From Massospora cicadina (Eukaryota; Entomophthoromycota; Entomophthoromycetes; Entomophthorales; Entomophthoraceae), in assembly GCA_022478985.1 (NCBI GenBank), contig JAKSZP010017367.1, forward strand, positions 1-64,000: DNA of 64,000 nt, written 5' to 3'. The translations under genes were made by a program, and so were the position numbers. This document shows positions 1 to 64,000 of the stretch, piece after piece (the first letter of the stretch is position 1; each line of letters begins with the position of its first letter). Under the pieces are notes generated by a model that did no database searches, was not told the origin of the DNA, and saw only the letters and a program-made list of their open reading frames with translations.

Positions 1-406
1 GGGTATGGCCATCCTCTTCAGTACCTTCTTGCTTGAGAAATGGAAAGATGGCCCAATCAACGCCCAGAGGACGTTCACTGGGACTTACAATACCTTAGTC
101 TTCATGACTTTCTGGCCATTTGAGATCTGAGCATCAGCCAGATTGCCCCCCCAGATTAGATCCGACCAATTTCAATTTGACAATCTTGGTGCAGATTTCG
201 CTAATTCCCCATAACAGTTCTGCTGAGGTGAGTGTGGGTACTGGGGGTGGGATCTGAAGTGGAAAAGCTGTTACCCACTGCTCATCTACTACATGAGTGA
301 GATTGCTCTGAGTAACAAGAGGTAACGCCATCTTCTTTGGTGTCTTCTTACTTGGGAATGGGAAATGGCCCAATCAACCACCAGGGGATGTTCCCCGGGA
401 CTTACA
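1..406 (-). repeat. Two tandem 5' ends of a family-E LTR, minus strand
   Basis: Read on the minus strand, an LTR-like sequence starts TGTAAGTCCCGGGG at 406 and a second start, TGTAAGTCCCAGTGA, lies at 89 and runs off the window. Both match the first 100 bp of the 1.2-kb LTRs at 50994 and 56020 and of the solo LTR at 11610. The minus strand from about 320 down to 134 is open and encodes the family motif HVVDEQWVTA, which is also found in the other copies. The 5' end at 406 abuts the helicase pseudogene, so the LTR inserted into or recombined with it. The rest of the LTR lies outside the window. Confidence 0.75.
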
Positions 407-1620
407 CTTTGGCAGCATACTATAGAGAGAGGGGTGATACTGTACTTTGTGTTTCCTCAACAGAAATTGTATCTATCCTTCTTCATAATGGACATACAGT
501 ACATTTTACCTTTTATGTTCCTTTCACTTTGACTGATAAGTCTATATGTAATATTAAGATCAATCTGATCTTGCTTTCAAACTCTGTAGAGCCAGATTAA
601 TTATCTGAGATGAGGCACCAATGCAGCATCAGCAGATTGTTATGGCATTTAATCACTCTCTCCAAAATATAACTTTCCTTTATTTTTTAGTGGCATTCCT
701 ATAGTTTTTGTTGGTAATTTAAGCAGCTTCAACTTATCATCTATTATGGGGGATGTGGTCAAATATTAGATACATATATCTAAAGCTTAATTTCTGGTAT
801 TAGCTTAAAATTTATTTTCTCACTGGAAATATGCGCTTGACAGACCAACCTGTCAATAGTGAGTATAGTGCTTGGGTACAATTTCTAAGTTACAACTGTC
901 AAAACCATGGTATAACTATTTACCCTAATATACCAAGTGCAGCATCAGCAGCTATTCATTGAATTTGTTTACCCTCATAGTGATATTCACCAGATTACAT
1001 TGCATAGTGCCTTATTTTTTCCATGGGCGCACAATTTTAGTGACAACTAATCAGCGGGCGAAGTTATTTAATGAAATTATTCTCTGTGTCTGCTTTGATC
1101 AGAGCTATCTTTACTGCACTAATGATACAGCCATTTCTGGTGAAAGGGGTACTGAAGAGCTTATACCTGTAGAATTGATAAACACAAGTGACTTGGGTTC
1201 TCTTCCTCCGCCTTTCCTTGAGCTTAAAGTTGGTGTGCTGATTATACTTTTACATAATCTCTATCCTACCCAGGGGATGTGTAATGGGACAGTACTCATT
1301 GTTGATGTGCTTAAGCAAAAAATAATATTAAGTCTACAATACTTTCTGGGCTATTTAGTGGTCAGCAATTTTTTAGCTCAAGGATTGATGTCATTGATTC
1401 TGAGAAATTTCACTTTACTCTTTTTTGCTGGAAGTTTTCTGTCCATCTAGCATTTGTGATGACTATTAACAAATTATAGGAACAATCTCTATTACTTGTT
1501 GGTGTAGATCTTTATGAGCCATTCACACATGTTCAGCTATATGTTGTCCTGTCATGAGTTACAAATGTATCTGTTATAATTGTTTGCTTTGAACATTTTT
1601 GCCATCAGGGACATGTTATA
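407..1620 (+). pseudogene. Helitron-type Pif1 helicase domain, degenerate
   Basis: Conceptual translation with frame changes gives the SF1 Pif1 helicase blocks of Helitrons in order. First comes a VLCVSST..IVSILL..G.T block followed by KSICNI (about 430-560), then DEAPMQH (about 610), then LTGNMRLTDQPVNS (about 830), then RTILVTTNQRA with LPPPFLELKVGVLIILLHNL and QGMCNGT (about 1040-1290). The C-terminal AFVMTIN and GVDLYEPF..VQLYV..S blocks lie at about 1450-1560. Stops and shifts make it non-functional. The N-terminal Rep/HUH half is absent, cut off by the LTR boundary at 406. No convincing Helitron 3' hairpin was found. It could be a captured cellular Pif1, but the block spacing fits a Helitron RepHel better. 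Confidence 0.85.
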
Positions 1621-4132
1621 AATGTTGTACTTTTATAGATTGCTGCTTTCCTCTCCTTCTGATAATTAGTTCTCAAAAAATAATCTTATACTGCATCTAT
1701 TAATAAGATTCTATAGATTTTAATAAATTTTTATAGAGCAAAAAAGTTATAATTCTTTAATAAAAATAAAAATTAAACTTAATTATTAGATATATCAGAT
1801 ACATTTTATAAGATAAACTAATGCAAGAAAATTACTTAATGTAAAAGCATAATTTTTAAGTAGCTTAAGGATTCACATTACATAACTATCTATTTTTCAT
1901 ATAAAATTGATAATAAGTCAGTAAATAATTATAAAGTAAATATGCGGCACAGATACTAGAATGAGGTCACCAGGATAGCTGGTGGCCAAATGGAGGCTGT
2001 ACAGTGTGAGCTTGTTGGTTAGTCAATGTACCAAACCTCACTTTCCATGCTCTTAGATGTATCCCACTTTTGGTGGATTGCAGTTTCTGATTTGAGCTAG
2101 CTTTTTTATTAATCCCTTTTATGATTGGTTATTTTAGCTAATAAAAAAGGAAATTAAATCATCATTTTTAAATTTACAATTGTTAACCTGAATTTCAGAG
2201 TTTAAGTGGCTAATTTACCCTTAAATGTTAAGAAATTGTTAAACCTTATACCTAACTGAAGAACCTCTACTGATCACTAGACAATCTGGTAGGTGTACCT
2301 TAACTGAGTTGATTAGTAAACATCCAACAATTTTTATTTTGCTTTGCTTGGGTAACTTGGGCTATAAGCTTGCTATTGTAAATTAAGCTGATACCCAAAT
2401 TTTAATTGCTAACTTTTTAGTATCAGCTTTCAGATGTGATTTCATTATGGTGGAGCAAACCTTAATCCAAATTAGTTCAAAGATTAGTGAAAATATTATA
2501 AAAAAGTTAAATTTTAAAATCTTAAATGAGCTCTACTGCAAGACAGTAGGATAAAATATTTCATAATAATTTTTATCTTATCAGAATTATGCATAAATCT
2601 GTCAGTGGTCACTTGCCCTGCACAAAACTTTTAGATATAGTTGAACAATGGTTTTACTATATTTAACCTAATTTACTCTTCCAACTGAGCATATGATATA
2701 TCTCTTGATGGTTCAGATAATTTTTCATCTAGCTATACCAAATTCTCTATAGATATAAATTATGACTCTTACATTTATATTAATTTTATATCCAAAGTAG
2801 TCAAATTTAATTAATTTTGTATCCTATCAATTCATTATAAGCCTAACCCTTTAAGTGAGTTTAAGGGTGGTTATCCTGGTGGTAAAAGCTTACCATTACC
2901 ACCTAGATATGCATGAGTTTTAATCTTGTACATAACAAGGTCATATCTTATATCTATCTCAAGGTCAACCCATATTGAAGTATTAACTCTTACTGAGTTT
3001 TATAAAAACAAAGAATTAAGAGAATTATACCAGTACAAATTAATTTAAATCCAACAAACCTAATGGTTGAACTTCCAGTTAAACTAATAATTAGCTTAAA
3101 TTAAGTTCAACTTTCTTTTCATTTGACACTATTTAGTAATCTAACCTAACTGTTGGTTCACATTATAAATAATTATGGGTAAAAAGCTTAAAGGTTTTAA
3201 CAAATAAATTTATTCTACAAAAATTGTACTTTTTATAATTTTTCCAATAGATTATTATATTATCATGAGAGTTACATAAGTGTGCTAAATTTCAAAGTTC
3301 TAGCTAGCCCTCTACCCACGCAGCTAGGAGTATCCTCTACCCATGTAGCTAGGAACTTCATTTTGCATGACTTTTTCTTAAGTACCCCTTTATGAGCTCC
3401 TTTAGTTATTTTGAGTTAACACTTCAATTTCATTTATGATTTCACAATTAAAATTGCTATTATCAATGCTAAACCTACAAATTGTTTGTTAATACATTCA
3501 TTGCACCATCACCCAATATATAGGTGACAGGGCCTCTACAGAAGCATACCTGTCACCCATATTTAGGTGACATGATGACAAATGTGTTAAATGCGTGCTT
3601 CATCCAAAAATTATAATTGTATTCTAATAAAAAAGTTCTTTTAATTATACCCAATAGACAGGATGACAATAATCTATCAAGTCTAACATCTAGAGCAGAA
3701 AATATACCACTAAGTTTCTACTCATCAGGTTTCAAGTTGATCAATTGCCATTTTTCATTCAATTGGCAGTATCTATCCTTATGTCAGCCTAATCAGTTGT
3801 ATATTTATAACCAATATGATATTATGTTTTGATTTTTGTTATAATGTTTCATAGTTAGCTACATTTGCTTACATTGCTTTTTATTAGATGAATATACATA
3901 TAATTTACAGTTAAAAAAGGACAACTAAATTTTTTTGGTATATTATATGTACTGAGAAAAAGCTTTTATGAGGTTTACAGATTTTAAAAGTTATGAAAAA
4001 GTTAAAAAATAAAAAGCTTTTTTTATAATTAATATATTATAAATCAAGTAAGAGCCTATAAAAATCAATGGAATACTTCAGAAATTAAAGTAAGATATTT
4101 AAAATGCCTTTAAAATTAATATTAATTTTATT
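1621..4132. other. AT-rich spacer without recognisable gene
   Basis: Very AT-rich sequence. The short open frames here (for example about 3617-3832) match nothing I know and look like chance. A short direct repeat around CTAGCCCTCTACCCACG lies at 3303-3355. Confidence 0.7.
3508..3572. repeat. Nested palindromes
   Basis: GGTGACAGG and its reverse complement CCTGTCACC flank a spacer of about 20 bp. Each arm is also part of a smaller dyad (TCACCC...AGGTGA and GTCACC...GGTGAC). No function is assigned. Confidence 0.6.
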
Positions 4133-4424
4133 AGGGGAGGGAGCCACAGTGGTAGAGTATGGACTAAATGGTTGATGCCTCCCCAGTTCAGTACTGGTAG
4201 ATAAAATTTGAGTTGGAGAATATTTATGATTATGTTTGTGTTTTGCACCAATGCCCTAAATTGAGATAGCAGATAGCAAGTCAGTCCATGGAGCTCCTGG
4301 CACATCAGAACGCTGTGTGTGGTGATTTACCAAAATTTATCTTTCTTTCCCATTGTTTTTAATTTTCATATTTTCCCATCAATCAGTATAGTACTGCCCC
4401 CAAGTTGACCCACCTTGAATAAAA
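4133..4424 (+). mobile_element. SINE-B, tRNA-derived
   Basis: A tRNA-like head contains CACAGTGGTAGAGTATG (A-box position) and CCAGTTCAGTACTGG (degenerate B box), followed by a SINE body and the tail GCCCCCAAGTTGACCCACC then TTGAATAAAA. The copy at 58888 aligns along its full length. The flanks TTAATTTTAT and TTAATTTTTAT are a likely imperfect target-site duplication. It would have been transcribed by RNA polymerase III; both boxes are now decayed. Confidence 0.85.
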
Positions 4425-4550
4425 CTTAATTTTTATATAATTAATGAAGAAAAAGATCTAGATGAAGAGAAAGGTCTATTATTTTAGCTTTTTTTAAACA
4501 TCAAAAGAAAGTATTTTAGTGATTAGTAAAAATAAAAACAAGGGAAAATA

Positions 4551-4682
4551 AGGATGGTTAGCCGAGCAGGTAAAACTGCTTCCACCCCTAGTGCAGGTTT
4601 TGAGTTCAAAACCTGTACTGGCTAGAAAATATTCTCGGTGTGGTATATTTGTCCCAAGGTCAACCCACCTCAAATAATTTTA
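4551..4682 (+). mobile_element. SINE-A, tRNA-derived, short
   Basis: The head GGTTAGCCGAGCAGG resembles the A box of a class II (Leu/Ser-type) tRNA and GGTTTTGAGTTCAAAACC carries the B box. The tail contains GTCCCAAGGTCAACCCACC then TCAAATAA. Two more copies lie on the minus strand at 26529 and 58612. The flanks AAAAACAAGGG and AAAAACAAGAGG are a probable target-site duplication. At about 130 bp it is little more than a tRNA head joined to the LINE-like tail. Confidence 0.85.
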
Positions 4683-4694
4683 AAAAACAAGAGG

Positions 4695-4999
4695 AATTAT
4701 TTTAAAATATTATATAGTCTTATAGCTAAAACATGTAAAAATAGTCTATATTTAGTAACTATTAGGTAAATTTTAGAAGTCTTCAGGAAGTTTTTAATTT
4801 TTAGAAGTTCCAAAAGGTTATTAAAATCTATTTAGTAAAGTATTTAAGTAATCAAAATAAATTATTCATCTGTAAATATTAGTTATATATATCAAGGTTA
4901 TTTATTTAACATTAATACCCATTTTTAGTCCTTATATAGTACATGTAGAATTTGATTACAAACACTTGTTAAAAATATATATGAGAAGTTATTACTGTT
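4695..4999. other. AT-rich spacer, nothing recognised
   Basis: No coding, repeat or RNA signal seen. Confidence 0.6.
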
Positions 5000-5342
5000 G
5001 TTGAGATAATGATTTGCTAATATTTGCAAATAAAGTAATTCTACCATTTAATTAAATTTCATTTTTATTCTGAGTTCTACCAAGTTTCCCTAGAATTGAG
5101 GCCTCAGAAAACCCCTAAAAATATGTATAAAAATCACTCATTAGTTTTATATTAAAGTATCAAAATTATAGAGTTTGTGTTTCTGTTGAGTTTATCCCAT
5201 TCCAATTTTAAAGTTTCTTTTCCTAAATATTTCCTTTTATAAACCATCCAGGATGACCAAAGATGCATGCCAGATCAACAACCCAGAGAACCCTGTTATT
5301 TATGCTATGCCACTGGCAATCTTTGTGGAATCTGCTAGTTTC
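5000..5342 (+). repeat. 5' LTR of element A
   Basis: Alignable with 14590-14943 over about 330 bp, including GTTTCTGTTGAGTTTATCC and CTTTTATAAACC in both. It ends ..AGTTTCA, and about 8 bp later TGGTGATCCTGCC could serve as a tRNA primer-binding site. The left edge is uncertain. Confidence 0.7.
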
Positions 5343-5649
5343 ACAAAAAACTGGTGATCCTGCCAGAAAACCTGTGAATGCCTTTTAGAGCCAGACTGCA
5401 GCCTGATGCTGATGCAGCTCTACAACAGTAAACCCAAGAAAAATTTAAAAGATTGTCTAAAAAACTAATGATTAGATGCTATTAACTCCTGGGTGATGAC
5501 TATAGCATAATCAACTGCAAACAACTCTGTGAAGTGCCCCACCTTATAACAGGTGCAGTAAGGAGTTGGCACAGTGCCACCTTCCATTTGACGCCTGGTA
5601 CAAATAGCAAGAGTGCACCTGGGATAAATACCAAAAGTGCACCTGCACC

Positions 5650-6321
5650 AAGTTCTGAATTTTAACCATGCAACTTTGGTATAAGTTCTACCACATGCGC
5701 CTTAAGGACTATGACAATGTTAACTGCTTCCTGGAAAGATTCAAAGATCTCCTAGGACAATGGCACCAGTCTGGTACCTGACGCTTTGACAATATGGACC
5801 AACATTTATTGGAATAATTTATTTATATGTTAGAAGAACCATACCTCAACCCCATCCTTATTGCCCAACATTTATGCACTGACTATGATATCAAAGACTG
5901 CTTTTAATAACCTACTGTTCAGCTTTCAACCAAAAAAGCTGCCAGAAAGCCTAAGATAGAAGATTAAGAGCCTGAGGGTGAGGCCATTTAAAAAGCTCTG
6001 GAAGATCAGCCCTCCCTCTGAGCTCACTGCACAGATGAATACCCTTTCAGAGAAAGTACAACAGCTCACCATGCTAGTATAAGGAGAACCCTGTAAGGCA
6101 ACCTCTTCTGACACACTTAAAAAGTTCAAGAATTATTTTAGGCTGTACCAGAACACCTGATGGTATTGTAAAGTGGTCCATATAGATGGGACTTGTCCAA
6201 CAAGAGTTAGCCAAAGACTATGACGCACCTTCAGCCCCCAGGCAGGCAATTCCTCAGTCCATACACTATCAGTACTAAATTCACCACCAATGTTCTATAA
6301 GAGTGTTAACAGGGCCTTATC
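5650..6321 (+). pseudogene. gag of element A, interrupted
   Basis: Translation from about 5668 gives a Retrotrans_gag-like stretch (LWYKFYHMRLKDYDNVN then CFLERFKDLLGQW), the helical capsid-type block of Gypsy gag. Further coding-like sequence follows with stops. The reading is broken at 6326 by the 3.2-kb insertion and resumes at 9547, where more gag-like sequence runs to about 9960. No CCHC knuckle was recognised. The family call rests on this motif and on its position before pol. Confidence 0.65.
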
Positions 6322-6326
6322 CACTG

Positions 6327-6903
6327 TGTAAAGATCGAATTTTTCTCAATAGTTGCATTTTCTCTCAGATTTAGATTTTCAGAATCTGAGTCAGATTGCT
6401 TTAAAATACTTTTGGCTCTGTTGTTTTAAACTCTTCGTTGTGCCTCACCCAATCTGTAGATTAGTCTTGTGTAAGACTAATCAATAACTCAGGTGAGGCC
6501 CCAAAAGGGCAGCCTTTATAAGGTGCATCTGCTAATCCCAAAGTTCACATTGGAATATCTACCCCTAGCATTCCCTTTCTGGGGAGCATTGTTGGTTGCT
6601 CCCCAGATGAGCTCTGGTCAGCGGGCCTTTTTTATCTCCTAGATAAAAAATAAAGTTTTGGGGTTTACATACCTTGCTTACCTGTTGGTATTTTTCATCC
6701 TTTTTCAAGGAGCTTTTTGAGAGGGTTGGGTTGGACCAGCCCCCAGAGAACCTTGCATAACCAACTAGTAGTAGGCAAAATTTGACGCTGTTGGAGCCTC
6801 AAACCTCTCCCTACTCAATTAGGCTACTTTAGTTGCTTGTCAGTGCACCAAAGAATCATTTTAATATACAGAAGTTGTAACTGGGGTTTTTCTGCCAATT
6901 ACA
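6327..6903 (+). repeat. LTR 1 of the non-coding LTR element
   Basis: 577 bp, from TGTAAAGATCG to CCAATTACA; aligned throughout with LTR2 and LTR3. Confidence 0.9.
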
Positions 6904-7646
6904 TTATTCTGAAGTCAAGTGTGCATTACATGCCTCCAATCCCCAGTTTGGCTGACCTCAGTGGTTACTTAGTCCTGGTTGTCGAGGTACCAGCATTAAA
7001 GGGAGCTGGTGACTGATGGCCATCCCTGGATCTGAAGTGACCATTGGTTAGAAACCCATTGGGGCCTACCGCTTACCAGGGATTTGGTAACACTGAGGGG
7101 ACCTGTCCCAGCAGGGCTCCCTCACCAATGGATGGTCCACCCAGAAAGGGGATGGATGTTTAGCTAAGCTGTACTGTGCACCCCTCTCACGCTTCTGTTG
7201 GAGAAAGCGCCTTTCTGGTTGGGATGAGAAAACCATTGACAATAGGAGCCTTGGAGGGGATGCACTACACAGCCAAGTGCTGGGCGTGCACCTTTGGGCT
7301 GGGGGCTGCCCAGCCACGCTGTACAGTGCACTAGGCACTCCTCTTATGCTATTGTTTGAGAAAGCGCCTTCATGGCTGGGATGGGAAGACCAGCGCCAAT
7401 AGGAGCCTGTGAGGGGATGAATAACACAGCCACATGCTGGCATGCATCCTTGGGCCAGGTGGGCTAATTCTGGCAGCCCAGTCCTGATTCGCCAGTGCCA
7501 TTTGTCTTTTCTCTTGAGAGGCCCAGAGTTTATCTGCGATAATTTTCCTGGGGATCAAGCTAACTCACCCCAGGAAGCCCTCATCGTGGTGGCCTTCCAC
7601 TGTGGGGCCTCTCTTTGGAGAGGGGCCCTTCTCTTTTAGGGGGTAA

Positions 7647-8222
7647 TGTAGTGATTGAGTTTTTCTCAATTGTTTCATTTCAACTCAGATTCAGATTTTC
7701 TGAATCTGAGTCAAATTGCTTTAAAATACTTTTGGCTCAGTTCAGTTTGGGCGCTGGGCTGTGCCTCACCTGAGTTGTAAATTAGGCTCATATGAGGCTG
7801 ATCAATGACTTAGGTGAGGCCCCCAAAAGGCAGCCTTTATAAGGTGCCCCCACCAATTCTGAAGCTCAATTAAAAATATTAACCCTAGCATTCCCTTCCC
7901 AGAGAGTATTATTGGTTGCTCCCCAGATGAGCTCTGGTCAGTGGGCCCTTTTATTATCCTTATATAAAATTGAAGGTTGTTTTGGGGTTTGCATACCTTG
8001 CATACCTGTTGGTTTTTTAGTTGTTTGGTTTTTGAGGAGCTTTCATGTGGTTGGGTCAGACCAACTCAGCGGACTATGCTTACCCAACTAGAAGTAGGCA
8101 ATGTTTTTGCTGTCAGTGCCCCAAACCTCTCAATACTCAAAATGGCTGCTTTTGTTGTTTGAAGTGCACCAAAGAAACATTTACTATATGCGGTTGGAAA
8201 CTGGGATTTTCTGTCCATTACA
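7647..8222 (+). repeat. LTR 2 (middle) of the non-coding LTR element
   Basis: 576 bp, from TGTAGTGATTG to TCCATTACA, directly preceded by the purine-rich TTAGGGGGTAA. Confidence 0.9.
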
Positions 8223-8963
8223 TTATTCTGAAGTCAAATGTGCATTGCATGCCTCCAATCCCCAGTTTGGCTGACCTTAGTGGTCACTTGGGACCAGTTG
8301 TAAAGGAACCAGAACCAGGTGGAGCCAGTGACTGATGGCCACCCTGGATCCAAAGTGACCGTTGGTTGAAAATCTTGGTGATGTCTCCCGCTCACCAGGA
8401 ATATAATGGCACCAAGCGGACCTGTCCCAGCAGGGTTCCCTCACCAATGGATGGTCCACCCAGAAAGGGGATATACATCCAGCTGCACTGTGCCATGCAC
8501 CCCTCTCACGCTTCTGTCGAAGAAAGCGCCTTAATGGTTGGGATGGGAAGACCATCGTCAACAGGAGCCTGGGAGGGGATGCACAACACAGTTAAGTGCT
8601 GGGCGTGCATCCTTAGGCTGGGGGCTGCCCAGCCACGCTGTACAGTGCACTAGGCACCCCTCTTACGCTATTGTTTGAGAAAGCGCCTTCCTGGTTGGGA
8701 TGGGAAGACCATTGACAATAGGAGCCTGGGAGGGGGTGCACAACACAGCCGTGTGCTTGGCGTACATCCTTGGGCCAGGTGGGCTGATTCTGGAAGCCTA
8801 GTCCCAATTTACCATTGTCATTTATCTTTTCCCTTGAGAGGCCTGGAGTTTATCTGGGCTAATTTTCCTGGGGCTCAAGGCAACTCGCCCTAGGAAGCCC
8901 TCTTTGTGGTGGCCTTCCACTGTGGGGCCTCTCTTTAAGGAGGGACCCTCCTATAGGGGGTAA

Positions 8964-9541
8964 TGTAATGATTAATATTATCTCAATTGTTGCACTTTGA
9001 CTTGGATTTGGTTTTCCAAATATGAGTCAAATTGCTTTAAATTACTTTTGGCTCTGTTGTTTTGGGCGCTGGGTTATGCCTCACCCAAGTTGTCTTAAGG
9101 CTCATATGAGCCTAATCAAATACTTAGGTGAGATCCCCAAAGGGCGGCCTTTATAAGGCGCACCTGCCAATTCCAAAGTTCACTTCAGAATAATTACACC
9201 TAGCATTACCTTCCTGGGGAGCGTTGTTGGTTGATCCCCAGATGAGCTCTTGTCAGCGGGACTTTTTATCACCTATATAAAAAATAAAGGTTGTTTTGGG
9301 GTTTACATACCTTGCTTACCTGTTGGTCTTTTTCATCCTTTTTCAAGGAGCTTTTTGAGAGGGTTGGGTTGGACCAGCCCCCCAGAGAACCTTGCATAAC
9401 CAACTAGTAGTAGGCAATGTTTGACGCTGTTGGTGCCTAAAACCTCTCCCTACTCGGTTAGGCTACTTTGGTTGCTTGTTGGTGCACCAAAGAATCTTTT
9501 AATATACAGCAGTCAGAACTGGGGGTTTTCCATCCATTACA
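8964..9541 (+). repeat. LTR 3 of the non-coding LTR element
   Basis: 578 bp, from TGTAATGATTA to TCCATTACA, followed by the target duplication CACTG. Confidence 0.9.
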
Positions 9542-10549
9542 CACTGTATTAGACTCCTATATATAGCTTTGCTGAACAATTACTACAGGATGGGGGCAAT
9601 GCCCTACCAGCACCAATATTATGGAGCACTGCTAGTACAGCCTCATCCACCCCTCTGATAAATTGAGTGACCATACATGCAGCCTTTATTAGAACAAGCC
9701 TGACAACTCCTCCTAGCAAAAATATATGCGTCTGAAAATCGAAATAAGTAAATCAGGTAGCAGCAATATTTATGACCCAACCAAGAGAATCAAAGTTGAT
9801 GACCTCCTAATTTTGAGAAGAAAGAACCTGAGGACTTACATGAAATGCCTATGGAAGAATATGATGAGTCAATAAGAAAACACAACAATAGCCCTTCACT
9901 TATCAGAACTTGCAAAGCAGGCCATGAAAACCTGAATTCTCACAAAACCTAAGTAATACAGCAGTCATCCCTACTGAAACCCATCTGGTAGTGAAGAAAA
10001 AAACTGTAACAAAATTTTGAGTGCACAACAATTTTAATGCCAGCTTTCAATCTGGCGTCATGCTGACTCAAAAGGGATTCCTCTGCAAAAATTTTAGATA
10101 AATTATTCTAATACCACTTGACCTGTGTAATTCCATCCCTGCATTATAACATGACTTTTTACCAAATTATTGGCCTTAACAAGCTTTGAAACAAAACCCA
10201 AAACAGGAATCCCTAATCACGAACATGTGAGCTCCCCACACTATGGGTCCCTATTAGGATATGCCATGCCCATACACCCTGAAATGGGCTTCACAACTAA
10301 TATTGTGTCTAAAAATTTCTTCTATACATTAGATACAAGAATATATTTCAAAGTAACATGGGTTTCCTGATACTAGTGGAACTCAGCTAGCTTATTGTGT
10401 TCAAGTGCTCAACCTCTCAGTGGAGATAGTAGGTAAAATTCAATGCTTTGAAGTGTTAGGTTTTGACTATAACCACTTCCAGTTATCACCTTTGAAACAT
10501 CTCCATAGAAGTTCAATATATATTCCAACTTTATATTAGATTAATGATT

Positions 10550-11609
10550 TATGCAGACAAATAAATGAATGAAACCACTGACCATTACGTATTCCAACCC
10601 AAAGAAGCCAATTATTGCCTCCTTACAACTGTCCTCCTTAATTGTGAAACGAATTATTGTAAAAATTAATGCCCTAACTCTTCTGGAGGATAACCATATG
10701 GAGAAAGTAACACAACTCCTTGACCAACTAAATCCACTTTTCTGCTGCAACAGCAATGGCATTTCTCTCTCAACCATGGGTTTATATCAAATTGATGTCA
10801 CTGATGCTAAACCCATTGACAGATAACCTACCACCTGCCTCAAGCATGATATTTCTCAAAGTGGAAATCAAGAAAGGGCTGGACAGCAGCCTCATCCTCC
10901 CCTATTAGTCAACATGGTCATTCCCCTTTGTTGCTGTCCTTAAAAAGAATGTTACTCTGGTTGTGAAATTAATAAATTCCGCTAACCAAGTAGCCAAGAA
11001 AAAATGTGTACCTAATGATAATCACAGGTACTTTTAACACCATAGGTGTGCACAGTATTTAACCATTATCAACTTATAATCTGGTTACTACCAACTGGCT
11101 ATGGAGTAAGAGTCTATTCCAATGAATAGCTTTGGTCATCAAATTTGGACAATTGGAATACACTAAAATGTCTTTTAACTTAATGGATCTCCTAAAGCAT
11201 TTTAAAAGGTTATGAACGCTATTCCACAATGAAAAATCAGTATATCACTAACAACCTTGATATTCTTACTGTCTTTTCATCCAACTTCCAACAACACCTG
11301 AATGACCTAGGAGCAGTACTCTGGCAGACTAAGGAAGCAAACCTTGGCATTAATGAATCTAAGCTGGTGCTCTGCACTAGAGAGTTGAAGCTGTTTGGAC
11401 ATATTATCTCACTGAAAGAAAAGTACACTAATCCCTCTAAGGTGGAAGACATTTTTGTGTGGCCCATCCTGAACAACGCAGCTGAACTCCTGAGTTTCCT
11501 GAGAACAGTTAATTACTACTTTACATTTATATATAAAATTCAGTAAGGTAGCTGCTTTATTGTACTGACTCCATAAGAATTAAACCCTTGTGAATTCACT
11601 GACACTGCC
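10550..11609 (+). pseudogene. Reverse transcriptase of element A, 5' part of pol
   Basis: The linker before RT (GLYQIDVTDAKPID, about 10781-10822) is the usual Gypsy ..HRIDTGDAKPI block. WSFPFVAVLKKN (about 10915) matches the WSSPVVLVKKK finger motif. From 11229 the palm and thumb are readable: FSSNFQQHLNDLGAVL, ELKLFGHIIS and LLSFLRTVNYYFTFI. The catalytic YxDD is lost (TNNLDIL at about 11243). The sequence is cut at 11609 by the solo LTR; RNase H continues after it at 12916. No certain protease was recognised upstream; a DTSGTQ stretch near 10370 is a weak candidate. Confidence 0.8.
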
Positions 11610-12915
11610 TGTAAGTCCTGTGGAGCACCCCCTGCACCTCAACTATGATGAATTTTCATTCCACACAAAAAAGCGGTAAAGAAGGCGGCCATCCCTCTTG
11701 TTTACCAAGACAATTTAGCCCATGTGGTGGATGAGAGGTGGGTGACTGCCTACCTCCTCAAGATTGCTCCCTTACCTCCCTATATCACCACCAAAGAGTT
11801 GGTGCAGTGAATTGGAGGTGTGTGTCTAGAGATACCAGTGGTAAGAAGCCACTGCCAGTGGGATTTTGTGGTCATTTCCCTCTTTCAATAGTCTTGGGCC
11901 CCAATGATGGGGCTGTTAGCATTTATAAATTCGTTCACAGCATAATTAAATCATACACGGTACACTCAGGCTCAAAACCCCATTATTGTGTTCCCCTTCC
12001 GCTAGAAAAAGCAATCCTAACCCCAAAAGGTTAAGGTGCATTAATTCCTTTTAACGACCAATGGGATCTCCTATATGTGGTCTGTCCGTAGGCACACTTA
12101 GTCACCTGCTAGACATAGTATCACCAATCAGCCAAGAATAATCATATGGGAGAGAAAAGTTGGTGTCAAATTTTTGCAAAAGTCATCTGACTAGGATGCT
12201 AATGATCTGGCATCATGAACATTATAATATGCCAATCCACCAGAAATGGTTGAGATTGCATTACCCTTGGTCAATGTGAATTTTATTTATTTTCCAAGCT
12301 CCAGCACTTAAAGCAACTGTCCCCTACAAAAAGGTTGTCAGTAAATTTTCTACTTTTTGTCTCATAAAAAGAATTTATGCTCAGATTTTCCTATTTTAAA
12401 TCACAACATTTATATTTTAAGCCACTGCCTGATAGGTGCCATGTTTCCCAGTCTATGCAAAAACTAGCCATAGTGGCCATAAAACCAAGCTTTTGCCCTC
12501 TTTGCTTGAGTTGGGATATGATTATAGTGGCCTCTTAGGGTTGTCCCCCATTTTAGATGCCATATGGAGTTGGGGTGTGACCTTGCTTTTGGGGATATTT
12601 TATCTTCTGTTGCGCGAAGTTTCACAACCTTTCCACATGGTCTGCAACCCATGTTGCCATAGCGGATTCAGGGCTCCCTGTGGTACCTAAAGAAACAATT
12701 GCAGCGGAATCACAGCTGCCACTTTTGCAACGGAGTTTTTGTTAGTAAATATACTATTAACTGTGATCATCATTTGCCATACCTTCCCTGTTTCCCTTCA
12801 TGCAAGATATCAGGTCATAGGGGTGGCTATGCCTCTGGCATTATGGATTGCGTTATGGGTGTTTACTCAACCCAACTGGCAGGTTAATCTCAACTTTAAA
12901 GATGGCTCCATGACA
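11610..12915 (+). mobile_element. Solo LTR, family E, nested in element A
   Basis: It starts TGTAAGTCCTGTGGAGC and ends GGCTCCATGACA, aligning with the start and end of the LTRs of element E (50994, 56020). The host RNase H frame resumes immediately after 12915, which fixes the right edge. The LTR carries the same coding-like segments as its relatives: HVVDERWVTAYLLKI (about 11728-11775) with one later stop, then near its 3' end hydrophobic frames (12590-12640 and 12739-12900, with MPLALWIALWVF and NWQVNLN). No clear 5-bp target duplication was found, so it is old, or it arose by recombination between different copies. Confidence 0.8.
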
Positions 12916-13440
12916 ACACAAAAGTGTTTTGTTAGCCCATGTCATGCATTATTCTAATCCGTACTGATCTTCCACAACTTCAAAGAAGAGTTTCAGGTGT
13001 TCATGGACACCAGTGATCTAACCATTGGGGCCATATATTACACAATTACAATTAAATAAGTACCTACATTCAAATTCCATCACCAAGTAATTTTCTAAGA
13101 ATAAATCAGTTATTAGATGTATGAGAAAGAAGTTCTGGCGGTGGTGTTTGCTTTTCAGAAATTCAGTATTTACTTTTGGACCAGTGGGTCAATTTATTCA
13201 CTGACAACTCAACGGTGAGTTTTATGCTGAATAATCCTATCTTGAATGGATGCCAAGACCACTGGTGGCATGAGCTGATGGTGTTCAACTTAAAATTAGT
13301 GCACCTTCCTGGACAGCTTAATGCGGTAGTAGATGGGCTATTAAAAATTCATAAAAACCCTGTGGGACCAGAAAACTTCCATATGGGGAGATCAAACTTG
13401 CAAAGGTGCTATCAAAATTATGGAGTTTATGAGAAGATTT
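12916..13440 (+). pseudogene. RNase H of element A
   Basis: After the solo LTR, the frame shows EFQVFMDTSDLTIGAIYY (about 12987-13040), the first catalytic-Asp block of Gypsy RNase H. YEKEVLAVVFAFQKF (about 13120) carries the conserved Glu block, and LFTDNSTVSFMLN (about 13193) the TDN block. HLPGQLNAVVDGLLK (about 13303-13350) is the G..N..AD.LSR end. Stops and a shift occur at about 13060. The order and spacing are canonical. Confidence 0.85.
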
Positions 13441-14589
13441 AAAAGTGCCAAATGATATCCAGGATATACCGTTGTTCCAAAAATGTTGCTAAAAATTCCT
13501 TATATTTAAAAGTTACATTTATGTACGCACTGAAGGATCAGTTGCTCAGGTGGCCCCAAGGAATCAACATGTACAGCGGATGAAAGAGGCTCACAATGAA
13601 GCTGGACTTTTTGGAGCACAAGGCACCTGGTTGAGATTTTTTGCTGTATACTGGTGGACAAATGCCTAAGTCAAAGTCAGCAACTACATAGCCACATGCC
13701 ATGCCTGCCAATCTTTGCTAAGTCATCAGGTGCCCAGAAATTATGAACCCTATAGAAACACCTGGATATTTAAGATGTGGGGCTTTACCTTTTATGAGAC
13801 CTTCATGAGTTAGCTGACGAAACAAAGCACATCTTAGTAGTCACCAAATATTTATAGCGCTAGCTTGTTGCCAGGGCAGTTTCCTAAGCTGATGCAGCTA
13901 CCACAGCCCAGTTTGTATACAAAGAGATATGTACCATATATGGACCACCCCACTTTATCCTGAGTAAATGGAGATCCTATTTTAATAATAAGCTAATCGA
14001 GGAAATGATGGCCCAAGTACAAACTTGGCACTCCATGACAACAGCATATAACACTCAGTGTAACAATTTGACTGAATGGATGAATCAAATTCTGATTCAC
14101 ACCTAGGAACAGAATGTCACTGACAACCCTGAAAAAAAAACCTGAATGCTTACCCACAATTCTTGAGCATATTAAGCTAGAATCCACAGCACTATCAAGT
14201 ATATGCTATAAAAATTACTGTTCAGAATAAAATTCCAGCTGAATCCACTGGTTAATCACCTCAGAGGCTGACTTCTGTTACTTGCTAGTTTAGAAGATTT
14301 GAACTGGAGGAAGTGGTACAGGGTCATGCCTGACAAATAGAGACCAACTACAACAACCATACCAAAACCCTCCATGTCTTTACAGTGAGTGACTTAATCT
14401 TCCTATATTAGAATGAACTTATGATTTTCATTCCAAGAATAATAACCTGCACTTCAAAGTGTCATTTAGAGATGACAAAGTGCTTTCTTTTGGAAACTAA
14501 AACCCAGAGACCCTCAATGGAGTATTTTACCAGTATACCATCAAAAGCAACCATCACAAAATACACCAATATAAAAAGTGGAGTGCCAA
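13441..14589 (+). pseudogene. Integrase of element A
   Basis: The HHCC zinc-binding domain is recognisable (AHNEAGLFGAQGTW then IATCHACQ, about 13587-13720). The DDE core follows, with YGPPHFILSKWRSYF (about 13940) where LSDRG is expected, so the second catalytic Asp is mutated. Then come WHSMTTAYNTQCNNLTEWMN (about 14026-14090), the conserved pre-Glu block, and a worn C-terminal tail up to the 3' LTR. Several stops make it inactive. Confidence 0.85.
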
Positions 14590-14943
14590 ATGAATTAACA
14601 ATTTGTCATTATATAAATAAGTAATTCTGATATTTAATTAAACTTCATTTTTTATCCTGAGTTCCGCCAATTTCCCTAGAACATTTGAGGCTCTGAAAAA
14701 TTACCAAAAATGAGTATAAAAACCCATTATTAGTTTTATAACAAAGTGTTAGATTATAGAATTTAAGTTTCTGTTGAGTTTATCCTATTCCAGTTTTACA
14801 AGATTTTTTTCCTTGGGATTTTTCTTTTATAAACCTACCAGGATGGCCAAAGGAAACTGCCATATTGACGACCTGTAGAATCTTGAATTTATTCTATGCC
14901 ACTAGCGACCTGTCACAAAATCCATCAGAATCCTCTAATTTCA
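14590..14943 (+). repeat. 3' LTR of element A
   Basis: Direct repeat of 5000-5342, ending TCTAATTTCA. The left edge is approximate and no strong polypurine tract is seen. Confidence 0.7.
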
Positions 14944-15206
14944 TGATAGTACACATATATGATTGTGCTAATATAAAATAAAATTACTTAATTATAATTA
15001 AAAAAAGTAGTTATCCTAGTGTGTTAAAAATGCTAAATAAAGCACATATCTATCCTAACAATAATTGCTTGTTAAATTTAGTACTAAAAAAATAATTGCT
15101 TGTTAAATTTTATTATAGCATTTGTTCCTAAATACCCTAAATAAAATAGTTTGAATGAAGATATTCATATATCTAGATATAAAAGAAGTTTACCATAGGA
15201 AATATC
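14944..15206. other. AT-rich spacer
   Basis: AT-rich. Contains a short direct repeat ATAATTGCTTGTTAAATTT (about 15060-15110); nothing else seen. Confidence 0.6.
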
Positions 15207-15339
15207 TACATAGTGCATTCAAAAAGTTCTGGGACTAACGTTTTAAAGACACAACTTTACAAATAAATAAACTTTCTTTTATCATAATTTAACATACAAC
15301 CTTTCCCTCTCTATACATAGTATATTGCTAAAACAATTG

Positions 15340-15509
15340 TTAAAAGGTATGCACATAGTTCCTATTTTGTATAACCATGTTTAAACCAGCTGTCACATTC
15401 TTCTAAATTGTCTCTACTTTATCAAAAGGATGAACCTTCAGTGCCACCTTCAGATTAGAGAATAGAAAGAAGTCAGACAGAGCCAAATCTGGTGAATAGG
15501 ATGGATAAT
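15340..15509 (-). pseudogene. Mariner transposase C-terminus
   Basis: The minus strand reads YPSYSPDLALSDFFLF, followed by a basic/hydrophobic tail ending NRNYVHTF and a stop. SPDLAPSDFFLF with the third catalytic Asp is the signature of mariner DD34D transposases. Only the last 55 or so codons are present. The tail is repeated in the opposite orientation in the right arm. Confidence 0.88.
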
Positions 15510-15671
15510 TATAATCTGAAAGTGGCACTGAAGGTTCATCCTTTTGATAAAGTAGAGACAATTCAGAAGAATGTGACAGCTGGTTTAAACATGGTTATAC
15601 AAAATAGGAACTATGTGCATACCTTTTAACAATTGTTTTAGCAATATGATATGTATAGAGAGGGAAAGGTT

Positions 15672-15718
15672 TTTTTTAGTACTAGATGGTCCCAACCCAA
15701 GGGGGGGATTCATCGATG
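15672..15718 (-). mobile_element. Ultrashort retroposon, copy 1 (47 bp)
   Basis: Read on the minus strand it ends GGTTGGGACCATCTAGTACT plus an A run. It is flanked by a perfect 16-bp duplication TAGAGAGGGAAAGGTT (15656-15671 and 15719-15734). The left arm of the foldback lacks it, giving the empty site directly. Confidence 0.92.
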
Positions 15719-15830
15719 TAGAGAGGGAAAGGTTGTACACTTAAATTATGATAAAAGAAAGTTTATTTATTTGTAAAGTTGTGTCTTTAAAACGTTAGTC
15801 CCAGAACTTTTTGAATGCACTGTGTACTTA

Positions 15831-16258
15831 AGCAATCTTGGGGAAATTTTAAGTTGGCAGAATTGGTACAAAGCCTTGTGCACAAATAGGTGCACGCTTC
15901 CATCCAAAAGGGTAGCAAAGTTCAAAACCAACCTCACTTGAGTGATCAATTGAAGTTGTACCTGACCTGAGCTTGTAATTTCATAAATGTAACAGGTTTT
16001 GAACCCAAATTCCCTGATTTATAAAATTGTCCCATTATCATTTAATTTGAAGCTTGTCCATTTTAACGCTTGAGCCAAAACAAGGGGCTGAACATCTTGC
16101 AACTCACTTGTAACAACCTGGGCATATTTGGCTTGTACCCAGCGTTGGGCCAAGGTTTGCTTGAGGTCAGGAAGGGCCTGAAGTTTAACCTTCTGGGTCT
16201 CCTGATGCCCAGCCTTGTACTTGGGGTTTTGCCTTCTATTAAGTCATGTAAACATGAT
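15831..16258 (-). repeat. Partial family-F LTR, minus strand
   Basis: Reverse-complement alignment to 27421-27850 and 39476-39910, starting near ATCATGTTTACATGAC and truncated next to the mariner foldback. The minus strand carries the best preserved family-F frame: TLAQRWVQAKYAQVVTSEL, then PLVLAQALKWTSFKLNDNGT before the first stop. The rest of the LTR may have been displaced by the foldback insertion. Confidence 0.75.
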
Positions 16259-18212
16259 AACTTCCATCTTACAGTACTAAATTTGTTATTAGTAAATCTA
16301 GTAAGACCAAGAACACGATATTTTTATTAAGGAAGTTAGTTTCATATAACGGACAATTATGGAAATCTAGTGCCCAATTATTAGAATCATTAGCATCGTT
16401 AGTGGAAAATAACTTTATATTTATAATTGACTTGCAGCATTTTACATGCTTTTGTCAGAACTTTCATAAGCTTAATTTTCAGGTCTAAGCAATAGTGCCC
16501 TTAAATTCAGTAAAAACTATTGGGGGATCATCCCTGATAACTCATGGAAATCTAATCATCAAAATTAATCATAAATTCTAATTTGGAGCTCCCTTCTCAG
16601 AAGCCTAAAAGTTATCTGTATTAATGAAAAACAACGTGGACATCCCCTAATAAATTATTAGTATAAGAACATGTTGGGAAAAACATGGCTGATTGAAATC
16701 TCAGCAGGAAGCTCCATGATAACTTCTTTGATTTCAATCTACAAATTAAAAAGCTTATATGCTCTATAAAAGTGCAGCACAATGTGTTGTTAGAAAATGG
16801 ATACTAAGGCAGCTATTAAATCCATTGTAACTGGTCACAGGAGGCTAGAGCTTGGGCTCTATAATAGAAACAGTTAGCAAAATCTTGACAAAAACCTCCA
16901 TAATAGGATAAATGTGCATAAAGGCCTTTATTTGATAGTACAGTGTCAGGTTGCTACCAAGTTTTTTAATGGAAGCCGCCTTCAATTGAGTTTATGTGGT
17001 GCATTCTTTAAAGTAAGGCATCATATCCACACAGACGTTGCTATCAAGGCAGGTTTTTATTGGACCTTCTATATGTCAGTGGCCGGTTCCATGGCTCCTT
17101 TATACGCAAAGAGAAGGATTTAATATTTTCAGTATAAGGATTGTATTTTTCCTTGAAGGAGGGTTTAAAAGAAATGACAGGTTTAGTAAGGACATGAATA
17201 GCTGGCTAGAGGTCTCCAGATTCATAAGGCTCTGTCTCAAGCTTATTAGTCTTCTAGAGAGTTTAATTAAGTTGTCAACCAAGAAATTAAAGATCCTCTT
17301 GGAAGTTCTCGCCTTAGTTATTAATGTGGATAGTGGAAGTCTTGTGCTGATTAGTCTGGTGGTGGCGTAGATGTTTGTCATCCTGGTTCTTTATCTTCTG
17401 CAGTATTACTTCTTGTTTTTGTTCCAGATTATGAAATCTAGAATTTATTTTACTAATTTTGGTATCCATGGTTGTTTAATGAGTTTGCAGCTGGTAGTCA
17501 TGTCTGACCACAGTTAAAGTATATTGGCAACTTTGTTGCAAAGTGCTGTTAACGTTAAATCAATATTGAGATAGGTTCACTTAAATCTATTTAAAACTGT
17601 GGGCCATCTGTCTCAATTGTCATTTTAAATCTCTAATTCAGGACTCATGATCATTGTCTTGATATGGTTAATATACAGAGGATTAACAGGAGGTCCTTAG
17701 AGCCCTTCTGGGACTTAACGCCCTTTTGATTTTTGAGATACTTCATGGACTTCAGGTCCAGGAGCCCTTATTGGATATACACTTCTTTATTTTTTGAGTA
17801 ATATTGGCTCTTCCATTTAGCTGTTGAATCAAAGTGACCAGCCTTTATGTTAGAAATCCTAGGTTCATAGTTGTTCAGTTAATTAATCCAATAGCTCAGT
17901 TACAGTTTGTGTAAGGTTTCAGGACCAAGCTAAAAAGCTGGATAGGACCTTGCACCCCTTTTAGAACTATGAATAACGCTAATTATAAAGTCTTTTTAAT
18001 TTAATACAAAAACTGATCTAGAGCAAGCTCTAGATAAAAAATGGGTAGCAGATGTTCCTATATGTTTTCCCACCTCAACCATTAATATAATTCTTATGTC
18101 TAAAACAAAAATTATATAAACTTTTCTCTCCCGTTGCAATCACTAATTGCAATAAATTTGATTCAAGTATATTTAACTTTGATAATCTTTATGAAGAGAT
18201 TAGTGTGCACCC
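16259..18212. other. Unassigned region with a minus-strand coding-like stretch
   Basis: No domain recognised. The minus strand from about 17381 to 17100 is open for 93 codons and is leucine/serine-rich; coding-like fragments continue in shifted frames down to about 16900. This may be a decayed element of an unknown family. The rest is AT-rich with nothing seen. Confidence 0.4.
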
Positions 18213-19411
18213 AATGTCAGGTAGCAGTTGGGCTAGCAAAGTAAAGGGCACAGGATTGGTATCTGCACCATCCAAAGATGAAAAATCTCAAGAAACACTG
18301 GTGGCCTAAATAAAAATAAAAAACTGGCAGTTATTATATCCCCGGAGATTTTAGCCTGGCAAGCAAAGTGTAACCAGTTCATCAATGCTCCGCATTCCCA
18401 GCCACTGTTATCAGTGGAGCACAGGGTTTGAGTTTTCCTAAATATTAACTAAACGGCTCAAAGGAAAGTTTTGTGGAAGTGTTCACAACCATTTTCCAAA
18501 ATTAGTATATGTAGCACCACACTCCATGACCCATGGTTGGTTTGATCTCAGGTTTATAAACAAACAAGAAGTGGACGAAGCTGCACAGGTGCATGTGGTG
18601 GTAGAACTCCCCAATGGTCAACGGGTGGTTGAGATGAAGTGCACTCAGTGGACCAAGTCAAATCAAATTTTGTGACCTTTGACTTTCTCCCCACAACAAT
18701 TAAGCGAACAGTGCTGGAGCTCCACCTCAAGGAAGGGCTTAAAAGCTATGTGGAAATATACTTCTTTGGAATACAACGCTTTATGCTTATGCCAGACCTG
18801 TGCACAGGAAAAGCAATTGCCATGATCACCCCATCCACTGTCATTGCGTAAAATTTGACCCAAATCCCCCGCACCACAGTTGTGTTTGTTGGTAGGCTGG
18901 AATCTCAACTGTTCCACATCACAGTGGATAGCGCGCCCCCTTTCTGCACCTTCTGTTGCGCTTTTGGCCACAAGGCCCACACCTGCCCCGCCAAGGAGGG
19001 CATTACATAAAACGAAATTCTCCCCATTCAATGGGAAGTGCAGACACCTATTATGAACCAGCTATAGGCACTGTTGCCACCTTCCCATGGGGCGTGCAGA
19101 GGTGTTACATTCAGGTCAAACCTGTGTCCCTGCAGGAGCGCAATAAGGTCAAGCAGGCCTGCAGAGCAGCAGCCAAGGCAGCAGCCATGGCCATGTCAGT
19201 GATCCCGCCTGCCCAGAACAAGGATGACATTAAGTCATTTGCCGCTAAAATGACTCTTGAATCTGTTCACCAATCAGATTGGGCCAGCCAACCTGATGAC
19301 CTGATGGGTGAGTCAGATTTACCCAAGCAATTATACCAAGGCTCGATCAAAACTGATTCTACCACCCACTTTCCTCCTGAGTTCTTATTGACCTTCATTG
19401 ATGCACCATAG
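18213..19411 (+). pseudogene. LINE ORF1 (gag-like, CCHC)
   Basis: The first ATG in context, at 18213, begins a serine/lysine-rich N-terminus (MSGSSWASKVKGTG) that soon reaches a stop. Further on, coding frames 18440-18660 and 18660-18850 give an RNA-binding-like domain (ELHLKEGLKSYVEIYFFG). At 18944-18986 CTFCCAFGHKAHTC is a CX2CX4HX4C zinc knuckle. After it a charged, alanine-rich tail (AAAKAAAMAMS, about 19168-19200) runs to a stop at 19409. The product would coat LINE RNA. Stops near 18660, 18850 and 19008 show it is not translatable as one protein. Confidence 0.8.
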
Positions 19412-19599
19412 GAGAACACCAAATTGAAGAGTCATAACAAATTGGCAAAATTGTCAAAAGCGAAACCATTAATAAATCCACAGAATAAGTAACCCATACA
19501 GAAGATTACCCTGTAGCACAGTGCACCCATGGTGCCAAAGAGAAACATGCTGAAAAAGAGATGGCTGAAGGGCAAGGGGGCCCTTCTTTTAGCACCTAA

Positions 19600-22500
19600 G
19601 ATGTGTTGGGGGATCCTTCACAATAGGGACGTTGAATATTGCTGGACTCAAGGCCTCACTTCTCAGGCTATAACACTAAGTTTTTTAAAAAAGTAATTTT
19701 CCTGTGGACATCCTGGCTATCCATGAAACCCACTGTCAACACAGTGCCGAGGAAACATGGGCGACCATGCTCCTCCTCTCCCTTTCTTTTTAGTCGCCAC
19801 ACTGTGGGGTGCCTATACATGTGACCCATAATTTTAAATTTATTTCTAAAAATTTGTACCTGATGGTCATGTGCTTGTAGTGTCCTTTTTGTGGGATAAA
19901 AAGTGCACGCTATCATTAATATTTATGCCCAACATGTGCGCAGGCTCACTGGAAATTCTTCTTGGCCGTTACTTCCCTCCCACTTCCCTCTGACCCATTT
20001 GTGGTGGGTGACATGAACTGCTGGGCCAACCCAGCCACTGACTGCTAGCCTTCTGCGCCTGCCCCCACGCAGGGCCACATAGATCTTTGCGTTATAAAAG
20101 CCACTTTGGGGCTGTTTGATAACATGTTTAAACATGCACCGCTGCTCCCCAACATGTCCCATCACCATGTGCACAACGGTCAGCTGAGGTCTATGTCCCA
20201 CATTGACCTTATTCTTTCCCCATTGAACTTTTGGTCTCAAGTTGCACACTTTATGATGACAAAAATTGATTTCTCTGACCACAGGTTGGTGTCAATTTCA
20301 TTCTCTTTGTTGCACCCAATGACACAAGTGCCAAAGTGGTGCAGACTTCATCCAGCTGAGATCATGTCACCCAGGTTTTCCTCATGGGTGGACACCAAAG
20401 CTTTGGCATTGGAGTTCACCACACCATTCTGTGTGGACCCACTTACTACCTGGTCAACCTTCAAAGCAAACACCATCCACCAGTAATGCCACCTCTCATC
20501 ACGTCACTCTCAGGCTGCATCAGCAGTCATTATGCGCATAGCTTGCAGAAGTGGACCACCTGGAGTCTAACGTCCTGGCTGCAGGCTACAGCCTGGTTTG
20601 GGGTCATAAGTGGGCAGAAGTGTCTGCTTGTCTCAACAACTGGTAAGACAACACAAACATCACATTTGTGTGCAGTATAATGCAAAAAATATAATGGTGG
20701 GTGACACGTGCTCCACCTATTTTTCCAAAAATCCTTTGCACTGCGACAGAGCTTGGCCTGCACACAGGTGAGGCGGCCAGACCACTCCATTGCAGATACT
20801 GCAGCCAAAGTGGCAATCAAAATTCGAAATTATTAATGTAAATTGTAGTGCTCCAATCTAGTCAAACTGGCTGAAGTTGAAAAATTTCTTGAAAGTGCAC
20901 ATATCCACACCATTTCCTATTACCTGGAGTTGATGAAATATAATTTCAGAGGACAAAATATGGTATGCCATTCATGGCGCACCACACAGGAAATGCCCAG
21001 GTTAAGATGAGATTTTTATTATGAGTTCTATAAGAGATATTTTAAATTATTTCTCCTTTTTTTGCTTGCCTCAATGAATCAGTGTTTGTTATAAACGCGC
21101 CTCCTTCCTGGGAGTCAGTAGGCTTTCACAATAACGCTGTATAAAAAAGGGGTTAAGCTGGACTTGGCCAACTGGCGGCCCATTTTACTTACTAATGCAG
21201 ATACTAAATTATCTACTAAAATTATGGCCAACTGCCTAGGGGAAGTTGCCTCTTATATCTTTTCCTCTGAGAAATTTTGGTTTCATCCCCAAGCGGTCTA
21301 TATGGGACAACAAAAACATTGTAGCCAACGTCTGCCAATCTACGGCTACTGGGGCACTTGTTTTTTAGAATAGCAGATGGCTTATGATAGAGTCAACTGG
21401 GATTACCTCAAAGCCTGCCCCCACAAGTTCCACCTCCCCCATTGGTTCATTAATTGGGTGATGTTGCTTATGAAATCTGCCACAATGGCTGTGCGTGGCC
21501 CTGACTTCCTCACTGACATAGTTTGCCCTTAAAGGGGCCTCCATCAAGGGGACCCTTTGAGCCCACTTTTGTATAACTTAAGCCTCGACCCACTTTTATG
21601 CAACATGAATGCCCGCTCTACTGGTGTCCATGTGCAATGCCAAGCACCTGTTAAGATGTTGGTGTTTGCTGATGATTGTGTGGTTATGGTGCCTAATGAC
21701 CAAGATGCATGCGCACTTGAGGCTATTTTCCAGGTTTACTCCAGGGTAAGTAACTCTGCACTTAACGCCTCCAAAACTGAAATCATTCTCCTTGGTTGAT
21801 TCCAAGCTCTCTGGTCACCAGCAACCGTTTCCTACCTCCTTCTGCAGCTATCTCACAGGTTTGCTTGCCCTAACCACCCCATACCGCTCCGCTTGTGCTC
21901 CCTTTTGTGCTAAGACCCACTGCTGTTCTGGTATGCCATTTGGGTGTATGGCTGGAGGTGGGAGGGTACGCCTCATCAGTGATGGAGCACCATATCCTGG
22001 ACAATGTCAAAAACGCATCGCCTCCCTTAGAGCCCACCAAACTTCCTTACCAGGCAGGGTTGTGCTGGACAACTCTATGCTCCTATATAAAGTTTGGTTT
22101 GTGGCTCATGCTATCGCCTTTTCCTCATCTAACTTCACCTCGTTATATGCCCTCCAGCAAGGGTGTCTTTGGTTAGGCCGCCCACCGCCAGTGCGCCTGG
22201 ATGTCTTGTTTGACCCTCGCCATAGTAGTGGTATAGGCCTGCTCAACTTCAAGGCCCATACCACCAAAATACTTGGCACCTGTATTGCTGCAGTCACCAA
22301 CCCTACACTCCAAGCCCAACACTGGTCATGCGCAGCCTGCTCCAATTTTTCCTGTGCCCTGGGCCTCAGCAATCCCTCCCACCCCCATTCTCTGTTAAAA
22401 TATCTTGCCTCACATCCCTCTGCTGTGGGCACACATGGGACGTCGCTCATTTCAAACAAATTCTCCTATCCATGTGGAGTGCTGAGTGGATAATTTTGCA

Positions 22501-23290
22501 TCATTGGGCACACCACCCAGAGGGGTCTCCCTACTCCCCGCTTTACACAGGAAGTACAAGGCCAAGCCATTATGAACAGTTTGATATTAAGGAAGTTCCC
22601 AATCATGGCCAGAATGGATTATCTGGACATCTTGGACTTTCCCTACTCCCTAGAAACCTAGAAAGCCATCTGGAAGTACGCCCATCACCCTCTTTTGCAG
22701 CCGCATGTTTGTTCCCATGTGTGGTGCTGCTTGAAATGGGTATATCATACTGTCAAGCGATCCAATGCATCACACTCCTCATGTGTTATGTGTGACCAAT
22801 ATATGACTTTGGTCCACTGCCTGGAATGATTCCCTCCATCAAAAGCGATCTGGTGTAAGGTTCAACGTCTCTTTTGCCGGAAGCAAATACAGCCCTACAG
22901 CCTATCTAAGGACATGTTTGCCTTGTCCTTGCATTCCTATAAACCCTTCCCTTCAAGCCTTAGTGATAGCAATTGCAATGTGGACTATCCACACGGTTGT
23001 CTTGGATGCCATTTCAGGTTCTACTCCCACCCTCCAGGAAGCTGTACGCTGATTTTAGTCACACCTTATGGACCACTTTCAAGCATGGTATTTTGATTAC
23101 CTACCATCCCATCAATGACAGTTGGTCTCATCCTGGTTTCCGGTTTGGTTCATCACTTCAGACCCTTTCCTTCATATGTGTTCAATAGTGGCTCAAGCCT
23201 CTACTCACGATACCTCCCTTCCTTTATTTGGCATTCCCGCTGGCAACAGGAGACAGCACTAGCTTCTCAGGGGTGCCTCTAACTTATATT
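19600..23290 (+). pseudogene. LINE ORF2: APE endonuclease and reverse transcriptase
   Basis: The endonuclease shows VVGDMNCW.NPATD (about 20005), SHIDLILSPLNFWS (about 20197) and DFSDHRLVSISF (about 20269) with the catalytic SDH. The RT shows NWRPILLTNADTKLSTKIMA (about 21169), QMAYDRVNWDYLK (about 21373), GLHQGDPLSPLLYNLSLDPL (about 21536), FADD at 21665-21676 and LNASKTEIILLG (about 21760). The C-terminus has CVMCDQYMTLVHC (about 22786), a zf-RVT-like Cys/His motif. The product would nick target DNA and prime reverse transcription on it. Several stops and frameshifts inactivate it. The conserved FADD and SDH suggest moderate age. Confidence 0.88.
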
Positions 23291-23365
23291 AGTGCTTGTT
23301 AGTTTACACATAGGAAGTTTCTGTTTCATGGTCTGCCTTCCCTGAATAAAATTTAAAAAAAATTA

Positions 23366-24301
23366 AAATTTAAAAATTATCTCAGAAGCTACAGTACAAT
23401 AATTGCAGTAGACCTTATAATTCTAAATAGATTTTGAAAACTTTTATAAAGGTAATTGTTGAAAAAAACTAAATCCACTCCAAATAGAGGGCTCTTACAG
23501 GGGCTCCCATAATTAAAATTTATACATAGGGTATCAATAGGTGAAAGACTTTACTAAAAGAATCTAGATTAGTCCTATATCAATAAAATGTAAGCTATAA
23601 GAATTTATTGAGCCAAGTTTGGGTAAAGCCAAACCAAAATCTGACGTTTAGAACAGGAATCAAATTTTTCACTAATTGAATTTGATCATTTTTGATGTTA
23701 GTCTACTTTCAAAATGTGTAGTTTAAACCCTGTTTGAATTTTCTATTCGATAACAATTATCCTAAATTTTGGAGGTCATTGCTCATTTGAGACCCATAAC
23801 CTCCTGCCTATCCCTAAACCCAGCGCCCTGTTAATGGTAAGGTAGCAAGTTGTTTTTTACTTTACTTCACATATTTAAATTTATTTTAATTACGTTCAGT
23901 TTTTAATGCGTTTTTATTAAGTTTGATTTAAAGGCGTGGTTCTTGTTATCATAAATTTTAAAGCTATCCAAGGTTTTCAATTATTTCTCTTAGTTAAAGA
24001 GAATTTATAAGGTGGCAATTTACCTAAATGACCAAAGCACATTTAACATTACAAGGAACTTTACCCCCTCACACTCACTAGATATTGATATGACGCCATT
24101 TAGTAGTCTGTGCGTGTTATTGTGGTTGCTAAAGCAACACATTAAAATACTGTTTTCTATTGGCATGCTCTTATCCTGAAAGTTTGTTTCAATTGTTGGT
24201 GTAGAATTATTTAAGCATTTGAGGTTTGATGAATGACTTCATTGCATAAATACTTTCCTAAACCATTGTTTATTCATAAAGTCTGGTTTTTCAATCAAGG
24301 G
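23366..24301. other. Spacer, nothing recognised
   Basis: AT-rich; no coding or repeat signal shared with the rest of the window. Confidence 0.6.
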
Positions 24302-25411
24302 TGTTAGGACTTTGCCCATATTTTCAGCTGACTAGATACCAGGGAGCTCTAGGAGATAATCCCCTATAGCTTTGTGAAGTGGATATTGGTTTACTTGATT
24401 TTGAGGTAACAATGTTTAAGGGGTTTTAGGTAATTCACCTTGTTTGGATCCATTAGAGATCAATCTGGTTCAATGCTTAAGATCTCGTTAAAAATAGTTG
24501 CCAATAAAATGAAAGCATCTGATAGTTGATTGATGATTAACTATCAGGTGTACTGATTGATATTGGTCAGGTTTCATTACCAACTGATTGGGAATTCAAG
24601 GATCAAGTTGTAATGTGAGTGATGCCACCTGCAACTAGCTAATTGATCAGTTAGTTCACAACCTGCCTTAATGGGTAACAAGTCTTATTAATTAAACAGG
24701 TCACTTGCCAAATATGGTTGGTTTTTTGGGATCAAGAGGAAGACGTTAGGACACATTTTCTGACTCTTTCCATTTTTAGGTCTCAAGGATGTCTGATGAT
24801 GGAATCTTAGCCAGGGTGGGGAAGACCATTGCTGATGATAAGACGATGGGTAATATAATTGCAATGGCTGACGTTTCATCAATGAGGTGCCAACTAAGGG
24901 TTGGGCGCCAAATTTTCAATATAAATATCCCTAAGAATTAACTTAATAAAACAAATATTACCATAATTTGTTATTAGTTCTTTTTCTTCTTCAAGGAAAA
25001 TATTGCTGTGTGCTTTAATTGGAGACTCTTTAAAATAAAGAGTAAGGATCTAAGCGTAGATCCAGAGAAGAGAAGCTTAGCTAAGACAGGAATTGCTGCT
25101 GACTGTGTCACTAGAGAAGAGCCATAAATGAGGATCTGAGTATGGATCAAGTTAGGCGATATAAGGGAATGAATCCCTATTGATGACATCTTAAGTATTT
25201 TGAGGAGGAATACTGGTTTAGCGTTTGACCTAATATCAGTACTTTATTCAACTATGAATATTAGTCTCCAAACTATTACCAAACAAATACATATTATTCT
25301 CAGACAACGCTGAGAATTTCACAACATCAAACCTATGCAGTAAAAGAATTTTAAGGGGTTATCAGCTGTGAACAATCAACGAAACCCATAAATTTTAATA
25401 ATTGATGCTCA
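24302..25411 (+). repeat. 5' LTR of element C
   Basis: 1110 bp, from TGTTAGGACTTTGCCC to TTGATGCTCA; aligns along its length with 32512-33616. Contains a short frame (MSDDGILARVGKTIAD, about 24790) also present in the 3' copy. Confidence 0.9.
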
Positions 25412-26417
25412 CTAGAGGGGTTTAGTTGAGTAGTATACACTAGGACAAGATGTCATATAGAGAAGTTTCTAATTTTGGCAATGCGTTACTAGAGAAAGTA
25501 ACGTCATTTAAAAATGAACGTGAAGTTTATTACATTTAATTGCTTTCACTCAGCTCAGAAGTGGAGTGACTAGTGAAGCTAATCACAGAAAGTACTCAAA
25601 ATTTGGAAAAAGGACTTGCAGTCTAGATATGGAACTGTCTAGTGCATCAAGGAAACCTGTTTCACCAAATATCAACTTATGATGAAGATTTTCAGCAGGG
25701 CCAACTCAGGTTGAAATTGGAATAAGTTGAAACAGTCCTAAGGATCAGAAGGGCCAACTTAGGTTGAAATTATATCTACTTGAAATAGTCCTGAGGAGTG
25801 AGGTGTTTATATGAGATACTAGATGAGACATTGGATGAGTTGATATGTAAAATCAATCAATTCAGAGTATAGGATTATATTACCAATGAAGAGTATGAGG
25901 TCAAAACAGGAGACGATTGATCCAAGATAGTGGAGAAAATCGTTTGACCCAATAGTATTCAATCAATGAGGCATAAATTGCTGGAGATGTGGATAATCAA
26001 TTTAAGACGAAATTTGATGAAGTTTAATGAGGCTAGATCAATATGTGTGATTAAGGGATCGTTTCCTGATATACCAGTGGATTTATTTCAAACGTTTTGG
26101 ATGGCAACGAATGCCAAATCCGTTTTTAAGAGAAAAATGATAAGAGCAATCAAATGGAACTGTTGACTAATGAGGAATTCGCGATTTTGGGAGATCTGAA
26201 GTCTCAAGTATCAGTTTCTGAAATACGAAATGAAATTATGACCTGTTTAACAAATGGAAAGTCAGATTGAAGGCCTAATGAATGGAACCATTTATGAGTA
26301 TTGCCAAAGTTGGCAAGTGTTGCCTATATGTGAAGAGACAGCGCTGCTGTTCATATAGTAAACAAGGTCAATACTAAAAAACCAAAAGTATTGGATCTAA
26401 AAGGAAATAATTTCAAT
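25412..26417 (+). pseudogene. gag-like region of element C
   Basis: Coding-like fragments in changing frames between the 5' LTR and the pol-flanking repeat. The longest, 25966-26166, is basic and methionine-rich (NLRRNLMKFNEARS.., FKRKMIRAIKW). No CCHC or capsid motif is definite, so the gag call rests on position. Confidence 0.5.
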
Positions 26418-26845
26418 GTTCCCAGAGGACCAATAACTATTAAAATGGTCATGTCCTAAGATTTTGGTCATGTCCTAAGATCTTGGTCAAGTCTAAAAGA
26501 GGACCACTGAACTAAATAGATGTTTAAAATTATTTGAGGTGGGTCGACCTTGGGACAGATATACCACACTGAGAATCTTTTTCTAGCCAGTACAGGTTTC
26601 AAACTCAAAACCTGCACTAGGGGTGGAAGCAGTTTTACCCGCTCAGCTAATCACCCTTCCAAATAGATGTTTAAATCCTAAGAGAATAATATTTTGAATT
26701 ATTAAAACTGGTAGGTCAGAGTATACCTAGGAACCAGTTGGATGAAGGGGAAAGGAAGGACATCTGAACCTAACTGTAAGTCAAAAGTCCAATTGCAAAA
26801 GAAAAATACAAAAAATAGATAAAAATATAATATATTAAATATTTA
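26418..26845 (+). repeat. Pol-flanking internal repeat, left copy
   Basis: Without its SINE insertion, about 290 bp that aligns with 30464-30740: GTTCCCAGAGGACCA, then GGTCATGTCCTAAG, then TAGGAACCAGTT in the left copy, against GTTCCCAAGGGATCA, GGTTATGTCCTAATG and TAGGAACTAGTT in the right copy. Confidence 0.7.
26529..26660 (-). mobile_element. SINE-A inserted in element C
   Basis: Reverse-orientation SINE-A with a perfect 15-bp target duplication AAATAGATGTTTAAA (26514-26528 and 26661-26675). Read on the minus strand, GATTAGCTGAGCGGG is the A-box segment and GGTTTTGAGTTTGAAACC the B-box segment. Confidence 0.93.
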
Positions 26846-26849
26846 TTTT

Positions 26850-27420
26850 TTGGCCTCTGATTTTTGGACCTACAATGCAATGAGATTACTGGAAGGGGTA
26901 ACCAAGAGTATCAATTTAATGGTCAATCAGAAGCAACTTACTGATCTGATGAACAGACAGCAGGAGGAGGTGCTTGAATTATTTGACAAGTATCAGGAAG
27001 TATTCACCCAGGATGACCACAATTTGGGATGCATAAGAGATGTAATCCACAATGTTGATACCAGAGAAAATTTTCCAATAAGAATGAGACCAATTTGACA
27101 GTCAAAGGCAGCCAAAGAGGTAGTAGAGGAAGAAATCAGCAAACTAGTTAAGCATGGGCTTCTAGTTCCATCATCAAGTCTCTGGGCGAGCCCTATCCTT
27201 ATTGTGAAGAAGAAGGACAGCTCTAATTGGGTGGTGATTAATTACCATAAGCTATATAAGATTATGAAGAAGGATTCATATCCACTACCACAAATTGATG
27301 ATGCACTAGATTGATTGGGAAAATTAAAGTATTTCTCCACAATGGATCTAATCTCAGGATATTGGCAGATTGATTTTCCAGGAGAAGACTAAGATAAGTG
27401 CATGATTATTACCAAGAGGG
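26850..27420 (+). pseudogene. RT N-terminal half of element C pol
   Basis: From 26850 the frame is open to 27098 (LMNRQQEEVLELFDKYQEVF then TQDDHNLGCI), continuing with VVEEEISKLVKHGLLVPSSS, WASPILIVKKKDSSNWVV, KKDSYPLPQIDDALD and YFSTMDLISGYWQID. These are RT blocks 1-3 of Ty3/Gypsy, with the first catalytic Asp in TMD. Stops at 27099 and 27313. The frame is broken at 27420 by the family-F solo LTR and resumes at 28322. Confidence 0.92.
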
Positions 27421-28313
27421 TGTCATGTTTACATGACCTTATAAAGGATACCAACAGCTGGGACAAGGATGGGCGGCAGGAGGTCCAGAAGATGAAACTA
27501 AGCCCTTCCTGATCATAAGCACACCTTGGATCAACGCTGGGTACAGGCTAGGTACGCCTGGGTTGGTGAAAGTGATGTGCCTAAAGCCCAGCCCCCTGTT
27601 TTGCTCTAGGGTTAAAACAAACAATTTTCAAATTAAATGATAATGGGACAATTTGATTATTTGGTGAATGAGGGTTTGAAACTCAATTCATTTATGAAAT
27701 TGCAAGCTTGGGTCAGGTTCAACTTCAATTGATTACTTGAGTAAAGTCAATTTTAAGATATGTAACCCTTTAAGATAAAAGCATGTGCCTATTGATTCAC
27801 CAAGGCTTGATACCACTTCTGCTGATCCAAAATTTCCTTAAGTGAGCTTAAGTATAAATGCTTGAGACTAACGTTTCTTGTTGGTCATCTTCCCAAATAA
27901 ACCCCATAGTCGTTTTACGTTTTTCTATATGTTGACTTGGGAGCACCTGTGCGTGGATCTCTTTGATTAGGTCTTGTGACATGTTATGCCAGTTCATTTT
28001 ATTTAAAAAATATCGAATCAACAGGTACACCGCTGGTTGTACCAGGTTCCCTCCAAACCTGGTCACCAGTGCACTCCAACCCTGTACCATACTTGGTTAT
28101 GAACTGCCTTTGTGGCACATCCAAGTTTTAAAGAATGATCGATTTATTCTTAATTTCACTATTCTCAACATCCTCGCCCTAAGCCTCTTTAGCTCAAGCA
28201 CCCTCTGATGGGCTATTTTTATTATTACAATGACTAATAGCTCCCTTGCGTTGGTCCTGTGCACCAAGCACCACCACATTAGGACTTGGAGAGTTATAGA
28301 CACTCTCTTGACA
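27421..28313 (+). mobile_element. Solo LTR, family F, inside the RT of element C
   Basis: Aligns with 39476-40330 (which has a perfect target duplication) from TGTCATGTTTACATGAC to ACTCTCTTGACA. It splits the host RT between ..CMIITKR and LYQPTRMHQSLCNAS. Left flank GAGGG and right flank GCACGGG are a poor match for a duplication, consistent with age. One frame reads HTLDQRWVQARYAWVGES before degenerating. Confidence 0.85.
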
Positions 28314-30475
28314 GCACGGGCTTTATCAACCAACGAGGATGCACCAGAGTTTATGCAATGCGTCTGTGATGTTCCAGAGGGCCATGGACGCCATACTAAA
28401 TGACTTGAAGTTGTCATGCGTCCTGGTGTACTTGGATGATATAAATGTGTTCATTAGGACTTTTACTGACCATTTGCACCATTTGGAGGAAGTGTTTAAG
28501 CGATTATCTGTGGCCAACCTGAAGATTAAGCTGGGAAATTGCCACATCTTCAAGAAATAGTTAGAATATCTGGGATTCAAAATCAACTCTAGTGAACTAC
28601 ATTTGCAAGCCTAGAAGATCAAATCCATAGAGCAAATGGCTGTGCCAAAGAGTGTCCAATATATCCAAGTGTTCCTTGGAATGGTCAGCTACTATAGAAG
28701 AACCATTCAGGATTTTGCAAGAATCTTCAAGCCTATCTTCCATTTACTGGAGGATCTAAAAAAATGATTTAGAGTGTAGAGGTCCAGAAATTCTCTGATG
28801 AAGTACGCCAGTATTTAATAGATTCTCCAATTTTAAAGTATCTAAATTTTGATTGAGAATTTATAATGCAAACTGATGCTTTTTTGGTGATTGGTACTGT
28901 AATGAGCTAAGTAGATGAACTTGGGGATAAACATCTGGTGGCATATGTGAGCTGGACACTCTCAGCCGCTGAGAGGAATTACACTGTGACTGAGAGTGAA
29001 TGCCTTGCGGTCATTTACACATGTGAGCAGTTTTGGGTGTATATCCTTGTAATGCACTTAAAGTGGTGACAGACCAATCTCGTTGCATTGGTTACACAAT
29101 TTAAGAGAATAAGAAGGATGACTGGCCTGATGGGCACTAAAGCTACAGGCTTATGATTATGAGATAGTCCACCAAGCTGGTGCTTCTCATCAGAATGTGG
29201 ATGGCTTATTGTGGTTGCCAATGGTCCAGGTGGTATACCAGCAAGCGGATGAGCTATTCCAGAGAATGGTTTATGGAGAAATTGGGAATGAGCCCTGAGA
29301 AATCCAAGGTGCAATTTGAAAAGCAATGGAAAACTCTGAGACCATGTATGGACAAGTTTTCAAGATGATCAATAGGAAATCATTGCTATTCCTAAAGTCA
29401 TCAGAACGAGCAGCTATCATTCAAGCTGCTCATAAGATTGTTGGGAATGGAGGCCTGAGGGGAAAAACCAATCATATTCACCAGTATTACTACTGAGAGT
29501 CCATCAACTACAATGTAGCAGACTATCTGGCTGCTGTATGGAGTGCCAGTTGCATAAGCCGCACAAGAACATGACTGAATACCAACTGGTCCACCCTGAA
29601 TTCGCCTGGCATATGGTGTCTATCAACGTGATGGGACATTGACAATGAGCAAAGGGGGAAATAAAGTACATCATAGTGGTTGTCGACCATAGGACAAGAT
29701 GGAACAATACAAAGGCCCTGGCAAAAGTAGACGCTACCAGCACTGAAAAGTTTATCCTAGATCAAGTTTTATACCAACATGTATGTCCTCAGGTCCTGCT
29801 GAGTGACAATGGAACAAATTTCACATCTCATATGATCCTGCAATTAAATGAAATAATGGAGATCCAAGGAGTCGTGTCTGTACCCTAACAGCCATATATG
29901 ACTTGACTGGTAGAAAGAGTCAATGGGATGCTGGCCATGACACTGAGAAAGCTGGTCGCAGGAAGAACTTTTGCATGGGGAACATACCTTATTTTGGGAA
30001 CGTTTGTCTGTAATATAAGTCATCATATGTCAATGGGAAAAACGCCATTTGAGTTGCTTATATGGAAGGAAATTATGTTTCCACCAATTTTATATTTGGT
30101 GGTGGAACCACATTGGGGATGAGTGCCAAGAAGTACCTGAACTGGTTGACAAATATCCTGATAAAAATGTAATTGCAAGCATTCTATACGACTTTAAAGA
30201 AAAGGATATGGGCAAAAATGATGGATGATAAGAACCAACTGGCATTATTGGAATACTGAATAGGCAAAAGATTTGCCTATTGTGATACACATGGTTTCAT
30301 GAGAAGAAACAGGCTGGATGTGTTGTGGTCAGGTCCATTAAAGATTATTGCCAAGATGGTGACGGCGCCTACTCCATCAAGAAGTTCTTGGATGGAAGGA
30401 TAGTAAATTGAGTCCATTCTAAGTATTTAAAGCAATGGATTGATGAGAAAATAGTGAAAAAAGAGTTCCCAAGGG
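28314..30475 (+). pseudogene. RT palm, RNase H and integrase of element C
   Basis: RT resumes with MHQSLCNASVMFQRAMDAIL and VLVYLDDINVF, with the intact YLDD at 28429-28440. It continues with EYLGFKINS, FLGMVSYYRRTI and an RNase H (VAYVSWTLSAAERNYTVTES then ECLAVIY, about 28937-29013). The integrase shows VVDHRTRWNNTKALA (about 29678), VLLSDNGTNFTSHMI (about 29794; second Asp kept) and LVERVNGMLAMTLRKL (about 29911; Glu kept). The C-terminal tail ends KQWIDEKIVKKEFPRDH. The frame is shifted and stopped in many places, but all catalytic residues named are still visible. Confidence 0.92.
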
Positions 30476-30740
30476 ATCACTGAACCATTAAGTTGGTTAT
30501 GTCCTAATGATTTGGTTAAATCCAGAGAAAGGACTGCTGACCAAACTATATGGTTAAGTCTTTAAAAATAAGACCTCTGAACCATAGAAAACTGATAGGT
30601 TTAAGTATATTTAGGAACTAGTTTAGGGGAATAAAATAAAAAGATGGAATGCTGAACTGAGAAAATGTCAAGTCACATAGAAAAAAGAAGAAAAATAAAA
30701 TACTGATAAAAATATAGAAGAAAAAATTAATAAACGCATA
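30464..30740 (+). repeat. Pol-flanking internal repeat, right copy
   Basis: Second copy of 26418-26845. It starts inside the last integrase codons, so the left copy includes a duplicate of the pol C-terminal coding end. Confidence 0.7.
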
Positions 30741-31933
30741 GAAAAAAGATATATTTTATAATTTTATCTTTAGTTATCCTCATCTCAGGGATGATTCTGC
30801 CTATGGTGCCTCTTGGGGAGGGAGGATAAGTTGCATTAGGAGTACACAAAACGTCAAAATTTATGTGAGATTGGATGCTTGTGAGGGCTAGACTTACTTG
30901 AAACCAAGTTTGTTGAGTAGATGCTGATCCCTGTGAGAAAGCAACTAGGGGAAGGGAGATGGAAATGTCAGAACCTGCCAAGTGATACCCCAGTTAGGGG
31001 GAAGCAACAGAAAAAGAAGAGGCAGTTTGTAAATAACCCCAAGTAATCCTGATATGGCACCAGAGCAAGAAGATTGGACTTGAGTGCTTGCTGACAGGCT
31101 TTGATAAGAACATTGAACATATGGTCTAGCATCAAGCAAGGGATACTAAACAGTGGTTGCCAAATCATGGCCCCTATTAAAGCCATCAGGGGAAGATACC
31201 AATGAAATGTTCCAGAAATGAGATAGTCATGCAGGGAGTAAATGACATCCTGAATTTGACGACTACAAGCTTCTTGGAAGTGAAAGAAGAATGAGCAATG
31301 AAAGCCAGGAGAGGCTGGAAGCTTCATGGTCCAACTTTGAAGAACTTGACTGGAAAGCAAAGAGCATAGGCTGCAACTTCTCAATCTAGGATGTTTTTGA
31401 GATAAGAGGGGTTCAGAGCTATGGAATGAGCCTCAGTTACTTGGGCCCTCAATTCTGCATAGGGTAGTTCAAAATGTTCGCTGTATTCAATGGCTAGTTC
31501 AGTTACCAAAAACAGCTGGCTTCTAATACTGGCTGAGTTGGAAAAGGAACTCCAAAAGCAAATCCAATCTGGTGAGGAACAATCTTTTAAGAGCTGAGGG
31601 CATTGTTTCAGGAGGTTTGACAATGATGGTAGAGAATCTGTGAATGGATCTGAATCCAGGAGAGTTTTGAAGTCTAACTAAGGAATTGATGACAGAGGAA
31701 GGATTGGTTGCAAGTCAATAGAGACAATCACTAACCTAGTTTCATCAGGGTTGGATACTACTTCTGGTAATTCCATGGAAGGACTGGCCAATGGTTTTGA
31801 CTAGGAGTATGAGTCCTGGGAGTACCATAGAAGAGGTTCCAATATGCAGGTCAACTCATCAGCTGGAAGAGCTGAAGGTCTTTATCAGACATGCTATCAA
31901 GCAGTTGTTGGTACCAAGACTCTAAATTTGACA
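30740..31933 (-). pseudogene. Antisense coding-like region in element C
   Basis: The minus strand from an ATG at 31933 (MSNLESWYQQLLDSMSDKDL) reads protein-like through a few shifts. It passes SPSMELPEVVSNPDETRL, LDSDPFTDSLPSLSNLLKQC, ELRAQVTEAHSIALNPSYL (31381-31460) and a hydrophobic part (YLPLMALIGAMIWQPLF, about 31145-31195). No family is recognised. It lies between integrase and the 3' LTR in opposite orientation to gag-pol, where antisense accessory ORFs occur in some plant Gypsy elements. It could be a captured host gene. Confidence 0.55.
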
Positions 31934-32511
31934 TATGAGCTGGACAAAAGGGGGATGTTGGACTTATATGAAAATTGACATTATGCATTATGAAATCAAT
32001 TAAGCTCTATTTTTTGAGAAATTAATCTCAAAATTAATGGGATAAGCTCTCCAGAGAAGAACTAAGAATGATATGAGCCAATAGGTTACTATGAGAAAAT
32101 AACAAAGGCGAATATAGATGAGCATTTTAATTGTGCCACAAAATGAACACCAACGGCAAGAATCTCTTGTCAAGGATGAGGAGAAATTCAGGAAATCAAG
32201 GACGCCAGACCAAGAATCCTGAATATGACAGTGGGACATGTGCCCTTATGGGGGAAACTGGATCCCAGGATTAGTATTTTCACAAGTAAATTGACAGCCC
32301 AGCATGACAGAAGGTTGTGGGAATGACGCTCTGAGTAGGTAGTAGCAAGGAGGAAGAGGAAAAGAACAACATGCTGATGGTTGTCCTGAACAGCAATTCT
32401 ACCAATCAACCATACTCTGCTTAAATTAAAAGAGCATTTGACCAAGTGTCTGAGGCGGTATTCTCTTGTTCAATCCTTTTCTCGCTGGAAATCTAGGTAA
32501 TATGGGGGATG
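31934..32511. other. Element C region between antisense ORF and 3' LTR
   Basis: Moderate GC; minus-strand frames at 32000-32445 are short and unrecognised. The last bases (AATATGGGGGATG) are the polypurine tract. It might hold the promoter of the antisense ORF; no motif supports this directly. Confidence 0.4.
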
Positions 32512-33616
32512 TGTTGGGATTTTTGCCCATATTCCCAGCTTACTAGATTACCAGGGGTCGTTAAGAGATAATTCCCTATAGTGAAGTGAATTGGATATTG
32601 GTTGACCCTGAAATTGGGGTAACAATGTTTGGGGGATCTTAAGTAATTCAACTGGTTTGGATCCATCAGATATCAATCTAGTTGAATGATTAAGATCTCG
32701 TCAAGCAGAGTTGCTGAAAAAATGGTGGCATCTGATAGTTGATTGATGATTAATTATCAGGTGTACTGATTAGAATTGGTCAGGTTTCATTGCCAACTGA
32801 TTGGGAATTTAAGTATCACGTTGCAAGGTGAGTGATGCTGCCTAAAACTAGCTAATTGATCAGTTGGTTCACAACCTGCCTTAATGGGTAACAAGTCCCA
32901 TTAATTAAGCAGGTCACTTGCCAAATATGGTTGGTTTGCTGGGATCAAGAGGAAGACGTTAGTCCATATTTTCTGACTCTTTCCATTTTAGATTCAAGGA
33001 TGTCTGACAACGGAATACTAGCCAGGATTGGGAATACCATTGCTGATGAGACGATGATGGGTAATTCAATGGCAACGGCTGCCATTTCATCAATGAGGTG
33101 CCAACTGAGTGTTGGGCGCCATATTTCCAATATAAATTACCCTAAGAATTCACTTAGTAAACAATTAATTACCAGAATTTGTTATTAGTTCGTTTCTTCT
33201 TAAGAAAATTATTGTTGTGTGCTTTAATTGGAGACTCTTTAAAATAAAGAGTAAGGATCTGAGCGTAGATACAGAGAAGAGAAGTTTAGCTAAGACAGGA
33301 ATTGCTGCTGACTGTGTCACTAGAGAAAAGCCATAATGAGGATCTGAGCGTGGATCAAGTTAGGCGATATAAGGGAATGAATCCCTATTGATGACATCTT
33401 AAGTATTTTGAGGAGGAATACTGGTTTGGCGTTTGACCTAGTATCAGTACTTTATTCAACTATGGATATTAGTCTCCAAACTATTATCAAACAAATATAT
33501 ATTATTATCAGACAACGCTGAGAATCTCATAACACCAAACCTATGCAGTTAATTAATTTAGGGGTTATCAGCTGTGAACAATTAATGAAACTCATAAATT
33601 TTAGCAATGATTTGCA
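32512..33616 (+). repeat. 3' LTR of element C
   Basis: 1105 bp, from TGTTGGGATTTTTGCCC to AATGATTTGCA. The segment 32931-33188 is open for 85 codons and its 5' LTR counterpart is similar. Confidence 0.9.
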
Positions 33617-35194
33617 CTTTAATTATATAGAATGGCGTCTCAATTTATTTCTTTTAATATTCAAAGCAGTCTTTATAATATAATAATTTTGGAATATAGC
33701 TTTTGGATAGTACTAAAATTTTTTATCTACACATGATACAGTCTCAAAAGTTGCATCTGATGGTGGATGGCAGGATAAACAAACAGCTGAAGGCAAGATT
33801 ATGTTTAAGAAACATCCACTTTAGTACTTAGGTGAGCTTCATAAAGTACAAATGCATCAGAATTTGACAACCTGAGTGGGATAGCTTCAGTTAGTTCATC
33901 ATCTAGTGTGCAAGGTTCTATAATGCTATGCTTTTACAGTCTTAACAACATCATCTAGTTAAAAATTGATAATGGTGTTTATAGTTGCCATAAGGCAAAG
34001 GCATTGATGCTTTAAATTCTAGGTCTGTTGTACTAGGGAAAATTTTATACTATTTGTTGGAGTATATCCATTTTATCACATTCATAATCTCCTACATTAT
34101 TAAAAATGTCGTCACCGCTCAGATTGTCCATCATTGGGAAGATATAACCTCACTTAGTAGCCACAGAGTGTACCTGGCAGAAAGCACAGGTATTTGATTT
34201 TGGGATTTAATGACCAGTTCCTTTTATGTATAAACTGTTAATGTTATTATAACATCAGCGGACTTCCTAATGAGATTTGTCTTCACTAGGGAAACGCACT
34301 TTGGCAAGATCAACTTGACAAAAATTGATAATAAGCGTTCTGGGTTGGGACCATATAGTACTAAAAAAAGATAATAAGCGTTCTTTATCTACTAATATTG
34401 GATCTTTATATAATAAATTCTAGACATGCTTCTATTTCAGATAATGTGCTCTTTAAGAGGAAAGATTTTCCCAATCTTTTTAAGGAGCTTTTTGTTTGGT
34501 TATGTAAGGTTCAAAACCTTTTGTATCCTTTGAAGGGGCTTCAGAAGTGTAAAGGCCTTTTTATCTTTAATTAAATTTAGTATAATAGATCCATCAGGCA
34601 ATAAATCCATGGGTGATGTTAAACTTATCATCAACTAGTTTTTCATATGAACTGATTTGATCATCATCTTTCCCAACAGAGGTGATGTAGGATTAAAGCC
34701 CAGTTCAATAGTGAATGCACTATTATGCAAAGAAAAAAACAAACCACTGCTGATGGAGGCAACGCCTTCATATCTCAAAGATGTAAATAAATTGGTTGCA
34801 AAGATCTCCAGGGGGCTTAGGAATAGCATTTATTAACTCAATGTCAGAGAATACCCCAAGTTGGTAGTTGCTTTATAGGCATTGGAAAGCTTTTATTAAC
34901 AGTGGTCCAGGCTCCTTTTAATAAATAATCTTCATAAGCATAAATTTTGATAGTATAAAAAAATCTTAGCAAGTGGGTAGCCCCTTGAGGTGGTAAGAAG
35001 CTAAGCCATCAGGAAGTTCACTAGATAGAATTCAAATAGATTTTTATCATTAATAAAGATAACCAGTAAGGAGGTTAGTCTGTTGAAATCAACTATAAAT
35101 GGATTTATAAGATGGTTCATGGGGTCTCTCTGCTTGGCGTAACTTTCTGAGCAAATCAACTTTGTTAAATTAAAAGCAAACACTTAATCGCACA
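33617..35194. other. Spacer with minus-strand coding-like fragments
   Basis: Minus-strand open stretches at 35183-35001 and 34829-34635 (SLHNSAFTIELGFNPTSPLL) and worn sequence between them look like an old coding region. No domain is recognised. Contains ultrashort retroposon copy 2. Confidence 0.4.
34342..34369 (+). mobile_element. Ultrashort retroposon, copy 2 (28 bp)
   Basis: GGGTTGGGACCATATAGTAC plus TAAAAAAA, between perfect 15-bp duplications GATAATAAGCGTTCT (34327-34341 and 34370-34384). The clearest example of the family. Confidence 0.93.
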
Positions 35195-37041
35195 CCAAAG
35201 TCTTGCTCTGATGTCATTGGATCCCCCACTGACTGTCCCAGCGTGGGGCAGTGGCGAAACTCCCCCTCCATTTTCTGTCCAACAGGAAAACGTGCTCAGA
35301 TTGGCTCACCCAGTCAATCCAAACCCTTGGGACAATTTGTTCCTCCCAAGGATCTTGATGCCCATCTTTCCTAAACCCAAGCAGTGCCCTGCTGCCCCCC
35401 GGTGCTCCCCCAGAGCAACATGCATATGGCCTTAGAGTCAAATATGGGAAATTCTTCCCCTATGACGACCAAGCCATTATCAAAATGGCTCAGGTGGTGA
35501 TGACACCAGCCTGTTTTAAGACTTCCACCCCTATAAGGGGTACTTTGATCTTGGCTTCCCCTGTGAAGCTGATGCAGCCACTGCAGCAACGGTGCCATTA
35601 ATTTTTAACAATATTCCCCTCCCAACAACTTGGACCCAGCTCCCAATGGACACCACCTTGGTGGTCCAGTTTGCTGGTTTGCCCACCCACCTCCCCCTGA
35701 AGTGCTCCACCAGGAGCTTATGGAAGGTTTGGCAGCCTACGGCGCCAACCACATCTTACAATTTGTGGTCCCCAAATGGGGCCACACGCCTTGCTGGGCT
35801 TCAGGTGTATGCCACAATCAGCCCTGAATTTACAAAAATTTCTCTGGCAATTTCACCTCATGCCACCATCCCATCTGCCCCCAATCATCCGTTCTGGGCC
35901 TGCGTTGAGGGCGGACGGATGATTTGTTCATCCTGTTTTGAGTTAGACCACTTGAAACATAAATGGCCATACTCAGAAACTTCCGCTGATGCCAAAAGTT
36001 TGCCTGACGCCCACCAATCTGCTGCCCACCCCGCGCCAACTCCAACATGGGGTATGATCCTACCATCCCCTCCTCCAATGCCTGATGCTGCAGCTGCACC
36101 TACAGCCACCAATCAGCACCCACCTTGGTCCAATGCCACAAATAATTCATCCAACCAAACATCAGATTGGATCCCAGTTTGATCCCATGAATCTGCAAGC
36201 AAATCAAACAAACCTCAACTGTATGATGATTACCCAATCCAATTCAACCAAAATACATAGGAATTATTGGATGAAATTGACGAATTAGGTAACATCATTG
36301 AAGAACTGACACTGCAACTTGAGCAGCTCTGTAACGCAGAATGGGATGCAAAATTCCCACCTCAGAAATATGTCTCACAACCTAACGCCAAACCGTTCTA
36401 CAGTGACCACCAGCTTGCAGTAGAAGCAGCCACCACACCAGATTGCCATCCACTTTGCAAAGCTGCCACCAAATCTGTGGCTGCGCCCACAGGAGGAATT
36501 CCACCTCCCATCATCCCCATAAATCTTACTGCACAAAGTAAGATCAACATGAAAACTTTACACAAAATCGTCACTGAAGCCATCCAGAATGTGGTAACAG
36601 TAGCACGGAATCTGAAAGCAAAAATAACCTGAACCAACATTGCCACATTTATTAAATTCCCAGAGGCTCACCTCAAAGCTGAAGACACTTTGGGAAAATA
36701 CATCGTTGGTATAATGATGGATGGCAACTATTCAGAAGTTCCAGTCATCAAGGATATTGAACCCCATGCCGTCAATGCCCCCACACCCTTACTATCTGCC
36801 TTAACACGCACCCTACTATGGAATGAGATGGATGCGGCCAAAGATGAGCCCCCCAATCCCCCTCCCCATCCACTATGGAGGGATAGCAGTATTCAATGCT
36901 CACCTGGTTGGATATTTTGTTAGGTACAATTCAATTGATCCATCCATTTTGGGCGTTTCATTTGAATCGTTTTTTCTATTATGATTTTAGCTTTAGTTTG
37001 GTAATGTCCATCCCCAGGTAAGCTTACCTCGGTTAAATAAA
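35195..37041 (+). mobile_element. Half-LINE: ORF1 only, with LINE 3' tail
   Basis: A LINE of a family related to 18213 and the same as 63600: the ORF1 runs straight into the 3' tail (GGTAATGTCCATCCCCAGG then TAAGCTTACCTCGGTTAAATAAAA, with a gap between quoted parts only), with no endonuclease or RT between. The tail closely matches that of SINE-C. Target duplications were not resolved. Confidence 0.75.
35211..36930 (+). pseudogene. ORF1 of the half-LINE (CCHC gag-like)
   Basis: The N-terminus MSLDPPLTVPAWGSGETPPP is shared with 63600. Then FHPYKGYFDLGFPCEADAAT (about 35522) is also shared. At 35925-35966 CSSCFELDHLKHKW is a zinc knuckle whose last Cys has become Trp. A Pro/Ala/Asn-rich linker follows, then a coiled-coil-like LGNIIEELTLQLEQL (about 36284) and a C-terminal part ending at 36921. 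Stops and shifts at about 35433, 35520, 36180 and 36630 break it. The long segments of 196 and 121 codons suggest it is younger than the LINE at 18213. Confidence 0.78.
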
Positions 37042-37849
37042 AGATGGTTTATGGGTTTTCTAGTGGCATTAAGCCAGATTCTTTTTAAAAAAACTATCAT
37101 TGATGGTAGCTCAACGTCTCAAGTATGCTGAAATTTCAGTTTTTTATGGAGGTGAGCCTTTCCCTGTTTGGTAGTATTTGATTTGAAATAGGAGTCAAAT
37201 TTCTGTTTTGGAATAAAATGCAATAAACGTTTTTGTTTAAGCTATACTTTCTCAATTTTCATTGCAACTGATGTAATGCTGTGTACCTCAACCCATGACT
37301 TCTTGATATCATCTGGTATGTTTGGTCATTACTCAGCGCTGGTCCAAGGTATTCTGAGATTAGGAGGCATAAAACTTGATACCTTTGTCCTTATTAACTT
37401 CATCCTTGTTTCTAAGGTTTATGCCAGTAGTTTGTTATGAGAAATGACAGTGTAATATATACCTATATATCACAATAATCTGATGAAAATTCCAGAATTG
37501 AATGTAATAATACTTAAGGAAGACTGCATATATGGTACAATAGGACGTCTCAACACCTGAGAATTGTAGAAACTAGAAACTAAGGCTGAGTTACAAACAT
37601 AATGAGGAACAGCTAGATCAGGGTGTGATGCTTTACAAGATAAGTAACAAAAAAAATTTTCTTATATGCAGCATCCCACTTGAACCAAGATCACTTTCAA
37701 AGGACATTTCATCTTAGTCTATGAAGCCATTATTAATACTTTAAGAATGGCTGTTTAAGCAAATTTAATGGGATTAAATTCTGGAAGCCATCTACAATGT
37801 ACTGGAAGTATGCTAAAATGTAGGATTTAGAATATTCTAAATCTTATAT
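37042..37849. other. Spacer
   Basis: No recognised feature. GGAATAAAATGCAATAAACG near 37210 resembles a retroposon tail but lacks a body. Confidence 0.5.
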
Positions 37850-38450
37850 TAGCATCAATTATTAGTTCTTTTTGAGTCCATTTAATGTGGTCAGTGTTAA
37901 TGCAGTGGGGCTCCTGTACAGGGGTTTCACAAAAATTAATTTTCCTGTCATTAAACACTTAACCAAGTGAGGCAATGATATCCCTGTCCCTGAATTTTTT
38001 TCAAAGGCTACAGCCTTATTCCTTTCCCTCTCCATTTTCACTTAACATGGGCGCCCCAGGGTTCTTTTTTGATAATGGGAAAAACTTTACATCATAAGTA
38101 ATACAAGAACTGAATTCCCTTTTCAGTGCCAGCTAACATATTTCCGTCCCTTAAAATCCTTTAACTAATGGGGCAGTGGAATGAGCAAAAGTTACCCTTA
38201 AATCTATTCTCCAAAGAATGATAGCCATTAAACTATGCTATAGAATCACTATCTGGCCTATGGCCTAAACACCTCAGATAAGCTATCATCAAATGATCAA
38301 GATATCCCATTTTCAGGCCCTCTACATGAAAGAACCATGATTACATAGTTATGTACAATTTTCTTCTGAATTCTTCCACTCACTAAAAGTGCTGAGTTAT
38401 CCATTAAGGCATTATAAAATTAAATAATTAGTTTGCAAACAATAACCATT
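37850..38450 (+). pseudogene. Gypsy integrase core fragment
   Basis: Translation gives GAPGFFFDNGKNFTS (about 38050-38092) with the second catalytic Asp, VIQELNSLFSAS, ISVP.NPLTNGAVE (about 38143-38185; the Glu is part of the TNG.VE block) and LKSILQRMIAIKLCYRITIW. This is the Ty3/Gypsy integrase DDE core with several stops. No RT lies upstream in the same copy, so it is a fragment or belongs to an element cut up by later events. Confidence 0.8.
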
Positions 38451-39475
38451 TAAGGAAATGTGATGACTACCACAAAAAAGACCACTTGATTCAATACTCT
38501 TTGACCAGTCCTTCTACGTTTAGTTTTAAGATTTTTTGTACTTTCATTATTTCCCTGGTGGATGAACTAAAAACTTGACATAGACCAGGGCGGGCCCATA
38601 TCATACCCTATGAAAAGTGATGCCTGAATATTCCATTGCAGATTTTGCATGTGGTATAATGGTCAACCAGATGTATGGTTTATTCTATTAAGCCTATTCT
38701 CATCTACAATAGGGTTTAAGGGGCACTGTCAGAATTCATAATGGCAAACTAAATGACTAAAATATTAATATCAGATTGGTGAGCTAGTCTACGCCCTCAT
38801 TTGTAATTGGATCTCAATGAACTTTACAAAATTCATCTAAATAAATCATTGTTCCAAAATTGGAAGGACCAATATAAGGAAATTAAAATATTGCTAAGGG
38901 AAACAGACTGAATCCACCCACTAATTAACAATCTGATAAAACTACTTACTGAATCCTAAGACTTTAACATGGAAGGCCCAGGACAATAAGGTTGTGATAA
39001 TCAAGATAATGGCAAATGATGAAAGCTGCTGCTTAACCCTCTTATTAAATGAGGATGAAAAAATCTTGATCAAAGAGGGATAAGCTCTCCCTAAATCTCT
39101 GGTCTCCCACTCACCCTATAAATATTAGTAAAATTTTACCAAGAAAAGTTCCTTTTTCTATTCAATATCTTAATTGGCGTATATCTTTACACTTCTCTAT
39201 AGTAATGTACCAAATTTTATAGGGCTGTGACCTCTGAAATTGTTTATACAGATCCTACTAAATGAGAAACTGCTTATATATCGCTTTTTAAAAGCCATTC
39301 TGCTATTAAAACCATACCAAAGGGAGCTAGGATATCAAAAAAGTACACCTTTGGGCAACCAAAAATATAACTTTCAGCTTTACTATAGTGATGAAGCCCT
39401 GAGAGTTAATATGGGTGTTCCAATAGGTACACTAAGTAAACAGAATCAATTATTTAATTATCCACATTCAACATA
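38451..39475. other. Worn sequence, probably Gypsy 3' region
   Basis: Coding-like but unassigned; an open stretch 39240-39485 has no recognised domain. Confidence 0.35.
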
Positions 39476-40330
39476 TGTTATGTGAACATGACACAATAGT
39501 GGGGACCAACCCCAAAGATATGGCTTGGGCGCTTGGAGGCCCAAAAGGTGAAGTTACAGGGCCTCCCAGACCTGAAGCACACCCTAGACCAGTGCTAGGT
39601 AAGGGCAAAATATGCCCAGGTTGATCCTAGTGGGGTGCTGAGTGCCCAGCCCTTGACGTCAAGCCAGGCATTAAAACAAACAATTTACCAAATGAACAAG
39701 GATGTTTTGATTTGGTTAGTCAAGGAGCGGGGTTTTGAAACCCATTCAATTTTTGAAATAACGCACTTGGGTTGAATACAACTCTAATCGATCACTTGAG
39801 TGAAGTCAGTTTTGGCCTATTCCATCAACTCTGATGGCAGTATCGCTCCTATTGGTGAGTCAATGCTTGGGCCCACTGCAGCATTAACCCTATTTCCCCA
39901 GTCAAGTTTAAATATGTTTTCCTAAACCAACTGTCCTTGTTGGTCAACTTCTCAAATAAACTTATACCCTGTTTTAAGTTGTTTTATTTATGATATTACA
40001 AACGCTCCAGAGTGTGAACCTCTTTGAAGAGGTCTCACGTTCCATTACATTTGCCATTGCAAGTACCATGCTGCTCTCCCCTCATGAATAGTTTGTCCAC
40101 CCAGGATCCCTCCAACCTGGGCCGCCTAACCCCATCCTATATGTGTACCGCGTCACCCTTATATGGGTTTTTATTATAAAATCGCAATTTTATGCCTAAG
40201 CAGGTATTGCTCCAGCACCCTCTGCTGGGCTATAATCAATCTGGCACTAACGGCTAGTTCCCTGGTGTTGGCCTGGTGCACCGCGCACTGCCACTCTGGG
40301 AATAGGAGAGTTATAGATACTCTCCTTACA
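39476..40330 (+). mobile_element. Solo LTR, family F, with target duplication
   Basis: 855 bp, from TGTTATGTGAACATGAC to ACTCTCCTTACA, flanked by the perfect 5-bp duplication ACATA (39471-39475 and 40331-40335). Aligns with 27421-28313. Internal frame: YAQVDPSG, QALKQTIYQMNK and GFETHSIFEITHLG (about 39600-39790), matching the copy at 15831 in the same frame. Confidence 0.92.
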
Positions 40331-40335
40331 ACATA

Positions 40336-41479
40336 GGCTAAGCTGAAGCTTTAAAAAAACTAATAATTTTTCTAATGTCTATAATCAAGTGCACCTACAT
40401 AGACATCAATGCAAATAGTATTAGGCTTTTAGTGATTGAAAACAGCGGCGCTAGTCTAAGTAGTTTTTACAAAATTAGCTAAAAGACTTATTCTTGTGAA
40501 AAACATAGAAAAGACCACAAAGAATAGAGAAACATGGACCAATACATAACATCACTTGGGGTATATAGTTTAATGCTGTGAGATTTAAATATTGTAGTGT
40601 TAATACAGCCATTATCCTAATAAATTTAAATTATTATATCCTCATTATAGCCTCCTTTATGAGGAAGTATGATATCAAGACATACTTTGAGGTTTCTTTA
40701 TAGAAACGCATGTATAAAAGTTAATGCTATATTAGATGAAGGATAGTATACTGAACCCCAAATTCAGTTTTCATCAACCTAGAGTTCAAGGATTATATAT
40801 ACTAATTTGATACCAGAAAAGACACTACTGCACCAAGAAGTTGTCAAACCAAATTGAAAAGCAACAGGATTATACTTAGGACTGACCAGAGATTAACCAT
40901 TTTGGATGGCCACAGGTTACAATTGGAATGGACATCAAGATAAATATCCATTAAGGATTCTATGGGGAGTTTTTAAGCCATTCCACCAATCTCAAATGGA
41001 ACCCATTACCGCTCCTGGACATATATTCTCATATTATGGAAAAGTACAGGCATATTAGCTGATTTATAAAACTATTACTATCAAAGAAGAAGGATCATCC
41101 TGGGTGTCAGTTCTAGTTAGAATTTGTGTATCTTAGTATTTATTTAGCTTTTCAACCAAATTTGTATTTGCATTACAATTAACTGTATATTTATTACTAC
41201 CATGTGAGTGACTATAATTTATCACTTTTTATTACTATAATACCGACTGAGGATTCAAAGTGTATAAGTCTTTGGCAGCTTAGAATAAGTTGAGCTAGAT
41301 AGAGATGAAAGATGGCTGTCTTCTCACTGATACCTCACAAGTGTATGGATTTTCTGATAGAGGAAGAAAAGGATCAAGCTATGGCCCAATTGAAAGTGGA
41401 AGGCAATTTTCTCTAATGTTTACTTTGACCTGAGTTCACCAGTTATGATAGCTATTTTTTACAAGAAAGCATCCGCTAA
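40336..41479. other. Worn sequence upstream of an RT
   Basis: Probably the gag/protease side of element D, but nothing is recognisable. Confidence 0.35.
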
Positions 41480-42447
41480 TTTGCCTTTAGTCTCTTTAGT
41501 GGTTTAAAGAAGAAAATAAAATTGTGAATGAGGATATCAACCAACTGGTACTAAAGGGGATGGTGGTGCCACAAAAGAGCAATAAGAGGCCTTGATCTAA
41601 GTTGTAGAAAAGAATAACTTGTTCAATTGTGTGATCATAGACTATAAGAAGATTGATACTATCATAAATAAGTACTCCTATTTTTTTAGTACTAGATGGT
41701 CCCAATACAAGTACTCCTATTACTTGCCACAAATTAGCAAAATACTAGACTTCCCAAGAGGAGCAAAATACCTCTTGGACCTAAGTTTTTATCTCTGAAC
41801 ATTTGTAGATCAAGCTACTGAAATAAGATCAGAATAAAAGTTATAAACACAATCCAGGGTCTTTACAAACCAACTCAGATGCCACTTTGGCTGTGTAATG
41901 CTCCTTCCACCTTCCAGCAAAAATTGACAGAATAATGGGTGATCTAAAAATTTCATGCATTCTACTATATATATTTGATATAAATGTTTTTTTGAGGACG
42001 TTCATAAAATATTTTCAGCACATGGAAGAAGTCTTCCACCATCTTACCACTGTAAACCAGAATATCAAACCATAAAAAGTTCACCTTCTATCAATAACAG
42101 CTTAAATACCTAGAGTTTGTTATTAAAAAACAAGGATTATGGGCTTAACTCACCAAAGTAGTTTCAATTAGTAATTTAAATGATAAAGTAGCAAAAGAGA
42201 CATTTAGGTTTTCTGGGATGATCAGCATCAACAATAACTCTTCTAAATAAATAAAAATGGGTTACACTACTACATCCTTAAAAATATGTTCAGTTTAAAT
42301 GTACACAAAATTCTTATCTAGCTTTTGACAAACTAAGGGTATTTTACTAATGAACCAATACTTATGTAATCAAATTCTTATAGACTTTCTATCGTTCAAG
42401 CAGATTTATCACTCACCACTATAGGGGTGGAAATTTCTTAGCTCAAC
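41480..42447 (+). pseudogene. Reverse transcriptase of Gypsy element D
   Basis: Blocks in order: NEDINQLVLKGMVVPQKSN, DYKKIDTIINKYSY..YLPQI (split by an ultrashort retroposon at 41682), PRGAKYLLDLSF, LWLCNAPSTFQQKLT, CILLYIFDINVF (about 41960, where YLDDINVF is expected, so the catalytic Asp pair is damaged), and FQHMEEVFHHLTTVNQNIK. Ty3/Gypsy type. RNase H traces follow before the SINE-C. Highly degenerate, older than elements C and E. Confidence 0.82.
41682..41708 (-). mobile_element. Ultrashort retroposon, copy 3 (27 bp)
   Basis: Minus-strand TTGGGACCATCTAGTACT plus A run, flanked by AAGTACTCCTAT (41670-41681 and 41709-41720). It interrupts the RT frame KYSY|YLPQI exactly; removing it with one duplicate restores the frame. 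Confidence 0.92.
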
Positions 42448-42461
42448 AATATGCTTGTAAA

Positions 42462-42750
42462 GGGGGTGGAAGGCGAGTCAGTAGGGCGTACGGCTACCAA
42501 CCTGAAGGTTGCAGGTTTAAATTCCACCCTTTGCACATCGATCAGGGTGCCAGCCAAAGGAAGCTATTGGCGGTTAGTAGGTCTAATAACACGAAAAACT
42601 TACCCATGACGTAACCAGAAAAATTTGAGTCCCAATCCGGAGGTGAAAAAACTTTCTTTGATGGAGTTGACCCTGTTCAGGTTTCATGTCATTTCTTTCT
42701 TTCTTTTGGTAATTCCTGTCCCCTGGTCAGCTTGCCTTGGTTAATAAAAA
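42462..42750 (+). mobile_element. SINE-C, older copy
   Basis: Full-length relative of 49635. Flanks AATATGCTTGTAAA (42448-42461) and AATATGATTGTAAA (42751-42764) are a 14-bp duplication with one mismatch. Most differences from the copy at 49635 are CpG to TpG or CpA. Confidence 0.93.
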
Positions 42751-42879
42751 AATATGATTGTAAAGACTTGTGGTCTACTAAAGGAAAAATTTAGATATAC
42801 ACCAACGGAAAAATATAAAGTGATAAAAATGAGAGCTCAACTGAAATTTACGCTTGTAAACAATATTGGATATATTGAC

Positions 42880-43458
42880 ATGAGGTGCACTTAAAAGTTA
42901 TACCAGAGTATGCCTTATATTAATGGTTGCAGAACCTTAAAGAGCTGCAGAGCGGCAGTAGAGATCAGCTTTTTTACAATACAATCAAAATTTAGATGCA
43001 GCGTTGACCTAGGGTGAATTATCAAATTGTCAAATGCATATTCTAGATTCCCACTATGTCATTGGTCAACAACCTAAAAATCCTTATATAGTAGAATATT
43101 AGATCAAAGATATGAGGATGAATTGGAAGAGATACAATGAGTACTATATAAACTGATGAAGAAGATCATTTTAAGGATGAGGAGCTCTAAAAAATGGATG
43201 GCAAGAAATATTTATTATTGAGACCTACAGAGCAGACAGAATTGATCATCTTAGACAAGAAGGTGACTGGACAAGAAATATTGAGAGTATGCATATTTGG
43301 TTAAAGAAACATCAGCACTAGGAGCCTATACATTTTGATGTTTAGGAGACCATCAACTTTTACAAAAATGCCAAGAAAAGACTAAGTAATGTGATGAATA
43401 ATATTTTACAGATAAAGCTTCCTAAAGAACTTTGAGATAATCAAGGATTTGTTTATTT
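42880..43458 (+). pseudogene. RNase H end / integrase N-terminal remains of element D
   Basis: Worn sequence in the position of the RNase H end and integrase zinc domain. DAALT.GE (about 42990) may be the ..NADALSR end and HYVIGQQPKNPY follows. Low-complexity decay prevents a firm call. Confidence 0.45.
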
Positions 43459-46217
43459 TGATGGTTGCAATATGAGTTTCTATTATGAAAATATTGATAT
43501 AACCAGTTAAGAGTTATAAAGTTAAAATTTTGAATTTTTGGGCCCTCAAACTGCCTGTCAACACTAGGATTAACTAGGCTTCAACGCTTTTATATTATCA
43601 TCCTAAGATTGAAGTTCATTTAAATATAAGGTTGTAAATTCCATTGTCCCCAGTTTGGTATCCTTATGCTTCACCACCCATAGAAAAAGAAACATCAAAT
43701 TCGCACCTTAGTATTTACTAATCTAAACAACTTGTTTTATTTTGAAGTTTAAAAAATCAACTATCAGATTTGAGTGACAACCCCCTGGGTACTTCTTGGC
43801 ATTGAGTCTAGTGCCCCACAACTTTCCCAAGTGCCAAGCGCGTGAAAGGCTACCACAGGTGATGATCAACATGATTTTGAGTCTATAAGAAGTCACTAGC
43901 TGAGAAAACTCATGTGGTTAGTTCTTGTGTAAAGCTAAAGCCCAGGTTTGAGAATAGGGAGCTCGCTGCATCTAGACTAGTGAGGTATCACCTACCATCA
44001 CCAATTGAACCCAGGGACAACAATTACACTTATCACTAATTGATCAAGATGACTCTCTTTTATACTATTTCATTTGTCAAGTGTCAATTAGGCCTTTGGG
44101 AGGTCTTATTGTAACATTTTCTCAAGATCAAATTCTCATCTCAGCGGGTTGTGGTACCTTTCAGCTCACAAAATGGAAGTGACAATGTCCCAAACATTGG
44201 TTTCTTTCTTTCCCTTATTGTTTTAGCTGGGACCAGATGATGAGATGGGAATAGGGAGGTTTCCTTTGGGTGCTGGAAGTTAGGCCTCTTGCGCCATCCA
44301 GGAGACCTCTATGGGAAGCATTGACGCTTTATATGACCCTAAGTTTCCAAATGATACTCCTTCTTCATTTCTTAAGAATAGTTTACTCATCAAATTGTTG
44401 TAGCTAGTTACTCCCACTATTGAAAAATTTTAGTTGTTCACTTTTAGCATGGTGTGTGTGATAAAACAATTGTTCTTACATAAAACTCCCAAAAAAGTAT
44501 AATTAGTGTAGATTATAATTTTGATGTTTTCAATATGAGTTTGCATCATAAAAACTTAAATAAATAACAACTTCAATTTATATAGGTATATCTTAAATCT
44601 TTTGCCCTTGGTCCACCTATTGATACTGAGCTTGGGTTTGTTTCACGCTAATTTATTTTTTTCTCAGATATATAAAAATTTATATCAATCCATTGTTCCA
44701 AGCTTAGTATTCTTATGAAGCGCTGCCATTTTTGATATACAACCAGTTTGGATCTTAATATCCAAATGTTTTTTATGTTGTTTCTACAATTTTGAGCTTT
44801 TTATAAGGTTCTTATTTATAAAGAATGGGGCAATGACCTCCTGGGCTCCCCTCAGCATGGAAACTGGTGTCCAACAACCTTCCCAAGTGCTAGCGCATGT
44901 AAGGCCACCACAGTTCATGATCATCCTGATTTACGTCTACAAGAATCCAATAGCTAAGAAATCTCTGGGGTTAGTTCCTGCATGAAGCTAAAGCTTAGGT
45001 TTGATCATATGGAGCTCACTGCACCTAGGCTGGTGAGGCATCACCCACCACCAACCAAACCCAGGGACAACAATTACATTTATCACCAATTTATCAAGGT
45101 TGACTCTCTTTCAGATTAATCCATTTGTCAAGTGGTGATTAGGCCCTTAGGAGGCCTGATTTTAACATTATCTATAGCTATGATTATCATTTCAGGGGTT
45201 TTGGTACATTTAGTCCATAAAATGGAAGTGACCATGTCCTAAATATGGTTTTTCTCTCTTCTCCTCCTTGGTTTAGCTGAGACTAGATGATGATTGAGAT
45301 TAGGTAGGTTTTATTTATAATGCTGGCAGTTAAGGCCTTCTGCGCCATCTGAGAGACCTCTTAATGAAGCATTGATGCTTTACATGATCCAATTACTCCA
45401 AATGGTAATCTTTTCCTTTTTTCCATAAAAAGACCACCCATCAAATTGCTGTTGCTAGTTGCTCCCCCTCTGAAGAAATTTAAAGGTGTTTTATTAAGCA
45501 GTATGTGTTATAAACCAATAGTTACAAACAAAACACCTAATAATTCCATATAACTAATGTTACTATGAGTTTGATGTTTCAATCTGAGTTTGTATCAAGA
45601 AAATACTAAATAAAAACAATTTGATTTTATATGGTTGGATTTTATGTTGTTAATATTTGATCCACATATAACTACTGAGCTTGGCTAGACTTTTATGCTT
45701 ATTTATTTATTTTAATTTCCAAGTTACATTTAAACTTGGAGTGGCAATTCAGTTGTTCCCAGTTAAATATTCTTATGAAGCACAGACCATTTCATATGAA
45801 AAACCAAAAGAACCTTAATATATATCTGATTCTACTATTGTTTCTATGGTTTTTAACTTTGTAGAAGGTTTTAATTTAACATAATAGATCAATGACCTCC
45901 CAGGGTCCCCTCAGCAATGAGATAGTGCTTAAAATATGCCAAATTGCAAGTGCATGCAAGACACCACAGGCCACAATTGACCTGAGTTTGACCTGAAAGT
46001 TTATAAGCTGAGAAAATGCGTGGGGTTAATCCTCTCCAGAAAACTAGAGGCTAGTTTTGATCATAGGGAACTCATTGTACCTTGGCTAGCAAGCCTTCAC
46101 TTCCATTAGCAAATAAACTTGGGGACAACTTTTACCTTGCTACCAATTGATTGAAATGTCTCTATCTTGGATTATTTATGTGTCAAATGGTGATTGGACC
46201 TTGAGAGATTATCATCA
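43459..46217 (+). mobile_element. 2.6-copy tandem array, LTR-int-LTR-int-LTR-like
   Basis: A unit of about 1060 bp is repeated: starts at 43459 (TGATGGTTGCAATATGAG), 44522 (TGATGTTTTCAATATGAG) and 45572 (TGATGTTTCAATCTGAG). The third copy stops after about 646 bp. The first 650 bp behave like LTRs (43459-44116, 44522-45167, 45572-46217), each starting TGATG and ending AACA or ATCA, with two internal pieces of about 405 bp. Coding potential is nil. It separates the front and core parts of the element D integrase. The TSD is not convincing (TATTT against CACAT), so a simple tandem duplication remains possible. Confidence 0.8.
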
Positions 46218-47160
46218 CACATATCAGAAGGCACCACATACCACTTGGTTATACTCAATTTTGAATGACACACTGTCTTTAATGAAATGGTATGCCCTCT
46301 AACCATGAATTGTGGAAAGTTTAAGTATAGCCTGGTAATAATTGACCACCTCACCATGTGGGTAGAAGCCAGAAAAGATAAAAGTTAGGCGCTATGGTGA
46401 CACTCAGGTTCATTTTTGGTATTACCTACTGACGCAGGTATCCTCAAATTACTCTAATGGCACAGGACCAATTTTTTCATATTTGATAATAAAGTTTACA
46501 GTCTAATGTGAATGAAAGGGCTTGTGTCAAGGCTATAATACCATGAGTATAATGGCACCATTAGCAAGGGATCGAATCCTAATAAGTAATTGACAAATTT
46601 TTACACTGGGAAAACCATATATTTACAATCTCTTCCTACCCTATCCCCTGTTCACTTATACTTTACTTCACAAAATTTGAGGAGGTCGCCATTACAGCTA
46701 CTAAACAAAAAGCATTATAAACTGGCTCCAATTTTTTCACCCACAATGAGAATATATTCTCAGTCTAATATTTAAAATTTCATTTGGGGTAAAATTCAAT
46801 TGTGGAGCAAGGATACTCCAAAGTGTTGAAAATGAGATCTAAATATGGATAATAGCATAAAAAGGATCAGCGTACATTGTTCACCTTTTGAAGTGAATGA
46901 GTAAATGCATATTATAACAACAAAGGATTTGTAAAAAAGCAGGATAACATTTTTGGAAACTTTTATAAGATCATAGGGAGAAACTTAACAGATGATTACA
47001 CTATGGAGGATCTCAGGAGCTGCATATCATAACATGAGTGAACTCCAAATACCTTGTACCATTCCATGAAGTGCTACCAGACTATAAATTCCCATTAACC
47101 CAGACCCTTTCTAACCACATTTCATTTTTTGATCCACTATACTTAGTCAAGTAGGGGAAA
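46218..47160 (+). pseudogene. Integrase core and C-terminus of element D
   Basis: Directly after the array: YQKAPHTTWLYSI, then MNCGKFKYSLVIIDHLTMWV followed by EARK (about 46302-46375), the integrase block holding the first catalytic Asp. A worn core follows, and DDYTMEDLRS (about 46991) corresponds to the GPYTI.D....AY C-terminal block. Many stops. Confidence 0.75.
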
Positions 47161-49054
47161 TATCAGTAATCAATATTGACCAACCATAATGGGCAAAAAT
47201 AAAGTTATATACAATTTTATTTCACATTTATCATTATAAAACTGTTGATTGACACTTGCCACCATTCTAAATTTAAATTAGGCAATTACCTAAACTATTG
47301 ATAATATCCTATCAACACACCAGTGACAACAATTTATAGGCATTATCCTTATATTCATAGTTGTTTAACTTTAATATTGATAAATAGAAAGGAGATTTTA
47401 CAAAAAAAACTGTTTTGCTTTAAATAATTATTTTGGAAGCTACTAATTTGCATCTGTCACCGCATTGGTGATAAGTTAAACTATTGATTGAGCTATAATT
47501 AATATTCTTTCATCATGCCAGTGATGAATCATCAGAAGAACTAACTTATATTTAATCACCAATGAGACTTACCATTTAATAAGTTTATGAGTCCAAATTA
47601 AAAATAGTCAATCATGATACTCTAAAAATTAAGTCTTGGAATACTTATAATATTCTAAGGATAATTCAATTGTTAGTAGTATCAAAAATATGGTCAAAAA
47701 AATTCAAGAAGTACTCATTATCCTCAACAATAGTGGGGGACAGCCCTACATATCCCCACAATGGCACCTCACGGTGACCATGGAGACCTATGTGGCACCT
47801 TTATAATTTTTAAAGGGTAAAAACAGTTGTTACAATGCTTGAAAATAAGTTGAACTCAGAAGAGAAGCTGGAGATCTCTAATACCATTGTGATAATCTTT
47901 TAATAGCAGTGTTTATGGAATAAAGTTGACTTTCAAATAAATTTTACAATGAAATTAAAACCCAAGAAAAAAAGGTATTTGAGTAATAAATTTTAATGAT
48001 TATAATTAAGGTTTAGGAGAAATTAATAATTAGTAAAAAAGTATAAATGTGAACACTACTGAGATAATAATATAAACATTATTGTGTTGAAACCCCTAAT
48101 ATTTTAAAAGTAATTATATTATAATTATTTAATTTATAATAAAAAACTGATGAAATAGTGAGCCACAAACCCTCTAAAAGTACAACGGAGATTAAAGTTT
48201 GTTGAGGGACTAATTAATTTATAGTAAATTCAGACCTAATTTTTACTATATTTCTAAACAATATCTTGTATATAAAGTGACACTAAAAATGTACTAGAAC
48301 ATGTTACATATACAAAACCACCATTCTTGTCCAAGTTTATCAATAATGAATCAATGCCATCTATAAGTGTGCCTGTTTGACTAAAACCTGATAATTACAA
48401 TACTCTGAACTAATTATGCTTAGGACTCTTAATATAATTCCAGAGTTTACAAGATGAACCTAGGATTTAAACTATGGCTTACAGGTTGAGGCTCAATAAG
48501 TAAAAACTAATTCTGCAGTAATAGAGCAACCCTAATACCCCCAGAATGTTGAGCCACCTTGTGACAACCTTGTAGATCTCCATGAGACCCTTAAAGCAAG
48601 TAACTTAGCAATATACAGCCTTGATAAGGACTTAGAGTTATATGATTTGCATATAATTTAAATGAAGCCTTGTTAAAGTACAGATACTTAAAGATACTAT
48701 TTTATGTAGCAGTACAACTGGAATTAGAGGGCAAACTATGACATATCAACAAGAATTAATATCACTGGCATTATGATCAAGGTAACAGTGTGTCACAGGC
48801 GCTATCTAAAATAATGACATCATTATGAGTTAACAAATAAACTTTGAGCAGGTATCCTGTCTTCATATGAAGATATAAATTGTTCTACACTTGATCCTAA
48901 CCACATCTATTAATTTTCTAAGGACAGTTTTGGTATGCATGTAACTAAATTTTTAAAAAACCTGATATATCTACTACTTATGATCTTGAAAAGTACACCA
49001 ACAAAATCAGTTTAAACAAATAATTCTATATTTAACTATATAATCATGCTAGCT

Positions 49055-49073
49055 TTTTTTTAGTACTAGATGG
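49055..49073 (-). mobile_element. Ultrashort retroposon, copy 4 (19 bp)
   Basis: Minus-strand CCATCTAGTACT plus A run between perfect duplications TATAATCATGCTAGCT (49039-49054 and 49074-49089). Only the last 13 unique bases of the family plus the A run are present. Confidence 0.88.
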
Positions 49074-49168
49074 TATAATCATGCTAGCTTTAAAGATTAG
49101 AAAAATTGCTTCAGTAAATTTATGAATTTCATGCACTTAATATAAAAAACATTTGCTATGAATAATTT

Positions 49169-49190
49169 ATATATATATATATATATATAT
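49169..49190. repeat. (AT)11 microsatellite
   Basis: Uninterrupted AT dinucleotide run. Confidence 0.95.
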
Positions 49191-49247
49191 TAGTAATTAT
49201 AACGGTTATGGTATTCTTATCATATAACATAATATATGTGCAAATGA

Positions 49248-49265
49248 ACCATCTAGTACTAAAAA
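49248..49265 (+). mobile_element. Ultrashort retroposon, copy 5 (18 bp)
   Basis: ACCATCTAGTACT plus A run, flanked by AATATATGTGCAAATGA (49231-49247 and 49266-49282). The A run merges with the duplication. Confidence 0.88.
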
Positions 49266-49634
49266 AATATATGTGCAAATGACTTTCAGGTTTCATGAAG
49301 AGTATTTATAGCATTTTAGCATCTTTCAAAGTGACAATATTTTAAACCATAAAAAATTATTGGTCAAATATATGTGTTGTTTTCAAATAACTTACTTGGA
49401 AAGTAAATTCTCAAGCTAGTAAGATTAATTAAATTTTTATTAACATGGGCTTAATTTTTATCTAGCATTTAAACAGGTAATAAATATGTATATTGTTATA
49501 TTATATATTATAAAATTATAGACATATGTCTATCTACGCTTTATAATATAAATTTATATCAATTTTGATCTAAGTAGATTAGCTTGGTTTTAACAGTGGC
49601 ATATAAACAAAGCTTAGTAATAAAAACTATTGTA

Positions 49635-49924
49635 GGGGGTGGAAGGCGAGTCGATAGGGCGTACGGCTACCAACCTGAAGGTTGCGGGTTCGATTCCCGC
49701 CCTTCGCGCATCGATCGGGGTGCCAGCCAAAGGAAGCTATTGGCGGTTAGTAGGTCTAATAACACGAAAACCTTACCCATGACGTAACCAGAAAAATTTG
49801 AGTCCCGATCCGGAGGTGGAAAAACTTTCTTCGACGGAGTTGACCCTGTTCAGGTTTCATGTCGATACTTTCTTTCTCCATTTCGGTAATGTCCGTCCCC
49901 TGGTCGGCTTGCCTCGAATAAATA
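49635..49924 (+). mobile_element. SINE-C, intact recent copy
   Basis: The tRNA-like head GGAAGGCGAGTCGATAGGG (A-box position) and perfect B box GGTTCGATTCC are followed by a body and the tail GGTAATGTCCGTCCCCTGG, TCGGCTTGCCTCG and AATAAATAA. The 16-bp target duplication AATAAAAACTATTGTA (49619-49634 and 49925-49940) is perfect. Its many intact CpG sites contrast with the copy at 42462. The head is too altered and embedded to be a functional tRNA. RNA polymerase III promoter boxes are intact, so this copy could still be transcribed. Confidence 0.95.
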
Positions 49925-49940
49925 AATAAAAACTATTGTA

Positions 49941-50993
49941 TAAAAAAAGTTATAATCTGTATCTACCTCCTTGGATGTTGTATAATATTAATACTAAGAT
50001 AAAAATGGATAAAGAAGGTTGTTTGCATAGAAAATATATAGCTCCATACAAATAAAGTGAATTTAAATATAAAAGGTTTGTAAAGATTGAAGAAAATTTC
50101 AATCAGATTTTACTCCAATCAACATGATCCTACTTATATATAGATGCCTTATGCTAGCTGATATATCATTTTAATCACTTATCTTAGTATATTTAGGGAA
50201 GGCCAACCAGGGGATGGTTTTTTATGCAAGATCTTGAATTTTATTCGGCACTTATCTTAGTATTTTAAAATACTTTTTAGAGTTTTTAGTAATACTAGAA
50301 AGGATATTTAAACTTATAGTATAGCTACTTTTAAGCTTAGTAAAAATCTTCTTAATTATGAAGTAAGATGTAAATTTAGCTAGTCCATGCTTATAAGGAA
50401 AGAGGAGATTTTTGTGAAAAGAAACATAAAATGTTTAAGGCACCCTTATCTTATTCTATCTACAAAAAATGATTAGATTATAATCCTAAGGAATTATTGC
50501 ATTGACTATTGATAATTATACTGACAAACTTCAGAAGCATAATTTGAAACAAAAAAATAGTATGTTATTATATCCACTGATATTCTATTATAGTAATTAA
50601 AAAGAAGTATTCTAGATCTATTGAGATTTTATTTATTGAAAAAGAAATAAATTATATCTTATACTAGCAATATGAAATTAAATAATAAGTACTAGTGCTA
50701 ATTTATAACTGATAGCCCTTTCTACTCAATTTGGCAATAATATTTCAACATGGTAAATTCCTTTGTAACTCCATTACAATTATAGGTTGCTCTAAAGACA
50801 CATGTATTGTTTACCCTAAAAAAAGTCTAATTGCTTACTTGAGCAAGTATAAACAAAACATATGTACTTTATGGTAATCTTTAGTTGCTAACAGAGTTAT
50901 AAGGAAATTTACATGTCAATATATTGTTGCCAATGGAGTAGAAAGGGACAAAGAATACTTTTGAGATTAGTAAGACAGAATATACTAGGATTA
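49941..50993. other. AT-rich spacer
   Basis: No gene; contains a 58-bp LINE-tail insertion at 50191. Confidence 0.7.
50191..50248 (-). mobile_element. 58-bp 5'-truncated LINE/SINE tail insertion
   Basis: Read on the minus strand it ends ATCCCCTGGTTGGCCTTCCC then TAAAT, matching the LINE tail at 23330 (TGGTCTGCCTTCCC) and the SINE-C tail. Perfect 15-bp duplication CACTTATCTTAGTAT (50176-50190 and 50249-50263). Confidence 0.85.
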
Positions 50994-52192
50994 TGTAAGT
51001 CTGGGGGAGTGACACCTCTGCCTAGATTGGGCAGTATTCCCAATCCCCACTAAGAAGGGTCCTAAGAGGGCAGCTGTCCCCCTTGTCATGCAGATTATCT
51101 CACCTATATGGTAGACAAGTGTTAAGTAACATCCATCCCTCTGAAGATTCTCTGCCAGTCCCCACAATTTCTTCTGCAAAATTAGTTTGGCAAATTGAAG
51201 AAATTTGTGCTGAAATATCTGAAAACCTAAACCCATGGCAACAAGGCCCAATGGGCATGCACAGTTAAGTAATGGAGTATCAGGGGTTGATTCCTAAGTC
51301 ACACTCACCTGTGGCATCAATCCACTGAGAAGTGGTGTTGTTGGTTTGATCCTGCCTTCAAAACTTCAAAAACAACGCCTGATGGGCTTGTACCCATTAA
51401 GATGAGGTTGCTTGATATCAAATCTGTGGCAAAGTTTGCTGATGGCATTGGGTCATCATTGAAAGTTGTCATCAACTCAGAACCCTCCCTTCTCAAATTG
51501 GGATTATTGCTTGAAGAATCCTGCTTGGCCAAATGGATGCCAAAGTGATCAGATGCAGGCAGGTTGAATCACAAACCTGTCCCAACCTCTTGGGTCTGCC
51601 CCTATGTGAGTAGCTCTGGGAGGTTCTCATTGCCCATCAGGTGAGATACTGTCACACTCACCATAAAAAATTGAAAAGTCTGCAATTCAGGCATCCAAGG
51701 CCAAATCAGCAGCAACTCAGCCCACTGCAACTCTTTCAATGTCAATTCCAATTAGGTTCATTCTCATTTTCTCCCTCATTTGAAGTTTGCCAGTTTAGGT
51801 CAAATTTTGAGGGCCCTAATTTTGAGCTTTTATAAGCTATCACTAAATTTAATCATCTAACTAATTAGTTATAGCACACTGAGGAAATCAATAATTGATT
51901 TTCTGTTTTTTAATATATCCTGATTTCTGAACCCAGCCTTATTATTAATTTAAACCACTAATTCCAACCCAATTATTTCAACAACCCACGGGCTCCAGGG
52001 CTGTGTTTGCCTGGTTTGTTGTTAGATTTATATACACATCTATGGCCCTTGGAAACCTGTTGGCAAAATTTGTCCCTGTTCTAATAATATTCGCTCAAGC
52101 AGCAGTGCCTTTGGCATTTGGGCTTGTCATTTGGATGCTTCATTCTTCAGACTTGCAGGCCAGTCTAAACTCAACTTGCCATTTTCAAGACA
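50994..52192 (+). repeat. 5' LTR of element E
   Basis: 1199 bp, from TGTAAGTCTGGGGGAGTG to TTTTCAAGACA; aligned with 56020-57224 throughout. Confidence 0.92.
51060..51560 (+). pseudogene. LTR-encoded protein-like segment, family E
   Basis: With small frame corrections, this part of the LTR reads as protein in all four family members. First is a block PLVTQ.[ND]L.HVVDE.WVTA followed by P..P..S[SA]..L...I.EIC.[EK]I. In this LTR and its 3' partner a second block reads GLVPIKMRLLDIKSVAKFAD, then GI.SSLKVV (about 51388-51470). The nucleotide sequences differ clearly between families' copies while the protein pattern persists. It resembles no gag I can name. It might be a displaced gag or an LTR-borne accessory gene. 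Confidence 0.55.
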
Positions 52193-52347
52193 TAATCAAC
52201 TGTACATTATTCATAACCATTTCCGCCCTTTTTGTTGAGATAAGTATAGCAGTAATCATTTTCTTCCAGATGAATAAGGTTGTGAAGAAGTTCTATTATG
52301 GCCACAATAGCCCAGTATATCCCTTATTTACTAAGCCCACCCTCTAA
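52003..52347 (+). CDS. Hydrophobic ORF crossing the LTR end (114 codons)
   Basis: An uninterrupted frame begins in the LTR at 52003 and passes the LTR end (52192) to stop at 52345. It has at least two strongly hydrophobic helices (LAKFVPVLIIFAQAAVPLAF and LFITISALFVEISIAVIIFF), then a basic end (MNKVVKKFYYGH). The first helix region is conserved in the 3' LTR (VPLAFGLVVWVL) and in the solo LTR at 11610 (MPLALWIALWVF). It looks like a small membrane protein. No family is recognised. Whether it is expressed, or is the C-terminal part of the longer LTR-encoded reading frame, cannot be told. Confidence 0.5.
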   Translation: MFAWFVVRFIYTSMALGNLLAKFVPVLIIFAQAAVPLAFGLVIWMLHSSDLQASLNSTCHFQDIINCTLFITISALFVEISIAVIIFFQMNKVVKKFYYGHNSPVYPLFTKPTL

Positions 52348-52349
52348 AA

Positions 52350-55300
52350 TGGGATTTTCATGCTAGGCGCTGCCAACGTGGCCTTAGTGTAAAATCTCAG
52401 CTCTGAATCAGTATCTGAATTGATTCTAATAGTTGTCATGGCCCCCATGCCCATGTTAGTATATTTGGGCACTCCAACTTATAAAACATCTGCTCCTGTC
52501 ACAAACCTTGTGTTTTCCCCCAATCATATTGCAATCTCTTCCTTATCTACAGAATCAACTATAACTGCCAATAAGGAGAACTCCACCTACTTTATATTAC
52601 CAATGAAAATTAGTATCAGATAGCATCTGGTGTTTTTTGAGTCCTTGGTTGAAACTGGTGCAGTGGGTAATTTTATGATTGTAGAGTTGGATCATTAGCT
52701 GGATATTGACATGGACTTGGGTCCTACAGTGATGGTTGCATCATCAGCCTGCCAGACCTCATAAAAAGTACATCTGGTACCTATCTTAGTTCACCAGTTT
52801 AGCTTTTGTGGTAAATTCTCCACAATGCCAAATTTGGTTTTTACATAATTTTGGGATTGGGTTGGCGGCGTCAGCAAAATGTTAGAATTCACCTCAAATC
52901 TCATAGTTATCATTCTCTAATGGCCAGATGGAGGTTGAGTTTCTGTTGTTGGATACCCTCACTAAAGTTTGTGGCTGAACTTTGATTACAATCCTTGGTT
53001 CCCCTGTTGGTCTTCCACCCAACTTTCCCATTGAGTTGATGGGATATCAGGGCATTTTTGAATCTAACAAGGCTGATCGCCTTCCCCCACATACAAAATT
53101 TGACTTGGGGTTTCATACAATGGTATAGGTGGTTAACATAAACTACCCACTTTACCCACATACTGTGGAGGAGGAGGTTGCCCTCAATGCATGGTTGGAC
53201 GACATGCTTCAGAAGGGTTGGCTTTTCATAAAAACATTCCCAGTTTCCACCCCATTGTTTTTGCCAATAAGGCTGATGGTTTCCCCCATCCCTGCATGTA
53301 TCATGGTCATATCATTAAATCACAGTCCACAATTTCTACCCTCTGCCTTTGGAACAGACAATTGGGCAAGCAATTGCCAAATCATGGGTGTTCTCAAAAC
53401 TTGACCTTGTCAATGCCTTCAAACAGATTTGGGTGATGGAAGATCAGAAATGGCTTACTTTAATCTTAAAAAGTGGGGCATTTTACAGTTTTGAGTAATG
53501 ATTTTTGAGCTAAAAATGCACCTGCCACGTTCCAGAGGATGATTGATAGTGTGCTGGGTGATCTCCAGCTCACCTGCGCTGTCGCTTATATTGGTAATAT
53601 CTTAGTACATACCCTGACTCCTGAACAACATGCAAAGGACTTGAAAGTGATTGTGGCGGCCTTACATATGGCCTGTTTGTCAAGCCTTCAAAATTCGAGT
53701 TTTATGGGAGGAAGTTACATTCTTAAGCAATCTCATCTTAAATGATGAGAACGCTATTCCCCAACAAGTTGGATGCCATCTGCAAGTGGCCAACTCCAAC
53801 ATCCCAAAAACAATTGAGAAGTTCCTTGGGTTCTATAAATTTCTTAAAAAGGTTTTACTCTGCCTTATCCCAGTTAGCTGCCCCGCTCCATACACTCACA
53901 GATAAGAATGTCCCCTTTCATTGAATGCCTGAGTGTCAGCAGGCATTTGAGTCTAATATAGAAACGTTTTTTTCTCACCCTATCCTAAAACATGAGGACC
54001 CCTCCAAGCCCTATGTTGTAGCATGTGATGTGTCATCTGCTGCAGTGGGGGCTGTATTGCTTCAGGAGCATGAGGGGTTAGAGCACCCCATCAACTACTT
54101 TTCCTGCAAGTTCTCTACTATAGAACAGTCCTGGGCCATCTATGATAAGGAGCTGGCAGCCGTGGCGTGAGATCTAACCCACTGGCGGTATCTTTTTCAA
54201 GGCACTTAATATAAGTTAACAGTGTGAATGGATCGTCAAGCTCTCCTATACTTCTGAAAACCACAGAAGTTGGAACACTGGCAAGCTTGAACCTACTGGG
54301 ATTTTTGCAGCTTTAACTTCAAATATGAGTTTGTGAAAGGAGCGTTAAAATGTGTTTCCTTACTTATCAAGTCTTAACCCCATACATTGCCCTGTAGATT
54401 CAGATGAGGCGGATCTGGTTACCATAATCCCTCCTATCCAAATCTTATCCATCATCCCTTTTGTGTTTTTGACAGTGGACTTAGCTTTAGATGCACCCCT
54501 AATCTCCCAAGTTTTGGAAGCGCAAATGGCCTGTGCCAAAGAGGTGGACCTTTTGGAGCAGTTGTCCCTTCCTGCATCAAGACATTCCTTGTATTCCCTA
54601 GTTGAGGGTCTCATGCATCCTTGGTCAAGTGTTTAGGTTCCTCTTCTTTAAGCTGAAGTAATTCAGGCTCACCATGACTCTCCTGATGTCAGACATCCTA
54701 GTAATAAGAAGTGCCTTGACTTGATCAAGCATACCTATAATCTGGTGAGCTTGTAAAAAGATGTTCTGGCATGGATTTCAGATTGCATAACTTGTGCTAA
54801 TGCCAAGTTGGACTAGTCAGGCAATAATGGCCTTCAACATCCCTTAAAACAAGCAGAGGGTCCATGGATATCAGTGTCCATGGACTTCATCGTTGAACTT
54901 CCCAGTTCCAATGAGTTTCCACAGTGATGGTGGTGGTCAACCGCTTCACAAAATTTTTCCACTTTATCCCTTGCTCCTCCACTATCACTTATGAAGATAC
55001 TTCTTGACTTTTCATGCACCATGTGTTCTCAATGTTTGGCCTCCCTCAAGATAGTTAGTGACTGCAGTCCCCAGTTCACAGCGCAATTTTGGAATGAGCT
55101 CTTGGCAATTTTGAAGATTATGCTCTGCTGCTCCACCACATACATCCCCAAACCAATGGCCAAAATGAATAGGTAAATTAGATTCTTGAGAAGTACCTGC
55201 GCTACTATGTGGCTGCTTCTCAAGATACCTGGGCTGATGACCTCCCCCTTGCTCAGTTTGCATATAGTAATGAAACATATGCCTCCACTGGATTCTCTCC

Positions 55301-55960
55301 ATATGAAGTGACCTTGGGGTAAAACCCCTCATTCTCAGTTGGTGCATACCTTTGCCCATAGGTACCAGCCGCCGCAGACCATGCCCAATATATTTGGGCA
55401 ATGAAGTCCTTAGCTTGGAAGCATTTTACTAAGGCCATAAGTGACTATAAACTTTTTGCAGATCAGAAGTGGCTCCTGGCTTATGAAATCAAGGTTGGTT
55501 AATATAACATGCTCAATATGTGACATTTGCAGATTCAGATGCCCTTGTGTAAGTTTAAATGCAAATGCTAAGGTCCCCACTTGTGGAGGAATATTTGGGT
55601 AATGATGCTTTCTGGTTGAAATTGCCACCTCACTGAAAGCAACACCCAGTCTTACATGTTTCTCTGCTATCCCCATTCAAGGGGACAATTCCCTTGGATC
55701 CTGAGTCTATTATATTTTAGGATGCGGAGGAGGCTGAAATTGAGGGCATCTTGACTTCCTGCAAATCTTAACAATTGGTTCAATATCTTATTTCTTGGAA
55801 AGACTATCTGGCCTATGAAAACAGTTGGTTCAGATCTCACAATTGTGCAAACTGCTCCAAGTTGGTTGAGGCTTTCCCTGTCTCCCATCCAGAAGATCCC
55901 TCATCCTCCCCCAAAGTTTGCTGCTTTGATGGCGATAAAATTGCCTAAAGATCACAAAAA
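52350..55960 (+). pseudogene. pol of element E: PR-RT-RH-IN-chromodomain
   Basis: Protease: FFESLVETGAVGNFM (about 52638), with DTG changed to ETG. RT: VEEEVALNAWLDDMLQKG (about 53168), FANKADG, DLVNAFKQIWVMED, NAPATFQRMIDSVLGDL (about 53516) and AYIGNILVHTLTPEQHAKDL, in which the YxDD is replaced by IGN. RNase H: YVVACDVSSAAVGAVLLQEH (54013) and WAIYDKELAAVA. Integrase: HTYNLV..KDVLAWI..CITCANAK, ISVSMDFIVELPSS (about 54868), IVSDCSPQFTAQFWNEL (about 55048) and YIPKPMAKMNR. A chromodomain (IEGILTSCKS then QYLISWKDYLAYENSW, about 55740-55825) marks a chromovirus, a clade that targets heterochromatin. Stops and frameshifts throughout. Confidence 0.9.
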
Positions 55961-56019
55961 TGTGTCTCTCACACAGTTCACTGTGGTGGCACCCACCCTT
56001 TGGCAAAAGGGAAGGATAA

Positions 56020-57224
56020 TGTAAATCCAGGGGAGCGACCCCTCTGCCTAGATTGGGCAGTATTCCCATTCCCCACTAAGAAGGGTTCTAAGAGGGCAGC
56101 TGTCCCCCTTGTCACATAGGGTGATCTCACCCAGTGGTAGACAAGTGTTGGGTAACAGCTATCCCTCTGAAGATTCCACCAACAGTCCTGCAATTTCTTC
56201 TGCCAAATTAGTATAGCAAATTGAAGAAATTTGTGCTAAAATATCTGGAAACCCTAAACCTATGGCAACAAGGCTAACAGTTGTGCACATTCAAGTAATG
56301 GAGTATCAGGGGCCAAATCCTCAGTCACATTTACTAGTGACATTGAGCCACTAAGAAATAATGTTGCTAATTTGAAATCTGTCTTCTGAACTTTGAAATC
56401 AATGCCATTGGGCTTGTGCCTATTAAGATGAGGATGCTTGATGTTGAATCTACAACAGAGTTAATTGATGGCATCAGGTCATCATTGAAAGTTGTTTTCA
56501 ACTTGTAACCCTTCCTTCTCAAATCAGGATCATCGTTCAAAGAACCCACTTGGCCAAAAGGATGCCAAAGTGACTGGGTGTGGGTGAGTTGTGTATCTCA
56601 AACCATTCCTGACCTCTTGGGACTGCCCCTATGTGGGGTAGCCCTGGAAGGTTCTCATTGCTTGTTGGGCAAGATGACATTATGTTCACCATCAAAAAAT
56701 GGAAAAGCTGCCATTTGGGCAACTAAGGCCAAATCAGCAGCCACTCAGCTCACTGCAACTCTTTCAATGTCAATTTCAATTAGGTTCATTCTCATTTTTC
56801 TCATCACATGAAGTTTGCCAGTTTAGGTCAAATTTTGAGGGCCTAATTCTGAGCTTTTATAAGCTATTCACTAAATCTAATCATCTATTAAATTAGTTAT
56901 AGCACACTGAGGAAATCAATAGTTGATTTTCTCTTTTAATTTTCCTTTAAATCCCAAGATCTGAACCCAACCTTATTATGAATTTAAACCACTCATTCCA
57001 ACCCAATTATTTCAACAACCCAAGGGTCCCAGGGCTGTGCTTGCCTGGTTTGTTGCTAGGTTTATGTACAAATCTATGGCCCTTTTGGCACTAGTTGGCA
57101 ATTGTTTCTGTTCTAATAAAAGTCATGCAAGCAACAGTGCCTCTGGCATTTGGGCTTGTCGTTTGGGTGCTTCAGCCCTCAGACTGGCAGATCAAACTAA
57201 ACTTTTCTTGCTGCTTGCATGACA
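56020..57224 (+). repeat. 3' LTR of element E
   Basis: 1205 bp, from TGTAAATCCAGGGGAGCG to TTGCATGACA. It carries the same coding-like blocks as the 5' LTR, with independent small indels and stops. Confidence 0.92.
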
Positions 57225-58611
57225 AATTAGACATAGAAACACTTTTATAAGGTTTTAGAAACCATTTCTATAATGAATATATAGTATATAATATATATTC
57301 TCTTTTATATATATAATAATAGGTTTTTATCTTGGTTTATCTTGAATAAACATATGGTAAATTTATATAATTATCTATATATCTTTTCTAAGTTATTTAG
57401 TAGCATTTTTGGCCAAACTTGCTTTTATTTTGGGATATCACTTAGATACAAATAGTTATTTTATTTCTAAAGGGTACTTTGTCACAGCAAGAATGTGTCC
57501 TACTATTGTCCCCCACAATGATAATCTTAGTTATGGTTATGGCAGAAATTTTAAATCTCTGTGCCAAGAGGATAGTATCACATGTGGAGTTGAGCACTAA
57601 AATTTTGTTCAGCCAAGCAAATCAGGGAAGTTTGATAATTTTATCCTGATCTATCAGATCATGTAGAGGAAGGTATTTTCTGGTACTTGGGTTTTTGTCA
57701 TCCATTCCTAATATTTTTCCCCTGTCCCAAACTAATATGATATACACCCTAAGGTTGTCCAATCTTAAGTAATATAAATTATAATTTATAAAGCTGTAAA
57801 CAAGCCATTAATTATAATACACAAATTGATTTTATTATAAGATTGCTAATAATTGGTAAATTACCTTTTATTAAGTAAGTTAGTCTATGAGTATAGATAT
57901 AATATGATAGTATACAATTGATAAGTAAAGTGATGGTAAACCTGATTACAAAAGCAAAATATGGAAATTATTTTTAAAAGACTTCTTATATACTAGAAAA
58001 TCAAAACAAGAAGTACATTACATTATAAGACCTATAATTTTTTTAAAATGTTATCAAATAAATACATAATATGTTATTATTTAGTACTTTATATGAGCAT
58101 AGTCACTTGTAATGAAAGTAATAAAAAATATATAGGATTGTGATTTTATATACTAAATAGACCTATATCAAATAAAGATTATAATTTATAAATTAATTTT
58201 TAGTATTTTAAGAGAAAAAGTATTAGTATAATATTTATAAACAATTATTAGTAGTAACAAAGTGATAAAGGTGAATTTTTAATATATTTTATAAATAAAA
58301 TAACTTAATTAAAAAGACAGTCAAAGTAAGTATAGAATAGTATAGCTATATGAAATTTATTGGTTAAAAAAGAACAACTATTTATAAAATTTTCAGAAAG
58401 TAAAGTGAAATGACAATAATAATGACTACACAATGTAAGATATTACACAAACATTGTACACTTTTAATGGTATAAGTTCTCTATATAACTTTGATATAGA
58501 GTTCAAGTTTTCTATGGTTTAAAGTACTGAGGACTAATAATCAAAGCTTAATTTTTTTATATGAGATTAAGTTGGTATACATATTACTCTAATATTATAG
58601 TTAAGCAAAAT
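57225..58611. other. AT-rich spacer
   Basis: A 63-codon frame at 57409-57600 has an unusually rich composition for the region (cysteines, GYGRN) but no known match; it may be an exon remnant. Nothing else seen. Confidence 0.5.
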
Positions 58612-58744
58612 TTAAAAGTAATCAAGGTAGGTCAACCTTATGAAAAATATACCACACTGAGATTTATTTATAGCCAGTACAGGTTTCAAACTTAAAACCT
58701 GCACTAAGGTGTAAGCAGGAATTATCTGCCAGACTAACCACTCT
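58612..58744 (-). mobile_element. SINE-A, minus strand
   Basis: Third SINE-A. Perfect 14-bp duplication TAGTTAAGCAAAAT (58598-58611 and 58745-58758). B-box region GGTTTTAAGTTTGAAACC on the minus strand; more diverged than the copy at 26529. Confidence 0.9.
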
Positions 58745-58887
58745 TAGTTAAGCAAAATCTTAGAACTTAATATTTTTATAATAAAATTTTATGTTAAAAT
58801 TTATTAAGCTAAGTTATTTGTATAACTAAATTATCAAATTGATAAATTTTATAATCAGAAATATTAATATATTTAGATTGTTTATAG

Positions 58888-59179
58888 CTAGGGGAGGATA
58901 TCTAAGTGGTAGAGTAGGGACCTCTATTGCTGCCTCCCTGAGTTTGATTCCAGTACTGGAACTTTGGGTAGGGGACAATTATGACTGTGTTGGCGTTGCA
59001 CACCAATGCTTCAAACCAAGATAGCAAATAGCAAAGGTGGTTCATGAAGTTCCTGGCCTATCATATGCCACACATGGAGGTTTTCCAGATTTTATCCTCC
59101 TTTCCCATTCATTTGATTTCCCTTAATTGGTGTGGTATTGTCCCCAGGTCAGCCCACCTCAAATAAAATAAACCATTTA
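58888..59179 (+). mobile_element. SINE-B, second copy
   Basis: CTAAGTGGTAGAGTAGGG (A-box position) and GAGTTTGATTCCAGTACTGG (B box, close to GGTTCGATTCC) are followed by a body alignable with 4133 and the tail GTCCCCAGGTCAGCCCACC then TCAAATAAAATAA. Target duplication TAGATTGTTTATAG / TAGATTGTTCATAG (58874-58887 and 59180-59193), one mismatch. Confidence 0.92.
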
Positions 59180-59193
59180 TAGATTGTTCATAG

Positions 59194-59811
59194 TTTTACC
59201 AAAAAATTATTATTTAAGTACTTAACTTTTTTACTAACAGTTACTATACATCTACTAGATAATAAGCTTTCATCATGGTCTTACTTGTAAGTTTGACTAT
59301 TCCATTAAATTGCTATACAATCATTTAATCTACCTAATATCTTGTTTATAATTAAACTAATTAGTTGATATATGATCTAAAATGGCTACATAAATCTTAA
59401 GCATTACATAAAAATTTATATGTAAAAGCTGATTCTATCTAATATGCAAGCCTTGAGAAATAGAAATTTACTAAGTTGCACCATTTTTCTTTATGATTAT
59501 CACACTTAAGTATATAACTACAATTATAATCATATTTGATATAAATTTTCAAAGTTATTACCAATTACAGAATCTATAGTTCTGCAGTATCTAGATAAAG
59601 TAATGTCTGGCTATACATATGAACAGATTCCATAATAGTACAAAGCTTATACCAATGCTTATCTGATTATGCATACACAAAACTCTACTTCTAATAGAAT
59701 ATCCTTTAAAGATTATACTAAGATATATATATATAAGTCAAATTTGAAATTAGCCTACAATATCTAATATAATTTTACTTTATAATTAAGTTATTATCTC
59801 TAATATTTTTT
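59194..59811. other. AT-rich spacer
   Basis: Nothing recognised. Confidence 0.6.
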
Positions 59812-60212
59812 TCAATTTCAACATTTTGTATTCTAATTTTAACATTTTGCATTCTAATTTTAAAAGTTTGCATTTTGATTTTGGTAATTTATATTTTGAT
59901 TTCAGCATTTTTTAATTATTTTATTATTTTATTATTCTTTTAATTTGATTTCAATATTATGTATTTCTATTCAATATATTACAAATCAACTTTGATATTT
60001 TATATTTTAATTTCAACATCTTATATTTTAATTTTAACACAATTTTTGGAAATAGGTTTCTTTTATTTCTGCTGAAATAAAGGCAAGCATATTATTGCCC
60101 ATTTTTTCTATTTAAAAAATATTTGTATATCCCTTATAAAATTATAATTTGCTAAAAGAAAATACTGATGCTTAGGAGATCAATGAGTCTGTAGCTAGAA
60201 CTAGATACAATA

Positions 60213-60264
60213 CAATCACCAATTGGTGTATTCCCCCTAGGTTGGGACCACCTAGTGCTAAAAA
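60213..60264 (+). mobile_element. Ultrashort retroposon, copy 6 (52 bp, longest)
   Basis: CACCAATTGGTGTATTCCCC, then CTAGGTTGGGACCACCTAG, then TGCT plus A run. Flanked by AGATACAATA (60203-60212 and 60265-60274). Its 5' part extends the family consensus and contains the dyad CACCAATTGGTG. Confidence 0.85.
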
Positions 60265-60274
60265 AGATACAATA

Positions 60275-61265
60275 AAATTATTAATACTAAATGCCTTAGC
60301 CTTATTCAATTGGTGTATGAACAAGGAAAGATTACAGAGAAAGCTACTGATATTTTAGAGATAAGCTATGTTACTGCAAGAACAATAACTTCTAATTTTA
60401 ATCAAATAGGATTTTAGAAAAAAATAAAGGTAAAAGTGAGAGAAGAGTGCTTAATCAAGCTTGCACAGAAATAGTTAAAAATTTGGTCTCTTTTAAACTA
60501 CAAATTACCCTTGAAGGGGATCAAAGAGATATTTGTGGCAGAAGAAGTACATTTTCAATTTCAAGTATTAATAAATATATCCAGAAATTACAAATTATAC
60601 TGAAGTTAACCTATCAAAAATTAGATATAGTAAATAATCCTAAAATAATTTTATTGAGAAAAGAGTATACGATTTAGTTTAATAATCACTTTAATGATGA
60701 TTATTCCAAAGCTATTTTATTAATGAACCCTCATTTAATTTATATCTTAATTGTAGCCAGGGATGATCTAGAAGAGGAATATATACCATTATTCCTGTTC
60801 CAATGGTGAGGGGTAGCTCAGTATCTAAAATTTCTAATATAACTATTGGTGCTTATAATATTGTAAATGTATTGCTCATTTATTAGTTAATAGTGATATA
60901 TTTGCTGATTATTTAAATAACCTTTGCTTTTATCTATATATTGAAGAAAATCTGAATGAAATATATCTTATATTAGATAATGCTAGAATTCATAGAAGGC
61001 AAGATCTAGAGAGAATAACTTTATTATTTAATTTTGAGTTTAAATTTTTATCTCTATATTCATATATACTGAATCTAATTGAAAATATATTATAAAGATA
61101 AAAAATGTAGTTAGATCGAAGTTAAGAACTGGGCAAGTAGATTACTATCAGACTTAATTATAGAATAAACTGCTACTATTTTAGCTACTGATAGTACAGG
61201 ATATTTTAGACTTATTCTTTTAAATATTACAAATTGTGCAATTGAATTGCCCTATGCTCATCAAT
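60275..61265 (+). pseudogene. IS630/Tc1-like transposase, degenerate
   Basis: The N-terminal helix-turn-helix-like part (LIQLVYEQGKITEKATDILE, about 60302) is followed by an open frame at 60447-60677 and HFNDDYSKAILLMNPHLIYI (about 60690) before the first DDE Asp region. YLILDNARIHRRQDLE (about 60968-61015), carrying the second Asp, is followed by FKFLSLYSYILNLIENIL (about 61048-61100) with the catalytic Glu (YSP.LNPIE block). Stops and a shift inactivate it. Spacing fits IS630/Tc1 DD34E-type enzymes. Confidence 0.83.
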
Positions 61266-61339
61266 AAAATATGCTTCATAATTTCTTTCTTATAATCAAA
61301 TGATTTAGTATTTTAACATATAATTTTATTGCTAAAAAT

Positions 61340-61695
61340 TATCTTGAAATTTGTTTGTAAAATACAAAATTGATTTGTAAAATAATGAAGTTGAAATGCA
61401 AAATATTGAAATTGAAATGCAAAATAATGATTAGGTTGGGACCACTTAGTAGTAAAAAATATAAAATATTTGACTTGAAATATAAAATGTTCAAATTGAA
61501 ATATAAAATATTGAAATTGAAATGCAAAATAATGATTAGGTTGGGACCACTTAGTAGTAAAAATACAAAATATTTGACTTGAAATATAAAATGTTTAAAT
61601 TGAAATATAAAATATTGAAATTGAAATGCAAAATATTGAAATTGAAATGAAAAATGTTGAAATTGAAATGCAAATTATTGAAATTGAAGGAAAAA
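61340..61695 (+). repeat. Right 21-bp motif array with a duplicated 108-bp block
   Basis: Units of GAAATTGAAATGCAAAATAT type. A block of about 108 bp starting at 61431 and 61539 is duplicated together with an embedded ultrashort retroposon (GGTTGGGACCACTTAGTAGT plus A run) in each copy. Confidence 0.88.
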
Positions 61696-61736
61696 TGGTA
61701 TATATCAGACAGGTGAATAGATTATAAACTCGACAT

Positions 61737-62141
61737 ATGAGTGAGAAAGGGGATGTAGACAATGAGGTTGATATAAAACTCCTACTATCAGATACAGATA
61801 ATTTTCAAAATGAATTTAATATAGAAACGGAAACCCCAATAATTTGCACTGATGATAGTAACGGTTCTAATATATTGCCTTTATTTGCAGAAGAATTTTA
61901 TAATCGGACTTTGATAGTAGATTGCACTAGAGAAAAGTTTAATAGAGGATATCATTTGAAAATAACAGATAGAGAAGATTTTCGATACTATAAAAAATTA
62001 GACCTACATGAAGATACTTACTTTGATGAGAGTGGATTTGTGGTTAGTGACGATGAGGATTTAGAATATGAATCAACGAGTTCTAACGATAATCTGAAGC
62101 GTCTTTCTAGAAAAACTAGAAAGAAATTTAAAGCAAGATAA
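61737..62141 (+). CDS. Intact acidic 134-aa protein, unknown
   Basis: The only clean, non-repeat-like open frame here: 134 codons from ATG (context GACATATGAG) to TAA. The product is acidic, with DDSNGSN, DESGFVVSDDEDLEYE and a basic end (RKTRKKFKAR) that could be a nuclear localisation signal. Composition is not low complexity and resembles a fungal soluble protein with disordered termini. An AATAAA lies 53 bp past the stop. It starts about 40 bp outside the IS630-like element's right array, so it might belong to that element as a passenger or be a host exon. No family recognised. Confidence 0.6.
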   Translation: MSEKGDVDNEVDIKLLLSDTDNFQNEFNIETETPIICTDDSNGSNILPLFAEEFYNRTLIVDCTREKFNRGYHLKITDREDFRYYKKLDLHEDTYFDESGFVVSDDEDLEYESTSSNDNLKRLSRKTRKKFKAR

Positions 62142-62193
62142 CGATTGTCATTTTCCTGTGTTTTAGTTATAGTTTAAGTAAATTGCTTTCCCT

Positions 62194-62199
62194 AATAAA
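62194..62199 (+). terminator. Candidate polyadenylation signal
   Basis: AATAAA downstream of the 134-codon ORF; a weak call in AT-rich DNA. Confidence 0.35.
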
Positions 62200-62419
62200 A
62201 TAAGAGCTACTTTAAGAACTTGCTATTTTTAGTAAAAAATAGACATTAAGTTAATAGCAGAAAATATTTATACAACTTGAGACTTAAAGTTAATTATTAT
62301 ATATGGTTTATACAGTTGGCTTTATATAAACACTAGCATCCAGATACCATGCTTCACTAAGGTGTTTATAGCTTACCAGATGATTTGAATCATTATTTTA
62401 GATTTTATATTACAGATAG

Positions 62420-63110
62420 CCACCAACTACTTGGCCAAACCTATTAAACTTATCAATTTAGCCAAATTCTATTAATCACTCGACCAAAACCAATTGCCCT
62501 ATCAAATCAACCAAAAACCAACAACCACTCAGTTATAGTTAAACCAACTGAAACTATTAAATCAACCAAATTACCAAATACTCGACTATGATCTATTGAA
62601 CTTATTAAATCAACCAAAAAGCACTCAGCCAAAACTAAACTAAACCTATCGAATCAACCAAAAACTGTCAACCACTTGGCCAAATAAAACTAACCCCATC
62701 GAATCAAACAAATATTACCAAACCAAACTGATACTCAAAACGAATTAAGCTTATCGAATCAACTATAGCCACCAAACAATTGGCCAGAACCTATTATACT
62801 GTCGAATCAACCAAAACCGCTAACCACTCAGTCAAACCCAAACTGAACTTATTGAATCAACTAAAACCCACTACTCATTAGTCAAACCCAGTTGAGCTTA
62901 TCGAATCAGCTATAAACTACCAACTCACCTTAAACCAATTGAACTTATCAATTAAACAAACTGCCAACCAATTACCAAAATCAATTGAATCTATCAGATC
63001 AACCAAATATTCATCTGCTTGAAAAAAGAAACTGAAACTACTGCCAAATCAACCAGAAACTATAACCACTCAGCCAAAATCAATTGAATTATTGAATCAA
63101 CTGATTAATA
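62420..63110. repeat. Degenerate minisatellite, G-poor strand
   Basis: About twelve degenerate units of 50-60 bp with the theme TTATCGAATCAACCAAAA, AACCACTCAGCCAAA and CCAAACTGAAC. The plus strand is strikingly rich in A and C and poor in G. No reading frame is maintained. Confidence 0.85.
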
Positions 63111-63120
63111 GCTAATCTAT

Positions 63121-63310
63121 GATCTAATACTGATACAAAAATGATATAAAGTAGGTATTCCACCAATCATTTCATTGACAGTCAATTTATGATCTAAATT
63201 CAGTTACCTTAATTTAGTAATAATTAATCCACAATCTGAAGTCTAATATGAAAATGATATAAAGTAGGATCCTACCAATCATATCATTGATAAATCAGGA
63301 CACTTCTATT
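63121..63310. repeat. Two diverged copies of a short palindromic repeat
   Basis: AATGATATAAAGTAGG followed closely by CCACCAATCATTTCATT or CCTACCAATCATATCATT, twice about 110 bp apart. Each can form a hairpin (AATGATAT with ATATCATT). Confidence 0.65.
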
Positions 63311-63599
63311 TATATTATTACTAGTGGAGTAACCTGCCATTGCTCAGGTTTAATTATTATCAGCTGATTTGAACTAATTATTTAAATTTTATATTATAGC
63401 TAGTAGATCCTAACTGATATTTTCCTGCATTTATATATTTATTTATATAAAAATAGATAGTCTGTATATAATCTAGAATCTATAATATGTTGTGTAAAAT
63501 ATGGAAAAATATTTTCTTTCTGCTTGATCTCACTTTTGAGTAATTTTACAAAAAAGATTAAATTATCTACAGTTATCTGTCTAAGTCTATTATCCAATT

Positions 63600-64000
63600 G
63601 ATATCCTTAGATCCATAGCCTGCTGCTCCAGTGTGGGGAAGTGGTGATCCACCTCCCAGTATTTTTTGCCCAGCAGGGAAACATATTCAGATAGGCTCAA
63701 ATAGTCTGCCAAAATTGATAGGCTATTTTGTCCCTCCATAGGACTTAGTACTCCATCTTGCATGCATCCATCTGACTTGCCCCTATCTTCTTGCCCTCCC
63801 CAGATCTACTATTCAATTTTGCCTCCATGTTGACTATAGGCATTTATTACTATATACTGACAAAGCAATAATCAAACTTGCTACCACTGCCTTTATTTCA
63901 GCTGGCTTTATCAATTTCCACCCTTTTAAAGGCTATTTTGATATAGGTTTTCAAACAGAGGAGGATGCTGTAGCAGTGTCAGTGACCTCTATAATATATA
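63600..64000 (+). pseudogene. 5' part of a LINE ORF1, runs off the window
   Basis: Matches the N-terminus of the half-LINE at 35195: PVWGSGDPPP (about 63630) against PAWGSGETPP, and INFHPFKGYFDIGFQTEEDA (about 63913) against FHPYKGYFDLGF. The second half is better preserved than the first. The rest lies beyond 64000. Confidence 0.85.

Follow-up and report, generated by a model that had tools for sequence, protein, structure and literature searches.

Short inserts in Massospora cicadina share the 3′ end of a 6.44-kb LINE and fall into discrete length classes

The genome of the fungus Massospora cicadina contains very many short inserts that end in one and the same 3′ sequence plus an A tail and are flanked by target-site duplications, and that 3′ end is also carried by a full-length LINE encoding an endonuclease and a reverse transcriptase (RT). 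The inserts have discrete lengths, and copies of intermediate length are few. We consider it probable that the short inserts are extremely 5′-truncated LINE copies and that target-primed reverse transcription of this element mostly aborts in the initiation phase.

Results

Short inserts in the window

The window, i.e. the whole stretch of DNA analysed here, comprises 64,000 nucleotides of contig JAKSZP010017367.1. A first-pass annotation of the window had described a family of retroposons whose copies share their 3′ end, are truncated at the 5′ end and carry target-site duplications, a description that our analysis confirms. The insert that it considered cleanest, at 34327–34384, indeed consists of a 21-nt core and A7 between two perfectly matching 15-bp duplications. 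The copies in the window are as follows:

34327–34384, + strand: LINE 3′-end copy; duplication 34327–34341, LINE sequence 34342–34362 (21 nt), A7 34363–34369, duplication 34370–34384
15656–15734, − strand: copy of the ~41-nt class; LINE sequence 15678–15718, A-run 15670–15677 (T8 on the + strand), 16-bp duplications 15656–15671 and 15719–15734
15060–15110, + strand: 6-nt copy; AGTACT 15080–15085, A7 15086–15092, 20-bp duplications 15060–15079 and 15091–15110
41670–41721, − strand: 18 nt of LINE plus 3 extra nt; insert 41688–41708, exact 13-bp duplications
49039–49091, − strand: 12–13-nt copy; LINE part 49062–49073, exact 18-bp duplications
49231–49282, + strand: 13-nt copy; LINE part 49248–49260, A7, exact 17-bp duplications
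60203–60274, + strand: copy of a sister family with a GGTG/CACC stem; insert 60213–60259, delimited by a 10-bp duplication
61431–61560, + strand: two variant cores, 61436–61453 and 61541–61558, inside a local tandem duplication and with a changed 3′ end

The recurrences listed by the first-pass annotation at 15672, 41682, 49055, 49248 and 60213 all stand. The pair at 61431–61560 consists of variant cores in a tandem repeat and shows no target-site duplication of at least 9 bp. Its count of six copies with duplications was correct, their range being 10–18 bp and not 10–17 bp; the 6-nt copy at 15060–15110 was not on its list.

An 18-mer core has seven matches in the window at up to three mismatches, compared with a mean of 0.08 in shuffled sequence, and six of these seven are copies on the first-pass list. 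The seventh core-like match, at 13025–13042 (+), carries three mismatches and may be due to chance. A scan blind to the sequence of the insert, which required an A-run of at least 5, an exact duplication of at least 12 bp and an insert within 90 nt, returned seven inserts in the window; six end in AGTACT and the seventh sits in a tandem repeat. Used as a blastn query against the parent LINE described below, the window gave a single match, the copy at 15678–15719, in agreement with the earlier statement that the window holds no long copy.

Other sources of the 3′ end were considered and set aside. The CCCC/GGG part resembles the end of 5S rRNA or the T-arm of a tRNA, and neither Rfam nor ARAGORN gave a match over the window copies. 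A SINE with its own RNA polymerase III promoter (tRNA, 5S or 7SL) is likewise not what we find, the simple short copies being no longer than ~45 nt, and the upstream sequence once taken for a tRNA SINE turned out to be LINE.

The window has further features of its own. Long frames at 18660–22800 and 35520–36640 resemble decayed LINE proteins by eye; ten long window ORFs were compared with Pfam, and none of those scanned scored above the cut-off. The stretch 49600–49780 (+) resembles a tRNA and includes a B-box-like motif (GGTTCGATTCC, 49687–49697); it is perhaps a separate tRNA-derived SINE, and ARAGORN calls no tRNA in it. A pair of very similar stretches lies at ~6650–6850 and 9290–9490 (+).

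A full-length LINE carries the same 3′ end

We searched 1,469,884,898 bases (1.47 Gb) in 16,968 contigs. The RPC2 frame of this genome shows 100% identity over 99% to M. cicadina Rpc2, as against 81% for Neoconidiobolus thromboides and 80% for Entomophthora muscae; of COX1, only a fragment of 56 positions was recovered. The 22-mer core occurs at 26,812 places with up to two mismatches and its reversed control at none, and CCATCTAGTACTAAAAAA, i.e. the 12 nt at the end of the core followed by A6, is found exactly at 31,059 places. An exact match to ACATCGATGAATCCCC, possible only in copies of the ~41-nt class or longer, occurs at 6,720 places.

Some core copies extend upstream into coding LINE sequence. 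The parent is an endonuclease–RT LINE of ~6,444 bp (locus L031) with the same 3′ end as the short inserts, flanked on both sides by the perfect 15-bp duplication AGATTGGTCATGGCA. Its frames match RVT_1 (E = 8.8e-34) and Exo_endo_phos (E = 3.1e-10), with zf-RVT just under the cut-off. With RT and Exo_endo_phos domains, duplications, a shared 3′ end with an A tail and a variable 5′ end, the element is a LINE with an APE-type endonuclease. The solved RTs nearest by sequence are human L1 ORF2p chains (E ~1e-36), followed by R2; the element may belong to the L1 clade or to another such as Tad1. Loci L032, L033 and L035 align to L031 up to the same 5′ region. Near the 5′ part of the LINE, a tandem repeat of 371–376 bp varies between copies (L031–L035), and 5′-to-3′ distances differ among LINE copies by about the size of this repeat.

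The first-pass annotation had offered two origins for the family, a LINE that truncates almost immediately and a minimal RNA that is itself the mobile unit. The full-length parents support the former. As for the latter, the high copy number and the existence of a length class near 41 nt could be taken to point to a tiny retroposon that is autonomous and has a gene and a promoter of its own. Against this, full-length parents carry the same 3′ end, shorter classes reach down to 6 nt, and a promoter within 6–24 nt seems implausible. The loop of the 3′ end described below also varies much as it does in the LINE: among 16 long copies we counted TTG 11, TCA 4 and TCG 1, and among 32 short copies TTG 22, TCA 6, TCG 1 and other 3. 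Because the variants occur in similar proportions in short and long copies, the two fit an origin from one LINE RNA pool, with no sign in these sequences of a separate tiny gene. We regard the autonomous element as highly improbable.

Target-site duplications and junctions

The copy sample (n = 102) combines 91 of the 100 listed core places with chance neighbours and the window; because selection relied on an 18-nt core followed by A4, shorter copies are under-represented in it. The LINE is matched over at most 48 nt in 84 of the 102 copies, and 18 are long.

The duplications seen in the window recur beyond it. Exact duplications of at least 12 bp flank 66 of the 84 short copies, as compared to 0 of 1658 mismatched controls; at a threshold of 10 bp the figures are 68 of 84 and 13 of 1658, with a median of 16 bp among the 68. 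Eleven of the 84 show none of at least 9 bp at this step, and wider searches give one of 15–18 bp in three of these eleven, L025, L068 and L071. The A-run is 7–8 long in 62 of 84 short copies, and 41 of 73 junctions overlap by 0 or 1 nt. Duplication starts tend to AA after T, a tendency for which overlap with the A tail may account in part. Applied to 331,101 bases, which are enriched for the family as the loci had been picked by the core, the sequence-blind scan gave 85 matches, 79 of them with the AGTACT end; the reversed sequence gave 11.

Two chimeras also carry 18-bp duplications. Foreign sequence is joined at 18 nt of the LINE 3′ end in L068 and at ~44 nt in L071, and these template changes fall near two of the stop points described next.

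Most copies are very short or nearly complete

Simple short copies contain at most ~45 nt of LINE. The lengths of 78 simple inserts, taken from family-enriched DNA and excluding the 92-nt chimera L068, peak at 13–15, 17–24 and 39–43 nt, with a minimum of 6 nt and a single insert at 30–37 nt. The length maximum near 50 bp that had been predicted thus corresponds to one peak, at 39–43 nt, among several classes, and long copies do exist outside the window. When 45 consecutive exact places on C1–C3 were sorted by motif (L020, without an exact 18-mer, being excluded), 29 fell below the ~41-nt class, 11 were ~41 nt and 5 were long. Of 20 places that have CCATCTAG and lack the longer core, 12 are inserts of 10–15 nt.

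At the other extreme, 16 of the 18 long copies agree with the LINE over all 400 nt compared or over 399 of them, and the LINE 5′ end is present in 12 of the 18 (in two, C7 and C13, via the list of 5′ ends). In L038 the LINE runs to the edge of the locus (~843 nt at 92%); L008 has an internal deletion with its joint 59 nt from the 3′ end and starts ~240 nt inside the LINE; and L003 ends at ~507 nt. Among the 102 copies, L003 is the one known to stop anywhere from 49 nt up to near full length, and four further long copies, including L038, are of unassigned extent. Loss per nucleotide amounts to ~0.036 over the first 48 nt and to at most 5e-5 thereafter, a drop of ~690-fold in which the late figure is an upper bound.

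Genome-wide counts were made with a motif just past the 41-nt stop (2,125 exact places) and with an 18-mer from the 5′ terminus of the LINE (2,522), two numbers that are not directly comparable, as motif exactness differs: the former is exact in 11 of the 18 sampled long copies (and in 0 of 84 short ones), the latter in 10 of 10 stretches in which the 5′ end was read. Scaled by motif exactness, the two counts suggest that about seven in ten long copies retain the 5′ end. Direct pairing agrees: for 70 of 100 listed past-stop places, an exact 5′ end of the LINE lies 6.0 to 7.1 kb away. Two of the other 30 are interrupted by the start of a contig, and 28 are perhaps truncated, mutated, rearranged or cut.

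These lengths bear on the proposal that LINE RNA, or intermediates of insertion, are cleaved by host factors at scattered sites. Passages of PMC10830420 favour host-factor cleavage for truncation of human L1, arguing that an RT of such processivity makes polymerase inefficiency an unsuitable explanation. Scattered cuts predict lengths spread over 6.4 kb, and with one known intermediate in 102 copies we find this explanation very unlikely for the present LINE.

Stop positions and a candidate 3′ stem-loop

The LINE 3′ end can be folded as GATG-AA-TCCC ... GGGA-C-CATC, a candidate stem-loop. Its folding energy is unremarkable (z = 0.14, −0.19, −0.46 and −1.96; separate estimate 0.29), and support for it rests therefore on compensatory changes that retain the pairing: GATG/CATC, GGTG/CACC and GTGG/CCAC, found in three families and only four sequences. 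With respect to this structure, copies end in the 3′ strand (13–15 nt), on the loop side (17–24 nt) or five nt beyond the 5′ strand (~41 nt). The predicted fold contains a stronger hairpin further upstream, which marks no copy end among the 102, save the deletion joint of L008; structure alone is thus not the barrier.

The ~41-nt class ends sharply at A(A)CATCG, five nt before the stem on its upstream side. Such an end is what the 5′ end of a discrete RNA would give, and this class might come from a LINE transcript that is cleaved, or degraded from its 5′ side, as far as a point shortly before the stem-loop, perhaps the point at which bound RT shields it, the stub then being copied to its end. 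The single copy of the third family, a 44-nt insert with a 16-bp duplication (L028, − strand, 1062), likewise begins 5 nt upstream of its own stem, and the RT elsewhere passes ~6.4 kb in most copies. A discrete RNA of this size leaves the 6–24-nt classes unexplained, however, and 29 of the 45 consecutive copies are shorter than ~41 nt. We hold this origin to be possible but rather doubtful for the ~41-nt class; for the 6–24-nt copies, the minimal RNA that had been suggested as the mobile unit is not supported.

Discussion

In this study we describe a LINE whose copies in the M. cicadina genome are either stubs or, for the most part, nearly complete. We favour abortion of target-primed reverse transcription during initiation as the origin of the stubs: the stops would reflect dissociation of the RT, and the stem-loop would be what the RT holds. 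The RT would begin synthesis within the short A tail and would next have to copy the candidate 3′ stem-loop. Most events would abort there, in the 3′ strand, on the loop side or five nt past the 5′ strand, and the aborted cDNA would still be integrated at the target site, flanked by duplications of the normal kind. An RT that has passed the last stop would turn processive and mostly reach the LINE 5′ end.

A more general formulation, to which we give an even chance, is that of a checkpoint between initiation and elongation that resembles promoter escape: the RT would pause at fixed points of its 3′ recognition hairpin, the majority of events would end there with their products still repaired to clean insertions, and 5′ truncation of this LINE would be mainly a failure of initiation. 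The cause of 5′ truncation in most new LINE copies is described as ‘not well understood’ in PMC10830420.

The inserts share several traits with known systems, as far as the passages cited here describe them. Human full-length L1 has a duplication peak at 14–16 bp (PMC2912911), and copies of Anolis L1 are either cut short early, before reaching 1 kb, or tend to be complete (PMC5389967). As in these elements, 3′ ends are retained and duplications are present; unlike in them, the early stops fall within ~45 nt and in discrete classes, and some inserts contain just 6–15 nt of LINE. For Anolis CR1, many insertions below 50 bp have been invoked to account for a census discrepancy, how probable truncation is depends on how far the 3′ end lies, and full-length copies are few (PMC5389967). 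Insertions below 50 bp are thus common to CR1 and the present LINE, whereas the scarcity of intermediate lengths sets the latter apart. The candidate bulged 3′ stem-loop with its compensatory changes recalls the 3′ stem-loop of stringent-type LINEs (UnaL2, ZfL2, SART1 and one plant L1 lineage; PMC5135761, PMC3747384); truncation within the stem-loop, as seen here, is not described for those LINEs in the relevant passages of the two papers.

An expansion of LINEs in M. cicadina, after an expansion of Ty3 elements, has been reported (PMC11105155), in passages that name neither a family nor a 3′ end nor the lengths of inserts. Truncation that is severe, and L1 lengths that are bimodal, have been published; among titles and abstract openings of the open-licence literature we found no account of a LINE with stops so early and so discrete, in classes below 45 nt, and with mostly complete copying beyond them.

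The record of this one element separates early abortion from processive copying and does so with nucleotide positions. It indicates that marks of 6–45 nt can be left behind by a LINE in very large numbers, which ordinary repeat annotation probably misses. The stubs scattered through this giant fungal genome are a record of where reverse transcription seems to fail.
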